Source: Lentisphaerota bacterium
GTDB taxonomy: Bacteria > Verrucomicrobiota > Kiritimatiellia > UBA8416 > JAUUYL01
Direction of reading: 5' to 3'
DNA: 64,000 bases
Assembly (NCBI GenBank): GCA_030590485.1
Contig: JAUUYL010000006.1
Location: 1-64,000 of the forward strand
Shown: piece by piece, positions 1 to 64,000 of the stretch
How the letters are laid out: every line of letters starts with the position of its first letter
Position numbering within the stretch: position 1 is the stretch's first letter
The notes under the pieces: model-generated
What the model was told of the DNA's origin: nothing
Seen by the model: the letters and a program-made list of their open reading frames with translations, nothing else
Databases searched by the model: none
Program-made: the position numbers and the translations under genes

Positions 1-4
1 CATC

Positions 5-235
5 GTGGCAGCAAAAAAGAAGGTAGCAAAAAAGAAGGTAGCGAAAAAAAAGGTAGCGAAGAAAAAAGTTGCCAAGAAAAAGGTAGCTAAGAAAAAAGTT
101 GCCAAGAAAAAAGTTGCGAAGAAAAAAGTTGCTAAGAAAAAGGTTGCTAAGAAAAAGGTTGCTAAGAAGAAGCCTGCCAAGAAAAAAGCTGCACCTAAGA
201 AGAAGAAAAAAGCTGCTAAGAAAAAAAAGAGATAA
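5..235 (+). CDS. Lys/Ala-rich KKKVA-repeat protein (histone H1-like C-terminal tail); probably extends upstream of the window
   Basis: ORF of tandem KKKVA pentapeptides from a 15-bp DNA repeat; frame is open to the window edge, so the N-terminus may be missing. Confidence 0.7.
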   Translation: MAAKKKVAKKKVAKKKVAKKKVAKKKVAKKKVAKKKVAKKKVAKKKVAKKKVAKKKPAKKKAAPKKKKKAAKKKKR

Positions 236-275
236 CCTTGCTGGGCGCTTTTAAGCGTCAGGCATGATATTCGAG

Positions 276-318
276 ATGACGGCTGAAGATTTATTTCGAC
301 AGCCGTCATTTCTTTTTA
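276..318 (+). terminator. Rho-independent terminator
   Basis: Perfect 10-bp stem ATGACGGCTG/CAGCCGTCAT followed by TTCTTTTTAT, downstream of the repeat-protein stop. Confidence 0.8.
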
Positions 319-346
319 TATTATATGGAAAAGGGAGGAAAAACGT

Positions 347-1096
347 ATGTTTCTGCCATCTACGCTAATTTTGAACTCTGGCCTTGCTTCTGGCCTGATA
401 TTTGCACTCAAGGAGTCAAATATGGCGGGCAAGATCATTGTAGTTATCTTATTTGTGGGGTCCATGATGGTCTGGTCGATTATGGTGACCAAGTGGCGGG
501 AATTAAATCAGGCGGATAGGGTGTCCAGGCGTTTCCTTTCGGCGTATCGCAAAGAGGCTCATCCTGTAGCTCTTTTTCTTAAGCGGAGTAAGTACGATGC
601 GAGTCCGCTCTATGTAGTTTACGAGAAGACGTGTTTGGCTCTTGGGTCGGCTCTTGAATCTCGCGGAGCAGATCCTGACGATTTATTTATGGGAGCTGTT
701 GGAGGGACGGAAGGGTCGCGTCTTGAAGAGCTTCATGTTGGGGCAATCAGGAATGTAGCCGAACGTAATGTTGCGGATGAGGCGCTTCTTCTTGAGGACA
801 ACATGGGGCTTCTTGCAACATCCACGACGACGGCGCCGTTTCTTGGATTGCTTGGAACTGTATGGGGCGTGATGGAGTCTTTTGCTGGAATGGCTAATAC
901 TGGCGGCGCATTAATTTCTGCGGTGGCACCAGGAATTTCCGGCGCACTTTTGACGACGGTTGTCGGGTTGCTGGTAGCGTTACCGTCTGCTATTGGATAC
1001 AATATGTTGAGTGATCATATTCGCAAAATGACAGTCATGATGGACAACTTCTCTCAGGAGTTGGTTTCCGATATGGAACGTCATTATCGGCAATAG
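347..1096 (+). CDS. tolQ: MotA/TolQ/ExbB proton channel protein
   Basis: TolQ/ExbB-like sequence (LATSTTTAPFLGLLGTVWGVMESF); position in a tol-pal gene order. Confidence 0.9.
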   Translation: MFLPSTLILNSGLASGLIFALKESNMAGKIIVVILFVGSMMVWSIMVTKWRELNQADRVSRRFLSAYRKEAHPVALFLKRSKYDASPLYVVYEKTCLALGSALESRGADPDDLFMGAVGGTEGSRLEELHVGAIRNVAERNVADEALLLEDNMGLLATSTTTAPFLGLLGTVWGVMESFAGMANTGGALISAVAPGISGALLTTVVGLLVALPSAIGYNMLSDHIRKMTVMMDNFSQELVSDMERHYRQ

Positions 1097-1111
1097 TTTT
1101 CTGGAGGGGTC

Positions 1112-1519
1112 ATGTCTCGTAAAGTTGCACTCACATCGATGAAGCAGATTAGTGAGATTAATCTTACTCCGCTCATGGATCTTACTTTCATTCTTTTGAT
1201 AACTTTTATTATCACATTTCCGATGATTGAGCAGGGTATCATCGTTAAGTTGCCTAAGGGTGAGACGGATAAGATTTCAGACACCGAGGCTACGAGTGTT
1301 ACAATCGACAAGGATGGACTCCTATATCTTGATAATATCAAGATTACTTATGATGATCTAGTTGTCAGCCTGATGGAGTTGGGGAAGAGGAATGCTGAGG
1401 CATCGGTTATGGTGCGTGCTGACGAGCGGATCAGGTATGGTGAGGTGATTAAGGTTTTAAAGATATTGTATGATGCTAAGATAGTGAAAATGGCTTTGGT
1501 TACAGAGGCTGAGGAATAA
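1112..1519 (+). CDS. tolR: ExbD/TolR family biopolymer transport protein
   Basis: N-terminal INLTPLMDLTFILLITFII TolR/ExbD signature. Confidence 0.9.
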   Translation: MSRKVALTSMKQISEINLTPLMDLTFILLITFIITFPMIEQGIIVKLPKGETDKISDTEATSVTIDKDGLLYLDNIKITYDDLVVSLMELGKRNAEASVMVRADERIRYGEVIKVLKILYDAKIVKMALVTEAEE

Positions 1520-1529
1520 TGTTCAGATA

Positions 1530-2216
1530 ATGGCGGGAAAGAGAAATTTTTATTCTAATTTGAAAATTGTTGCCATTATACACGTGGTTGCGCTTCTCTT
1601 GATGCTTTGCTGGGGTGGGATGTCCAGTCTTCTGAAGGAAAAGGAGAAAGTGATTATTCCTGTCGAATTTATTGTTGCGGTGGCGTCTTCACCACATTCA
1701 GCGCCTGACAATCATCTACAGGCGGCTCTGGCCCCAAACTCTAAGCCCAAGCTTACGCCGCAGCCCAAACCTAAACCCAAAACTAAGCCCCGGAACAGGA
1801 TTAAGGTCAATAATCAGCGAGTCCGGCGGAATAGTCAGAATGTGGAGCCGAAGAATCTGTTGACGAAGGAGGAGATTGAGCGGCGTTTAAAGATGGGTGC
1901 AACTGCTGGTGACAGGAATACAGCTATACCTGATGAAGATACGCGTGGGTTTATGTTGATTCGTCAGATGATGTATGATTTGTGGCAGCCGCCGGACAAG
2001 GAGGTTGTGGGTAATAAAACTGCTGAGGTAACCTTGAAACTTTCACTGAATGGTACTTTAATATATAAACAGATTGTTAAGCGATCGGGAGTTGCGGTGA
2101 TGGATACTTCTGTTTCTGCCGTTTTGGCCTCCGCTGTGAGGATAGCGGGGTTGCCCCGTGGATTTCTTCAGAGGCACAGTAACGAAAGTATAACAATAAT
2201 TTTTAAGGTGGATTGA
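1530..2216 (+). CDS. TolA/TonB-like energy transducer
   Basis: N-terminal TM, Pro/Lys-rich spacer, TonB_C-like C-terminus; between tolR and tolB. Confidence 0.75.
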   Translation: MAGKRNFYSNLKIVAIIHVVALLLMLCWGGMSSLLKEKEKVIIPVEFIVAVASSPHSAPDNHLQAALAPNSKPKLTPQPKPKPKTKPRNRIKVNNQRVRRNSQNVEPKNLLTKEEIERRLKMGATAGDRNTAIPDEDTRGFMLIRQMMYDLWQPPDKEVVGNKTAEVTLKLSLNGTLIYKQIVKRSGVAVMDTSVSAVLASAVRIAGLPRGFLQRHSNESITIIFKVD

Positions 2217-2217
2217 T

Positions 2218-3432
2218 ATGAGAAGATTTATGATTTCTGTTATAACGGCAACTCTTGTCGTTCTATGTCCAAGGGATAGCGAAGCGCGTCGTATTGAGGT
2301 GGTGAAATCCAGCCACGAGAAGATACCTGTAGATATATCAGGAATCAAGCATAGTGCTTCGGCCAATGGAGGTCTGTTTATAAAGACTTTGCAGTCGGAT
2401 TTGAAACGTTCCGGATGGTTTACGATAAGTCAGGCAGGGAAGGGTGCTGTTGTTTTGGGGGGCGTATTTACTGAGGCTGGTCAGTTTTCGACATTTAAGG
2501 GGTCTGCCAGCAACAGAAGCACGGGTAGAGCCTATTTCTCGCGTTCTTACAATGAGAAGGCGTCGCGGGTAAGGTCGATGGCGCATGCATATGCCGACGA
2601 TATTGTTTATTCGGTTAAGAAGGTTATAGGAATGGCGTCCAGTAGGATTATCATGATTGGATCCCGGGGCGGCAAGAAGGATCTGTACAGCTGTGATTAT
2701 GATGGAGCCAACTTGATGCAGATTACCAGGGATGGCGCAGTTTGTCTGGCACCCTCATGGGGGCCCGAGGGCAAGACGGTGGTCTACACTTCTTATCACG
2801 GCGGGTTTCCTGACGTTTACAAGATAGATCTCTCGGTTAATCGCAGAAAGCGGATTGCTGGTTATCCTGGTTTGAATGCTGGTGCTGATGTGGCTCCTGA
2901 CGGTAAAAGCGTGGTGATGATACTCTCGAAGGATGGGAATCCTGACGTATATATCAAAGACATGAGGACAGATCGGTTGTTGAGGGTGACAAAGAGCCAA
3001 TATGCCGCGGAGGCAAGTCCTTCCTGGTCGCCGGACGGGAAAAGGATAGTTTTTGTATCGAATAAGACGAAGCGGCCGCAACTTTATGTGACCAGCCGTA
3101 GCGGAGGAGGCGACAAGAGGATCACTTTTGCAGGCAGTGAGAATGTTTCTCCGGATTGGGGAAGTAACGGCAGGATTGTGTATAGTAGCAGGCGTGAAGG
3201 TAAGTATCATGTCTGTGTTACTGATCCTGGCACCGGGGAAACGTTACAATTAACAAGTGATTATGCGGATTATGAGGATCCGTCATGGGCTCCCGACGGA
3301 CGGCATATTGTATGTTCGAGAACTGTCGGATATCAATCGGAACTCTATGTTCTTGACACCCTTGGCGATCCTCCAGTACGTTTACTCCATCATGAAGGCG
3401 ACTGGTACTCTCCAGACTGGTCACCAAAATAA
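2218..3432 (+). CDS. tolB: TolB-like translocation protein with WD40-like/PD40 propeller repeats
   Basis: Repeated PSWSPDGKRIVFVSNK..-type motifs; tol-pal context. Confidence 0.9.
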   Translation: MRRFMISVITATLVVLCPRDSEARRIEVVKSSHEKIPVDISGIKHSASANGGLFIKTLQSDLKRSGWFTISQAGKGAVVLGGVFTEAGQFSTFKGSASNRSTGRAYFSRSYNEKASRVRSMAHAYADDIVYSVKKVIGMASSRIIMIGSRGGKKDLYSCDYDGANLMQITRDGAVCLAPSWGPEGKTVVYTSYHGGFPDVYKIDLSVNRRKRIAGYPGLNAGADVAPDGKSVVMILSKDGNPDVYIKDMRTDRLLRVTKSQYAAEASPSWSPDGKRIVFVSNKTKRPQLYVTSRSGGGDKRITFAGSENVSPDWGSNGRIVYSSRREGKYHVCVTDPGTGETLQLTSDYADYEDPSWAPDGRHIVCSRTVGYQSELYVLDTLGDPPVRLLHHEGDWYSPDWSPK

Positions 3433-3453
3433 GCGGACGAGAGGGCATTAAAA

Positions 3454-3969
3454 ATGAAATATAAAAACCTTAAATTGTACATATCTATCTTTATTTTTTG
3501 CGCATGTGTTTGTGGCGGATGTCGCAGCAACAAGGATGGTCTTGGCGGCGATGGAATAAACCCAAGTGTGTTGGACGGTGATATAGGTCTCAATGAGAGA
3601 TTTGAAGATGGCATCAGGGTGGCGACTTCTGAGTTTAATCCCCAGTCAGTGATGTTTGCGTATGATAGTTACAGAGTTAACCCTGCGGACAAATATAAGG
3701 TTGCCCAAGTGGCTGCTTTTATGAAGCAGAACAGGAATGTTCGCCTTGTTGTTGAGGGGCATTGTGATGAGCGGGGAAGTAGAGAGTACAATGTTTCGTT
3801 GGGCGAGCACAGGGCCTTGGCTATACGTGCAGCTTTGGTAAGTGATGATGGCATTGCCAGTAAACGCATTCAGACTAGAACATATGGCGAAGAGAAGCCC
3901 GTTGATGGTCGTCACAATGAAAGCGCGTGGCGCCAGAACAGACGCGGCGAATTTGCGTTGTATCGATAA
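3454..3969 (+). CDS. pal: OmpA-family peptidoglycan-associated lipoprotein
   Basis: Lipobox-like CACVCGGC and OmpA C-terminal domain (VVEGHCDERGSREYNVSLGEHRA). Confidence 0.92.
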   Translation: MKYKNLKLYISIFIFCACVCGGCRSNKDGLGGDGINPSVLDGDIGLNERFEDGIRVATSEFNPQSVMFAYDSYRVNPADKYKVAQVAAFMKQNRNVRLVVEGHCDERGSREYNVSLGEHRALAIRAALVSDDGIASKRIQTRTYGEEKPVDGRHNESAWRQNRRGEFALYR

Positions 3970-4332
3970 ATGACTCACTATATTTCAGCCAATCCAATTG
4001 CTTTTATCTCTGGTATGGGAACCAGTGAAATTATCGTTATTTTTCTGGTGATACTAATTCTTTTCGGGCCAAGGAAGCTTCCAGGTATCGCAAAAATGAT
4101 CGGCAAAACTCTTGATCAGCTTCGAAATGCATCTCAGGACTTCAAGGACGAGATCATGAAAATTGAGGATGATGTTAAGGATGATTTTAAAACTGCCACT
4201 ATGGATGCGATTGATATTCCAGTGGTTGATGACTTAGATGGTGAGCCGGATGATGGTGAAGATGTGGATGCGAAGTTCGAAGACAGCAAGGAGATGGAAG
4301 AGGGTGAGCGAGAAAAAGAACCCGCGGAATGA
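3970..4332 (+). CDS. tatA: Sec-independent translocase TatA/TatB-family protein
   Basis: GTSEIIVIFLVILILFGPRKLPGIAKMIGK signature, acidic C-terminus. Confidence 0.9.
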   Translation: MTHYISANPIAFISGMGTSEIIVIFLVILILFGPRKLPGIAKMIGKTLDQLRNASQDFKDEIMKIEDDVKDDFKTATMDAIDIPVVDDLDGEPDDGEDVDAKFEDSKEMEEGEREKEPAE

Positions 4333-5134
4333 TGATCGCATTCCTGATGATGAGCCTAAGTCTTTCCTTGAGCATCTTGAGGAGCTGAGGGGTGCCATTA
4401 TATGGACTGTCGGGGTTTTTATTGCCTGTTTTGCTGCTGCCTGCTGTTTTGTGCCGCGCATAATGACGTTCCTTGCCGGTCCGCTTGGTGGTATCAAGGG
4501 GATTGATCCTGCCACATTCCTCATCTCCTACGATGTTTCAGAGCCCTTTATGATATGGATGAAGGTGGGGCTTTGGTCGGGGCTGATTGTCGCTCTTCCA
4601 ATAATAGTCTTTATTATCGGCAACTTTGTTATTCCTGGCCTGACATTAAAAGAGCGTCGAGTTTTGAGAATTGCGCTTGGAATCTCGGCTCTTCTTTTCG
4701 CCTCTGGTGTATGGCTTTGTTATAACTGGACGTTGCCTGTGGCGCTCAAGGTGATGTATTGGATTCCTGAGAAAATAAACATCACAGTGCCTGGCTGGAC
4801 TGTTGGTAGCTACACGATTTTCGTTCTGAGATTGTTGTTGGCCTTTGGATTGGCCTTTGAACTTCCTGTGGTCGTTTATGCTTTAGGCAGTCTGGGCATT
4901 ATTTCTTCCAAGAAGATGAGGGAGAAGCGAAGGCATGTGGTTGTAGGGCTCTTGGTTCTTGCGATGGTTCTGACACCTCAGGATCCCTGGACGATGCTGA
5001 TGATGGCTGTGCCGTTGATATGTCTTTTTGAGATTTCTGTCTGGCTGGTCAAAATGCATGAACTGCGCGCGAAGAAGAAATCTGTCGAGGAAGCTGATGC
5101 GGATTTTGAGTTCGACGACTACGAAGATCTATAA
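4304..5134 (+). CDS. tatC: Sec-independent translocase TatC
   Basis: FLEHLEELRGAI, multiple TMs, VLTPQDPWTMLMMAVPL; GTG start at 4304 chosen (ORF track start 4238 lies deeper in tatA). Confidence 0.9.
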   Translation: MSEKKNPRNDDRIPDDEPKSFLEHLEELRGAIIWTVGVFIACFAAACCFVPRIMTFLAGPLGGIKGIDPATFLISYDVSEPFMIWMKVGLWSGLIVALPIIVFIIGNFVIPGLTLKERRVLRIALGISALLFASGVWLCYNWTLPVALKVMYWIPEKINITVPGWTVGSYTIFVLRLLLAFGLAFELPVVVYALGSLGIISSKKMREKRRHVVVGLLVLAMVLTPQDPWTMLMMAVPLICLFEISVWLVKMHELRAKKKSVEEADADFEFDDYEDL

Positions 5135-5289
5135 CGTGAAACGTGACGCGTAAAACGTGATGTGTGATGTTTGTTGCATTTTGGGACACTTAGTCGGCTA
5201 CACTTAGTTGAAACCCAAGTGAAGATTATAATTTCTCCGACTAAGGGTAGAAGATTAAGGGTATAGGACTAAGTTGTTTCGCTGCTCAC

Positions 5290-7107
5290 TTATACTTCGT
5301 AATTGCCCGGGGTGTTGAATTCGAGGATTTCGGCGCCGCGGTTCTTGAATTTGAATCCTCTGATCTTAAGATATTCAGGGGCAGTTTCGCTGGAATCGTC
5401 ATCTGTCAGTAATATCAGTTCGAAACCGGTGTTGGATATTTCTTTATCCTTAATTGATACTTTGGCGTCTTTTTCTGTCCTGATGACAAGAGCGGAGCTG
5501 CCTGACATTTTCAGGCCGTCTATATTGATATCTTCACCATCCAGGATGAGTGTGCTTTCGTCTGACATCTCGAGATTTCTTATTTTTTGTTTCACATCGC
5601 CAATAGACAGGGCAAATCTCGGGGTGAGTATGACTTTTGGTCCTCTTGTGAATGGAATGCCCAGGATTAGTTCTTCGCTATGTTCATTGACTGTGTTGCC
5701 GGCCAGCTGAAGTTTCATGCGGCCTGCCAGGTAGAAGTCGGATTCGGCGGTAGCGGCAGATTCAGGGGGGCCGCCTTGTTCATGCTTAGCCTTTGCGTCG
5801 ATGATATTATTTTTGTTTGCGGAGAAGCACCAGCATCGGTCGAATATTGTTACGCCTACGTTCTCTCCGCTTTTGAACAGTTTCGGAAGGTCCTGCATCA
5901 TTGTTTCCAAGCGGGTCGGTTTTTTGAATGATGTCCTAGTGTCGTCTTTGTACTTGGGATTAACAAATTCTGCTATTATGCCGCCTGAGTCTTTTAATAC
6001 TTTGGCATAGGTATTCAGGTTTGCCACTAAAACGTTGATGTTGCCGGGGAATATGGAGAATCCCTTTTCGTTTGGAACGTCACCCTCAGGGCTGACCGTG
6101 GAGCGGAGCAGGGGATCCAGTTGGTTATATTCAACGTTGATGGTTATGCATTTGTCGCCGTTATTGAGTTTTGTCAGGGCGCCAACGGCTTCGCCTGGAA
6201 TTCTGTTTACTGCTACAGAGTTAAAGTCCAGATTATGTTTTATGGATGCACCGATGGCGGCAAATGCGGCGTTGAAGACCTGCCCGTTTGTGTCCTGGAT
6301 AAAGAGTAGATGTTGTTTGCCGTCAGTAATCAGGCGTTCTGCTGTGCCGCTTGTGTGCATGAGCATATGTATGTCGCCATGACCATGTGGTTTGAGTGTA
6401 ACAGAGTAGGGGCCGTGCATGGCAATATGGCCATCATTGTCGGCTATAGCCGGCACGAGTTCCTGTTTGAGTATTGTTACCTGAGACTCTTGGAGTCCAA
6501 AGAAATTGTTTTCTGTCAGGGCGGTCATGGTCTTCTCATGGCTATCCCTGGATGTCATGATAATCATAGGGACTGAGCCAGGTTTGCCTGTCCTGAGTTC
6601 CATGGCAAGGATGACGGTGCTGTAATGCTGTATGTATGTTGTTTCTGTGAGTGTTTCTACCGGTATATTCAGTTTGATTCCGGGGTATCCCAGTCTTTCA
6701 CCTAGACCGCCTGCAACGAGGGCTACGGCGATTTTGTCCATATTTTTCATTGCAACATCTTCATATTCTGAATATGTGTCGTCCAGAGAGGTTAGATCAA
6801 CTGTATCGGGCTGTTCTGGCTGATATCCGCTAAACGGATTAACTCCGTCTTTGGAGGCGGCTAGGAGCGTTCTAGCATTGTTGATGTAGGCTGTAATCCC
6901 GCCGGGGTATGAAGACTCGACTGTTGAGAGGTCGGCGAGTAGAGCCTTTTTCTCATCGGTCGCCTCTCCTGGAGGAGCCCAGTTGGAGAAAATATGTGCC
7001 TGATCTGAATCCAGAAGGATTTGGATCAGGTTCTTTTCGTATGCAGAAAGAGCAGAGCTTTTCAGCTCTGCTCTCACTGTAATTAAGAGTTTCTCGTTAT
7101 TGATCAT
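5290..7107 (-). CDS. UDP-sugar pyrophosphorylase (USP/UDPGP family, plant-like)
   Basis: VAGGLGERLGYPGIKL, KPHGHGDIH, FIQDTNGQVFNA, NVEYNQLDPLLRS, EFVNPKYKDDTRTSFKKPTRLETMMQDLPKL. Confidence 0.85.
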   Translation of the reverse strand: MINNEKLLITVRAELKSSALSAYEKNLIQILLDSDQAHIFSNWAPPGEATDEKKALLADLSTVESSYPGGITAYINNARTLLAASKDGVNPFSGYQPEQPDTVDLTSLDDTYSEYEDVAMKNMDKIAVALVAGGLGERLGYPGIKLNIPVETLTETTYIQHYSTVILAMELRTGKPGSVPMIIMTSRDSHEKTMTALTENNFFGLQESQVTILKQELVPAIADNDGHIAMHGPYSVTLKPHGHGDIHMLMHTSGTAERLITDGKQHLLFIQDTNGQVFNAAFAAIGASIKHNLDFNSVAVNRIPGEAVGALTKLNNGDKCITINVEYNQLDPLLRSTVSPEGDVPNEKGFSIFPGNINVLVANLNTYAKVLKDSGGIIAEFVNPKYKDDTRTSFKKPTRLETMMQDLPKLFKSGENVGVTIFDRCWCFSANKNNIIDAKAKHEQGGPPESAATAESDFYLAGRMKLQLAGNTVNEHSEELILGIPFTRGPKVILTPRFALSIGDVKQKIRNLEMSDESTLILDGEDINIDGLKMSGSSALVIRTEKDAKVSIKDKEISNTGFELILLTDDDSSETAPEYLKIRGFKFKNRGAEILEFNTPGNYEV

Positions 7108-7112
7108 TCAGC

Positions 7113-8978
7113 TTAGAGATCAAGCGGGCTGATGTAGTCGCCCTTTGCGGCCCTGAGTTCTTCAAGGCGTGTGCGCTGTGCAGCCATCTCGTCTTTCATT
7201 GTCTGCGGATTATCATCGATAGTAGCGAAGATTTTATCCATGCGGTCAAGCTTGGCTACGCATTCAGGAATGCGGATCATGAACTGGTCAACATAGTCCT
7301 GCTCAGTGTAGTCAGAGTCCAAGACTTCCTTAAACAGTCTCTTCAGGTCTTCAAACAGGGGGATCTTGCCGTATGCAGCATCAATCGCCTCTACATCGCC
7401 GTGGACACGCAGTTCCATCCACTTAATCCAGATAGATTTGTCGAGTTTGCCGTTGAGGTATTCGCCGTCCTTCTTGATGAAGTAGTTTGTGCCGAATACT
7501 ATTGGACGTTTGATATCTTTGGCGAAATCTAGGTTGTTCTGGATGTAGCGGCCAACTGACATTGACAGGAAGTCCATGTTGGACATTACGTTCCAGTTTC
7601 TAACGCCTTCTTGACCGATTGTAGCGGCTGTGGTCTCGGATTCGAGTGTAGCACCCATTGTGCATACGCCGTGTTCCCAAGAGTAAGCTTCGCGTACAGG
7701 AACGGATGTATCGCTGTCGCGGCCACCGTAGATGATACCGTCGATCTTAAGTCCTTTTGGTGCATCCCAATCCGGGTCAGCATTCTCGAGGTCTCTCATC
7801 TGGACAGTATAGCGAGCGTTCTTATGGCTTGGATTTGTCGGGTTGCCATCCGGACCTTCCATGCCTTCCGTCCATTCGCCACTGACATAGTTGGTGCCGT
7901 CTTTAGCTGTTTCTTCGCCCATGCCGGACCAGTAAGGCCTTCCGTCTTTGACAAGTACGTTGCCGAAGATGACTTCACCTGGGCTAGTCAAAACTTTGTG
8001 GATGACAGGGTCATCATTAGCGTTAACATCGGTAATGATGCCGAAGATGCCATTTTCAACGTTAGCCGCGCGGAATTCTCCGTCGATCACCTTGAAGTAC
8101 GCGAGATCGTCACCAACGATGTTTTCGCCGGGGATCATTGCTGTTGAAGTTTTGCCGCAGGCGCTTGGAAATGCACCGGCGAGGTATGTCTTGCGGCCGT
8201 TAGGTCCGTTGCTGCGCATGATGAACATATGTTCTGCGAGCCAGCCTTCGCGGTCGGCTTTGCGGAGCGCGAGGCGCAGTGAAAGTTTTTTCAGGCCAAC
8301 GGTGTTACCTGCGTACTGGGTGTTAACGCTCAGAGTTGTGTTCTGAGTGTAGTCCATGTATACGCGGTTAAGTTCTGGGTGCTTTGAGCAGTTACGCTCA
8401 TTGACTTCGCCCGTGGCGTGGCGGTACTTAAAGAACTCGAGTCCGGCATCGCGGCTCTTGAACTCTTCGTATCCACGTCTGTAGAGGAGATCTTCGCTGT
8501 GGATTACGTATGCTGAGTCTGTAATCTGCAGGCATGGGATTGCGAATTCTGTGCCTACTGGGCCGAGGCAGAAGAATCTCACCAACATCTGGCGCCCTTT
8601 ATAACCGCCGCGCTGGAGGTCTTCCATTTCCTTGACACCTTCATCTCTGTCCATTTGGCCGAGTTTCGGGTCAAGTGTTTCGTCTGCAGGGACGAGATAT
8701 TTTGTGACGTCTTTTTTGCGGGCCTGGTCGAAATATCCATCAAAGTGGACAGTATGTCCCTCTATATTCAGCGGAGTTTCTTCTTTGTTGTCTATTGCGA
8801 GCTGTCTGCAATATGCCACATCTTCGTCTGAGTCGTTACCAACAAAGACGCTGTCTGGTTCGCAGAGTTCTATAGCTGCGCCCACGAAGTCAAGAACTTC
8901 GTCATTCTCGAGTGATGCGAGCTTATTGAAGTTTTCTTCGCTCATCTTGCTTTTGATTAGATCGTCGTATTTACTCAT
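7113..8978 (-). CDS. pckG: Phosphoenolpyruvate carboxykinase (GTP-type)
   Basis: FPSACGKTSTAMI, IIYGGRDSDTSVPV, ESETTAATIGQEGVRNWNVMSNMDFLS; start MSKYDD preceded by AGGAGG. Confidence 0.93.
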   Translation of the reverse strand: MSKYDDLIKSKMSEENFNKLASLENDEVLDFVGAAIELCEPDSVFVGNDSDEDVAYCRQLAIDNKEETPLNIEGHTVHFDGYFDQARKKDVTKYLVPADETLDPKLGQMDRDEGVKEMEDLQRGGYKGRQMLVRFFCLGPVGTEFAIPCLQITDSAYVIHSEDLLYRRGYEEFKSRDAGLEFFKYRHATGEVNERNCSKHPELNRVYMDYTQNTTLSVNTQYAGNTVGLKKLSLRLALRKADREGWLAEHMFIMRSNGPNGRKTYLAGAFPSACGKTSTAMIPGENIVGDDLAYFKVIDGEFRAANVENGIFGIITDVNANDDPVIHKVLTSPGEVIFGNVLVKDGRPYWSGMGEETAKDGTNYVSGEWTEGMEGPDGNPTNPSHKNARYTVQMRDLENADPDWDAPKGLKIDGIIYGGRDSDTSVPVREAYSWEHGVCTMGATLESETTAATIGQEGVRNWNVMSNMDFLSMSVGRYIQNNLDFAKDIKRPIVFGTNYFIKKDGEYLNGKLDKSIWIKWMELRVHGDVEAIDAAYGKIPLFEDLKRLFKEVLDSDYTEQDYVDQFMIRIPECVAKLDRMDKIFATIDDNPQTMKDEMAAQRTRLEELRAAKGDYISPLDL

Positions 8979-9131
8979 GCTACCTCCTGTTTTGTTAAGC
9001 TTATTACTTGTGAAGTTGGTATTTGTACAGTGAAGAAGACGGTTAGGCAATACAAAAGAAACGATTCTGTTATTTTTTTATCAATTGACTTTTATGTTGA
9101 AATACTGCCTGGCAGGGGATATTTTATAGGA

Positions 9132-9989
9132 ATGGATATGAGGGTGGCTAATTATTGGGAGCGGAATGGTGATACGGTCGAGTGTTTGCTCTGTCCTACT
9201 GGATGTATTATAAGTGAGGGGGGTAGTGGTTTCTGTAAGGTACGCGGGGTACGTGAGGGGGAATTGAAGGCTTTGGGTTATGGAAAAGTCTCGTCGGCGC
9301 ATCTGGATCCTATTGAAAAGAAGCCTTTAAATGATTTTTTTCCTGGCAGTATGATATACAGCATTGGGGGGTGGGGTTGTAATCTCTCCTGTGCATTTTG
9401 TCAGAATTGGAGCATATCCCAGGAGTTTCATGATGAGTCGAGGGTTTATGAGCCAGCGGATATTGTTGATGAAGCGAAGGCTTCCGGTTCAATAGGTATT
9501 GCGTACACGTACAATGAGCCTTTGATTTCATTTGAGTTTGTCAGGGATTGTGCGCAGTTGGCGCGTTCTGCTGGGCTTGTGAATGTCCTTGTCACAAATG
9601 GGTATATTAATACTGAGCCTGCCTCTGAGTTGTTGTCTCTTGTCGATGCGCTTAATATTGATATTAAGAGTATGGATCCGGAGTTCTACAAAACACATTG
9701 CGGTGGTGAATTGAATCCCGTTTTGGACTTTGCTGTGCAGGCAAATGCGGCGGGTTGTCATGTGGAGATAACAAACCTGGTGATTCCGGGTTTAAATGAC
9801 AGTGATGATCTTTTTGTGAGTCTTGCTGATTGGATATATGATAATCTGGGTGCAGAGGTTCCGCTTCATTTGAGTGCGTATCATCCGCAGTATAAGATGG
9901 TTGTTAATCGAACTCCGCCGGAAACATTGCTGAACGCGCGAGATTTATGCGAACAGCGGCTCAAGCATGTGTATTTAGGGAACGTCTAG
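9132..9989 (+). CDS. AmmeMemoRadiSam-type radical SAM enzyme (PflA-like)
   Basis: LLCPTGCIISEGGSGFCKVR, GGWGCNLSCAFCQNWSISQ (CxxxCxxC), AYTYNEPLISFE; start MDMRVANYWER chosen. Confidence 0.87.
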   Translation: MDMRVANYWERNGDTVECLLCPTGCIISEGGSGFCKVRGVREGELKALGYGKVSSAHLDPIEKKPLNDFFPGSMIYSIGGWGCNLSCAFCQNWSISQEFHDESRVYEPADIVDEAKASGSIGIAYTYNEPLISFEFVRDCAQLARSAGLVNVLVTNGYINTEPASELLSLVDALNIDIKSMDPEFYKTHCGGELNPVLDFAVQANAAGCHVEITNLVIPGLNDSDDLFVSLADWIYDNLGAEVPLHLSAYHPQYKMVVNRTPPETLLNARDLCEQRLKHVYLGNV

Positions 9990-11683
9990 TTCTGCGTTTC
10001 CGGCTCGGCATCATTTTCTTTGTCGTCATCAAGCGGTCCGAGTTCTTCTCTTAGTCTTGCAATATGGTCCACGAGACCAGCTGAAGCCAGGTTGGCGTTC
10101 AGCCAATCATCATATACGAGAGATGTGCGATAGCGTTCGATCATTGCCAGCACCTGTGGTTTCATGGCCATTATGGAAAGGGCGTCTGCAGGCGTTCGTT
10201 CTACAATGCGAACCAGCAGGATTCCGTCCTCGGTATCCACCACATCGGACAATTCGTCACCGTTGAGTTTCATCACAGTTGGGATAAGTGTGTCGGCATA
10301 CGCGATATCGTTAGAAATGCTACCTTCGTAAACGTTGAAAGGCTTTGTGGTTTCGACTTTCAGCTTCATGCGTTTTGCCAGATCTTTGAGTTTCTTGCCA
10401 TCATCCAGGCCTTTGATCAGTGTGTCTCTAGTGGACGCCGCTTTTTCGTAGAATTTCTTGATCTCAAGTTCCTGTTTGACGGCAGGAATAATGCGGTTCT
10501 TGATTTCATCGAACTCTGGTATTGCCGGTTCAATAGTGTCTTGTGTGGCTATGACATAGATATTGCTCTCCCCGAATATAGCATCGCTGAAATAGCCTTC
10601 ATCATCATCAGGGTCCAGTGAGAATGCAATTCTGTTGAACATTAAGTCTGCATCTATTCCCTGGACGGATTCCGAGGCGGCGAAGAATTCAGAGGTCTGG
10701 ACTTTCATTTTGAAAGTCTGAGCAGCCTGTTCCATGCTTGCCCCTTTTCTGTCGGAGTAGCGTCCAGGCACCATTGCGGAAACAAGATCAGATGCTTTTA
10801 CGGCAGCATCGTTCAGGGCCTTCTTTAATTTAAGCTGGTGGGCAATGCCGTCTTTAACCTCCTTGAGCGGGGTTGGGACGGAAACATTGTTAGTATCTGT
10901 TGTTGTGTAATCGTCTATGTTGAAGGCGTAATAGTCTTCAACGGCTTCTGAGGTGATTTCGATTGCGTCGATGTGCTCATCAACAGGGAACTGGATATAC
11001 CTGACGTTGATTTTCTTTTCAGTCTTAAAGTATTCCTTGTTGGTCTCGTAATATTCTTTTATGTCGGCATCGCTTACTTTAACTTTGGTCACAGTGTTGC
11101 TTAATGACATATGAATGTATTCCGCAATAAAATAGTCCATAAGGCTTCCAGCGCGGTCACTGGCTTCGTTGTGGGGAACCCAGAATGTAGATGCGAGAAC
11201 ATCTATTAATTTGCGAAGTAGTAATTCTTGTCGCATATAATCTTCGTAGTCGCTTTCGGCGATTCTCATGCGCATGAGAATGTCTCTGTATTTGTCGCTG
11301 TTGAAGTTGCCGGCGACAAGGAAGGCCTGGTCTCTTTGCAGGTAGGCGGCAATCTCATCGTTGGCAACAGTGATGCCTATAGCTTTGGCTTGTTTCAGGG
11401 CTGCCAGGCGCATCCATACGCGGTTACGAAGGTACGCGTCTTCTTCCGGGGTGAGGCTTGTGTCGCGGCGCAGTCTGAGTTCGTAATATCTGGCACGGAG
11501 GAATTCACCTTTAGATATGTCATCACCGTTCAGTTCGCCTTCAGCGCCACCGCCGCCCGGGTTTTTATTCTTCATGAGCTGGGTGGCTACTGGCACGGCA
11601 ACAAATGCCAAGACGATAATAAACGCCAGTAGGATGAGAAGGATTTTACTTTTAATCATTTTATTGAATTTTGTAATCAGCAT
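9986..11683 (-). CDS. SurA/PpiD-like periplasmic chaperone or peptidyl-prolyl isomerase
   Basis: N-terminal TM, SurA_N-like helix region, PPIase-like C-terminal region; stop overlaps that of the convergent radical SAM gene at CTAG. Confidence 0.75.
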   Translation of the reverse strand: MLITKFNKMIKSKILLILLAFIIVLAFVAVPVATQLMKNKNPGGGGAEGELNGDDISKGEFLRARYYELRLRRDTSLTPEEDAYLRNRVWMRLAALKQAKAIGITVANDEIAAYLQRDQAFLVAGNFNSDKYRDILMRMRIAESDYEDYMRQELLLRKLIDVLASTFWVPHNEASDRAGSLMDYFIAEYIHMSLSNTVTKVKVSDADIKEYYETNKEYFKTEKKINVRYIQFPVDEHIDAIEITSEAVEDYYAFNIDDYTTTDTNNVSVPTPLKEVKDGIAHQLKLKKALNDAAVKASDLVSAMVPGRYSDRKGASMEQAAQTFKMKVQTSEFFAASESVQGIDADLMFNRIAFSLDPDDDEGYFSDAIFGESNIYVIATQDTIEPAIPEFDEIKNRIIPAVKQELEIKKFYEKAASTRDTLIKGLDDGKKLKDLAKRMKLKVETTKPFNVYEGSISNDIAYADTLIPTVMKLNGDELSDVVDTEDGILLVRIVERTPADALSIMAMKPQVLAMIERYRTSLVYDDWLNANLASAGLVDHIARLREELGPLDDDKENDAEPETQN

Positions 11684-11704
11684 GAGTTTCTTCCTTGTAT
11701 ATAT

Positions 11705-11738
11705 AAAAAATGCATCCCGCCATTAAACGGGATGCATC
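11705..11738 (-). terminator. Rho-independent terminator of the FecR-like gene
   Basis: Minus strand TGCATCCCG-tttaatgg-CGGGATGCA followed by TTTTTT. Confidence 0.8.
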
Positions 11739-11760
11739 TTTCATCAAAATTTAAAGTTTG

Positions 11761-12705
11761 TCAATTACTTCTGCCTTTACCAATCGGCGTTATTGACCGC
11801 GGCTGGGTGGTAGTGGTGGTTGTGCTGGTAGTGGTAGTAACGGTGATGTTTCCGTCAAACTTAATTCTTCTCTTAGGCTTCGCTTCACCGTCTATAGGGA
11901 GTTTGTCCTGCTTGTCTTCAGGAAGCTGATCTGTAAAAACATCTGCAGGGAGAGTGTTGCCGTCCGGCTCGGTGACGATTACTGTGATAATAATCAGATT
12001 GCCGCCTTTAGCTCTTCTGCGCCAGATCTTGACAATTGAGTTTTTCTCAGTTGAAACAACTTTTGGGTTGCCCTGAGAATCTTTGTATTCGATGTCAAAC
12101 ATCCCTTTGAGTGTCTTAATCCTGGTAAAACTACCTGCGTCATCGCCTGACACACTAAGTGCCGTGCCTGCGGAAACCTGATCGATTGCATAATTCATAC
12201 CGAAAATCGTGGTTGATCCGTGTGTGACTATGAACACAACTACGTTAATGTCCTGCTCCTTGTGAGCTTCGCAGGAGAACTTTGTGCCGATTGCGCCGCA
12301 TACTGCGGTGGCTGTTTCGACGTTCAGTGAGTTGCCAGTGTTCTCTGTCAGCATCTCTTCCAGCTCGACTTCTATTTTACCTTCAGTCAGGTGTATGACT
12401 TTCAATTTAGGATTTGTGATTCCGTCGGACATGGTAAGTTCTGCTTTAGCGAGAACGCGACATTCGTTGCCGGCTGAAAGCTGTATGAGCGCTGAGGATT
12501 TTCTGCCGGTACGGACAGTAGTGCCATACGCATAAGCCTTGCCTTCCTGAGCCTTGATGAATTTTCTGGCGCCAGCGGGCTTTACTTCACAGTCACCCGA
12601 TATCTTCATAACGCGAAAGAGTTGCTCGAAAGGTGCGCTGAAAGCTGTTGTGCTCACCAAACACACAAGGAATAACAATGTGGTGATTCTTACCAATCTG
12701 GTCAT
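11761..12705 (-). CDS. FecR-domain secreted protein with Thr-rich C-terminus
   Basis: Signal peptide; FecR-like core VRTGRKSSALIQLSAGNECRVLAKAELTM, GAIGTKFSCE; TTTTTSTTTTTT tail; start MTRLV. Confidence 0.8.
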   Translation of the reverse strand: MTRLVRITTLLFLVCLVSTTAFSAPFEQLFRVMKISGDCEVKPAGARKFIKAQEGKAYAYGTTVRTGRKSSALIQLSAGNECRVLAKAELTMSDGITNPKLKVIHLTEGKIEVELEEMLTENTGNSLNVETATAVCGAIGTKFSCEAHKEQDINVVVFIVTHGSTTIFGMNYAIDQVSAGTALSVSGDDAGSFTRIKTLKGMFDIEYKDSQGNPKVVSTEKNSIVKIWRRRAKGGNLIIITVIVTEPDGNTLPADVFTDQLPEDKQDKLPIDGEAKPKRRIKFDGNITVTTTTSTTTTTTQPRSITPIGKGRSN

Positions 12706-12960
12706 AATCTGTATCTCCTGTTGATTTCTAAATAATCTAACCTTTACTTTGCCATATATAAGCAATGTGGGTGACTAAGTCAAGTGGCATTTTGTTTGAA
12801 ACGCGTATTTAACAGCCTGAAAGAATAATATGTTTTTTTATGTTTTGGCTTGATATTCCGTTCTTAGGCGTGTAAAAGTCTTTCCTTTGCAATATTGCGA
12901 ATTATATAATGTGAATTGTGCCTATAATGTATATATCATCTGAGGGGTAGGAAACAACGT

Positions 12961-14763
12961 ATGGTAAAAGCCCGTTCGAAATCCAAAAAAGTGCCTAAGC
13001 AAGCAAAGAAACCTGTAGCCACGAAGAAACCTGCGGCGAAGAAGAAACCTGTGGCGAAGAAGCCGGTAAAGAAGGTTGCTGCGGGTAAGGCTTTGAAAAA
13101 GGGTGGAAAGGCTGGCTCAGAGAACCTTGATGAACGTTTGAGGCGTGAGCAGCGTAATACGAAAGTCAAGGCGCTGATTAAGATCGCGGAGACTCAGGGG
13201 CATTTGACTTTTAATGATGTCAATGATGCTATCCCTGACGATGTAGTGTCTTCGGATGAACTTGAGCAGTATCTTGTTCTTTTGCGCGGCATGGATATCG
13301 AGATAATTGAATCGACCGCAGTTGATAAGGTTGCCAAGAAGAAGGTGGTCAAGACGGCGAAAAAAGCTGAGCCGGCTAAGTTGGACTTTTTTGACGATCC
13401 AATCCGTATGTATCTTCACCAGATGGGTCAGGTTCCTCTGCTTACCCGTGAGCAGGAAGTCGAGATATGCAAGCGTATAGAAGCTGCTGAGATATCCGTG
13501 AAGCAGATTTTTAATCGTTTTGGCTTTGCTTCTGATATGTATCTCGCGTTGCTTGCGAGGCTGGAAACCAGTCAGGAGCGTTTCGACAGGATTGTTACAG
13601 ATAAGTATGTAGACAGTCGTGATGTTTACATGCAGGCCTTACCCAAGATTAAGAAGGATTTATTAAAGAAGCAGGCGCGGCTTATCAATCTCAGTGTTGC
13701 TTCCCGAAAACCTAAGCTTTCAAAGGGTGTGAAGACCCGGAAACTCCATGAGCTCGAAAAGGCGCGTGAGACTATGGCGAAGGCCTTCGTGAAGTTGCAT
13801 TTCAAGCAGAAGGTCATAGAGACCATGGCTGCTGATGCTGAAAAGCATTACCTGGGTTTTTATGAGGACATAGCTGAGCTGGCTAAGATTGACAGGTCCA
13901 GAAAAAGCAAGAAACGGACCTCGGCATTGGCGGAGACCAGAAAGAAAATTAGAGAATCTGAGTTGATTTTCTGCCTTACGAGCGATGAAATTGTTGCGAT
14001 GTGCGACGAGCTTATAAAGGCGATAGACGCAGGGCAGAAGGCACGAACTGAGATGGTTGAGGCTAATCTGCGGCTCGTAATAAGTATAGTGAAGAAATAT
14101 ATGAACAGAGGGCTTTCATTTCTGGATCTTATCCAGGAGGGGAATACAGGGTTGATGAAAGCTGTGGAAAAATTTGAGTACCGGCGTGGATATAAGTTCA
14201 GTACGTACGCTACATGGTGGATAAGACAGGCGGCCACTCGGGCCATCGCAGACCAGGCGCGTACAATCCGTATTCCGGTGCACATGATAGAAACAATTAA
14301 CAAATTGCTCAGGGTGCAGAAGAAACTTGTGCAGGAGTTGGGGCGTGAGCCGTTGCCTGAAGAAGCAGCGGAAGAAATGGATATGCCCGTCGAAAGGGTG
14401 CGTGCTGTTTACAAGATGGCGCAGCAGCCTATTTCTCTGCAAAGTCCGGTTGGTGATGCTGACGACGCAAATTTCGGAGACTTCATTGAGGACAAAAGCG
14501 CAGAGAATCCTTCTGAAATGACGGCGTATAGTATGCTGAAGGACAGGCTTAAGGATGTTCTGGACACTCTGACGGAAAGGGAGAGGGCGGTGCTTGATTA
14601 TCGTTTCGGATTGACCGATGGGTACTCAAGGACTTTAGAGGAAGTCGGAAAACAGTTCAATGTAACGAGAGAACGTATCCGTCAGATTGAAGCCAAGGCA
14701 CTTCGTAAGCTAAGACATCCAACTCGTATGAGGAAGTTGGAAGGTTTCCTGGAAATGAAGTAG
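12961..14763 (+). CDS. rpoD: RNA polymerase primary sigma factor with Lys/Ala-rich N-terminal extension
   Basis: [78 protein letters not shown]. Confidence 0.95.
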
Positions 14764-14815
14764 CTGCCTGGCCTCCTGGCCAACGGATAAATAACCAAGA
14801 TTAAGGAGAAATGTA

Positions 14816-15247
14816 ATGGATAAATATTTTTTATCACTTGAAGAGCTGGTAGTAGTTGGTGTGTGTTCGCTGGCATGGTTCGTTGTGGGCTTGCAGCTGG
14901 GCTCGCGAAGGAACAAGAAGAAAGGTCGTGGACCATCTGCTAAACGTCGTGGTGGATCTGATCGAAACAGGGGTGGGCGGGGACCTAGTAATGGTGACGT
15001 CGAGCTTTATGTCGGCAACTTGTCGTATGATGTTTCTGAAAAAGATCTTAAGCAGGCATTTAAGGAGTTCGGGAAAGTCGCTTCAATCCGGTTGATCAAG
15101 AATAAGTTCAATGACAAGTCAAAAGGTTATGGCTTTATTGAAATGCCCAACAGGAATGAGGCTGAGCTGGCGATCCGCAGGATGAACAACAAGGACATCC
15201 AGGGGCGCAGGATTATTGTTAACGAAGCTAAAACCAGAGAGCGTTAA
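14816..15247 (+). CDS. RRM RNA-binding protein with N-terminal transmembrane segment
   Basis: LYVGNLSYDVSEKDLKQAF (RNP2) and KGYGFIEM (RNP1); N-terminal LVVVGVCSLAWFVVGLQLG hydrophobic helix followed by SRRNKKK. Confidence 0.88.
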   Translation: MDKYFLSLEELVVVGVCSLAWFVVGLQLGSRRNKKKGRGPSAKRRGGSDRNRGGRGPSNGDVELYVGNLSYDVSEKDLKQAFKEFGKVASIRLIKNKFNDKSKGYGFIEMPNRNEAELAIRRMNNKDIQGRRIIVNEAKTRER

Positions 15248-16649
15248 AGCAGGCAATATCAGGCCGACGAACTATATAAGTACCAGAGGCAGCATCGACC
15301 CTATCGGGTTTAGTGATGCCGTACTCATGGGTCTTGCCAGCGACGGCGGATTATTGCTTCCTGAACAGATTCCGGATGTTTCCGATAAACTTGCCGATTG
15401 GCGAGGGTTGTCGTATGTGGAGCTGGCAGAAGAAGTAATGTCCCTTTATGTGGACTTGCCGCGTCCTGATCTCAAGAAGCTTCTTGAGCAAAGCTATGGG
15501 ACTTTTTCGCATAATGAGGTGACTCCTGTCGTTTCTGTTGGCGGTATTCATGTGGCTGAGTTGTTTCACGGGCCGACATTGTCGTTTAAGGATATTGCAC
15601 TCCAGTTCCTGGGTAACCTGTTTGAATATATTCTCGCTGAGACTGGTGGCTCTCTCAATATAGTGGGTGCGACCAGTGGTGACACAGGAAGTGCAGCTAT
15701 ATATGGTGTAAAGGGCAGGGATCGGATTCGAATATTCATCATGCATCCGCATGGGCGGACGAGCCGGATACAAGAACTGCAGATGACGACGGTTCCTGAT
15801 GAGAATGTTTTCAATATCTCGGTTGAGGGAGATTTTGACGATTGTCAGAATGTTCTGAAAGGCATGTTTAATGATCTTGAGTTCAAGGAGGAGTTTTCGC
15901 TGGGTTCGATTAATTCCATAAACTGGGCACGTCTGCTTGCTCAGATCGTGTATTACTTTTACGCTGCTTTCAGGGCTATGGATATTACAGGGAAGACTAG
16001 GGTTTCGTTTTCTGTTCCCACCGGTAATTTCGGCGACATTTTCGCCGGCTATATAGCCTCAAACATGGGGTTGCCTATTAAGAAGCTGGTCTTGGCAACC
16101 AACGAGAATGATATTCTTTCACGCTTCTTTAATACCGGAGTGTACAGTCTTGGTGATGTTCATGCTACTATCAGTCCTTCCATGGATATTCAGGTGGCCA
16201 GCAATTTCGAGCGTTATCTTTACTACAGATGTGACAAGGATGCTCGAAAGTTGTCGGCTTTGATGGACGAGTTTAGTAAGTTGGGTCGGATGGAAGTGGA
16301 GAGTCTTTCTGATGAGGGTGTTGACGGGTTGTTTGACGCTACGGCGGTTGATGCTGAATCCACGCTCAAAACAATTCGCGAATATCATGAGAAGTATGAT
16401 TATCTCCTGGACCCACACACTGCGGTGGGGGTTTTTGCGGGAGACAAATTTGTTGAGAAGGATGTGCCGATGATCTGTCTGGCAACTGCGCATCCCGCAA
16501 AGTTTAGTCAGGCTATTATTGACGCGCTTGGAGAGAACGTTGCGCATCATCCGGCTATTGATAGTTTGGAGGGGATGCCGACGAGATGCAGTACGTTGCC
16601 TGTATCTGTGGATGCTGTTAAGTCGTATATTAAAGGGAAGTGTATATAG
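15216..16649 (+). CDS. thrC: Threonine synthase
   Basis: YISTRGSIDPIGFSDAVLMGLASDGGLLLPE, HGPTLSFKDIALQFLGN, GATSGDTGSAA, SVPTGNFGDIFAGY; start (TTG at 15216) uncertain. Confidence 0.93.
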   Translation: MLTKLKPESVKAGNIRPTNYISTRGSIDPIGFSDAVLMGLASDGGLLLPEQIPDVSDKLADWRGLSYVELAEEVMSLYVDLPRPDLKKLLEQSYGTFSHNEVTPVVSVGGIHVAELFHGPTLSFKDIALQFLGNLFEYILAETGGSLNIVGATSGDTGSAAIYGVKGRDRIRIFIMHPHGRTSRIQELQMTTVPDENVFNISVEGDFDDCQNVLKGMFNDLEFKEEFSLGSINSINWARLLAQIVYYFYAAFRAMDITGKTRVSFSVPTGNFGDIFAGYIASNMGLPIKKLVLATNENDILSRFFNTGVYSLGDVHATISPSMDIQVASNFERYLYYRCDKDARKLSALMDEFSKLGRMEVESLSDEGVDGLFDATAVDAESTLKTIREYHEKYDYLLDPHTAVGVFAGDKFVEKDVPMICLATAHPAKFSQAIIDALGENVAHHPAIDSLEGMPTRCSTLPVSVDAVKSYIKGKCI

Positions 16650-18886
16650 TGGATAAATTAAGTGAACAGGTTTTAATGCATCTGTCCGATCAGGGCAATA
16701 CGCCCATGAGTTCCGGGGAGATCTCAGCGGTTCTTCAGCTGGGGCTTCATGCACCTAAGAAGTTGCAGAAATCGTTGAGCCGACTTGTGTCGACTGGCAA
16801 GATTGTACGGTCCAGAAAAGATAAGTACATCATGGCGGCGCCTGCAGACCTTGTTACGGGCACCCTGGATGTGTTGCGCAGCGGTAATGCATTTCTCGCG
16901 CCTGCCAGTGGTGGAGAGGATGTGTTTATTTCGTCGCGGGATATGGGGACTGCGCTTCCTGGAGACATGGTGGTGGCGCGTTTATTGCACGAATCGTTGA
17001 GCAGGGCTGGCGACAGTCGCAATGGCAAGGTAATCAAGATTCTTGAACGGGGCAGGCATGATATTGTCGGGACATTGGCGTCAACAGGTAAGTTTCTGTA
17101 TGTTGTGCCTGTAAGTCCTAATTATTCAAAAGATTTCTATGTTCCTGATTCTGCAGGGGCAAAGCCTGGAGACCGCGTGGTAATAAGGTTTTCCAGCTGG
17201 CTGAATAAGCATGTCAGCCCTGAGGCTGAGATTGTCGATGTCATTGGGCCTGCATCGGATCCATCGTTTGATACTACTGCGCTGGTTCGTCATCACGGGT
17301 TCAGGACGGATTTCCCGACTGCAGTCTTGGCGGAAGCTGAATCGGTTTCGACATTAATGGAAGAGCCGGGTGAAAGACTAGATTTTCGAAAGAAGTTTGT
17401 AATGACGATCGACCCTGATTCCGCTCGTGATTTTGATGATGCGCTTTCACTCGAGCGTGACGATTCTGGCAACCGTGTGCTTGGGGTTCATATTGCTGAT
17501 GTTTCTCATTTCGTCAGGAAGGGTAGTCCTCTTGATAAGGAGGCTAAGGCACGGGGTACGAGTGTTTATCTTCCTGATCTGGTTATACCGATGATACCTG
17601 AGCAGTTGTCCAATGGAGTTTGCAGTCTCAAGCCGAATGAAGATCGCTTGGCGTTCTCGGTTTTCATGACTCTCGACAATGGCGGCAAGGTCATTAAGAG
17701 TGAGTTTGCAAAAACAATTATACATTCAAAAGTTCGTCTTACATATGGGCAGGCGCTGTCTATTCTTGAGGGTAAGAAGGATCCTTCGGTAAATGTCGAT
17801 GGTACGGATAAGTTGCTCAAGGAGTTTCATGCTATTGCGCAGAAGTTCAGGTCGGAGCGGTTTGCCCGTAATGCCTTGAATCTTGACATGCCGGAATGTG
17901 AAGTTGTTTTGGACAAGAGTGGGCGCATGACTGGGGTCAGGCTTCTTGAAAATGATATTTCGCATCAGTTAATCGAAGAATGCATGGTTGCGGCTAATGA
18001 GGCTGTGGCGCGCGAGCTGGCCAATGAAGGTATGCCGATTATTTCCCGCTTTCATGATAATCCACAGCCTAAAAAGATCGAGGATTTGCAGGCTACTCTT
18101 GCAGGGATGGGGCATCAGCCTGGAGATTTGTCTAATCCGTCTAATCTGGCAGCATTTCTCACCAGGACAGCGGATGATCCTTTGGCGCATAGTATTAAGA
18201 TTGCGGTGCTCAGGAGTATGCAGAGGGCGGTATATACGGCGCAGGAGCGTGGGCATTTCGGGTTGGCAAAGGCGCATTACGCGCATTTCACTTCGCCCAT
18301 AAGACGTTATCCTGATTTGGTTTTGCATCGGCAACTGACTGAATTTTTGTGTTTCGGCAAGAAGAACTCCTACAAGAAAGATCAGCTTGAGTTGATAGCT
18401 CAGTCTTCGTCAGAAACAGAGAGGGAAGCTGATGAGGCTGAACGAGCCATTCTTGAGATTAAGAAGTATCGCTTCCTGCAGCAGCAGATTGACACGGACA
18501 AGGTAGAAACATATGAAGCGATTGTGGTGAAGGTTTCCAATGTTGGTTTGTTTGTCGAGTTGATTGATATTCAGGTGCAGGGATTGGTTCACATGAGAAA
18601 AATTTCCGGCCGTTTTGTGAATTTTGACAAGAAAGACATGTCCTTGTCGGATGGGCGCAAACGTTTCAAGGCGGGTGACCGGGTGAATGTCTATGTTTCG
18701 AACGTGGACTTCGAGAAGCGTCGTCTTGATTTTGGTTTACAAGGTCAGGAGGGGCGTGCTTCGGGTAAGCCTGGTAGAAAGCGTACGGGAAATAATCCTG
18801 GTAAAAAATCTGTTTCTGGTAAATCTGGACGTAAGCGTTTTTCGAATCAGTCTCGAAAGAGAAGAGGCCCCTCAAAAAAACGCTGA
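16640..18886 (+). CDS. rnr: Ribonuclease R
   Basis: FVMTIDPDSARDFDDALSLE, GVHIADVSHFVRKGSPLDKEAKARGTSVYLPDLVIPMIPEQLSNGVCSL, S1 domain, basic C-tail; alternative GTG start at 16649. Confidence 0.93.
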   Translation: MYIVDKLSEQVLMHLSDQGNTPMSSGEISAVLQLGLHAPKKLQKSLSRLVSTGKIVRSRKDKYIMAAPADLVTGTLDVLRSGNAFLAPASGGEDVFISSRDMGTALPGDMVVARLLHESLSRAGDSRNGKVIKILERGRHDIVGTLASTGKFLYVVPVSPNYSKDFYVPDSAGAKPGDRVVIRFSSWLNKHVSPEAEIVDVIGPASDPSFDTTALVRHHGFRTDFPTAVLAEAESVSTLMEEPGERLDFRKKFVMTIDPDSARDFDDALSLERDDSGNRVLGVHIADVSHFVRKGSPLDKEAKARGTSVYLPDLVIPMIPEQLSNGVCSLKPNEDRLAFSVFMTLDNGGKVIKSEFAKTIIHSKVRLTYGQALSILEGKKDPSVNVDGTDKLLKEFHAIAQKFRSERFARNALNLDMPECEVVLDKSGRMTGVRLLENDISHQLIEECMVAANEAVARELANEGMPIISRFHDNPQPKKIEDLQATLAGMGHQPGDLSNPSNLAAFLTRTADDPLAHSIKIAVLRSMQRAVYTAQERGHFGLAKAHYAHFTSPIRRYPDLVLHRQLTEFLCFGKKNSYKKDQLELIAQSSSETEREADEAERAILEIKKYRFLQQQIDTDKVETYEAIVVKVSNVGLFVELIDIQVQGLVHMRKISGRFVNFDKKDMSLSDGRKRFKAGDRVNVYVSNVDFEKRRLDFGLQGQEGRASGKPGRKRTGNNPGKKSVSGKSGRKRFSNQSRKRRGPSKKR

Positions 18887-18907
18887 TCCTTGAAGCCGTG
18901 AACCTCC

Positions 18908-20464
18908 CTAGGTTAGGAGTTGTTCTTCTTCCGGTTTGTGGAAATGCTTCGCGCGGTGCCATGACTGAACCGACAGGTATACGGCTATAATCAATGTGAG
19001 TAGTATTATTCCGCCGCCGTATATAAATAGTGCTCTTGCTGGGTATGCGCCATCGCCGTAGGGGTTGTTGATGTCACCTCTAATTGCCTGTATCAGAATA
19101 ATTGTGAGTATAACTGGTGTTATGTATTTAATGCATATATCCCAGAGCTTTGACAGGCGCGTGGCGCCGAGGCTGTTGACGTGGTTTCTGGCGACATGTG
19201 CTTTGAGAACCCATCCGACGAAAATGCATTCGAGCAGGCCTCCGGTTACCAGTCCGTATTGATTTATAAAGTGATCGACGATATCCAGTATCGATAGTCC
19301 GGCTCTTGTGGTGAATATTGAGCTTGTGACGAAACCGCAAATACAGAAGACACTGATGGTAGTGCTTCTCTTGCAGGCGAACTTGTCGGTGATAGCGCAT
19401 ACGAATGCTTCGACGAGAGATACGGCGGAAGAGAGGCCGGCGATAAATAAAGTAAGGAAGAAAGCGGCGCCGAAGATCTTGCTGCCGACAGGAAGCTGGT
19501 TGATTGCTTCGGGGTAGACGATAAAAGCCAGGCCAACGCCATCTGCGACGACCTTATCGATAGGTACGCCTTTCTGGAGAGCCATGAAGCCTAGTGTACC
19601 GAATACCGCGAATCCGGCAAAGAATGAATAGGCGCAGTTAGCGAAGGCGGTGATGAGTCCGTTACGGACGATGTCGGTTTTTCGTGGCAGGTAGCTGGCG
19701 TAGGCGATCATTATTCCGAAACCGAGTGAGAGTGTGAAGAATATTTGGCCAAAAGCATTAAGCCAAACGTTCCAGACTTCTGAGTTGTTGAAATGCTTGA
19801 TGATGTTTATCTTGTCCCAGTCGGGTGTGAGGTAGTGTTTGATTCCCATCATAGCGCCATCGAGGGTGAGCGCCCAGCAGACTAGTACGGTTGTCAGTAC
19901 GAGGAGGATGGGCATGAATATCATGCAGGCTTTTTCGATACCGTGATTGATTTCCTTGAAGCATATTGCCCACGTGATGATCCACACAACGGCGCTTGCC
20001 GCAAGTATTTTCAGATTACAGCCCCCAAGATCAAATGGGTCTCCTGAGCTATTGAGGAATGTCTTCTCGAAAAAGGCACCTGTTTCGGTGCCCCAGCTTA
20101 GTTTGAAGGAAAATAGAAAATAGTTAAGACACCAGGCGATTACGATGGAGTAGAAAAGAAGTATTCCGACGGAGGCTACTGTGGGCATCCACCATCCTAC
20201 CCATTCCCATTTTTTATCTATTCGGGCGAATGCAAGTGGAGAAGCACCTTTTTCTCTATGTCCAATAGTGTACTCCAGGATGATCAGCGGGAGGCCAGCT
20301 ATAATGAGGGCAAAGAAGTAGGGGACAAGAAAGGCGCCCCCTCCGTTTTCGTATGCCATGTAGCTAAAGCGCCAGATATTGCCCAGGCCTATTGCGGAGC
20401 CTATTGCGGCGAGTAGAAATCCAAGTTTGCTTCCCCATATTGCGCGGTCAGGCTGTTCGCTCAT
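18908..20464 (-). CDS. Neurotransmitter:sodium symporter family transporter
   Basis: WGSKLGFLLAAIGSAIGLGNIWRFSYMAYENGGGAFLVPYF NSS signature. Confidence 0.93.
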   Translation of the reverse strand: MSEQPDRAIWGSKLGFLLAAIGSAIGLGNIWRFSYMAYENGGGAFLVPYFFALIIAGLPLIILEYTIGHREKGASPLAFARIDKKWEWVGWWMPTVASVGILLFYSIVIAWCLNYFLFSFKLSWGTETGAFFEKTFLNSSGDPFDLGGCNLKILAASAVVWIITWAICFKEINHGIEKACMIFMPILLVLTTVLVCWALTLDGAMMGIKHYLTPDWDKINIIKHFNNSEVWNVWLNAFGQIFFTLSLGFGIMIAYASYLPRKTDIVRNGLITAFANCAYSFFAGFAVFGTLGFMALQKGVPIDKVVADGVGLAFIVYPEAINQLPVGSKIFGAAFFLTLFIAGLSSAVSLVEAFVCAITDKFACKRSTTISVFCICGFVTSSIFTTRAGLSILDIVDHFINQYGLVTGGLLECIFVGWVLKAHVARNHVNSLGATRLSKLWDICIKYITPVILTIILIQAIRGDINNPYGDGAYPARALFIYGGGIILLTLIIAVYLSVQSWHRAKHFHKPEEEQLLT

Positions 20465-20577
20465 TGTTCAGTTCCATTCGTATTTTTGCTGTCGGTCTTG
20501 TCGTACGAGTCGACTATATCGCGCAGGTACACGAGCTCGTTAATAATTTCATCTTTACTTTTGTTTCCCCAATCCAT
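20461..20577 (-). CDS. 38-aa microprotein translationally coupled to the NSS transporter
   Basis: MDWGNKSKDEIINELVYLRDIVDSYDKTDSKNTNGTEQ; ATGA overlap with the transporter start. Confidence 0.5.
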   Translation of the reverse strand: MDWGNKSKDEIINELVYLRDIVDSYDKTDSKNTNGTEQ

Positions 20578-20776
20578 TCGTCGACCTTGCTGTGATGTTG
20601 TGTAATGGGATATGTTATATGAGAGTGTGGTGTCAAGGATGAAGGAGTTGGAGATTTTCTCCTTGCCGATAATGTACAAGAAATTGCCAAGAATTTCCAA
20701 GCCTTTACTTTTGAATTAGTGTATTATCCATAGGTATTGACAAGTGTTGTTGCAAACAAATAGCAGGAGAGGTCGT

Positions 20777-22096
20777 ATGGCGAAGTATTTTCCAGAGATC
20801 AGAGGTAAAATCAAGTATGAGGGGGCGGATTCCAAGAATCCGTTGGCTTTCAAGTATTACAATCCCAGAAAGAAGGTTGGCAGGAAGACGATGGAGCAGC
20901 ATTTGAAATTTGCTGTTGCGTATTGGCATACCTTTAAGGGGACAGGTGCGGACCCGTTTGGTGGTGGTGTTTACGATCGTCCGTGGGATCATGCTTCGAG
21001 CCCTATGGAGCAGGCCGAGAATACTTTGGATGCGGCTTTCGAGTTTATTTCCAAGATGGGCATCAAGTACTATTGTTTCCATGATCGTGATATAGCACCT
21101 GAGGGCGCAACGATTAAGGAGACAAACAAGAATCTCAAGAAAATCATTAACAAGGCTGAGAAACTTCAGAAAGAAACAGGCGTAAAGCTTCTTTGGGGTA
21201 CGGCTAATCTGTTTAGTCATCCACGTTACACAAATGGTGCCGCCACGAATCCTGATCCAAGGGTATTCGCGCAGGCTGCGAGTCAGGTTAAGCGTGCTAT
21301 TGATGCTACTGTTCAGCTTGGTGGTACAGGATATGTGTTCTGGGGTGGAAGGGAAGGTTATGTTTCTCTGATTAACACAAATATGAAGCAGGAACTGGAT
21401 CAGCTTGCCCAGATGTTGCATATGGCTGTTGATTATGCCAAGCGCGCAGGTTTCAAGGGTAAGTTCTTTATTGAGCCCAAGCCAAAAGAGCCGTCGACAC
21501 ATCAGTATGATGTTGATGCGGGGACGGTGCTGGGTTTCTTGACGAAGTATGACCTTCTTGATGATTTTGCTCTAAATATTGAGGCTAACCACGCGACGTT
21601 GGCTGGTCATTCTTTTCAGCATGACTTGCAGGTGGCTTCTGATGCCGGAATGCTTGGAAGTCTGGATATCAATCGTGGTGATCCAACTTTAGGGTGGGAT
21701 ACTGATCAGTTCCCTACGGACATCTATGATGCTGTTTGGGCGATGTACATTATTCAGCAGCAGGGCGGATTGAAGTACGGCGGATTGAACTTTGATGCGA
21801 AGGTCAGGCGTTCATCGTTTGACACTGTTGATCTGTTTCATTCTCACATAGGTGGCATGGATACATTTGCAAAGGGTCTTCTGATTGCTGACAAGATGAT
21901 TAAGGACAAAGCATTGAGTCAGCCTATGGCTGAGAGATACGCTGGTTTCAAGCGTGGCATGGGTAAGAAGATCATGAAGAATGAGCTTACCTTGACCCAG
22001 CTGGAGAAGATGGCGATAGAGCAGGGCGAGCCACCTATGCTCAGTGGCCGCCAGGAAGAGCTGGAAAACATTCTCAACAGTTATATTTTCGGCTAG
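20777..22096 (+). CDS. xylA: Xylose isomerase
   Basis: [65 protein letters not shown]; start MAKYFP after AGGAG. Confidence 0.95.
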
Positions 22097-22188
22097 GAGC
22101 CATGTCTAGAGGACATTTGAAAAGGTTTCAGGATGCATGATTGATGGTGAATGGCTGATGGTCTAAATAAATAGCTGGAGATATTGAC

Positions 22189-22370
22189 ATGGAAAGTGAT
22201 GTTGTTGCTCCGGGATTACAATGTTTGGATTGGGTTGTCATCAGTGTGTATTTCTTGGCACTTGTAGCGATTGTCTGGTGGTCTTCGAAAAAACAGGACA
22301 CGACGGCTGACTATTGTAGTTATCCTTGGATTAGTTTTGCTGATGTACCTCTATTTCAGCTTCTGGTTGA
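22189..22370 (+). pseudogene. Internally deleted, frameshifted remnant of an SSS-family (sodium/sugar) symporter
   Basis: N-terminal TM start LDWVVISVYFLALVAIVWWSSKKQDTTADY (frame 1), then C-terminal-type VVILGLVLLMYLYFSFWLS* in the +1-shifted frame; the rest of the transporter is absent. Confidence 0.65.
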
Positions 22371-22596
22371 GTTAGAGTTTTTTGTAAGGGAAAACCTTAC
22401 AAAAAATATCTTGCACGGGGCGAGGTCAGGTGAGATGATACTTTCAAATGGGCATTTGGTTACAGCTTAGTCTGGTCCACCTCCAGAGGCAGCCTCGTCT
22501 ACAAGCAGGACATACGTTGGCACCTGGGTCAGGCTTTCAAACCGGGCCCGTTTTTTTTCTTTCTTGCAATAACGTTTTTGAATTCACCAAGAATAC

Positions 22597-22625
22597 TTGA
22601 CATAAGGAGTATCTAAGGCTAAAAC
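22597..22625 (+). promoter_or_regulatory. Putative sigma70-type promoter of tRNA-Thr
   Basis: TTGACA - 17 nt - TAAAAC, 23 nt upstream of the tRNA. Confidence 0.5.
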
Positions 22626-22647
22626 ATCAGGCGCTTGGAATTTTCAA

Positions 22648-22723
22648 GCCAGCTTAGCTCAGTTGGCAGAGCAAGTGATTTGTAATCACTAGGTCGTCAG
22701 TTCGAATCTGACAGCTGGCTCCA
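22648..22723 (+). tRNA. tRNA-Thr (anticodon UGU), CCA encoded
   Basis: Cloverleaf: GCCAGCT/AGCTGGC acceptor, anticodon stem AGTGA-TTTGTAA-TCACT, T arm GTCAG-TTCGAAT-CTGAC, TCCA end. Confidence 0.95.
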
Positions 22724-22903
22724 TACTCCATTTTATGAGTAAACACTATATGCCCTGTTTTTCTTCTCGAATGACAACCGTTTTCAGGCGCTTGTCGCAA
22801 TCATAAAATTGCTAAATTTGTTTTGATTTCGGTTCTGTATTCCTTTATGGTTATTTTTGTGCGTCTAATATAGCTTAATGTTAACGGTTAACGGGAGTTA
22901 CTG

Positions 22904-23605
22904 ATGAGAAGAATTTTGGTGCCATTCTGCGTTTTGATCTTTCTATTCGCTCTGTTAACCGTGGATGTAACGGCGCAGGTTTCCCGCCTTAAGGGCACGG
23001 CATCGAGAAAGAGAGCTGTTGCTGCAGGCGAAGAGTCCCCTGTCGTCGCAATCGATAAGATTTATGGTGTAGGGAATCGGACCAAGCTTGACACTCCTAC
23101 TTATAATACCAGCGCGGCTCGTGGTATTAATACCCCTAAAAAATGGTCGCGCATTGAAGTGACGTACAAGACGGGCCGAACTAAGGTGGAATGGCTTGAT
23201 TCTTTGACTTTCTCTTACTACGCGTTGGCCAAAAAAATTGACAGGGAAAAGGGAACGCTCTATACATTCTATAAGAAGAATATACATTATGTGAATATTG
23301 AGGCAGGAAAGAGGCAGCTGAATCACAGGAGTCATATTTTTCTCAGACCGGCCGCAGTCAGGCGTAATGGTGAACTTATCGCTGTTGCCGTGGAGATCAG
23401 CCATAAAGGGGTAATCGTAGATACGGCTGTAGAGTACGCGTCCGGAGCCGCTGCCAAGTTGCCGAAATCGGAAAAGGGTAAATGGTGGAAGAATTCTGTA
23501 ATCACAGAAAGCAAGATAACTACGACGGACACGAGTTCTCTGCTGGATCGATCGCAATCACCGTGGGCGTATATTAATATCGATGATTATGAGGTGATTA
23601 AGTAG
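22904..23605 (+). CDS. Amuc_1102-like exported protein of the pilus-like locus
   Basis: Signal peptide; sits directly before PilM in an Amuc_1102-1098-like order. Confidence 0.65.
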   Translation: MRRILVPFCVLIFLFALLTVDVTAQVSRLKGTASRKRAVAAGEESPVVAIDKIYGVGNRTKLDTPTYNTSAARGINTPKKWSRIEVTYKTGRTKVEWLDSLTFSYYALAKKIDREKGTLYTFYKKNIHYVNIEAGKRQLNHRSHIFLRPAAVRRNGELIAVAVEISHKGVIVDTAVEYASGAAAKLPKSEKGKWWKNSVITESKITTTDTSSLLDRSQSPWAYINIDDYEVIK

Positions 23606-25314
23606 TGTTTGAATCAGATAGAGTGATTGCTATTGATATTGGGGCAAGCAAGCTTGTTGTTGCGGAGTTTCTGGCTCCGAAGGGTACGGCTCCTCAATTG
23701 GTCAATTACGGTATCGCTAATCTTGATGCAGATCCTGAGTCCTCGCAGAACTTGTCGGCACTTATAGCCACTGGAACACGAGACTTAATGCGTGAGGCGG
23801 GGATAAAGCACGGCCCGATGTATATGACGGTCTCGGGACAGTCGGTTTTTCCCAGATATGTTAAGCTTCCTCCCGTGACCAGAGATAAGGTCGCTCAGAT
23901 GGTGCAGTATGAAGCTGAGCAGAATGTTCCATTCCCTATCAATGAAGTGGTATGGGATTATCAGCTCATTACGGACACAGATGATGGTGAATTGCATGTA
24001 ATGCTGGTTGCAGCCAAGATTGAAAATGTTTCCCAGTTTACCGATTGCATGGCGGCCGCAGGGTTGGAGCCGGACATTGTAGACGTTGCTCCGATGGCCT
24101 TATACAATTGTGTTCGTTATAACTACCCGGATTTGCCTGGATGCACTATGGTTCTCGACATAGGCGCCAGGTCGTCGAATCTTATTTTCCTTGAAGGCAG
24201 CCGTATCTTCAGTCGCAGTATACCCGTGGCAGGGAATACAATAACGCAAGAACTGATGAAGGAATTCGAGATTTCCTATGAGGAAGCCGAGGCGCTTAAG
24301 ATAGAACATGGTTTCGTTGCTTTTGGCGGCGTATACGCGGGGGCTGATGATGAGGTGGCAGACATGGTCTCAAAACTCATCAGAAATGTTGTGACTCGTC
24401 TGCATGCGGAAGTTAACCGGTCTATAAATTTCTACAGAAGTCAGCAGGGTGGTGAGTCACCATCTGTAGTGTTGTTGACTGGTGGCTCAGCCATCATTCC
24501 TCATCTTGATACTTTCTTCAGGGAAAAGCTTCAGGTCGAGGTAGAACATCTCAATCCTTTTGCCAATATTGTTGTTAACCCTGCGCTTGATGCCGAGAGA
24601 ATCAATCAGGAGTTCAATGTGCTTGGCGAGGTGACTGGGCTGGCCCTCAGAAGAGGCTTGGCATGTCCAGTTGAGATTAATCTCATGCCGCCGGAGATTG
24701 TGGCCAAGAAAGTTTTCCGCAGGCGACAACCATTCTTTGCGGCATCGGTGATAGGCGTGGTTTGTATCATGTTGTGCTGGTGGGTTTATTTTTATCGCAT
24801 GAGTACCGTTCTGAATAACAGAGGGAATGTTGTGGCTCAGGAAATAGCAAGTCTTGATGCTAAGGCCAAGACGCTTGCAACACAGGCTCAGAAGAGGCAG
24901 GTAGCGCAAATTAAGATAGCAACTGTTACGACTGTGATTGATAAGCGAACGCTCTGGAGCGAGATGCTCAACGATATACGCGGGAATCTTCTTGACGGTA
25001 TGTGGGTGACCTCTTTGCGTATGGTTGCGGATAATAAGATGAAAGAGGCTAATCCTGATGTTCAGATAATCGAGATGGAAGGGTCGGGATTTCATGATAA
25101 GCTGCAGAAGGAAGACAAGCCTGATGCTAATGCGATAATGATTTTCAGGGACAAACTCAGGGCCTCAAAATATTTCACGCAAAGAACAGAGATAAAGCAA
25201 TATTCACCTGGTTCATATACCCGAAGATTTAAAATGTGGATTTATATAGGCAAGGATGAATCCGAGCAGGCTGTGGATGATTCGGAAAAGTCCCCTGAGA
25301 AAACCGAAGGTTGA
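23605..25314 (+). CDS. PilM-like protein with PilN-like C-terminal membrane region (Amuc_1101-like)
   Basis: IAIDIGASKLVVAEF, KLPPVTRDKVAQMVQYEAEQNVPFPINEVVWDYQ, VVLLTGGSAIIPHL; C-terminal TM and PilN-like domain. Confidence 0.88.
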   Translation: MFESDRVIAIDIGASKLVVAEFLAPKGTAPQLVNYGIANLDADPESSQNLSALIATGTRDLMREAGIKHGPMYMTVSGQSVFPRYVKLPPVTRDKVAQMVQYEAEQNVPFPINEVVWDYQLITDTDDGELHVMLVAAKIENVSQFTDCMAAAGLEPDIVDVAPMALYNCVRYNYPDLPGCTMVLDIGARSSNLIFLEGSRIFSRSIPVAGNTITQELMKEFEISYEEAEALKIEHGFVAFGGVYAGADDEVADMVSKLIRNVVTRLHAEVNRSINFYRSQQGGESPSVVLLTGGSAIIPHLDTFFREKLQVEVEHLNPFANIVVNPALDAERINQEFNVLGEVTGLALRRGLACPVEINLMPPEIVAKKVFRRRQPFFAASVIGVVCIMLCWWVYFYRMSTVLNNRGNVVAQEIASLDAKAKTLATQAQKRQVAQIKIATVTTVIDKRTLWSEMLNDIRGNLLDGMWVTSLRMVADNKMKEANPDVQIIEMEGSGFHDKLQKEDKPDANAIMIFRDKLRASKYFTQRTEIKQYSPGSYTRRFKMWIYIGKDESEQAVDDSEKSPEKTEG

Positions 25315-25325
25315 TTTAATTTGTC

Positions 25326-26426
25326 ATGAGCAAGAAAATAATAATAATAATAGCGGCTTCCGTGGCAGTGCTGGTGTTGCTTGTGTTTGCAGGGTATAAA
25401 CTTTATGTGGGAGTTAGTGCTTTCGCAGAGGCGGAAAAGAACCTGCAGTCTTCATTGCTGCGCCTCAACAGATATTACGCAGGCAACCCGTTTCCATCTC
25501 AGGAGAATATTGGTAAAGAGTCCGCCAATCTTAAGACGCTTGATGATTGGTTTGTCACGCTTGTTGAAGGAATACGCAATGGGCAGTTGCAGGAAAGTCA
25601 CGAGCGAAGACCGTCTAAGTTTATTGATACGTTGACAGAGAAGCGCAATGAGATAAAGGCACTTGCGGGTAATGTGCGTCCTGCGGTTCTGTTGGCTGCG
25701 GATTTCGCCGTTGGATTTAAGAAATACAATTCTGGCGATCTGCCTGACCCTAAGTATGTTCCCCGGCTGACTCAGCAGCTTACTGTAATGGATTCAGTTT
25801 GCAGGATAATGATAGAGTCCGGTGTTCGTGAGATATTTGCTATGCAGAGAGAGAATATCGAAGCTACGTCAGGACGCGGAGTAGCCAGGGGTCGTAGTGG
25901 CGGGAGCAGCGGCAGGAGCGCAAGAAGACCTAGGCCTGAAGATGGGGCGACTGTACGGAGTTCGGTTTTTGCCGATGATATGAAGGCGAGCAAGGCAAAT
26001 CCTGATGCTGGAATCATTGCAAAAGGCAAGCTGTTTACTAAATTCCATTTTTGTTATTTGATTAAAGCTGACGAGACATCGCTGGTGACTTTACTTAACA
26101 GTCTTTCGGAATCACCTATGTTTCTTGTGGTAACCAAAGTTTCTGTACAGAAGGACAAGAATGACATTGTTCTCCCGGAGAAGGAAGAGGAGGGCGAAGC
26201 GAGCGGGGGGCTTACAGGAGGGGCTCTGCTTGCCAGCATGTTGCGTAGGCCAAGTGATGATGCAGGCGAGCGAGAGAGTGAGGTTGCTCCGGATGTGCCA
26301 GCTGCTCCGAAGGTGGATCTTTCGCGAGAGCAGAAAGTTGTTAGTGGACCAGCATTTGAAAAGCTGCTTGATGTTCTTATTGAATTTGATGTTTACCGTT
26401 TTGATAAAACTGAGGTGTCGAAGTGA
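25326..26426 (+). CDS. Amuc_1100-like membrane-anchored pilus-associated protein
   Basis: N-terminal TM, NPFPSQENIG motif, coiled-coil organisation, position between PilM and secretin. Confidence 0.65.
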   Translation: MSKKIIIIIAASVAVLVLLVFAGYKLYVGVSAFAEAEKNLQSSLLRLNRYYAGNPFPSQENIGKESANLKTLDDWFVTLVEGIRNGQLQESHERRPSKFIDTLTEKRNEIKALAGNVRPAVLLAADFAVGFKKYNSGDLPDPKYVPRLTQQLTVMDSVCRIMIESGVREIFAMQRENIEATSGRGVARGRSGGSSGRSARRPRPEDGATVRSSVFADDMKASKANPDAGIIAKGKLFTKFHFCYLIKADETSLVTLLNSLSESPMFLVVTKVSVQKDKNDIVLPEKEEEGEASGGLTGGALLASMLRRPSDDAGERESEVAPDVPAAPKVDLSREQKVVSGPAFEKLLDVLIEFDVYRFDKTEVSK

Positions 26427-27487
26427 TTTTTTTAAGATCCATAATAGCTAACCTTAAAACGCATTATGATAAGCTCATTGCGTTTGTTATCTTGGCTGTA
26501 CTTGTGGCTTCATTGATATATCTGGCGGTACAGCTTGGTCTGATCCAGGGTAGTGACAAGGCGTTCAGGGGAAAGATGAGTGCCTTTACCCCTAAGTTTC
26601 CAAATACAGAGAAAGTTGATACTGCATCCTTTGATGTTGCACGGAAGGTTATTTTTGAACCTTATGTGATTGATGGCGAGGTATGGTCGAATACGCCTTT
26701 ATTTGTGGTTGAGCAGAGGTTCTGGTGTGACTCCTGCGAAAAGCCTGTTGCGTGGGAAGCAAAGAGTTGTCCTTTCTGCGGGTATGAGGTTCCTGAAGAT
26801 CCTGAGGTGCATCCCGGCGGAGATATCGATGGCGACGGCTTAACTTATGCCATTGAGGTTGCAAATCAGATGGATCCGGATGATGCCTCTGATGCAGGTA
26901 TGGACTTTGATAATGACGGCTTTACTAATTACGAAGAGCTGACCGCTGAAATCCCGACTAATCCTCGCGACGAGACTGACAGACCTCCTGATGTTCAAAA
27001 GCTGAAAGTAGATGCCTTGGGAGTCAATCCGTTCAGACTCAGGTTCAAGAGTCATATAAAGACACTTGATGGGTCGTTAAGATTTGGCTTAAACCTCCAG
27101 AAAAAAGGAAAACCGCCAAAGACGTATTTCAAGAAGATTGATGGGGACGTCGAGGGGTTCACCCTTGTGAAATATGAAGAAAAGATCATAGAAGATGTTG
27201 ATACTGGCAAGAAAGATATCTCTGAACTGACCCTTAAAAGAGGCAAAAAAGTGATTGTTTTAGTTAAAGGGCAGGATGTACAACATGATGAGTATCTTGT
27301 GAGGTTCTATTTTGAACCGCAAGACTTAAAAATCGTCAGAGCTGTAGGCTCGACATTTGATTTAAAGGAAATAACGTACAAGGTAATTAGTGTTGACATA
27401 AGCGCGCAGAGTGTAGTAATAATGCGTCTTTCTAATAGTAAAGAACTGACGATTCGGAAGGTGCCAGCGTTGTCTGGATCTAACTAG
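26423..27487 (+). CDS. Amuc_1099-like membrane protein with zinc ribbon and TSP3-like calcium motifs
   Basis: N-terminal TM; CDSCEKPVAWEAKSCPFCGYE zinc ribbon; DIDGDGLTYAIEVANQMDPDDASDAGMDFDNDGFTNYEE. Confidence 0.65.
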   Translation: MIFLRSIIANLKTHYDKLIAFVILAVLVASLIYLAVQLGLIQGSDKAFRGKMSAFTPKFPNTEKVDTASFDVARKVIFEPYVIDGEVWSNTPLFVVEQRFWCDSCEKPVAWEAKSCPFCGYEVPEDPEVHPGGDIDGDGLTYAIEVANQMDPDDASDAGMDFDNDGFTNYEELTAEIPTNPRDETDRPPDVQKLKVDALGVNPFRLRFKSHIKTLDGSLRFGLNLQKKGKPPKTYFKKIDGDVEGFTLVKYEEKIIEDVDTGKKDISELTLKRGKKVIVLVKGQDVQHDEYLVRFYFEPQDLKIVRAVGSTFDLKEITYKVISVDISAQSVVIMRLSNSKELTIRKVPALSGSN

Positions 27488-27502
27488 GGAGTTGTATTTG
27501 GG

Positions 27503-30500
27503 ATGATATTTAGGGATTACATAAGAATTTTGACAGTAGTTTTTTTAGCCCTTTTTGTGTTTACTGCTCATGCTCAGGATTTGCTTGATGATGAGAGCGA
27601 AGCCGCGTCCGAAGATCTTCTTCTTGATTCCGCCCTTAATGGTGATTTGCTTGTCGATGAGACTTTGCTGGCTGAAGATGATTTAGACAGCCTGGATTTA
27701 GACTTAGAACTTCCTGTTGAAGAACCTCTTGGTGAAAATCTGGTTCTCGACACCGGTCTTGGTGATCTTATAGAAGAGCCAGCAGACTCCGAGTTCGATT
27801 TGAGCGATATCGAAGAGCCAATGATTGAGGAACCTCTAATCGAGGAGCCAATGCTTGAGGAACCTCTAATCGAGGAGCCAGTGCTTGATGAACCAGTGCT
27901 TGAGGAACCTCTAATCGAGGAGCCAGTGCTTGAGGAACCAATGCTTGAAGAACCTCTACTCGAGGAACCAGTGCTTGAGGAACCAGTGCTTGAGGAACCT
28001 CTAATCGAGGAGCCAGTGCTTGAAGAACCTGTGCTTGATGATGGCATTGATTTCAATGCGCTTGTAGAAGAGACATTGGAAGACAGTAAAGACGCTGATG
28101 GCGGCAATGTGCATATTCCGCCAGCAACAACAGATGTAGCCCCTGTTACTTCTGCGCTTGTGGTTAATCATCAGGACGATGAGATGGTTCGGACGGAAAT
28201 CATGCAGGCGATAGGTGAGGGTATACCTGCACCTCCTTCTATTGAGGGTATTGAGATCGAGGGGTTGGGTGAATTGCTGTTCACAGAGAATCTGGCCATA
28301 TTAAAGAGAGAAGCCGGGGAGCATCACGCAGTCGACCAGTTGGATGAGGCTGGCATTGCTTATTCTGAAGGGGATTACGATAAGGCTATTGCTCGTTATA
28401 AGTATGCGTATAGTAATCTTGGGCGGCGACCAGCTACGGGGGCGGACAAGAAGCGGGCTAAGATAGGTGTAGCGAAGTCTTATTACGCCAAAGCTATACA
28501 GCGCTACAGGGCTGGAGAAGAAGATCCGGCGTTGGAGGCTGCGCGTTTGGCTCGTGATTACGGGCACCCTAAGGCCAATAAACTTATTAAGATGATTAGT
28601 GACGGTCCTATCCAGGATAAGGTGGCAGCAGCTGGCTTTAACAGGCAACCTGTTGTTAATACTGAGGAAAGCAAGCTCAGGGTGCAGAGGATATCGGATC
28701 TCCTATGGCTTGGCAGGCAGCGTTTCCAGGCAAGGCAGTATGAAGATTCTCTTAAGGCATTTGAAGCAGTGCTCACGGTTGAGCCCGAGAATACAGAAGC
28801 CATACGGATGCGGTATAAGCTTGGGATGATGAAGTTTGACCGTTCGAGTCTTGAGCTTGAGGCAACACGTGAAATGATGACCGCGATGGTTCGTGAAACA
28901 TGGAATCCCAGGCACTATATCGAGTTGGATGCTGCGGCGATGACAATAGAAACTGGTCCCGGAAGAGGTAGAAGTACAAGAGATAACCGCCGGGATAAAA
29001 TCTTGAAAAAGATGAACTCTATTATGATTCCGGAGATTGATTTCCGTCAGGCAAATATTAATGATGTGGTTTCTTTCCTTGCTCAAATGAGCCAGGAGTT
29101 TGATACGACAGAGCTTGAGCCTGGCGATATGCGCGGTGTAAACATTATTCTTAACCTTGGTGTGAAAGATGGTGGTGGCGCGGCAGATGAGGGTTTTGCT
29201 GCTGCTCCGGTTGAGGACGATCCTTTTGCAGCGATGGATGCTGGCTTTGGCAACAGTGGTGGCGCTGCTGCTGCGGCTGCTCATGGCGACATACCGCTGG
29301 TCACATTTCAGGCTCGTGAATTAACTTTGCTTGATGCGTTAAAGATTGTTACAGAATATTGCAATCTAAAATACCACATAAAAGGCAGTGTGGTCATGAT
29401 TGTCCGTAAGAACTACACGACCGAAGAGATTATTCCACGCTGGTACTCAGTAATGAACTTTACTGATATAATGAATGAATCGGCTGTCAGTATGGCTGCA
29501 GGTGGCGGCGGTGGTGGTGGTGGTGGTGGTGACTTTACCGCCATCGATGGCGGTGATATTGGTGGTGGTGGTGGTGCTGGTAATTGGAAGGCGTTCTTTG
29601 AAGGACTTGGTGTTCCGTGGCCGCAGGGTTCAGCGATCAAGTATCTGCCTGGAATCGGTAAGCTTATGGTTGCTAATACAGCCGAAAACTTGGCGCTTTT
29701 TGAGCAGATCCTCAATCAATTTGACTTTGTTCCTAAGCAGATCGAGATCGAAGCAAGGTTTGTTGAGATTAACCAGAGTGATCTGGAGTCCTTGGGCATT
29801 GAGTGGAGTCTGACTGACGACTGGGAAATGCTATCTCGTAAGGGTGATGCACATATGCCTATATCGGCACGGCCGGCAATCAAAATGTCTGCGCATAATG
29901 CTTCTGCTGGTGAAAGTTTAACCGTGGGGAACCGTTTCCTTACAGGTGGTGCTCTCGGGGCTGGTATTAATGATAATATAATGAGAATTGCCAGTGTTTT
30001 GACTAACCCTGAGTTGGATTTTGTTCTTCATATGATGAAGCAGAAGGGCAACTCAGACCTCTTGTCTGCTCCTAAAGTGACTGCTCAGTCAGGTTCAGAG
30101 GCGACTATAAAGGTTGTAGAAGAGTATATCTATCCGACAGAGTTTACGGTATCAGGTGTCACCGGCCAAACAAGTGCTGGCGGCGGCGGCGGTGGTATGA
30201 GCGGTGCGGTTGTTGAACCAGGTGGCTTTGAGACAAGAGAAGTCGGTGTTCTGCTTTCGGTTCTTCCTGAGGTGAGTGCTGAAGGCCAGATGATCATGCT
30301 TACCTTAAGCCCCGAAGTCTGTGAGTTTGTGAGATGGGAGGAGTATGGCTCTACATTTACGGATGCCAATGGTGCTCTTCAACAGCTCAGAATGCCTCAG
30401 CCTATTTTCCATACGCGTAATGTTTCAACTCAGATTATGATATTCAATGGCGCCACAGTTGTTATGGGCGGCATGATAACAGAGTCTCGGATCAGCGTGG

Positions 30501-30688
30501 ATGATAAAATTCCGTTCCTGGGTGACATACCTATAATCGGACGACTGTTCAGTAGCAGGTACGATCAGAGTATAAAGCGAAATCTGCTTGTGTTTGTGAC
30601 TGCGCGGATGGTGACGCCTGATGGCAGACCAGTAAAGACTGCTGAGGAAATGAATCCTCAGTTATCTTTGACTAATCCGAATAACTAA
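27503..30688 (+). CDS. Secretin (PilQ/GspD-like; Amuc_1098-like) with acidic EEP-repeat N-region and Gly-rich loops
   Basis: Secretin core (IEARFVEINQSDLESLGIEW, LLSAPKVTAQSGSEATIKV, VVMGGMITESRISVDDKIPFLGDIPIIGRLFSS). Confidence 0.92.
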   Translation: MIFRDYIRILTVVFLALFVFTAHAQDLLDDESEAASEDLLLDSALNGDLLVDETLLAEDDLDSLDLDLELPVEEPLGENLVLDTGLGDLIEEPADSEFDLSDIEEPMIEEPLIEEPMLEEPLIEEPVLDEPVLEEPLIEEPVLEEPMLEEPLLEEPVLEEPVLEEPLIEEPVLEEPVLDDGIDFNALVEETLEDSKDADGGNVHIPPATTDVAPVTSALVVNHQDDEMVRTEIMQAIGEGIPAPPSIEGIEIEGLGELLFTENLAILKREAGEHHAVDQLDEAGIAYSEGDYDKAIARYKYAYSNLGRRPATGADKKRAKIGVAKSYYAKAIQRYRAGEEDPALEAARLARDYGHPKANKLIKMISDGPIQDKVAAAGFNRQPVVNTEESKLRVQRISDLLWLGRQRFQARQYEDSLKAFEAVLTVEPENTEAIRMRYKLGMMKFDRSSLELEATREMMTAMVRETWNPRHYIELDAAAMTIETGPGRGRSTRDNRRDKILKKMNSIMIPEIDFRQANINDVVSFLAQMSQEFDTTELEPGDMRGVNIILNLGVKDGGGAADEGFAAAPVEDDPFAAMDAGFGNSGGAAAAAAHGDIPLVTFQARELTLLDALKIVTEYCNLKYHIKGSVVMIVRKNYTTEEIIPRWYSVMNFTDIMNESAVSMAAGGGGGGGGGGDFTAIDGGDIGGGGGAGNWKAFFEGLGVPWPQGSAIKYLPGIGKLMVANTAENLALFEQILNQFDFVPKQIEIEARFVEINQSDLESLGIEWSLTDDWEMLSRKGDAHMPISARPAIKMSAHNASAGESLTVGNRFLTGGALGAGINDNIMRIASVLTNPELDFVLHMMKQKGNSDLLSAPKVTAQSGSEATIKVVEEYIYPTEFTVSGVTGQTSAGGGGGGMSGAVVEPGGFETREVGVLLSVLPEVSAEGQMIMLTLSPEVCEFVRWEEYGSTFTDANGALQQLRMPQPIFHTRNVSTQIMIFNGATVVMGGMITESRISVDDKIPFLGDIPIIGRLFSSRYDQSIKRNLLVFVTARMVTPDGRPVKTAEEMNPQLSLTNPNN
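27811..28035 (+). repeat. Intragenic ~15-bp tandem repeat encoding EEP(L/M/V)(I/L)
   Basis: Alternating GAGGAACCTCTAATC / GAGGAGCCAGTGCTT units. Confidence 0.9.
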
Positions 30689-30735
30689 TACTTCTGTAAC
30701 TGGTTTATATTACTAATGCATTAATTGAAGTACCT

Positions 30736-31605
30736 ATGTCTTCTTCCACATTACTGCTAGTCGATGGCCTCGCGGCCGTTTATCGTGCTTTTTACGCTAT
30801 AAAAGGATTGTCGACCGCAGATGGTCTGCCTACGAACGCAGTTTTTGGCTTTGTTCGCATGATGAATCAGCTTATGGACAAAGTTAAACCTACTCATATG
30901 GTGCTTGTGTTTGATGGCGGTCTACCTGCAGCGCGGATGGAGCTTGTTCCTGAATACAAGGCTCAGCGACCCAGTATGCCTGACGATCTGAGTCGACAGC
31001 TTCCGTTGATAGATCGATATCTGGAAGCTAGTTCGATTCTGGAAGTGGTGGTGGATGGCGAGGAGGCTGATGATGTTCTTGCATCTATCGCTACTATATA
31101 TGCTGATGATTTCGATAGTATTTTGATAGCGACGAGTGATAAGGATCTCTTTCAGGTCATAGATGACACGGTTAAGATGATTAAGCTGTCTGGCGGTAAT
31201 GAGATTATGGGACCGGATGCAGTTAAGGCTAAGACGGGCGTTACGCCGGAACAGACTATTGAATGGCTTGCGCTTATTGGCGACAGCGCGGACAACATTA
31301 AGGGTGTGCCTGGTGTTGGAGCCAAGACTGCTACGAAGCTTTTGTGTGAGCATGGCACTGTGGCGGCCATGTATGACAACATCGAGAAGGTGGCGTCTGA
31401 GCGGATTCGAGGCTCTCTCCTTGATTCAAAGGATATTGTTGAGCGAAACATTGCAATGATAAGGCTAAAGCTTGATATCGATTGTGTGTCTGGTTTGGAT
31501 GAGATGGCTGTGAAGCCTTCTGATGACGGCCTTCTTTTGGCCTTGTTTGAGGAGCTTGAGCTTGACGGGTTCGCCAAAGCTATTCGTGAACCGGAGTTGT
31601 TTTAG
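30736..31605 (+). CDS. Stand-alone 5'-3' exonuclease/flap endonuclease (PolA N-domain-like)
   Basis: LLLVDGLAAVYRAFYAI, ATSDKDLFQVID, GDSADNIKGVPGVGAKTATKLL; no polymerase domain follows. Confidence 0.9.
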   Translation: MSSSTLLLVDGLAAVYRAFYAIKGLSTADGLPTNAVFGFVRMMNQLMDKVKPTHMVLVFDGGLPAARMELVPEYKAQRPSMPDDLSRQLPLIDRYLEASSILEVVVDGEEADDVLASIATIYADDFDSILIATSDKDLFQVIDDTVKMIKLSGGNEIMGPDAVKAKTGVTPEQTIEWLALIGDSADNIKGVPGVGAKTATKLLCEHGTVAAMYDNIEKVASERIRGSLLDSKDIVERNIAMIRLKLDIDCVSGLDEMAVKPSDDGLLLALFEELELDGFAKAIREPELF

Positions 31606-31738
31606 TTGTTTTTTTTTGTTGACATATTTCTGGATAATATTAATGATGTCCACGATTTGGTTATTAGACGAAAGAATCCCATTATCTCATAAACGATAGA
31701 ATCCCATTTGATAGGTTCGCTATCACTTCTGAATTTCC

Positions 31739-32335
31739 ATGCTGAGAATAGCAGTTACAGGTGGCATTGCTTGCGGTAAAACCCAACTCGGGACTTTAAT
31801 CCAAAAGTCGGGGGTGGCGGTTTGCGAGGCTGATGATATGGCTCATCTCATGATGGAGCGGGGCACTGAATTGTACAAAGTGCTGGTTGACAGGTATGGT
31901 AGCGACATTGTCAGTGAAAGCTGCGATATAGACAGGAATAAGCTTGCGGATATTGTGTTTAATGATTTGCCGGAGCTCGAGAAATTAACATCATTTGTCC
32001 ATCCCGCCGTCAAGTTGCAGTGGGAAGAGTGGCTGTTGAAAGAGAGCGAGGCGGCTTCTGAAGGGATTGCGTGCGTAATAGTGCCTCTTCTGTATGAGGA
32101 TGGTTTTGCTGATGACTGGGACGCGGTGATTTGTGTGGTAGCACCAGAAGAGACTTGCGTCAAGCGGCTCATTGGGAAGGGGGTGTCCAATTATGAGCGA
32201 AGAATGGATTTGCAGATGCCGATGAGTGAAAAGGCGGCAAGGGCCGACTATGTTGTTGTGAACAGCGGCACGTTGGAGTTTATGGAGTTACAGTGGAAAA
32301 GGATTTTAAAAAACATCACGGAGACTAAAGTATGA
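31739..32335 (+). CDS. coaE: Dephospho-CoA kinase
   Basis: [16 protein letters not shown]-loop, [12 protein letters not shown] overlap with rho. Confidence 0.88.
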
Positions 32336-33768
32336 CGAAAGAAAGTAATTCACCATCCCGATCCAGGAGAGGGCCCTCTGGCCGATCTCATGGCAATGGA
32401 CAGAGGGGCCGTTCAGGCAATAGGGGAAATAGTCAGCCGTTAAGGCCAAGAAATCATGACGGCGATAAGGATTCGAAGGCGGAGCCGCGTCCGGAGTGGA
32501 CAGGACCAGTGCCGCCGCCGCTGAGCTTGTTTGATTTGCAGAACAAGACCGTTCCAGAGCTTCATGAGATCGCAGAAAAGATGGAGCTTAAGGATATTGG
32601 TGCTTTGCGCAAGCATGAGCTTATATTTGAGATACTTCAGGAGCATGCGAATCGTAAAGGCGTGATGTTCAGTCAGGGAATCATCGAGATATTGCCTGAC
32701 GGGTTCGGATTTTTGCGCTCGCAGTTCAGCAACTACCTTCCGTGTCCTGAGGATATATATGTTTCTCCGTCTCAAATTCGGCGTTTTGGTCTCAGGACTG
32801 GCGATCTGGTGGAGGGTGAGATTCGTGAGCCAAAGGAAAAGGAGCGTTTCTTTGCGTTGCTAAAGGTTCTTAAGGTTGGAAATGATGATCCAGAGAAGGC
32901 TTGGCACAAGGTTCCGTTTGGCGATCTTACGCCGCTTTTTCCTGACAAGAGGATTAATCTTGAAACCAACCCAAAAGAGGTTTCCATGCGAATCATGGAT
33001 CTGTTTACACCTATTGGTATGGGTCAGCGGGGTTTAATAGTTGCGCCACCTCGTACGGGAAAGACGGTATTGTTGCAGAAACTTGCGAATGCCATATCCG
33101 AGAACCATCCGGACGCATATCTCATTATCCTTCTTATTGATGAGCGGCCTGAGGAAGTTACTGATATGCAGAGAAACACCAAGGCGCATGTGTTGAGTTC
33201 AACATTTGACGAGGCTCCTGAGCGCCATGTTCAGGTCGCAGAGCTTGTTATAGAGATGTCTAAGCGCATGGTAGAGGGTGGACAGGACGTTATAATACTG
33301 CTTGATAGTATTACGCGTCTTGCCAGGGCGTATAACACTATTGCACCTCATAGTGGCAAGATTTTGTCCGGTGGTGTGGATGCTAATGCTCTTAATAAGC
33401 CAAAAAGATTCTTTGGTGCTGCACGAAACATTGAAGATGGCGGAAGTTTGACTATTATAGCTACAGCACTTGTAGAAACGGGTAGTCGTATGGACGATGT
33501 TATCTTCGAGGAGTTTAAGGGTACGGGTAATATGGAGCTCTGTCTTGATAGGGCATTGGTTGACAAACGCGTGTTTCCTGCGATTCATATTGAGAGATCG
33601 GGGACGAGGAAGGAAGAATTGATTCTTCATCCGGATGAACTCAGTAAGATCTGGGTTCTCAGGCGTGCTATTAACGGGGTTCCGCCTGTTGAGGCGATGG
33701 AAACAATAATAAATAGACTTAAGAAAACTAAGAGTAATGCCGAATTTCTAATGGCAATGAAGGAGTAG
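32332..33768 (+). CDS. rho: Transcription termination factor Rho with basic disordered N-terminus
   Basis: [78 protein letters not shown]. Confidence 0.96.
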
Positions 33769-33769
33769 A

Positions 33770-35068
33770 ATGATTGTAAAGGTTGAGAATAAGGGGTCTT
33801 GCAGAAAGGTTCTGCATATTGAAGCGCCGTCAGACGCTGTTGCTGATGAGTATAACAAGGTTTTAAAGGCATTTGAGAAGGGTGCAAAGATTCCTGGTTT
33901 CAGGAAGGGTAAGGCACCTAAGGACGTTACTAAGCTTCATTTTGCCACACAGATTGAAGAAGAGGTCAAAGAAAGATTGCTGCCTCAGTTGTATCGGGAT
34001 GCAGTGAAGAAAAAGCAGATTAAGACTGTCAGTATAGTCGAAATCTCTGAAGTCGAATTCTCTCTAGATTCAGGTATAGCGTTTGGTGTCACTGTTGATG
34101 TATATCCTGAATTCAAGATTCCGAAGTACAAGAAAATCACACTTAAAAAGACTGCTGTAGAAATTGCTGATTCGGATGTGGAAGATGCTGTCAAACGTTT
34201 GCTTGATAATTTCGCTAAGTTTGAGGACGTAACTGGCCGAGCGGTTAAGTCGGACGATCTGGTGATGGTGGATTACACTAGCGAATGCGAAGGTAAATCT
34301 GTTGAGGAGCTGGTTCCTACGTCTAAGGGCATAGGAGAAGGAAAAGATTTTTGGATGATGGTTGGCGAGCCGGAATTGGCGCCAGGTTTTGCTGATGGTC
34401 TCAAAGGTACAGAGATTGGCGACAAGAAGGATATCAAAATTCATTTCCCTGATGATTATCAGCTTACTGACCTTTCCTGTAAGGATGCAGTCTATCATGT
34501 GGAAATAAAAGGCATCAGAGAAAAGGCACTTCCGGATATAGATGAAGAGCTCTTAAAGAGGCTGCAGGTTAAATCCGAGGATGAGTTGCGAGAGAGAATC
34601 AGGGAAGATCTTGTTTCCGAGAAGGAGCGGATGGAAAACGAGCGGCTTAAGAGTGAAATCACTACTCATCTGCTTGCGAAGACATCTTTCGACCTTCCTG
34701 AGACCATAGTTCAGCACGAGACGGCGTCAGCCACTAAAAGCATGGTAGACAGGCTTGCAATGCAGGGGCGGGCGACTGCGCAGATTGAGCTGGAGAAAGA
34801 ATCAATCGCCGATATGGCACGAAAGACATCTGAAGAGAAAGTTCGCATCTCATACATCCTTGCCCGTATTGCGGACGAGGAGCAGATTGATGTAGAAGAA
34901 TCCGAGCTGAATGATCGTTTGGGGATGATGGCTATGCGTTATGGTATGACTGCAGGTCAGCTGAGGTCGGAACTCGAGAATAGGGACAGTCTGTCTGGTG
35001 TGCAGGAAGATCTCAGGGCTGAGAAGACCCTTACTTTTATTCTGGAAAATGCTAAGATTAAGAACTAG
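33770..35068 (+). CDS. tig: Trigger factor
   Basis: [17 protein letters not shown]-like centre, helical C-domain; upstream of clpP-clpX. Confidence 0.93.
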
Positions 35069-35081
35069 AGGAGATAGAGTA

Positions 35082-35714
35082 ATGAATACTATGAATCAAT
35101 TGGTACCAATGGTAGTGGAGCAGACGGGCCGTGGTGAACGGGCTTACGATATCTACTCACGTCTCCTGAAGGACCGTATTATTTTTATTGGTACGGGCAT
35201 TGACGACCAGATCAGCAACCTTATTATAGCGCAACTGCTTTTTCTTCAGGCGGATGACTCGGAGAAAGACATCAGCATGTATGTTAACTCTCCAGGTGGA
35301 TCGGTGACGGCGGGGTTGGCTATTTATGATACAATGCAGTTTCTCAAGTGTGATGTTGCGACCTATTGCGTGGGGCAGGCGGCCAGCATGGGCGCAGTCC
35401 TTCTTGCTGCAGGAACGGCTGGCAAGCGTTTTGCTCTGCCTAATGCGCGTATAATGATACATCAGCCGTGGGGCGGAACTCAGGGGCAGGCTGCTGATAT
35501 AAGTATACAGGCACAGGAAATTTTGCGGTTGCGTGACTGTCTTAACGATATACTTGCCAAACACACTGGAAAATCTTCTTCCGTAATTACTAAGGATACA
35601 GACAGGGATTTCTTTATGACGGCTACAGAGGCCAAGGCATATGGTCTTGTTGACGCGGTTGTGAAGAGTAAAAAGAAGTCTGCCGGAAAAACATCGGCAA
35701 AGAAAGGTAAGTAA
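35082..35714 (+). CDS. clpP: ATP-dependent Clp protease proteolytic subunit
   Basis: [71 protein letters not shown]; start after GAGGAG. Confidence 0.96.
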
Positions 35715-36982
35715 TGTCGCAGGAGAAACCAGGATCATGCTCTTTCTGTGGGAAGGGCAACAAAGAGGTTAAGCGTTTGATCGCAGGGCCTGGGGTGAAT
35801 ATCTGTGATGAATGCGTTCATCTTTGTGACGGCTTGCTTGTTGAAGAGAGCGGTACCGTGAAGACAAAGAATGCCTCGGCGTTGCGGGTTCCTAAGCCGC
35901 GAGAGATCAAGGCGATGCTTGATGCGCATGTCATTGGACATGATTACACAAAGAAGGTCTTGTCGGTGGCTGTTCACAACCACTATAAGCGGTTGAAACA
36001 GGAATCGCATTTTAATGAAGATGATCCTTATGCAAACATTGAGATAGAGAAAAGCAATATTATGCTGATAGGACCTACAGGAAGTGGCAAAACGCTTTTG
36101 GCAAGGACATTGGCGCGGTTGCTTGATGTGCCCTTTACCATTGTTGATGCGACAACACTGACGGAGGCCGGGTATGTGGGCGAGGATGTGGAAAATATTT
36201 TACTAAGCCTTATCCAGGCGTCTAACGGAGATATTGCAAGGGCTGAGATGGGAATTATTTACATTGATGAGATTGATAAGATCAGCCGGAAGACGGAGAA
36301 TGTATCTATCACTCGTGATGTTTCGGGGGAGGGCGTACAGCAGGCGCTCTTGAAGATACTTGAAGGTACAGTTGCCAGGGTTCCACCTGGAGGTGGCAGG
36401 AAGCATCCTCAGCAGGACTATATCAAGATTAACACTGAGCATATCCTGTTTATATGTGGCGGTGCCTTTGTGGGGCTGGAAGATATCACTAAGCGTCGGA
36501 TCGGCGCGAATACATTGGGTTTTCTTGAGACCGAGGATGACTTGGTTAAGAAGGGGATTCGTGAGGGGCTCCACGTCGAACCGGAAGATCTTGTGCGTTA
36601 TGGCTTAATACCTGAGTTAGTGGGTAGAATGCCGGTTGTCACATCTCTCGCTGAGCTTTCAGAGGAAGATCTTGTGCGCATTCTTGTCGAGCCGAAGAAC
36701 TGTATGGTTAAGCAGTATCAAAAGCTTATGGCTATGGAAGATGTAAATCTTTCGTTTACACAGTCAGCTCTTACTGAACTGGCAAAAATTGCTACAAAGC
36801 GAGGAACGGGTGCACGTGGCTTAAGGGCTGTCGTCGAAAACGTCATGCTTGATGTGATGTTTGATGCTCCGAGTAATAGTAAGACCAAGAGTCTTAGTGT
36901 AACAAGGCAGATGATTCGCGAAAAATATGGTATAGCAAAGTCTGATGATGCGTCTGATCAAGAGAAAAGAAAAATAGCTTAA
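35714..36982 (+). CDS. clpX: ATP-dependent Clp protease ATP-binding subunit ClpX
   Basis: CSFCGK zinc finger, [48 protein letters not shown]-type C-region. Confidence 0.96.
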
Positions 36983-36984
36983 CT

Positions 36985-37350
36985 TTAGATTTCCTTGAGT
37001 CCGCAGGGCGCTTCGTTGTTCTCGTCGAGAATAAGAATCAGCGGTTTGTGTGTTTTTGCATCTGCCTCGTCTATGACGGCAAAAGTGAATATTATTAAAG
37101 TGTCACCAACTGATCCTTTGAATGCCGTGGCACCATTAAGGCTTATCTTTTTGGAACCGCTGTCCGCTGGAATTGCGTATGTTTCAAATCGCTCTCCATT
37201 AGAAACATTTGCGACCAGAATTTTCTCAAATGGATGAATCCTTGCGTGATCCATGAGATCTCTATCGATGGCCATGCTACCTTCGTAGTCCTTTTCGACT
37301 GCGGTGACGCGCGCGGCGTGAAGTTTTGATTTTAGCATTATAACGTTCAT
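36985..37350 (-). CDS. panD: Aspartate 1-decarboxylase
   Basis: MLKSKLHAARVTAVEKDYEGSMAID with Gly-Ser self-processing site. Confidence 0.93.
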   Translation of the reverse strand: MNVIMLKSKLHAARVTAVEKDYEGSMAIDRDLMDHARIHPFEKILVANVSNGERFETYAIPADSGSKKISLNGATAFKGSVGDTLIIFTFAVIDEADAKTHKPLILILDENNEAPCGLKEI

Positions 37351-37398
37351 ATTCTTACCCTGATGTTTATTTGGATTGAGAGGTTAACTCAGCTTGTA

Positions 37399-38217
37399 TT
37401 ATATAGCAAGCAAAGTCTTCTCAAGGACAGATGTTATTATCGGCATGGCTTTTGTTGTTTCGCTTAAGACCTCTTCGTGGGTAAGTTTTGCGTCACCAAC
37501 GCCTGCAGCGAGGTTTGTAATGCACGAAAGGCCTGCTACAGTTAATCCGATGGAATTGGCTAATATTGCCTCCGGAACGGTTGACATGCCTACTGCTGTA
37601 CCTCCCATTGAATGGAGGTTTTGCACCTCTGCGGGTGTTTCGTATGTTGGCCCGTCCTTGGCAATGTAAATGCCGTGATGATATGTTGCATTGGAATCTT
37701 TGCATGCGGAATCCAGTATATTCCTTAATTCGAGATCATAAACCTCGCTCTGGTCGGGGAAGTGTGGGCCCCAGTATGGCTCATGTTTACCTGTTAGAGG
37801 ATTATTGCTCATGGCGTTGATATGGTCGTCAATAATCATAAGGTCGCCTGGTTTGACGGATTTGGAGAGGCTGCCAGCGGCATTTGTCAGGAGCATCGAT
37901 TTGATTGATAATTCTTTTGTTAGAAAAACAGGAAAGGCTATAGCGTCCCAGCCGCATCCTTCATACCAATGGTGTCTGCCTTGAAAAACTACGATTTTCT
38001 TGCCTTCGTGTTCGAGAAGGAGAAGCTTCCCTGTGTGACCTTTCACCTGGCTTTCTCCCATTATTGGGATATCGCTGTAGTCGATAGACTGTAAGACCTT
38101 TAGCGGGCTAATGACTTCGCTCCAGCCTGAGCCCAGAACGATTGTGAGAACAGGTGATGCGTCAATAAAGTGTTTCTTAATCCCGGATAAGGAATTTTTT
38201 AATAATTCGAGGTTCAT
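37399..38217 (-). CDS. Purine nucleoside phosphorylase
   Basis: LGSGW, GHTGKLLLLEHEGKKIVVFQGRHHWYEG, TNAAGSL, YIAKDGPTYETPAE, VGMSTVPEAILA. Confidence 0.93.
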   Translation of the reverse strand: MNLELLKNSLSGIKKHFIDASPVLTIVLGSGWSEVISPLKVLQSIDYSDIPIMGESQVKGHTGKLLLLEHEGKKIVVFQGRHHWYEGCGWDAIAFPVFLTKELSIKSMLLTNAAGSLSKSVKPGDLMIIDDHINAMSNNPLTGKHEPYWGPHFPDQSEVYDLELRNILDSACKDSNATYHHGIYIAKDGPTYETPAEVQNLHSMGGTAVGMSTVPEAILANSIGLTVAGLSCITNLAAGVGDAKLTHEEVLSETTKAMPIITSVLEKTLLAI

Positions 38218-38253
38218 TCAAGAAGTTATACATGAAAAACGGCATGTTACGAT

Positions 38254-38341
38254 AAAAAAAGACCGTTCAGTCAGGCAGGTTTCATTAGACTTAGAACCTT
38301 ACATCAGGTGGAGTCCTTTCCTACCTGCCCAACTGAGGGTC
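38254..38341 (-). ncRNA. Candidate small structured RNA or terminator/attenuator leader upstream of PNP
   Basis: Minus strand: TATAAT (38352-38347), then GACC-c-TCAGTTGGGCAGGT ... ACCTGCCTGACTGA-ac-GGTC-U7; tandem G-U pairs on this strand are A-C mismatches on the other. Confidence 0.6.
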
Positions 38342-38534
38342 AGCATATTATAAAGCATCTACTGTGCCAACCTCAGGGTGATTACAGCAGTAGGTCTGAA
38401 AGCGCCTGATAATAAGGAAAAAATATTTATGGCAATTAGGCGACTGTATCATATGCACATTTATTCAGGTATAGATGTATCATTACGTGAAACAATGTGG
38501 TCGTATTCGGCCAAATGAGGGGTGTTAAGTACTG

Positions 38535-39932
38535 TTAGGCCTCTATTTTGAGGCTTTCGAGTGCACGTCTCAGTTTTCCGCGCGATATACCGAGCATACG
38601 GGATGCTGCGGAGACATTGCTATTGGTTTGCTCAAGAACTGATGTAATCAATTCTCGTGTAACCTCATCCATATTGAGCGATTTAAATGACCATTCTGAC
38701 GTTGATGGTTCAGGGAGACCTACAAGTGAGTCGGGGAAGTCTGACGCTGTCATTTGCCCAGTATGTTTACAATGGATAATGCTACTTTCTATAACATTTC
38801 TTAATTCTCTGATATTACCAGGGAAACTGTATTCTGTAAGTTTGGATAAGGCTTCCGGATCAATACCGTCGATTGGTTTTCCCATTTCGGAAGCAAATTG
38901 GAGCACAAAATGAGTTGCGAGCAGGGGGATATCATCTTTTCGATCTCTTAGCGGTGGCAGTACGATGCTACAGACCTTGAGTCGGTAGTAGAGATCCTCG
39001 CGAAACTGTTTTTTGCTTACGAGTTCGTCCAATCTCTGATTGGTAGCCGCTATTACTCGGACATCGGCGACCCGCTCCATGTTCTCTCCTATGGGAAGGT
39101 AAGTTTTCTGCTCTAGCAGTCTCAATATTTTAGCTTGTGATTTCAGGGGCAGGTCGCCTATTTCATCAAGGAAGAGTGTGCCACCCTCTGCAGCTTGGAC
39201 GTAACCACCTTTTGTTTCTATCGCACCAGTAAATGAGCCCTTTCTGTGTCCGAAAAGTTCCGACTCGAATAATTCTTCCGGTACGGACGGACAGTTGACC
39301 GTCATGAAATGTTTGTCTTTTCGCGAGCTTGCGACATGTACGGCTCTTGCAGCGAGTTCTTTGCCTGTGCCGCTTTCACCGGTAATCAGGACGGTAGCTG
39401 TGGTGTCCGCGACATTTATTATGGATTCAGCAACTTTTTTGATTCCGTCAGATTTTCCAATTATCAGGTTTCGCGGATTCTTCTGGGTAAGCAATTCTGA
39501 GCTTAGGATGTTCACTTTCTGGGTAAGAAGTTCTTTTTGCTGATAAAGAATCCTGAATCGGCTGGTGCGTTCTATTGCGGTGCTCAGCGCTTCTGTGGTG
39601 AAAGGTTTTTCGAAGAAATCGGTAGCACCTTCACGAAGGGCTCTGATTGCTGTGTCGACTTGTCCGTGCGCGGTTATGAAGATGACGGCGCAGGATGGGT
39701 CAATTGCTTTGACTCGTTTGAGAACCTCGAAGCCATCGCATTTGGGCATGCAAATATCGCTTATAATGATATCTGCGCCGTTCTTGTCGATCCAGTCGAT
39801 TGCTTTCAGGGGTTCCCTGAAAGATTCAATGGAAAATCCAAATTCCTTGAGTGCGCTTTTCAGGCTGTCTCGAACCATATCGTTGTCATCGATGAGGACA
39901 ACTTTCATGTGCGTGTAATCAGATGTAGGCAT
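38535..39932 (-). CDS. NtrC-family sigma54-dependent response regulator
   Basis: Receiver (VVLIDDNDMVRDSLKS, DIIISDICMP), GESGTGKELAARAVH, ELFGHRKGSFTGA, GTLFLDEIGDL, Fis-type HTH. Confidence 0.95.
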   Translation of the reverse strand: MPTSDYTHMKVVLIDDNDMVRDSLKSALKEFGFSIESFREPLKAIDWIDKNGADIIISDICMPKCDGFEVLKRVKAIDPSCAVIFITAHGQVDTAIRALREGATDFFEKPFTTEALSTAIERTSRFRILYQQKELLTQKVNILSSELLTQKNPRNLIIGKSDGIKKVAESIINVADTTATVLITGESGTGKELAARAVHVASSRKDKHFMTVNCPSVPEELFESELFGHRKGSFTGAIETKGGYVQAAEGGTLFLDEIGDLPLKSQAKILRLLEQKTYLPIGENMERVADVRVIAATNQRLDELVSKKQFREDLYYRLKVCSIVLPPLRDRKDDIPLLATHFVLQFASEMGKPIDGIDPEALSKLTEYSFPGNIRELRNVIESSIIHCKHTGQMTASDFPDSLVGLPEPSTSEWSFKSLNMDEVTRELITSVLEQTNSNVSAASRMLGISRGKLRRALESLKIEA

Positions 39933-40038
39933 TAGAGATTAATAGAAGCTTTTTTTTGTGCGCTAGTCCAGAAAAATATATACGGCATGTGAAATATGTA
40001 TACCAATTGGGTGTATATAATGATATTTTTAGTATGTT

Positions 40039-41400
40039 GTGAAAAAAGAAAAAATACACGATAGAGATGATTGCATGTCTCGCAGGGAGTTTGCGGCGCT
40101 TACAGCCGCGTCCATGACTGCGCTGGCGTCTGGTTGTGCAACAAACCCTGTCAGCGGCAAAAGGCAGTTTATGTTGATAACGCAGTCGATGGAGGTGAGT
40201 TACGATCGGAAGTGGGCGCCTCAGCAGTTTTCCGCTGATTACGGTGCCGTGCAGGATTATAAGCTTAACGAATACCTAAGCTCAATTGGTCGTAACATGG
40301 CTGTGGTGACGGATAGGCCTTCTATGCCGTACAACTTCAGGGCTCTAAATGCAGTTGTGGTCAATGCGTATACGATGCCAGCTGGAAGCATAGGCCTTGC
40401 GCGGGGGCTGTTGCTCGAAATGGACAATGAAGCTCAGATGTCCTCGATTATAGGGCATGAACTGGCTCATGTGAATTGGAAGCATGCCGCCGAGAGGATT
40501 TCCAAGAGTCTGTTGTTAAATGCGGTGATTGCGGGTGGTGGTGCATATCTTGAATACAAGGACAGCAAATATACTGATCTTGCTGCCGGACTTGGTATGA
40601 TTGGGTCTAACATACTCTTGAGCAAGTATAGTCGTGATAATGAGCGCGAGGCGGATCTTACGGGTATGGAATACGCCGCTCGTGCGGGACATAATCCATT
40701 AGGCATGCCTGGTGTGATGGAGAAGTTCATGTCTTTGCATAAAAGCAAGCCCAGTGCTGTTGAATTGCTTTTCTCGACGCATCCCATGAGCACCGAGAGG
40801 TATCAGAATACGACTATAGCCTGCCAGAAGCAGCACAAGGATATTAGCGGCAGGTCTATGCACAGGGAACGGTATATGGATAACATTGCAAGCGTACGTT
40901 CAATAAAGAAAGCGATTGTAGAAATGCAGAATGGTGATAAATCAATGTATGCGAAGAAGTATATGCAGGCGCAACAGCATTATTCTGCGGCATTGGCTGT
41001 GGCGCCCGAGGATTATGCAGGGTTATTAATGATGAGTAAATGCCTTATGGCTCAGGGGCATAACAAGACTGCCCGCAAGTATGTTGCCCAGGCAAAAGAT
41101 GTGTATCCGCAGGAGGCGCAGGCGCTGCATGTCGCGGGCATGGTTGGTATAAAGATGCGAAGTTTTGATTCTGCGCTTGCCGACTTTGTGGAGTATGAAA
41201 AACGTCTTCCTGGTAATCCTAACACGATCTTTTTCAGAGGACTCTGTAATGAGAAGATGGGGCGCAAGGAGTTGGCAGCAAGGGATTACAAGCGATATCA
41301 TTATGCAGCGCCACGAGGAGACTACTCTGGATATGTGCAGAACAATCTGATAAAGTGGGGCTATATGGCGCAACCGCAGCAGAATCAAGGGAGTAAATAA
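40039..41400 (+). CDS. M48-family metalloprotease with TPRs; predicted Tat-dependent lipoprotein
   Basis: HELAHVNWKHAAE zinc motif; MSRREFAALTAASMTALASGC (RR motif plus lipobox); THPMSTER. Start may be ATG 40075. Confidence 0.9.
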   Translation: MKKEKIHDRDDCMSRREFAALTAASMTALASGCATNPVSGKRQFMLITQSMEVSYDRKWAPQQFSADYGAVQDYKLNEYLSSIGRNMAVVTDRPSMPYNFRALNAVVVNAYTMPAGSIGLARGLLLEMDNEAQMSSIIGHELAHVNWKHAAERISKSLLLNAVIAGGGAYLEYKDSKYTDLAAGLGMIGSNILLSKYSRDNEREADLTGMEYAARAGHNPLGMPGVMEKFMSLHKSKPSAVELLFSTHPMSTERYQNTTIACQKQHKDISGRSMHRERYMDNIASVRSIKKAIVEMQNGDKSMYAKKYMQAQQHYSAALAVAPEDYAGLLMMSKCLMAQGHNKTARKYVAQAKDVYPQEAQALHVAGMVGIKMRSFDSALADFVEYEKRLPGNPNTIFFRGLCNEKMGRKELAARDYKRYHYAAPRGDYSGYVQNNLIKWGYMAQPQQNQGSK

Positions 41401-41401
41401 T

Positions 41402-42310
41402 ATGGCTTTTCTCGGTAATTTTAATATAGCAGAAGATATGCAGGTTAAAATCCTTTCTTCGCTACTTGTCGTTGTTCTGTTATGGATAATTCGCAAGATC
41501 ATTTGCTCGGTCATGAAGCGGAAAGTTACTGACTTGGCTAAGTTTTATCATTGGCGAAGAGTCGTTGATTATACTTTCTGGGTGCTAATCATATTGCTGG
41601 TTCTTGGTGAGTGGCTACATGGAATTGACTCTATCGCTCAGTTTCTCGGGTTGGCAACTGCTGGTCTGGCAATTGCAATGCATGATACTGTGGCTAATCT
41701 GGCAGGTTGGGTGTTCATATTGTGGCGTAAGCCGTTCGTTGTGGGCGACAGAATACAGGTTGGCGATACAAGGGGAGATGTAATCGATATCAGGCTGTTT
41801 CAATTTAGCATGATAGAGATAGGTAATTGGGTTGATGCTGAGCAGAGTACGGGCCGGATTGTTCACGTTCCGAATAGTAAGGCGTTCAGGGAGAATGTTG
41901 CAAATTACGAGACTGGTTTTGAATATATATGGCACGAAATACCGGTTTTGATTACTTTTGAGAGCGATTGGCAGAAAGCGAAGAATATACTGCTAAATAT
42001 TTCCAAAGAGAAGGCTGAGCATCTTTCAAAAGGGGCGGCCGAGCAGATACGACGCGCGGCAAGGAAGTATCTGATTCACTTCGATAAATTGACGCCTACT
42101 GTATATACGACCGTCAAGGACCATGGTGTGTTGTTGACAATGAGGTATATTGTTAAGCCTCGCAGGAGACGCAACACAGAGCAGGATATCTGGGAAGAGA
42201 TACTTACTGTTTTCTCCCATGAGAAGGACATCAGCCTGGCATATCCTACAACAAGGTTTTACAATCCCGGGGTTGATCCAGGGGTGAGCGTAGCCACTAA
42301 AAATGAATAA
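41402..42310 (+). CDS. MscS-family mechanosensitive ion channel
   Basis: FLGLATAGLAIAMHDTVANLAGWVFILWRKPFVVGDRIQVGDTRGDV. Confidence 0.9.
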   Translation: MAFLGNFNIAEDMQVKILSSLLVVVLLWIIRKIICSVMKRKVTDLAKFYHWRRVVDYTFWVLIILLVLGEWLHGIDSIAQFLGLATAGLAIAMHDTVANLAGWVFILWRKPFVVGDRIQVGDTRGDVIDIRLFQFSMIEIGNWVDAEQSTGRIVHVPNSKAFRENVANYETGFEYIWHEIPVLITFESDWQKAKNILLNISKEKAEHLSKGAAEQIRRAARKYLIHFDKLTPTVYTTVKDHGVLLTMRYIVKPRRRRNTEQDIWEEILTVFSHEKDISLAYPTTRFYNPGVDPGVSVATKNE

Positions 42311-44114
42311 ACGTCTCCTTTATCTTCTAGTTTGTCTTTTTCTTGCGATATCGATGTTCTCTGTCTACTCGTATGTCGGGAGATGTGAGTTTATTGGCTT
42401 TGACGATGATCTCTATGTTTCCGAGAATCAATATGTGAGACAGGGCCTGACGCTTGAAAGTATTAACTGGGCCTTTACGGCATCTCATGCTTCCACCTGG
42501 CAGCCGATTGTATGGTTGTCGTATATGATTGAAAGTCATATACAGGGTCATCAAATAACCCCCGCCCTTTTTCATTGGACTAACTTGGTCCTGCATGTTG
42601 TGAATGCTGGGCTGCTTTTGTATCTTTTATATCTTGCGACAGGTTCTTTCTGGCCGTCGGTCTTTGTCAGTGCTGTTTTTGCCATGCATCCTGTGCATGT
42701 AGAATCTGTTGTTTGGGTTGCGGAACGTAAAGATGTTCTGAGTACTCTGTTTTGGATGTTGTCGCTAATCTTTTATGTCCGGTATACAAACGTGCCTTCC
42801 AGAGGTAGGTATATTCTCTTTACGTCCATGTTTGTGTTGGGTCTCATGGCGAAGCCCATGTTGGTCACTATTCCGCTTGTTATGCTTCTTCTTGATTATT
42901 GGCCCCTGAAGAGAGGTGAGCTGGGATTGACCTCTCTTCTTCTTGAGAAGGCACCCTTGTTAGTGCCAGCGTTCATTTCCGCTGTTATTACAGTGGCGGT
43001 GCAAAAAACGGGTGGGTCGGTAGTGTCTCTGGATGAGCTGTCGATCCTTTCGAGAATATTGAATGTCCCTGTATTTTATTCCATGTATATACTGAAGCTG
43101 TTTTGGCCTGCTGATCTGGCTGTCCTGTATTTGCATCCGGGGATGCCGCCATTATATGCAATATTGTTCGGGGTTCTGTTTTTGGCGTTTGTTACAGCAT
43201 TAGCGGTTCGATATATGAAGTCATGTCCGTTCCTTCTTATTGGTTGGCTTTGGTACCTTGTGACAATGCTGCCGGTTATAGGGGTGATATCATTTGGTCT
43301 TCATGGGATTGCTGATAGATTTCTGTATATCCCTGCAATTGGTATTTACATGATGGTGGCATGGGGTGTGGCGGAATTTGTTGCTTTCAAGAAAAGTGGA
43401 ACGTTGTTTTCTTTTGTGTGCGGGCTGTCAATTGCCCTTATTGCCGGGTTGGGGTACATGACGAATTGTCAGGTTAGATTGTGGAAAGATAATATTACAC
43501 TTTTCACTCATGCTATCAATGTTACCAAAGACAACTGGGCGATGCGCAACTGTCTTGGTGCTGCCAGGGAGAGAAAAGGGGATCTTAAGGGTGCCTTGAC
43601 TGAATTCAGGACGGCGGCAGAGATTAATCCGCGTCGGCCCCGAATTTTTTACAATATAGGTTGCACGTTGCAGAAGCAGGGTGCAATAAATGATGCTGTT
43701 GAGGCATATATACATGCCCTGAAGCTATCCGACAGTTTTTTTAAAGCCAGATATAATCTCGGTGTAGCTTATGAACATCAGCGCCGCTTTGATGAGGCGT
43801 TGGAAGAATACACGAAAGTTTTGGAGGCTGAACCTGAACATCTTATGGCTTATAACAACATGGGTACTGTATATACAAAGCAAGGGCGACTTGATCTTGC
43901 TTTGAACTGCTATCAGGATGTGCTTGCTATAGAGCCAGATTACATTAAGGCTGAATATAATCTCGGTGCGATTTTGTTTCAGCTGGGGCGTTATAAGGAG
44001 GCCGCCGTCCAGTTCTCTGAGATTCTTCAAAAACAGCCTGACAATACAGCTGCTCGTCAAAACTTAGTTCTTTGTCTTAACAAGGCGGGGGAGGAGATAG
44101 GCACTAGGCATTAG
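42303..44114 (+). CDS. Multi-TM TPR protein, TMTC/PMT-like
   Basis: FDDDLYV.EN..V, HVVNAGLLLYLL, AMHPVHVESVVWVAERKDVLSTLFW; C-terminal TPRs. Confidence 0.82.
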   Translation: MNKRLLYLLVCLFLAISMFSVYSYVGRCEFIGFDDDLYVSENQYVRQGLTLESINWAFTASHASTWQPIVWLSYMIESHIQGHQITPALFHWTNLVLHVVNAGLLLYLLYLATGSFWPSVFVSAVFAMHPVHVESVVWVAERKDVLSTLFWMLSLIFYVRYTNVPSRGRYILFTSMFVLGLMAKPMLVTIPLVMLLLDYWPLKRGELGLTSLLLEKAPLLVPAFISAVITVAVQKTGGSVVSLDELSILSRILNVPVFYSMYILKLFWPADLAVLYLHPGMPPLYAILFGVLFLAFVTALAVRYMKSCPFLLIGWLWYLVTMLPVIGVISFGLHGIADRFLYIPAIGIYMMVAWGVAEFVAFKKSGTLFSFVCGLSIALIAGLGYMTNCQVRLWKDNITLFTHAINVTKDNWAMRNCLGAARERKGDLKGALTEFRTAAEINPRRPRIFYNIGCTLQKQGAINDAVEAYIHALKLSDSFFKARYNLGVAYEHQRRFDEALEEYTKVLEAEPEHLMAYNNMGTVYTKQGRLDLALNCYQDVLAIEPDYIKAEYNLGAILFQLGRYKEAAVQFSEILQKQPDNTAARQNLVLCLNKAGEEIGTRH

Positions 44115-44188
44115 GCGTTAGGTGTCAGGCATTAGGGAGTAAGGAATTCTGTTGCATACTTCCCGTATTCCTGTTACTTTTCTCTTGT

Positions 44189-44302
44189 CTTCAGGATTGG
44201 GTGAGATTCCCGACCGGCGGTTAAAGCCCGCGACTCTCTGCTTAGCAGGGACTGACTCGGTGGAAATCCGAGGCCGACAGTAAAGTCTGGATGGGAGAAG
44301 AT
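44189..44302 (+). promoter_or_regulatory. FMN riboswitch (RFN element)
   Basis: TTCAGGATTGGGTGAGATTCCCGACCGGCGGTTAAAGCCCGCGA ... GACTCGGTGGAAATCCGAGGCCGACAGTAAAGTCTGGATGGGAGAAGAT. Confidence 0.96.
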
Positions 44303-44323
44303 CTGAATTGCTTGTGTGTTTAT

Positions 44324-44363
44324 GACGCAATCTGAGATTTTTTCTCGGGTTGCGTTTTTTTTT
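44324..44363 (+). terminator. Expression-platform terminator of the FMN riboswitch
   Basis: ACGCAA-TCTGAG...CTCGGG-TTGCGT followed by T9. Confidence 0.85.
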
Positions 44364-44415
44364 GGATATGGAGTGTTGCGTTTGTTGAGAAATAAATAAG
44401 TGGAAGAGGAAGAAT

Positions 44416-45606
44416 ATGTTGGATCCAGTTGAAGAGGTAATAGAAGCGATTCGCGCTGGTGCTATTGTAATCATCACTGACGATGAGAATCGAGAGAATG
44501 AGGGTGATCTTATCTGTGCAGCAGAGAAGGTTACTGATGAGTCTATTAATTTTATGGCCAAATATGGACGTGGACTGGTTTGTGTAGCCATGAAAGCTGA
44601 TCGGCTGGAGCATCTGGGGCTGTCGCGCATGGCGACTCGCGGTGGCGGTGATGAGTTTCAGACAGCATTCATGGAATCAGTGGATGCCGCAAGCGATATT
44701 ACAACTGGCATAAGTGCCGCGGACAGAGCCCAGACGATAAAGGTCTTGATTGACGATGCTTCGGAAGGAAAAGATCTTGTCAGTCCCGGGCATACATTTC
44801 CTCTTAAAGCAAAGAAGGGTGGGGTTCTTCGCCGTGCCGGTCATACGGAGGCGGCAGTTGACTTGGCGGTAATGGCTGATTTGAAACCGGCAGGTGTTAT
44901 TTGTGAGATTCTTCGTGAAGATGGGCAAATGGCGCGGATGGACGAGCTTAAGGATTTTGCGAAGAAGCATGGTCTGAAGATAACGAGCATTGCCGACATA
45001 ATGTCCTACAGGAATCGCAAAGAGCATCTTGTGGCGTTTGTCCGCGAGGTTGATTTCCCGACTGTCTACGGGCACTTCAAGTTGAGGTTATATATGTCTG
45101 AGATCGACAAGAAGGAGCATTTGGCAATTACTATGGGTGAGCTGGGGCCCGATGCAACATTGGTGCGGGTGCATAGTGAATGTTTGACCGGTGATGTGTT
45201 TAGTTCTATGCGCTGCGACTGCGGTAATCAGCTCCATGCAGCTATGAAAATGGTGGCCGAGGAGGGGAACGGTTGCGTCCTGTATATGCGTCAGGAAGGG
45301 CGGGGGATAGGTCTTGCCAACAAGATACATGCCTATGAACTTCAGGATGCAGGTTTGGACACTGTGGAAGCTAATGAGGAGCTCGGGTTTAATGCAGACC
45401 TGCGCGATTATGGAATTGGCGCACAAATACTCGCAGATCTGGGTCTGAAGAAGATACGGCTTCTGACAAATAATCCGAAGAAAATCATTGGGCTCAATGC
45501 GTTTGGGCTGGAGATAACTGAACGGGTCCCAATAGTGTCTGATGTGACAGAGCATAGTGAACGGTATTTGATGACCAAGAAGGAAAAGTTAGGACACATG
45601 ATTTAG
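44416..45606 (+). CDS. ribBA: Bifunctional DHBP synthase / GTP cyclohydrolase II
   Basis: [69 protein letters not shown]. Confidence 0.96.
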
Positions 45607-45712
45607 TGGACTGTGGACTGTGGACGGTGGACTGTGGGCGGGATGAGAGAAGACTGTGGACGGTGGACGGGATGAGCGAAGACTGTGGGCTGTGGCGAGT
45701 CTGGACTTGGAT
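45606..45712. repeat. Degenerate GTGGACTGTGGAC minisatellite between ribBA and ribH
   Basis: Runs of (A/G)CTGTGGAC/GGTGGAC plus two copies of CGGGATGAG(A/C)GAAGACTGTGG. Confidence 0.9.
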
Positions 45713-45737
45713 AGTGTAAATAAATGGAGGAGGAGAG

Positions 45738-46199
45738 ATGAAAGAGATATCAGTAAAACTGACGGCAGAAGGAATCAAGTTTGGCATTATTGTCAGCAGA
45801 TTCAATGACTTCCTGACAAAGCAGCTTATGGAAGGTGCTAAGGATTGCCTGATTCGCCATGGCGCGGATGACAAGAATATTACAGCAGCATGGGTGCCTG
45901 GTGCCAACGAGACACCTATGGTTGCCGACAAAATGGCGCAGTCAGGCAAGTATGATGTCGTCATTGTTCTTGGTGCAGTTATTCAGGGTGCTACAAAGCA
46001 TGCGGGTTTAATTATAACGCAGGTGTCAAAATCACTTGCCAGAACATCGATAGAGCGTAATATACCTGTAATCAACGGATTGGTTTGTGCTGATAACCTG
46101 GAGCAGGCAATTGAACGCTCTGGAACCAAGTCCGGCAACAAAGGTTGGGCCGCCGCGCAAACGGCAATTGAAATGGCCAACCTTTACAAAGAGATATAA
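45738..46199 (+). CDS. ribH: 6,7-dimethyl-8-ribityllumazine synthase
   Basis: GIIVSRFNDFLTKQLMEGA, WVPGANETP, LGAVIQGATKHAGLI. Confidence 0.94.
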   Translation: MKEISVKLTAEGIKFGIIVSRFNDFLTKQLMEGAKDCLIRHGADDKNITAAWVPGANETPMVADKMAQSGKYDVVIVLGAVIQGATKHAGLIITQVSKSLARTSIERNIPVINGLVCADNLEQAIERSGTKSGNKGWAAAQTAIEMANLYKEI

Positions 46200-46206
46200 G
46201 TGGTAT

Positions 46207-46246
46207 GTATTCGAGAGGATTCTCGAATACAGTTGATAGTTATTTG
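46207..46246. repeat. Perfect hairpin followed by AGTTGATAGTTATTTG word repeat
   Basis: GTATTCGAGA-GGAT-TCTCGAATAC then AGTTGATAGTTATTTG, after ribH. Confidence 0.8.
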
Positions 46247-46346
46247 TTTTTAATAGGTCTTCATGCTGGATGTTTGAGTGAATCTGGAATTAATGCTGGT
46301 TTTTATGTTGCTCTCTGGAGTAGTCTGTCTGCTTGCGTAACAAAAT

Positions 46347-46403
46347 ACTAATAACAATTAACTTTTAACCAATAACTGAGCCTGCGCTGTTTGAGCGTAG
46401 GCT
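46347..46403. repeat. 23-nt dispersed repeat copy 1 plus hairpin upstream of nusB
   Basis: ACTAATAACAATTAACTTTTAAC (identical at 59139-59161), then AGCCTGCGCT-GTTTG-AGCGTAGGCT. Confidence 0.85.
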
Positions 46404-46413
46404 TTGGGGGAAT

Positions 46414-46830
46414 ATGTCAACTAGACGAGATGCCAGAGAATGGGCGGTTCAACTTCTGTTCCAGATAGATCTTAATGCAACAGACAAGCTGGATAGGGTG
46501 TTGTCTGCCTTTTGGGAGGATAAAGAATCGGACGAAGCTTCCCGTAAATACGCAGAATTCCTTGTTAAAGGTGTTCGGGGTGCCATTGAGGAAATAGACG
46601 CACTTTTGAGTAAATATGCCGACAACTGGGATATCAACAGGATGGGCGTGATTGATCGTAATGTGTTACGCCTGGCATTGTTCGAGATGAACAACGCTGA
46701 TGAGGTGCCATCTGTCGTGTCCATTAATGAAGCGGTGGATCTGGCTAAGTATTTCAGCAGTTCTGAATCGGGTAAATTCGTCAACGGTATCCTCGACAGG
46801 GCAAGGAAAGAACTCGAAGCAACTCCATGA
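46414..46830 (+). CDS. nusB: Transcription antitermination protein NusB
   Basis: TRRDAREWAVQLLFQIDLN, INEAVDLAKYFSSSESGKFVNGILD. Confidence 0.93.
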   Translation: MSTRRDAREWAVQLLFQIDLNATDKLDRVLSAFWEDKESDEASRKYAEFLVKGVRGAIEEIDALLSKYADNWDINRMGVIDRNVLRLALFEMNNADEVPSVVSINEAVDLAKYFSSSESGKFVNGILDRARKELEATP

Positions 46831-49307
46831 ACAGTTCGTCAGATCAGAAAAACAGATTCAAGCCATCTGGCTTGATGGTAGTTTTTCTTCTTTCGTTACT
46901 TTCACTTGAGCTTACTATCCTTGGCGGCCGCTTTTTGCTTGGCGGCGACTCTGTCATGACGGATCTCTTTATGAGATGGCGCCTAACGCTGTCGATGGGT
47001 GCTTTTTCTAAAGATACTAAGGATATCATTCTTCTTGGTATTGACCCCAAGACGCAGCTTGTTTTGGGGCGATATGGGGCAGGGCAATGGGTTTCCCGGA
47101 AACCGTTTGTTGACAGCCTGCGTTTCTTTCATAAACACCTTAAGCCTAGCGTGATTGGTTATGATATTGTTTTTGAGGATGACCTTTCTTCTGTAGAAGG
47201 ATCTCGGGGAAAGCGTGTAAGTGAATCTCCAGACAAATTGAAGGCGCTTGCAGACCAGATAATCAAGGGATCGAAGCAAGGTGGGGATACTGTTCCTCGG
47301 TCTACGCTTGCGGACATTAACCGTTTGGTGATAGAGCAGGGTAACAAGACTTTTGCAAATGCATATGCGGAGGTGCAGGAGGCCGAATTCTTTCAAACGC
47401 TCCTCGGCTTTTATTTTCGCGGAGGTGGAGTCGATCCGCAAGCTATAAAGATCGAGTCTTGGTCAGATGAAGATATCTTCGGTGATGATGAGGACGGTGA
47501 TGAGGATATGGGGCTAAGGATCCCGTATCTCACGGATCTGGCTATACCTGTTGAGACTGTACATTATGCTACGAAGCGCAAGGACGGCCGATCCGAGCCA
47601 TCGTCTAATGCAAGCTTACCAGCCAGTGAGTTGCTGGATTATATCATGATGGCGCCTCTTAATGTTCCGCGTGATCGAGATGGCGTTGCCCGACTCGTGC
47701 CTATGGTCTTGAGCTTTATGTATCAGAACTCAGTCACAAAGGAGAAAAAAAAATACTTTGTGCCGTCCTTCTCGTTGATGGCGGCGATGCTGCATCTTGG
47801 TGTAGAGTTCCCGCTAGAGCCTGATGACATAGAGGTTTTTATGGGGGATAAGATAATCCTGCGGTCCTCCGCCAAGGGCGAGTATCATATACCTATTGAC
47901 GATGACGGGTACATGTATTTGAACTACAAGAATACATTTAATGACTTTGACGCCATCAGTTTCTCGCGAGTTTCCCCCTCGTACCTTGAGTATTCCCCCG
48001 AGTCTATCGAACGTTATGCTGAGTCCTACAAAAAAATAATTGATGGAAGGATTTCGCTTGTGGGTGTAACTGTTACGGGTGTTGACGTGGGGGCTACGCC
48101 GCTATATTCCAATATTCCGCTTGTGTTTGTCCAGATGACAGCTATCAATAATATACTTACACGAAGTTTTATTGCGCCGCTTGGAGCGAAGGATAGGATT
48201 GTGCTTTGGCTCGTCATGTTTGTTCTCGTGACTTTGATATGTCAATATGAAAAGTCGTTTAAGCTCGGTCCTGCATTGTTTCTTTTTGGAGTTTTCTATT
48301 TCATTATGGCATATGTGTTTATACATAAGAGCTGGTTGATCATGCCGGTTGTGCAGCCGTTACTTTACATTGCTCTAACCTCTTTCAGCATACTTACGTA
48401 TCGTTTTTTTACTGAAGAACGCGCTAAGAAAAAAATACGGGGCATGTTCTCGACAATGGTTTCGGATAAGGTTCTTATTTATCTCGAAGAAAACCCACGG
48501 AGCTTTTCTTTGCAGGGCCGGAATATTGATACCACGGTGTTCTTCTCGGATGTGGCGAGTTTTACGTCAATAAGCGAGACATTACCGCCTGAGAAACTTA
48601 CGGACCTGTTGAATCGATATTTGACGCCTGTTACGGACTGCATAATGAGTTATGACGGATATGTTGACAAATACGTAGGTGATGGAATTATGGCAGTATG
48701 GGGAGCGCCGAACCCTGATCCTGAACATGCTTTGAAGGCTTGCCTTTCAGCGCTTGAACAGCAGGCAATAATAGACGGCATGAACGACGAGCTGGAAAGA
48801 GAGTATGGTGCGAAGATTCATGTTAGGATGGGTTTGAACTCCGGGATCGTTACGGCTGGAAATATGGGCTCTGAGAAAAAGTTTCAGTACACTGTCATGG
48901 GCGATGTGGTTAATCTTTCTTCCAGGTTGGAGCCGGTCAATAAAGACTTTAATACGAGTATTATTATTGGCGATACGACGGCCAAAGCTGTTAAAGATAT
49001 GCTTGTCGTGAGAATGCTGGATAAGATAGTCGTGAAGGGGAAGGTTGAGATTGTTCCCATATATGAATTAGTGGGTAAGAAGGGGACTGTTGCTGATTCG
49101 ACTATGAGCGTTCTGGCGCTTTATGAAGAGGCGCTCGCTCAGTTTCATGGCAGAGAATGGAAGAAGTCACTGCAGATTCTGGAGAAGACCCTTGCCATTT
49201 GTAATGATGGTGCGAGTCTTTACTTAAAGAACCGCGTGCTGGAGTTTATGAAAAACGCACCGCCGGATAATTGGCACGGTGAATACATCCGGGAAAGTAA
49301 AGAGTAG
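46827..49307 (+). CDS. CHASE2-domain class III adenylate/guanylate cyclase
   Basis: N-terminal TM and CHASE2-like region, three TMs, TTVFFSDVASFTSISE, DKYVGDGIMAVWGAP, MGLNSGIVTAGNMGSEKKFQYTVMGDVVNLSSRLE. Confidence 0.92.
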   Translation: MNSSSDQKNRFKPSGLMVVFLLSLLSLELTILGGRFLLGGDSVMTDLFMRWRLTLSMGAFSKDTKDIILLGIDPKTQLVLGRYGAGQWVSRKPFVDSLRFFHKHLKPSVIGYDIVFEDDLSSVEGSRGKRVSESPDKLKALADQIIKGSKQGGDTVPRSTLADINRLVIEQGNKTFANAYAEVQEAEFFQTLLGFYFRGGGVDPQAIKIESWSDEDIFGDDEDGDEDMGLRIPYLTDLAIPVETVHYATKRKDGRSEPSSNASLPASELLDYIMMAPLNVPRDRDGVARLVPMVLSFMYQNSVTKEKKKYFVPSFSLMAAMLHLGVEFPLEPDDIEVFMGDKIILRSSAKGEYHIPIDDDGYMYLNYKNTFNDFDAISFSRVSPSYLEYSPESIERYAESYKKIIDGRISLVGVTVTGVDVGATPLYSNIPLVFVQMTAINNILTRSFIAPLGAKDRIVLWLVMFVLVTLICQYEKSFKLGPALFLFGVFYFIMAYVFIHKSWLIMPVVQPLLYIALTSFSILTYRFFTEERAKKKIRGMFSTMVSDKVLIYLEENPRSFSLQGRNIDTTVFFSDVASFTSISETLPPEKLTDLLNRYLTPVTDCIMSYDGYVDKYVGDGIMAVWGAPNPDPEHALKACLSALEQQAIIDGMNDELEREYGAKIHVRMGLNSGIVTAGNMGSEKKFQYTVMGDVVNLSSRLEPVNKDFNTSIIIGDTTAKAVKDMLVVRMLDKIVVKGKVEIVPIYELVGKKGTVADSTMSVLALYEEALAQFHGREWKKSLQILEKTLAICNDGASLYLKNRVLEFMKNAPPDNWHGEYIRESKE

Positions 49308-49418
49308 AGAGTAGAGAAGGGAGAATGAACAACCAACTTCCAAGTGGAGACTTATAGGCTTTGGATTAGGGTTGCGGGAGGCAGGGACGGAATGTCGAAT
49401 ATCCAATTTCGAAGTGGT

Positions 49419-50543
49419 TTAGGTCGTTGCTTTTAAAAGAAACACTGAGAATGTAGTTCCTTCGCCAAGCGTTGATTTAACTTGAATATCGCCTTTATGT
49501 TCTGAAGCGATTCCTCTGGAAATCGAGAGTCCAAGTCCAGTGCCCTTGTCCTTTTTCTTGGTCGTCATGAATGATTGAAATATTTCCCCAAGAATATTTT
49601 CTGGAATGCCGGCGCCAGTGTCGGACACATCTACCTTCCAGTATTTTCCGGCAGTACGCTCGCATGAAGATATGTCAATTGCGATATTGCGTGTCTCAGC
49701 ATCCTCCATTGCATCGCAAGCGTTGGAAATAAGGTTCATGAAGATCTGCTCCAGTTTGTTTGGCGCGCCGTCTACATAGTAGCGCTCTTTTTCGATGTTA
49801 TTCTGGAGTTGCACGTCGGCTTTTATCATCTTGTTGTCTGTCATGAATAGTGCGTCATCTATGCAATGGGCAAGATCAACCTTCTCGTGTTTTTCTTCAA
49901 CGCCGCGTGAGAAATTGCGAAGGTGATTTGCGAGCTTTTCAATGGACTGTGAAGCTTTTTTGACGCTTACTGTTTGCGACTTTATGCCTTCAACCATTTC
50001 GTCATGAGCCATGTCGCTTTCGAGTTCCTTTTGCATGATCTCATTCGACAGCATGATAACCGTCAATGGGTTGTTGATGTCATGAGCCACACCTGATGCC
50101 AATTCACCAATAGCAGCCAACCGTCCCGCATGTGCGAGACTGTTCTGGAGATCCTTTACAGTTCTCAGGTCGCGAAGAATAGAGAATGTGCGGAGAAAGT
50201 TGCCCTTATCGTCATAAATGCTGAAAGATCGGATTTCCACAGGGATCTCTTCGCCGTCCTTGGTTTTTAGCCAACTCTCAGGAATGTTCTTATCGCCATC
50301 CTCTTTGAGGTCAGAAAAGCCCTTTTCCATCTCTCTCAGGATTCTGTCTGCGTAGATCTCCTTAATGTCTTTACCAATAAGTTCTTCACTTGTGTAACCA
50401 AGGAGCGTTTCGGCGGTTTTGTTTGTGTAGACTATCTTTCCGTCGTCTCCAATGGAGTGAATCATATCAGGGAAATTGTCTAACAGAATCTTGAATATAT
50501 CTGCTTCTCTGATCTCAATGTCGTCTATTTTCATTATGCTCAT
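49419..50543 (-). CDS. PAS-domain sensor histidine kinase
   Basis: PAS (GDDGKIVYTNKTAETLLGYTSEELIGKDI), H-box GVAHDINNPLTVIML, ATP-binding DTGAGIPENIL..GTGLGLSISRGI. Confidence 0.94.
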   Translation of the reverse strand: MSIMKIDDIEIREADIFKILLDNFPDMIHSIGDDGKIVYTNKTAETLLGYTSEELIGKDIKEIYADRILREMEKGFSDLKEDGDKNIPESWLKTKDGEEIPVEIRSFSIYDDKGNFLRTFSILRDLRTVKDLQNSLAHAGRLAAIGELASGVAHDINNPLTVIMLSNEIMQKELESDMAHDEMVEGIKSQTVSVKKASQSIEKLANHLRNFSRGVEEKHEKVDLAHCIDDALFMTDNKMIKADVQLQNNIEKERYYVDGAPNKLEQIFMNLISNACDAMEDAETRNIAIDISSCERTAGKYWKVDVSDTGAGIPENILGEIFQSFMTTKKKDKGTGLGLSISRGIASEHKGDIQVKSTLGEGTTFSVFLLKATT

Positions 50544-50685
50544 AATAAAGACCTCTTTATAGGCTATAATTATCACTTGGCCTCAAGATTGTCTATGTTT
50601 TTTTTGCTTGTATCTTTGCTCGTCTTGCATATTGTATAAGTAATTGTGTATAAAGAATTACCTCTGACACTTTGACTCAAGGAGA

Positions 50686-51414
50686 ATGTATATGAGTATC
50701 ATGGATGGTATTAATAGTTTAATCAGAAAGATTACCGGTGTAGGTGCATCTTCAGCACCAACGCTTAAAGTTGATAAGTCAGTTTTGCTGGAGAAAATCC
50801 GCCAAACAGATCTTTTCAAGGATGTTCCTGAGGAAAACCTGAATGAAATGTATACCAATATGGAGATCATTGCGGTTCCTGCCGGAAAACAAATCGTTAC
50901 CGAAGGACAAGAGGGCGATTTTTATTATCTTCTGGCTGAAGGTCATGCCCGGGTTACCCGGAACAACGAAGTATTGGCTGACCTTGATGAACCCCAGGGG
51001 TTTGGTGAAGAATCGCTTATTTCCAATGCGACCCGTAACGCAACAGTTACAATGACTACGGACGGTGCAGTGATGCGCTTGTCAAAAGATGGATTTAATG
51101 ACTATGTAAAAGAGCCGTTGCTTGATTGGTTTTCACCTAGCGAGGCGCAGAAGAAGATTGCTGATGGCGCCAAGTGGATTGATGTCCGTGAAGAAGACAA
51201 AGCTAAACAAGATCATCTTCACGGTTCACTCGCAATCCCCGTTACTGTCATACGCGACAGATTTGAAGAGCTTGAAAAAGACACTTTGTATATCTGCTAC
51301 TGCGAGAATGGACGCCTCAGTTCCACCGCAGCATTTCTCATGCGCCAGGAAGGTTTCAAAGTTGGCGTCCTCAGAGGCGGCCTTAAAAGCCTGAAACAGG
51401 CGGGCATAGCGTAG
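50686..51414 (+). CDS. Cyclic nucleotide-binding domain fused to rhodanese domain
   Basis: cNMP-BD (VTEGQEGDFYYLLAEGHARVTRN, GFGEESLI), rhodanese (WIDVREEDKAKQDHLHGSLAIPV, ICYCENGRLSSTAAFLMRQEGF). Confidence 0.87.
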   Translation: MYMSIMDGINSLIRKITGVGASSAPTLKVDKSVLLEKIRQTDLFKDVPEENLNEMYTNMEIIAVPAGKQIVTEGQEGDFYYLLAEGHARVTRNNEVLADLDEPQGFGEESLISNATRNATVTMTTDGAVMRLSKDGFNDYVKEPLLDWFSPSEAQKKIADGAKWIDVREEDKAKQDHLHGSLAIPVTVIRDRFEELEKDTLYICYCENGRLSSTAAFLMRQEGFKVGVLRGGLKSLKQAGIA

Positions 51415-51690
51415 GAGGAAAGCAGGTCGTTTAAGCGTAAACAAGTAAACTATACCTACACATAAGCGTACACTTACGCCCACACATCGTCGCACACATA
51501 CATGGTTACGCGTAAAAGACACGCTTTATCGGTCTCAACTGCCTCAATAATCTCGCTACCTGCCCGCAGTGCTACAACATAGCAGGCGGGCAAGATAATT
51601 CCGCCCATTCTACGCAGCAATTGCACTCTATACCTCCACCGAAAGACCAGATCCTATTCGGTTGGCAATTCCATCTACCCACAGATTATT

Positions 51691-51840
51691 CATAAGACCC
51701 TTAAATCCTTTAAAAACATATTAGAACTTGACCCGGAGGACGTTCCAAGTGCTATAATGCTCGCCAGAGTAGAGGGTTATAAGCTTAATCTTCCTGATGA
51801 AACGTGGGCGGGTGAATTTACGCGTTCTACGAAGGATTAA
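51691..51840 (+). pseudogene. C-terminal remnant of a class III adenylate cyclase
   Basis: Frame reads HKTLKSFKNILELDPEDVPSAIMLARVEGYKLNLPDETWAGEFTRSTKD*, resembling cyclase C-termini (..LNPDDGPS..Y..RC..PP..WDGVF.MTSK); no catalytic domain upstream. Confidence 0.6.
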
Positions 51841-51851
51841 AAGGAAAAGTA

Positions 51852-52976
51852 ATGTCAAAGATACTGCTAGCCAGTAATGAACAGAGCACAGCCGACATCC
51901 TTTCTAAGCTCCTTAAGACAGAGGGTTATAAGGTGGTAATAGCCTCAGTCCTGAGCCATGCACAGGAGTTGATTGAAACCGATGACTTTGATCTGACTAT
52001 TACTAGCGCAAGCAAGGGGTTTGATCCTGAGCTCAGCCTTATGAACTCCGCCAGAACACACAAGGCGTCTATGCCTGTAATTGTCATGAAGGAAGCTGGT
52101 GATGCAGAAGCCGATGCCTTGATAGATGAATATAAACCCTTTGCGACGATGGGCAAGCCGATCAAGGTTGATCGGCTTCTGATTACGGTTCAGCAGGCAA
52201 TAGATTTTAAAGGTGATGAAGCGTCGGAAGATGTAAACCTCAACCTTCAACTTGAGAAGATTTATCAGTTTGAAGGTATTGTCGCTGAAAGTCCCACGAT
52301 GAAAAGCGTGTGCGATATGGTCAGTCGTGTTGCAGGAATCGACGTCACAATACTTCTGTCTGGTGAGTCTGGAACAGGTAAAACCGAGATTGCAAGAACA
52401 CTGCATCTTAACAGTAACAGGAACGCTGGCCCGTTTATTTCTGTAGACTGCTCCAAGGGTGATCCTTCTGGCGAGCTTTTTGGTGGCGGCGGACAGAGTG
52501 CGCTTGTGCTTGCAAATGAGGGCACGATTTTTATTAGGGAAATCAGTAAGCTTTCGCCTGCCACGCAGGATAAACTTCATAAGGTTCTTGTTGAGAAATC
52601 TCTTTCGGCCATCGACTTGGGTAATACAGGTTTTGATATTCGTGTGATAGCGTCAACAAGCGATGATCTCGATAAATTAGTGGCAGACGGCAAGTTTAAG
52701 GAGGAACTTTACAAGATACTGAAAGTCATCCTGATAAAGATTCAGCCCTTGAGAAACCGTCCTCAGGATATCATGCCTACGTTCAGGCGTATGCTTCAGC
52801 AGAAGCTTGGTGATGGGGAAACCCTCCCCAGCATGGAAGTTGAAGTAATTGATGTGTTGGAGAAACATTCATGGCCGGGCAATACAGATGATATCGAGAC
52901 AGTTATTGATTATGCATTGGCAAATCTGGTTAATGACAGCATCAAGAAAGAAAGCCTTCCCGCCGGGATAGCCTAA
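51852..52976 (+). CDS. Degenerate response-regulator/sigma54-activator-like AAA+ protein
   Basis: Walker A GESGTGKTEIARTLH, ELFG, WPGNTDDIETVIDYA; lacks receiver Asp, GAFTGA loop, Walker B Asp and HTH. Confidence 0.85.
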   Translation: MSKILLASNEQSTADILSKLLKTEGYKVVIASVLSHAQELIETDDFDLTITSASKGFDPELSLMNSARTHKASMPVIVMKEAGDAEADALIDEYKPFATMGKPIKVDRLLITVQQAIDFKGDEASEDVNLNLQLEKIYQFEGIVAESPTMKSVCDMVSRVAGIDVTILLSGESGTGKTEIARTLHLNSNRNAGPFISVDCSKGDPSGELFGGGGQSALVLANEGTIFIREISKLSPATQDKLHKVLVEKSLSAIDLGNTGFDIRVIASTSDDLDKLVADGKFKEELYKILKVILIKIQPLRNRPQDIMPTFRRMLQQKLGDGETLPSMEVEVIDVLEKHSWPGNTDDIETVIDYALANLVNDSIKKESLPAGIA

Positions 52977-52981
52977 ACGGG

Positions 52982-53794
52982 CTATAGCTTCATGCCTTCA
53001 ACCGCCGCGCCAGTATTCTTGAATAGACTGCGCGCATCTTCAATGATTTTGTCAATCTCGTCGTCAGTACGTTCCGGTGCGTGGTGGGTAAGAAGCAGTT
53101 GGCCTACGTGAGCTTTGTTTGCAATATAGGTGGCGACTTCCCATGTGCTGTGACCCCAGCCGATATGCTGTTTGTATTCGTCGGGAGTGTATTGGGCGTC
53201 GAAGATCAGATGGTCAGCTCCCTCACAAAACTCAATAAAATCGTGCGACACTCTGTCAATGTCGAATTCAACATCAGTTGCGATGACAATACTCTTTGTT
53301 TCGTCGCTCAATCTGAATGCAAGGCATTGTTGTGGATGAGGAACATTGCACCATTTTATGTCTATGCCGTATAGGCTGAAACTATCGTCATCAACCGGAA
53401 TGTTTTTCATTTCCATGGTTGCGTCCGCCTCGCCGATGCCTATTGGCCAATATGGTTTACCTATGAGCGTGGTCAGTGATTCGCGCCAATTATCGTTACG
53501 GCGTGGATCCGCCATTATGGATATCTTCGCATTTTTATTGTAAAGGGGGTTGAAGGATGGAAGCCCTGAGAGATGATCCAGGTGAAAGTGCGTGAAAATC
53601 ATTGTGATTGGTAGCGGGGTAGCAAGTTCGCCAATTTCCTTGGCTACTCGGGATACACCTGTTCCTGCGTCTATGATTATAAAACCTTCGTCAGTCTTGA
53701 CTCTGAATGATGTGGTACTGCCACCGTATTTAAGATATTCACTGCTGCATACTGCGGTTGTCCCTCTTGTTCCTAATATGTGAAAATCTAACAT
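52982..53794 (-). CDS. Metallo-beta-lactamase fold hydrolase
   Basis: TFRVKT/FIIIDAGTGVSR, FTHFHLDHLSGLPSF, LIFDAQYTPDEYKQHIGWGHST, LLLTHHAPERTDD. Confidence 0.87.
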   Translation of the reverse strand: MLDFHILGTRGTTAVCSSEYLKYGGSTTSFRVKTDEGFIIIDAGTGVSRVAKEIGELATPLPITMIFTHFHLDHLSGLPSFNPLYNKNAKISIMADPRRNDNWRESLTTLIGKPYWPIGIGEADATMEMKNIPVDDDSFSLYGIDIKWCNVPHPQQCLAFRLSDETKSIVIATDVEFDIDRVSHDFIEFCEGADHLIFDAQYTPDEYKQHIGWGHSTWEVATYIANKAHVGQLLLTHHAPERTDDEIDKIIEDARSLFKNTGAAVEGMKL

Positions 53795-53949
53795 AGCAAC
53801 TCGCTCAGGGTGTTGGTGTTTAATACAGGGATCAATCCTGCACCGCAAGGAGCAGTAGAGATATTTATGTAATGATGGTACTCTTCGACCCTCTTTCTGT
53901 CAACAGAAACACTCGACAGTTTGCTGTTAATGTTCTAATTTAGTGGGGT

Positions 53950-55038
53950 ATGAAGCCTGACAGACATTATATGGAGCGCGCGTTGGAGCTTGCCCGAAAG
54001 GGGGAGGGGCGGACCCATCCGAATCCGCCTGTGGGGGCAGTGATTGTAAAAGGCGGGCGTGTAGTAGGGGAAGGGTTTCATAAGAAGGCGGGCGGACCTC
54101 ATGCCGAAATAGAAGCGATCAAGTCTGCTGGCAAGAAAGCTGACAAGGGCGCTCTTTATGTGACACTCGAGCCCTGTAGCAGTGCAGGAAAAACACCACC
54201 CTGTACGAAAGCCATTATTGAGGCAGGTATAGAAAAAGTTTTTATTGCAATCAAGGATCCCAATCCAAAGAATCACGGGCGCGGTATATATGTGCTTCGC
54301 AAGGCCGGTATCAGGACTGTGGAAGGGACATCTCGTGATGAAGCGTTTGAGCTGATTACTCCGTTCAGGAAATTAATAATGACCGGGCGGCCATATCTTA
54401 CCCTGAAGATAGGAATGACGATTGACGGCAAGATAGCTGATTTTACTGGCAAGTCGAAATGGATAACAGGGAAGGAATCGCGTGCGTTGGTGCATGATCT
54501 GCGAAGGCGTGTGGACGCGGTCATGGTCGGCGGTCGGACAGCTGTCGCGGATGATCCGTCGCTTTTGTGTACGGGTCGAAGGGATGGAAGCTTGCGCAGG
54601 ATTATTGTTGATTCCAGTGGGAAACTTCCTTTCACAGCAAAGGTGCTTAATGATTCCTGCGCGTCAGCTACGATAGTTGCGACTACTGAGAAATGCGCCA
54701 AGTCGCGAATCAAGAAATACGAGGCTAAGGGCGCAGAGGTATGGGTGCTTCCCGGATCACGAGGTGGTGTTTCTGTACCGAGGCTAATAGATAAGCTTGG
54801 TAAGGCAGGCCTTATGCATGTCTTGTGCGAGGGTGGGGGGGAGCTGGCTTTCAGTCTTATTAAGGCTGGAGTGACAGATAATCACCTCTTTTTTATCGCG
54901 GCGAAATTGCTTGGTGGTGGAAAGTCTGTTCCTTCAATAGGCGGAGACGGCTGGAGCCTTAACAGTGCACCTAATCTGAAATTTAAAGAATATGAGAATG
55001 TTGGCGAAGACATATTGATAAGAGCTGTTCGCAAATGA
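53950..55038 (+). CDS. ribD: Riboflavin biosynthesis deaminase/reductase
   Basis: HPNPPVGAVIVK, GGPHAEIEAI, VTLEPCSSAGKTPPCTKAII; reductase domain. Confidence 0.95.
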   Translation: MKPDRHYMERALELARKGEGRTHPNPPVGAVIVKGGRVVGEGFHKKAGGPHAEIEAIKSAGKKADKGALYVTLEPCSSAGKTPPCTKAIIEAGIEKVFIAIKDPNPKNHGRGIYVLRKAGIRTVEGTSRDEAFELITPFRKLIMTGRPYLTLKIGMTIDGKIADFTGKSKWITGKESRALVHDLRRRVDAVMVGGRTAVADDPSLLCTGRRDGSLRRIIVDSSGKLPFTAKVLNDSCASATIVATTEKCAKSRIKKYEAKGAEVWVLPGSRGGVSVPRLIDKLGKAGLMHVLCEGGGELAFSLIKAGVTDNHLFFIAAKLLGGGKSVPSIGGDGWSLNSAPNLKFKEYENVGEDILIRAVRK

Positions 55039-55048
55039 TGGAGGCGGC

Positions 55049-55687
55049 ATGTTTACTGGATTAATAGAGAAAACTGGCAAGTTGATTGCGATGAAAGAAA
55101 GCGATGAAAGCGCGTCGCTTACGATTGAATGCGGTGAGTGGGATGATCCGCTGAAGGATGGGGAAAGTGTTGCCGTGCAGGGTGCGTGCCTGACCGTTAC
55201 ATCTTCAGGAAAGAATACATTTGATGCTGACTTGCTGAAGGAAACTATCGACACGACTACTTTTGTCTCAATGAAGCAAGGTACGGTCGTTAATCTGGAG
55301 CGAGCGTTGAGAAGTGACGACAGGATAGGGGGTCATATAGTTTCCGGGCATGTGGATGGACTTGGGACAATAAAAAACGTCTCGCAAATCGGTAGAGACT
55401 GGATTTTGGATATAGAGTGCGCGCCTGGGCTTCTGCAGGAGATAATCGTTAAGGGCTCGATTGCCATCAACGGCGTCAGTCTGACGGTTACCGAATGCAC
55501 AGATGCATCGTTCTCTGTAAATATTATTCCTCACACATGGGCGAATACCAACCTGAACGGGTTGAAAGCGGGTGACATCTTGAATATTGAGACTGATGTT
55601 ATTGCTAAATATGTCAATAAATATCAGGAAAGAACTGCTCGTTCTGAAGTTACTCTCGAAACCCTCAAGAACGCAGGTTTCATTTAA
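55049..55687 (+). CDS. ribE: Riboflavin synthase
   Basis: MFTGLIEKTGKL, VNLERALRSDDRIGGHIVSGHVDG, INGVSLTV. Confidence 0.95.
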   Translation: MFTGLIEKTGKLIAMKESDESASLTIECGEWDDPLKDGESVAVQGACLTVTSSGKNTFDADLLKETIDTTTFVSMKQGTVVNLERALRSDDRIGGHIVSGHVDGLGTIKNVSQIGRDWILDIECAPGLLQEIIVKGSIAINGVSLTVTECTDASFSVNIIPHTWANTNLNGLKAGDILNIETDVIAKYVNKYQERTARSEVTLETLKNAGFI

Positions 55688-55737
55688 AGAGTAAACCGCT
55701 TTCGACACTTGACACATCCTCTTTCGTAGGATAGTTT

Positions 55738-56463
55738 ATGGCTCTTTTATTGAGAGTGGAAAGGTCTTTTAAAGTGAATACTGTTGACAAATTGCTGGAA
55801 TTGCAAAAGCGGGACTGCACCATACGTGATATCAAGCAGGAGCTTCAGGATATCCCCGCGAGGCAGAAGGAAGAGGAAGTGCGGCTTGATGAGCACAAGT
55901 TGGCACTTGCTGAAGCCGAGGATGCCTTAAAGTCTGAGCAGGCATCTATCGCTGATGTTGAACTCGAAATAAACTCAAGCAATGAGAAGATATCAAAGCT
56001 TCGTCAGCAGCAATTGGAACTGAAGACCAACAAAGAATTTCGTGCCATGGAAGATGAGATCAAAGCTGTCCTTAGCGGAATCACCACGTTCGAAGACAAG
56101 CAACTGCTCTTGATGGAAGATCTTGAGCAGGCCAGTGGTATTGTTGAGGAAAAGCGCAAGGCGCTTGCCGAGGAAGCTGCGGCTGTAGAGGGTGATAAGA
56201 AGGTGCATGGCGATCGTGCAGCGGCGCTTGAAAGCGAACTGAAAACGCTTGAGGAGGCTCGCGCATCTGAGGCAGCCGACATAGACGCCGGATGGTTGAC
56301 ACGTTACGATTTGATAATTGAGCGCAAGGGTAGAGCAATGGTGCTGGTTGATAACGGTATTTGCGGTGGATGCCACATGCAGTTGCCGCCAGCAGTTATT
56401 CATGCTGCAGCCGCACACAATACCATGGTGTTTTGTGACCATTGCGGAAGACTTTTATATTGA
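55738..56463 (+). CDS. Coiled-coil C4 zinc-ribbon protein (CT398-like)
   Basis: Long coiled coil and CGGCHMQLPP...FCDHCGRLLY zinc ribbon. Confidence 0.82.
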   Translation: MALLLRVERSFKVNTVDKLLELQKRDCTIRDIKQELQDIPARQKEEEVRLDEHKLALAEAEDALKSEQASIADVELEINSSNEKISKLRQQQLELKTNKEFRAMEDEIKAVLSGITTFEDKQLLLMEDLEQASGIVEEKRKALAEEAAAVEGDKKVHGDRAAALESELKTLEEARASEAADIDAGWLTRYDLIIERKGRAMVLVDNGICGGCHMQLPPAVIHAAAAHNTMVFCDHCGRLLY

Positions 56464-56896
56464 CCGATGGGATGGAGTGGTCGCCTTTTCTTAGTCTCAG
56501 GGTTTACTCTGAGAGGAGGGGAGGGAGGAAAGTCCGGACTCCATAGGGCAGGATGACTCCGTCGGCTGACGGAGAGGTTTCTCGTTTAAGCGGGGAATAC
56601 GGAAAGTGCCACAGAAAATATACCGCCCTGAGCAAGTGAGGCGCAAGCCGAACACGTCGAAGGGTAAGGGTGAAATGGTAGTGTAAGAGACTACCGCCCC
56701 GAGAGTAATCGAGGGGGCAGGGTAAACCCCATCCGGAGCAAAGTCAAATAGGGAACTGGAGGTTGTCCGTCTCATTTTCGCCTTGGCGAATACAGTTTCG
56801 GGTTGACCGCAATAGATAAATGACCAATAATTCGCTGAAGCCTCGGCTAAAGCGGGTGAAACAGAATCCGGCTTATGAATTTCATCGGTCAATATA
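56456..56896 (+). ncRNA. rnpB: RNase P RNA (bacterial type A-like)
   Basis: GAGGGGAGGGAGGAAAGTCCGGACTCC (P4/CRI region), GCCGAACACGTCGAAGGGTAAGGGTGAAATGG-type core, 3' ACAGAATCCGGCTTATGA; 14-bp P1 (56456-56469 with 56883-56896). Confidence 0.94.
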
Positions 56897-57771
56897 ATAA
56901 TAAATCGAGAAAGGCGGCATACGCTGTCCTTTTTATGGCCATTGCCGGCTCTATTGCAATTCTTGCGCAGGTCTTCTTAATGCCGGCTATTATTCCATCT
57001 AATGATTCAGATCGTCAGAATGCTGTCGAATGGATAGAGCCGTCGCCAATGGGCAATCTTGATTGGTCTGTTGTTCAAAGTGCTTCCGGTGTTGTCGGGA
57101 TTGATGGAGGGTTGGCATCAAAGAAATTTCGCCTGGCGGGTACATTTATTGCGCATGGTGGACAGAATGACAAGAGACGGGCAATTCTGGATAATTTAAC
57201 TACTCATAAGCAGAGAATTGTATCCGAGAATGAAGAAATTGAGGGATTCCTTGTTCTCAGGATATTCACTGATCGAGTCGTCGTTCGGGGGCAGGACGGC
57301 GAGGAGCAGCTCAGGCTTAGTTTTACCGGCCCAGGCGAAGTGGCTGAGGCTAATCCTAATAAAGGCGAAAAGGCTGGAAATGGCGAGTTCGTCGCCAAGA
57401 AGGGTCTTTTTGGCAAGCAAGTAGGGGAGCATAGCTATGTTATTAAGCGTGAGAAGCTATTGGCCTACTATAATGAGCTTCGGGATCAACCTCAGCGCCT
57501 AGTGACTGTGTTTGACTCATTGAAGCCCATATGGACCGAGGATAGTAAAATTGCCGGATATCATCTTGATGTTGAAGGTGAGCCTGAGTTCTTTAAGGAG
57601 CTGGGCTGGAAGCAAGGTGATGTTATACGGGCTGTAAATTCGATGGCTATGTCCAACCGTTATCGTGCGGAGTATTTCATACGCGAATTCGTTGCTGACC
57701 GAGCAAACGCATTCCTGATCGATATGGAACGTGATGGCGAGACTATGAAGAAGGTATATCGCGTCAGATAG
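56875..57771 (+). CDS. GspC-like inner-membrane protein with PDZ-like C-terminus
   Basis: N-terminal TM, linker, PDZ-like GWKQGDVIRAVNSMAMSN; start 56875 lies inside rnpB, alternative ATG 56935. Confidence 0.7.
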   Translation: MNFIGQYNNKSRKAAYAVLFMAIAGSIAILAQVFLMPAIIPSNDSDRQNAVEWIEPSPMGNLDWSVVQSASGVVGIDGGLASKKFRLAGTFIAHGGQNDKRRAILDNLTTHKQRIVSENEEIEGFLVLRIFTDRVVVRGQDGEEQLRLSFTGPGEVAEANPNKGEKAGNGEFVAKKGLFGKQVGEHSYVIKREKLLAYYNELRDQPQRLVTVFDSLKPIWTEDSKIAGYHLDVEGEPEFFKELGWKQGDVIRAVNSMAMSNRYRAEYFIREFVADRANAFLIDMERDGETMKKVYRVR

Positions 57772-57773
57772 AG

Positions 57774-57796
57774 CATTCGAAAACCCTTTTCGAATG
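57774..57796. repeat. Perfect 10-bp inverted repeat downstream of the GspC-like gene
   Basis: CATTCGAAAA-CCC-TTTTCGAATG followed by AATGGTTAATGGCAATGGTTTATGG, no T-tail. Confidence 0.85.
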
Positions 57797-58006
57797 AATG
57801 GTTAATGGCAATGGTTTATGGTTGGTGTGCGGCTAGCGTAAAAGTTATCTTAGTGGCCAAATCAGCCCCAAAAGCAAAAAACCCCAATATATTGTGTTTT
57901 CCCATGTACATGAGTAGACATAAGATATATTATGCGACGTTGGAAGTTGTATCAATAAAGCAAGGTTATATAATGAGATTTCTCGACTTTGCTCGGAATG
58001 ACACTT

Positions 58007-59122
58007 CTACCGACTTGCTAAGCCCCATCTACGGGTAAATGGCCAGTACACCATAACGGCGGGTCCAAGCATGTTCTCAGCAGGAACCGGCCCCCAGTAA
58101 CGACTGTCCCGGCTGGAGCGCGTATTATCTCCACAGGCAATATAGCCATCCTCGGGTATCTGCATGACCTGTTCTGAATTAGCCATGTATGGCATCGTTA
58201 TATCATGACCAGGATTCTGGTATCCGGCTTTGTATGGAGCTTCTTGATTCTGAATCCGGGTAATCTGGTGAGGTTTAGTCAGAATCTTGCCGTTAATCTC
58301 GATGCTCGGCACTCTTATGCGTATTTTCTCACCAGGAAGCCCGACAAGCCGTTTAATGTAATGCGACCCTCTATCTATGCCCGCAATATTATCGGTCTTA
58401 AATACCATGATTTCGCCCCGTTTTGGTCGTCTGAAATTCCAGCTTACCTTATCGACAAAAACATGATCTCCAGCCTTCATGACGCCTTCCCAGATAACCG
58501 TTCCTTTTTTGACGAATTCGCCAGATTCAAAGCGCCTCATATACGCACCCTCGGGAATCTTGTACTTAGTCGGGCCGATTACACAGTACATATAAACCGG
58601 ATTCGAGTTTCCGGGTGAGTATTTAGTGTCGTACCAGCCTTTAAAGACTCCATTCCGCTTTGCAACGACTTTCATGTACTTGTCGCCGGTTATAATCCAT
58701 TTAAGGTATCGCATCGGCACCTTGTCCATATAAGTAGGCTTATAACCCCCCTCCTCGACCGTTACACCATTTAGCGTCGGCTGCATTGATCCGGTTGGAA
58801 TCTTGAAGGGTTGAATGAAGTACGCCTTGATTGCCATCGCAACCGTCAGCGCCACAACAAGCACTTCAAAGTTCTCTCTAAAGCCGGCCATCTTCTTTAT
58901 GGACGCCAGGCTGCATGAAATGTCGTAGAGCTCATTTCCGCAGTCCTTGATCTTGGAATGATCTTTCTCTTTCACGGCGGCATGAAGATTGCCCTCAGCT
59001 TTAGCAAGCCGATCTTTGTCCTCAGACGTCATAAGATCCTCACGCATATTGGAAAGATGTCGCGTATGATGAAGAACGTCTTTAGCCATCTTCAGACTTT
59101 TTCTTTTCTCAAAATAATTCAT
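58007..59122 (-). CDS. lepB: Signal peptidase I
   Basis: IPTGSMQPTL Ser box, GDHVFVDK, YIKRLVGLPGEKI Lys box, CGDNTRSSRDSRYWGPV. Confidence 0.93.
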   Translation of the reverse strand: MNYFEKRKSLKMAKDVLHHTRHLSNMREDLMTSEDKDRLAKAEGNLHAAVKEKDHSKIKDCGNELYDISCSLASIKKMAGFRENFEVLVVALTVAMAIKAYFIQPFKIPTGSMQPTLNGVTVEEGGYKPTYMDKVPMRYLKWIITGDKYMKVVAKRNGVFKGWYDTKYSPGNSNPVYMYCVIGPTKYKIPEGAYMRRFESGEFVKKGTVIWEGVMKAGDHVFVDKVSWNFRRPKRGEIMVFKTDNIAGIDRGSHYIKRLVGLPGEKIRIRVPSIEINGKILTKPHQITRIQNQEAPYKAGYQNPGHDITMPYMANSEQVMQIPEDGYIACGDNTRSSRDSRYWGPVPAENMLGPAVMVYWPFTRRWGLASR

Positions 59123-59138
59123 AATTCAGAAACTATTA

Positions 59139-59186
59139 ACTAATAACAATTAACTTTTAACTGCATCCGAGAATCTTTTCGGATGC
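59139..59186. repeat. 23-nt dispersed repeat copy 2 plus hairpin between lepA and lepB
   Basis: ACTAATAACAATTAACTTTTAAC then GCATCCGA-gaatcttt-TCGGATGC. Confidence 0.85.
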
Positions 59187-59189
59187 TCT

Positions 59190-60995
59190 CTAACTGGTTT
59201 TCAATACTGCGATGAAAGCCTTCGATGGAACGTTGACGTCTCCAAACTGTTTCATTCGCTTTTTACCCTTTTTCTGCTTTTTAAGCAATTTCTGCTTTCT
59301 GGTGACGTCACCGCCGTACAGTTTCGCTGTAACGTCTTTTCTGAATGGTCTAATGGTCTCTCTGGCAATTATATTGCAATTGATTGTCGCCTGCACAGGA
59401 ATGGCGAACTGATGAGGAGGGATGGCTTCTTTAAGCGCCTTGCATATCTGCTTTCCTCTGGTTCTGGCCTTGTCTCTATGAACCATGGTAGAGAAAGCAT
59501 CAACCCCTTCACCGTTAAGCAACATATCGAGCTTAACAATATCACTGATCTCATACCCCTCATATTCATAGTCCATCGATGCATATCCACGGCTTATACT
59601 CTTAAGTGTATCATGAAAATCAATTAGTATCTCGTTGAGCGGCAATTTGGCGGTAAGTATAACTCTGTTTGAGTCAAGGGAGTCTGTCTTTGTGACCTCC
59701 CCTCGCCTATCCATTACAAGCTTCAATATATCGCCAATATGTTCATTGTTACATATAATCATCGCCTTGATAATCGGTTCCTGAATCTGCTCGATTGTTG
59801 ACGGGTCGGGATAATTGACAGGGTTGTCGAATTCCAACGTATCACCCTTCTTCGTCAATATCTTGTAGATTACCGCAGGATGCGTGCTGATTACATCCAT
59901 ATCGAACTCACGCTTCAATCGCTCTTGTATTACTTCCATATGCAGTAATCCAAGGAAACCACACCTGAACCCAAATCCAAGTGCTGTTGAGTTCTCAGGA
60001 TGAAAGGAAAAAGCAGCATCGTTCAGCCTCAGCTTGTCTAAACTTTGACGAAACTTCTCGTATTCGGAAGTATCCACAGGGTAGAGACCGCTGAAAACCA
60101 TGGGGTGTATCTCCTGAAATCCGGTTAACCGCTCTGTGGCAGGATATTTAGACAGCGTTACAGTGTCTCCAATGCTAATTTCTGACGGATCTTTTATTGT
60201 TCCCACAATATATCCGACATCGCCACCGTTCAACACCCCAGTGGAAACAGGTTTCGGAGCAAATATCCCGATCTCCTTAATTTTACTGGTGACATCGCTA
60301 CCCATAAAGATGATATCGTCGCCTTCTTTGAGTTGTCCCTCCCTAATCCTTACATATGTTACAACACCCCTGTAGGCATCATAAACCGAGTCGAATACAA
60401 GTGCTCTGGTCTTTTCTGGGTCCATAGAAAGCGGTTTCGGCGGAGGCATGCGCTTCACGACAGCTTCGAGAACCTTCTCAATACATTCCCCTGATTTAGC
60501 GCTCACACAGAGATCTAAATCAACTTCAATCGCAAGGATGTCCTCAATCTGATGCGCAACACCTTCAATATCAGCGTTCGGAAGATCTATCTTGTTGATT
60601 ACAGGGATAATCTCCAATCCGTTGTCCATTGCCAGATATACATTGGCAACAGTCTGTGCTTCGACCCCCTGTGCAGCATCGACCACAAGCAGTGCTCCTT
60701 CGCAAGCAGCCATGCTCCTGGAGACTTCGTAAGTGAAGTCGACATGTCCGGGAGTGTCAATAAGGTTGAATTTGTAGAGTTGTCCATCCAAAGCCTTGTA
60801 GTTCATGGTTACAGGATGGGATTTGATGGTGATACCACGCTCTCGCTCGAGATCCATGTCGTCGAGTATCTGATCCCTGAAATCACGATCTTCAACGGTA
60901 TGGGTCAATTGAATCATGCGATCAGCGAGCGTGGATTTTCCATGGTCGATATGCGCTATGATGCAGAAATTTCGAATGTTATCAGTAGAAGACAT
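59190..60995 (-). CDS. lepA: Elongation factor 4
   Basis: NFCIIAHIDHGKSTLADRMIQ, RERGITIKSH, DTPGHVDFTYEVSRS, GFRCGFLGLLHMEVIQERLKREF. Confidence 0.97.
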   Translation of the reverse strand: MSSTDNIRNFCIIAHIDHGKSTLADRMIQLTHTVEDRDFRDQILDDMDLERERGITIKSHPVTMNYKALDGQLYKFNLIDTPGHVDFTYEVSRSMAACEGALLVVDAAQGVEAQTVANVYLAMDNGLEIIPVINKIDLPNADIEGVAHQIEDILAIEVDLDLCVSAKSGECIEKVLEAVVKRMPPPKPLSMDPEKTRALVFDSVYDAYRGVVTYVRIREGQLKEGDDIIFMGSDVTSKIKEIGIFAPKPVSTGVLNGGDVGYIVGTIKDPSEISIGDTVTLSKYPATERLTGFQEIHPMVFSGLYPVDTSEYEKFRQSLDKLRLNDAAFSFHPENSTALGFGFRCGFLGLLHMEVIQERLKREFDMDVISTHPAVIYKILTKKGDTLEFDNPVNYPDPSTIEQIQEPIIKAMIICNNEHIGDILKLVMDRRGEVTKTDSLDSNRVILTAKLPLNEILIDFHDTLKSISRGYASMDYEYEGYEISDIVKLDMLLNGEGVDAFSTMVHRDKARTRGKQICKALKEAIPPHQFAIPVQATINCNIIARETIRPFRKDVTAKLYGGDVTRKQKLLKKQKKGKKRMKQFGDVNVPSKAFIAVLKTS

Positions 60996-61039
60996 AAATG
61001 CCTGATGGTTAATGGTTAAATGGTTGATGGTTCATTGCT
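60996..61039. repeat. ATGGTTAATGGTTGATGG-type word repeat filling the lepA-rpe gap
   Basis: AAATGCCTGATGGTTAATGGTTAAATGGTTGATGGTTCATTGCT. Confidence 0.85.
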
Positions 61040-61714
61040 TCAGAGGACAAAAGCTTCCGTGGTGACTTTGCGCAATTCCGCAAGAGTCGCCTTCATATCG
61101 TCCGCAGTATAAAGAAAGTTGCCTGCAACAAATCTGTTCGCACCATGCGCGGCACATTCCCGCCCTGTCTCAAAATTGATTCCGCCATCGACCATGATGT
61201 CCATATTGTTTAGGCCAAGCTCTTTAGCTTTCTCCCTGATGGCTCTGACCTTTGGGAGTACTTCAGGCATGAACGACTGACCGCCGAAGCCAGGGTTGAC
61301 TGTCATGCAGAGAACTTCGTCAACTTGCTCGATCACGGGAAACACCATCTCAGCCGGTGTTCCGGGATTAAGGGTAATGGCAACACGGACGCCCTGGTTA
61401 CGGATATAAGCGAGTACTTCAGGCACATTGCATTCAGCCTCAATATGGATTTGAACAGTATCGGAACCAGCTTCGATAAAACTTTGAGCAAGCTGATCAG
61501 GATTAGATATCATAAGATGGGTGTTCAACGGTATCTTGACAGTGTTCCTGGCCATCTTAACGACCTGCGGTCCTATAGTCAGATTTGGGACAAAATGACC
61601 GTCCATAACGTCAAGATGAAGTGCGTCAGCGCCTGCATCTTCAGCCATTTTAGCACCCTCTGCAAGGTGCCCAAAATCTGCGGATAAAAGTGATGGAAGT
61701 ATGTTTATTTTCAT
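61040..61714 (-). CDS. rpe: Ribulose-phosphate 3-epimerase
   Basis: ILPSLLSADFGHLAE, LHLDVMDGHFVPNLTIG, MTVNPGFGGQSFM, MVDGGIN. Confidence 0.95.
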   Translation of the reverse strand: MKINILPSLLSADFGHLAEGAKMAEDAGADALHLDVMDGHFVPNLTIGPQVVKMARNTVKIPLNTHLMISNPDQLAQSFIEAGSDTVQIHIEAECNVPEVLAYIRNQGVRVAITLNPGTPAEMVFPVIEQVDEVLCMTVNPGFGGQSFMPEVLPKVRAIREKAKELGLNNMDIMVDGGINFETGRECAAHGANRFVAGNFLYTADDMKATLAELRKVTTEAFVL

Positions 61715-61768
61715 GGCGCGGAATAATACACGGCAAACCCGCATTTTCCAAGCCTAAAATAAGGCTAT

Positions 61769-62506
61769 TCAGTAGCGAACCTTCCAGAGAAAGAGGCCCT
61801 GAGGAGGTGCCGTTTCGACATGCTGAGTTCTTTTCTCTGCCTTAAGAATTTTCTTTGTCTCGGCTGGCTTAGCTTTCCCCTTCCCCACCCTGATAAGATA
61901 TCCGGCTATACTTCGAACCATCTTGTATAGAAAACCCGAGCCCTGCGCTATGATAACGATCTCTGAGCCTTTCTTTTTTACATCAAGGCGATATAGATCA
62001 CGCACGTAACTACCCTCTTCTTTACGTCTATTGGCGGAGAATGATTTAAAACTATGCCGACCTACTAAATATTTAGCTGCTTTCGCCATTTTGTCTACGT
62101 CAAGTGGAGTGCGGACATGCGTTCTATAGGATCTCTGAAAAGGCGGCAGAACCTCGTCGTTCCATATGAAGTACCGATATTCCTTGGTTTTAACTGTCTT
62201 GCGCGCGTGGAATGAATCGCAAACTTTCTTACTGCTCAATATGCGTATATCTTCAGGAAGGAGCGCATTCAGAGCTCTCATCATGCCGCGTTCGGTGAAT
62301 TTTTTTTCAATATCAAAATGTGCAACTTGTCCTCTGGCATGCACGCCCTGATCTGTACGCCCACTGCCGTGAACCTTGATGCTCTCACCCGAGAGCTCAT
62401 GCAGCGCTTTTTCGATTGTACCCTGTACGGATACATCTTCAGGCTGAACCTGCCAGCCAAAGTACTCAGTCCCATCATACGATATTGTTATTTTAAATCT
62501 CTGCAT
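61769..62506 (-). CDS. truA: tRNA pseudouridine(38-40) synthase
   Basis: ISYDGTEYFGWQVQP, GSGRTDQGVHARGQVAHF, FLYKMVRSIAGYL. Confidence 0.95.
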   Translation of the reverse strand: MQRFKITISYDGTEYFGWQVQPEDVSVQGTIEKALHELSGESIKVHGSGRTDQGVHARGQVAHFDIEKKFTERGMMRALNALLPEDIRILSSKKVCDSFHARKTVKTKEYRYFIWNDEVLPPFQRSYRTHVRTPLDVDKMAKAAKYLVGRHSFKSFSANRRKEEGSYVRDLYRLDVKKKGSEIVIIAQGSGFLYKMVRSIAGYLIRVGKGKAKPAETKKILKAEKRTQHVETAPPQGLFLWKVRY

Positions 62507-62583
62507 ATCACTGTCCGCTTAGACTCAAAACCGACTGCTTATTACCTGAACCATTAACCATCAACCATTCAGTGATGACCAGT

Positions 62584-63006
62584 TTACTGGGCAGCACTGC
62601 TCTTTGCATCAAGATAACCTTGAAGTATCACCTGCGCGGCGACCCGATCGCGGACACCCTTCTTCTCTCGGTTGTCCATGCCCGCTTCATTAAGCGCTCG
62701 GTCTGCAGCCATGCTGCTCATTCTTTCGTCCCAACCATCTACTGGTATATCAACAGCATTGGAAAGCAACTTCATGAAAACTGTGACTTTTTCGTATATA
62801 GGCCCTTCTGTTCCGTTCATATTGAACGGCAGTCCAACCACGATCATTTCAGCTTCCTTTTCCACGGAAACCTCTTTGATCTTTGCGACGGCGTCCGAGT
62901 CGCTTGTTACCTCAAGGGTGCATGCGGGCATGGCAAAGAAACCAGCAGGATCGCTTATTGCGACGCCCACTCTTCGTTCACCCCAGTCAATACCAAGAAC
63001 TGTCAC
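62584..63006 (-). CDS. ruvX: Putative pre-16S rRNA nuclease (YqgF/RuvX)
   Basis: GIDWGERRVGVAISDPAG, VVGLPFNMNGTEG, DERMSSMAADRAL. Confidence 0.92.
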   Translation of the reverse strand: MTVLGIDWGERRVGVAISDPAGFFAMPACTLEVTSDSDAVAKIKEVSVEKEAEMIVVGLPFNMNGTEGPIYEKVTVFMKLLSNAVDIPVDGWDERMSSMAADRALNEAGMDNREKKGVRDRVAAQVILQGYLDAKSSAAQ

Positions 63007-63998
63007 ATCAATTCCTTGTATTTGTCCTTCTCCTGAAGGAGTTGAACCATCTTCTTAACATCCTGAGCCTTGTCCTTGGGGCATATGAGAGTGGCACCTT
63101 CAGCCTGGACAACTACCAGGTCCTTGACACCGATGAGCGCAGTTAAACGTTTCTCGGAATATACAATGTTGCCACTGGAATCCAGTTGCTCGGCGGCACC
63201 GATTAAGACATTGCCATGGTCATCCGCATCAAAATGATCTTCCAGAGCTGTCCATGAGCCGACATCGAACCATCTGAAAGTCCCTTTAGCCATGATAATG
63301 TTGTCGGCCTTTTCCATAATAGCATAGTCGATAGATATCCTATCGAGCTTATTGTATTCTTCTTCAAGCTTCTCGTCGAAATCAGACTTATCAACAAACG
63401 CCTCCATCGTGTTGGCCATTTCGAGAAGCTGCGGTTGGTGTTTCCCAAGCGCGCGCTGTATCGCATCGGCAGACCAGATAAACATACCTGAGTTCCAACA
63501 GAAATTTCCAGCATTCATGTATTCAGCGGCCTTGTCGGCATCTGGTTTTTCAACAAAGCGTTTCGTTCTTACAAACTCTATCTCACCTTCGTGATCAAAC
63601 TTGTCTGAAAACTCAATGTAGCCAAACGCCGTACTGGGTTCCGTTGGGACGATACCTATGGTCATCAGGAGGTCATTGTTTGCTGCAATCTCAGCACCTT
63701 CACTCAGCGTAGCTTTGAAAAGATCCAGGTCGTAAATTATATGGTCGGCAGTGAGTATGCAAAAAACACCTTTAGGATCCCTTGCCTTGACTATTGCCGA
63801 AGCCAATGCCACTGCTGCCGCCGTATCTCTACCAAACGGCTCGCCGATGACATTCTCCTTTGGCAGACTTGGTGCCGCTTTGCACAAGGAGTCAACAAGG
63901 TCTGCACTGGTGACGACTATCACGCGCTCGGGCGGAATTATACCTTTCAGACGGTCTACGGCCAACTGCATCAACGGCTTGCCTCCAACGAGTGACAA
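63003..63998 (-). CDS. Mannose-1-phosphate guanylyltransferase (N-terminus truncated by window end)
   Basis: GEPFGRDTAAAVALA, ILTADHII, NAGNFCWNSGMFIW, FRWFDVGSWTALEDH. Confidence 0.9.
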   Translation of the reverse strand: MSLVGGKPLMQLAVDRLKGIIPPERVIVVTSADLVDSLCKAAPSLPKENVIGEPFGRDTAAAVALASAIVKARDPKGVFCILTADHIIYDLDLFKATLSEGAEIAANNDLLMTIGIVPTEPSTAFGYIEFSDKFDHEGEIEFVRTKRFVEKPDADKAAEYMNAGNFCWNSGMFIWSADAIQRALGKHQPQLLEMANTMEAFVDKSDFDEKLEEEYNKLDRISIDYAIMEKADNIIMAKGTFRWFDVGSWTALEDHFDADDHGNVLIGAAEQLDSSGNIVYSEKRLTALIGVKDLVVVQAEGATLICPKDKAQDVKKMVQLLQEKDKYKELM

Positions 63999-64000
63999 CA

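Follow-up and report, generated by a model that had tools for sequence, protein, structure and literature searches.

In the window, that is, the whole stretch of 64,000 nucleotides that was analysed, a gene coding for an NtrC-type response regulator, or sigma-54 enhancer-binding protein (nt 38535–39932; Pfam PF00072, PF00158, PF25601 and PF02954), is followed on the same, minus strand by a long hairpin and by a gene for purine nucleoside phosphorylase, PNP (nt 37399–38217; PF01048), the latter not judged to be part of the RNA system described here. The regulator combines a receiver, a Sigma54_activat AAA domain and a Fis-type HTH. An initial annotation had proposed a possible undescribed structured RNA or attenuator on the minus strand upstream of PNP, and the sequence elements on which the proposal was built were all found at their positions, including the PNP ATG (nt 38217), 36 nt after the T-run. 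The small RNA is predicted to cover nt 38254–38344, with the 5' end at 38344–38341 and the 3' end at about 38254, the hairpin itself spanning 38341–38254; the covariance model matches it with 80.4 bits (E 6.8e-20, such E-values being rough).

On the minus strand the RNA has a long stem and a short inner stem, separated by a purine-rich internal loop (6 x 6), and is capped by a variable tip. The long stem P1, supported by both folding and compensatory changes, pairs a 5' strand GACC-c-TCAGTTGGGCAGGT (nt 38323–38341) with a 3' strand ACCTGCCTGACTGA-ac-GGTC (nt 38261–38280), in which ACCTGCCTGACTGA lies at 38280–38267 and GGTC at 38264–38261. Within P1 a tandem wobble, made of a U.G and an invariant G.U pair, occupies nt 38330–38331 on the 5' side, with partners at 38272–38273. 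The internal loop is formed by AGGAAA (AUGAGA in the family; nt 38317–38322) facing AATGAA (nt 38281–38286), both sides being conserved in the two alignments described below (A4 and A5), and encloses the inner stem P2 with the variable apical part (nt 38287–38316), where GGACT (38316–38312) pairs with AGTCT (38291–38287). A run of seven T read in the sequence (nt 38254–38260) provides the U7 tail of an intrinsic terminator.

The minus-strand fold reaches -38.2 kcal/mol, versus -21.65 ± 2.91 for 200 dinucleotide shuffles (z -5.7), none of which folded as well; the plus-strand fold is slightly weaker (-35.6, z -4.85). The covariance models score the minus strand at 80–101 bits, and the plus strand of the window gives no match. 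The strand had originally been chosen on the argument of the tandem wobble, and this choice is borne out by the family: nothing in it is more strongly conserved than the U.G/G.U step, with the G.U present in 31 of 31 sequences. An imperfect second copy, ACCCTGAGGTTGG...CACAGTAG, and a CTACTG/CAGTAG dyad, to which attention had also been drawn, are both present, but neither the repeat nor the dyad is conserved in relatives; the second copy overlaps the -24 element of the promoter described below. A coding role was considered and rejected, the AUG in CCAAUGAAACC opening only very short, non-conserved frames and being replaced by AAG in some members.

No credible match over the RNA was obtained by cmscan against Rfam 15, either for the window at the gathering score or for the locus at E<=10, and none for 14 relatives at E<=5, so that the comparison with Rfam suggested at the outset assigned the RNA to no known family. 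Literature searches on Kiritimatiellia small RNAs or sigma-54 returned nothing relevant.

Members of the family and conservation of the structure

A DNA search of 57 related genomes retrieved two clear relatives (in genomes G017 and G022); in each of them the RNA is immediately preceded by the NtrC-type regulator seen in the window, and PNP is not the gene that follows. The covariance model built from these three sequences (R1) matched 12 loci in 7 genomes of the order, some of them with two or three copies. Models retrained on 16 (R2) and 31 members (R3), which like R1 contained the RNA alone and never the promoter, brought the total to about 40 members, spread over about 25 genomes of the class Kiritimatiellia, while no match outside the window's own class was found among 388 genomes drawn evenly from the phylum. 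A pattern scan of 84,980 named genomes gave 23 matches, 15 of which are chance by model score; the true members among these named records come from MAGs labelled Kiritimatiellae, Kiritimatiellia, Lentisphaerales or PVC group. Some weak members (L093, L095 and L122) may be false or atypical.

Each genome carries one to four diverged copies, the window's own genome having four: the one in the window and those at C12:11247–11360, C12:4985–5110 and C134:42038–42149. The last of these (L117), a weak family member, has no promoter of its own; a sigma-54 promoter with a TGTCTCA...TGAGACA palindrome is found about 190 nt before it, separated from it by a short lipoprotein-like reading frame, and the hairpin may be a 3' UTR element at that locus. 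Four further members (L038, L044, L051 and L052) are found next to or near two genes tentatively taken, on inspection, for those of DNA topoisomerase VI subunits B and A, a putative neighbourhood suggesting an old chromosomal position.

The conservation and covariation in relatives that had been proposed as a check of the RNA were clearly seen. In alignment A4 (16 members), which was fitted to the model and thus leans towards the structure, 95% of the cells pair, versus at most 54% in slid controls, in which the pairing partners were moved by 1–3 columns, and 45 cells changed on both sides, versus at most 7. In the plain MAFFT alignment A5 (31 members) the corresponding values are 85% versus at most 50% and 82 double-change cells versus at most 16; compensatory change affects 14 of the 20 stem pairs, and covariation amounts to 0.38, versus at most 0.12 in the slid controls. 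The stem structure is, by all these indications, under selection. Next to the P1 pair that is always G.U, the neighbouring pair is U.G in 21 and C-G in 9 of the 31 sequences. P2 covaries between A-U and G-C, and the apical part differs in both length and sequence, the mean column conservation being 0.70–0.74 in the P1 stem and internal loop versus 0.33 in the apical part.

Taken individually, 25 of the 40 members have a folding z below -2; most of the other 15 belong to a second subgroup (e.g., L098, L101, L104 and L106) with a shorter stem, often followed by a separate terminator hairpin. Most members end in a U-run or in such a hairpin. With no Rfam match and with conservation and covariation among relatives, the proposal of an undescribed structured RNA on the minus strand is well supported.

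Sigma-54 promoter, enhancer and neighbouring regulator

A sigma-54 promoter of the -24/-12 type, TGGCACAGTAGATGC (GG-N10-GC; nt 38355–38369, minus strand), precedes the RNA, whose start is predicted about 12 nt past the -12 element; the spacing is fixed in relatives. The pattern TGG[CT][AG]N8GC occurs within 45 nt before the RNA in 29 of 33 members, with 0.017 expected per locus, and in six of seven members outside the R3 training set, adding up to 35 of 40; in nearly all promoter-bearing members the GC ends 8–11 nt before the model. A well-placed promoter is lacking in five (L045, L047, L093, L095 and L122), L047 having a GG-N10-GC that lacks the leading T. The window's genome has a gene for RpoN. 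With the -24/-12 promoter in front of it, and with both RpoN and an enhancer-binding protein in its genome, the RNA is probably a sigma-54-dependent sRNA.

The promoter had instead been sought in the TATAAT box (nt 38347–38352, minus strand), which lies in the AT-rich spacer between the -12 element and the predicted start. This part of the earlier proposal is probably not correct: a perfect TATAAT is present in only 2 of 35 members, versus a sigma-54 element shared by 35 of 40 relatives, and no good -35 was found by reading the window sequence. Thus, TATAAT is probably not the main promoter and would at most be an optional overlapping sigma-70 -10 element.

Between the regulator gene and the promoter lies a putative activator binding site, TGGCCGAATACGACCA (nt 38498–38513, minus strand), a palindrome of the TGGCC-N6-GGCCA type with one mismatch. 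Allowing at most one mismatch, this palindrome was found upstream of 10 members, with 0.018 expected per 290 nt. All 10 belong to genomes encoding an orthologue of the regulator, including six members that do not adjoin it; by genome, the palindrome occurs in 8 of 9 regulator-positive genomes versus 0 of 16 others (p = 8e-6, a value which is only a guide, since the palindrome was picked out by eye and the genomes are related by descent). In five loci, the window included, the regulator gene immediately precedes the RNA; in the other four (L039, L040, L041 and L091) the orthologue, of 55–60% identity, is upstream on the same strand, 152–447 nt away. The regulator at 38535–39932 is therefore the probable activator of the RNA. 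Other members carry, at a similar distance, a palindrome of a second type, TGTCTCA-N7-TGAGACA, and so different copies probably answer to different regulators.

The surroundings of regulator genes in other genomes gave some further observations. At L136 (G014:C62), downstream of a regulator orthologue, a sigma-54 promoter is followed by a different hairpin RNA, with a stem GCCGAGGGUUG/CAGCCCUCGGC and a U-run, that has no match to R3 and is possibly a second type of sigma-54 sRNA at the equivalent locus. After genes for other NtrC-type regulators (L137 and L138) come GTGTTC-type repeats, together with sigma-54 promoters in front of apparent protein genes. A search for divergent RNAs near regulator orthologues in other genomes gave nothing above noise.

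Taken together, these features make it very probable that the hairpin represents a genuine small regulatory RNA not described before, which has a predicted sigma-54 promoter to itself and adjoins the gene of a matching candidate activator.

Mode of action and alternative explanations

Several known systems offer a comparison. GlmY is the QseF-activated RapZ decoy of E. coli, and CrcZ/CrcY of Pseudomonas and Azotobacter are sigma-54-dependent, CbrB-activated decoys of Hfq. RNAs of the CsrB/RsmZ family are CsrA sponges with many GGA hairpin loops, and the Qrr sRNAs of Vibrio, transcribed with sigma-54 and LuxO, are Hfq-dependent and base-pair through conserved single-stranded regions. The window RNA has a GGA-containing purine-rich segment as CsrB/RsmZ have, but in one internal loop and not in many hairpin loops. 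With Qrr the new family shares the presence of several sigma-54 sRNAs per genome and an NtrC-type regulator, whereas the window RNA has no Rfam match and Qrr need Hfq and pair via single-stranded regions. In E. coli, glmY has a sigma-54 promoter, upstream palindromic activator sites and, as its neighbour, the gene coding for its NtrC-type response regulator (PMC6075780), and GlmY acts as a decoy (PMC7073468). The window RNA resembles it in the sigma-54 promoter, the upstream palindrome, the adjoining NtrC-type regulator gene and a putative decoy role; it differs in structure, does not match the Rfam GlmY/GlmZ models and has a palindrome of the TGGCC-N6-GGCCA type versus TGT-N12-ACA. Several paralogous sRNAs per genome under sigma-54 and an NtrC-type activator are also a feature of CrcZ/CrcY (PMC6292655) and of the new family, which on the other hand has no Rfam match and a host genome in which Hfq was not detected.

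Searches of the window's own genome found neither the C-terminal, RNA-binding domain of RapZ (PF22740), nor Hfq (PF17209), nor CsrA (PF02599), which were found in 6, 5 and 3 control genomes, respectively; as the genome is 91% complete, their absence is likely, not certain. On these grounds a RapZ decoy, an Hfq decoy and a CsrA sponge were each rejected.

We are confident that the members form a new family of trans-acting sRNAs apparently switched on by sigma-54. The comparison of genomes supports the predicted structure, the sigma-54 promoter, the linkage to the regulator, the family and the copy number; transcription and activation by this regulator we infer from sequence. In the model that we propose, the neighbouring NtrC-type regulator, once phosphorylated, would bind the TGGCC-N6-GGCCA enhancer about 150 nt upstream and activate the sigma-54 promoter of the RNA, a discrete transcript of about 90 nt. 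The transcript would stop at its own terminator, leaving PNP as a bystander. With one to four paralogues per genome in uncultured Kiritimatiellia and at least two enhancer types, several signals could raise the same kind of RNA, which would bind and titrate a protein, relieving or imposing control on that protein's other RNA targets. This last step, the action as a decoy, is drawn from the pattern of conservation and has nearly an even chance of being correct. It fits better than an antisense RNA because of the conserved stem with its odd wobble and internal loop, the free tip and the paralogues under different enhancers. The internal loop is not conserved in one subgroup (L096, L099, L121 and L158), where binding may thus differ. 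The reading in its most complete form, namely lineage-specific, multi-copy, sigma-54-switched decoys that titrate an RNA-binding protein by means of the tandem wobble and purine internal loop and serve as the point where several two-component signals meet, in bacteria in which neither Hfq nor CsrA was detected, is advanced more tentatively.

A sigma-54-dependent sRNA could alternatively base-pair with target mRNAs through the exposed strands of the internal loop (AUGAGAGG / CCAAUGAAA), rather than titrate a protein. The same promoter and family evidence applies to such an RNA, and the loop strands are conserved in the first subgroup, as seed regions are; yet conservation is highest in double-stranded parts, among them a non-canonical step for which pairing would have no use, the apical loop, a frequent seed site, is variable here, and Hfq is among the proteins not found in the 91% complete genome. 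Base-pairing is accordingly possible, if rather doubtful.

A cis-acting attenuator or riboswitch leader of PNP, as the initial annotation had also considered, would agree with the position of the RNA 36 nt upstream of that gene and with the presence of PNP downstream at L041 and, further off, at L091 and L040 (where a further gene lies in between). Most members, however, have other genes or nothing downstream, the regulator–PNP order also occurs in four genomes (G003, G005, G009 and G011) where no RNA of the family was detected in the interval, and a full terminator closes the RNA while no antiterminator can be seen, all of which makes a leader very unlikely. The RNA is better taken, as in the other option of that annotation, for an independent unit, with PNP as a bystander, since the regulator–PNP pair exists also without it and most members have no PNP nearby. 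Still less probable is a long hairpin that does no more than terminate transcription of the regulator gene, or one that is simply stray: it does lie downstream of that gene and end in U7, but a sigma-54 promoter and putative enhancer separate the two, the gene does not precede the members found elsewhere, and the internal loop and wobble step are conserved beyond the needs of a terminator. A dispersed repeat or mobile element of the REP-like kind, to which the several copies per genome might point, is the least probable of all, given that a DNA search of the own genome at E<=0.001 retrieved the window copy only, that the copies, as old paralogues, are recognized by structure-aware models alone, and that no transposase was seen among the neighbours examined.

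Under the decoy model, the invariant G.U step and the internal loop would offer a direct bait for the partner protein, which would be a new global RNA-binding protein. For this family the sequence allows promoter, enhancer, probable activator, structure and terminator all to be predicted, in a genome that gave no match for Hfq or CsrA; the family also suggests that paralogous sRNAs switched by sigma-54 exist outside Proteobacteria and that individual copies are under the control of different regulators.

The regulator–PNP gene order is evidently an old one; at four loci (L126, L127, L131 and L135) the NtrC-type regulator and PNP stay together as neighbours in the absence of the RNA. Elsewhere in the window, other RNAs were recognized on the plus strand: an FMN riboswitch aptamer (RF00050, 108.5 bits; nt 44183–44306), followed by a strong terminator-like hairpin (nt 44324–44356) and thus an ordinary attenuating riboswitch, and a bacterial RNase P RNA of class A (RF00010; nt 56465–56891). 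A tRNA is located at nt 22648–22720.
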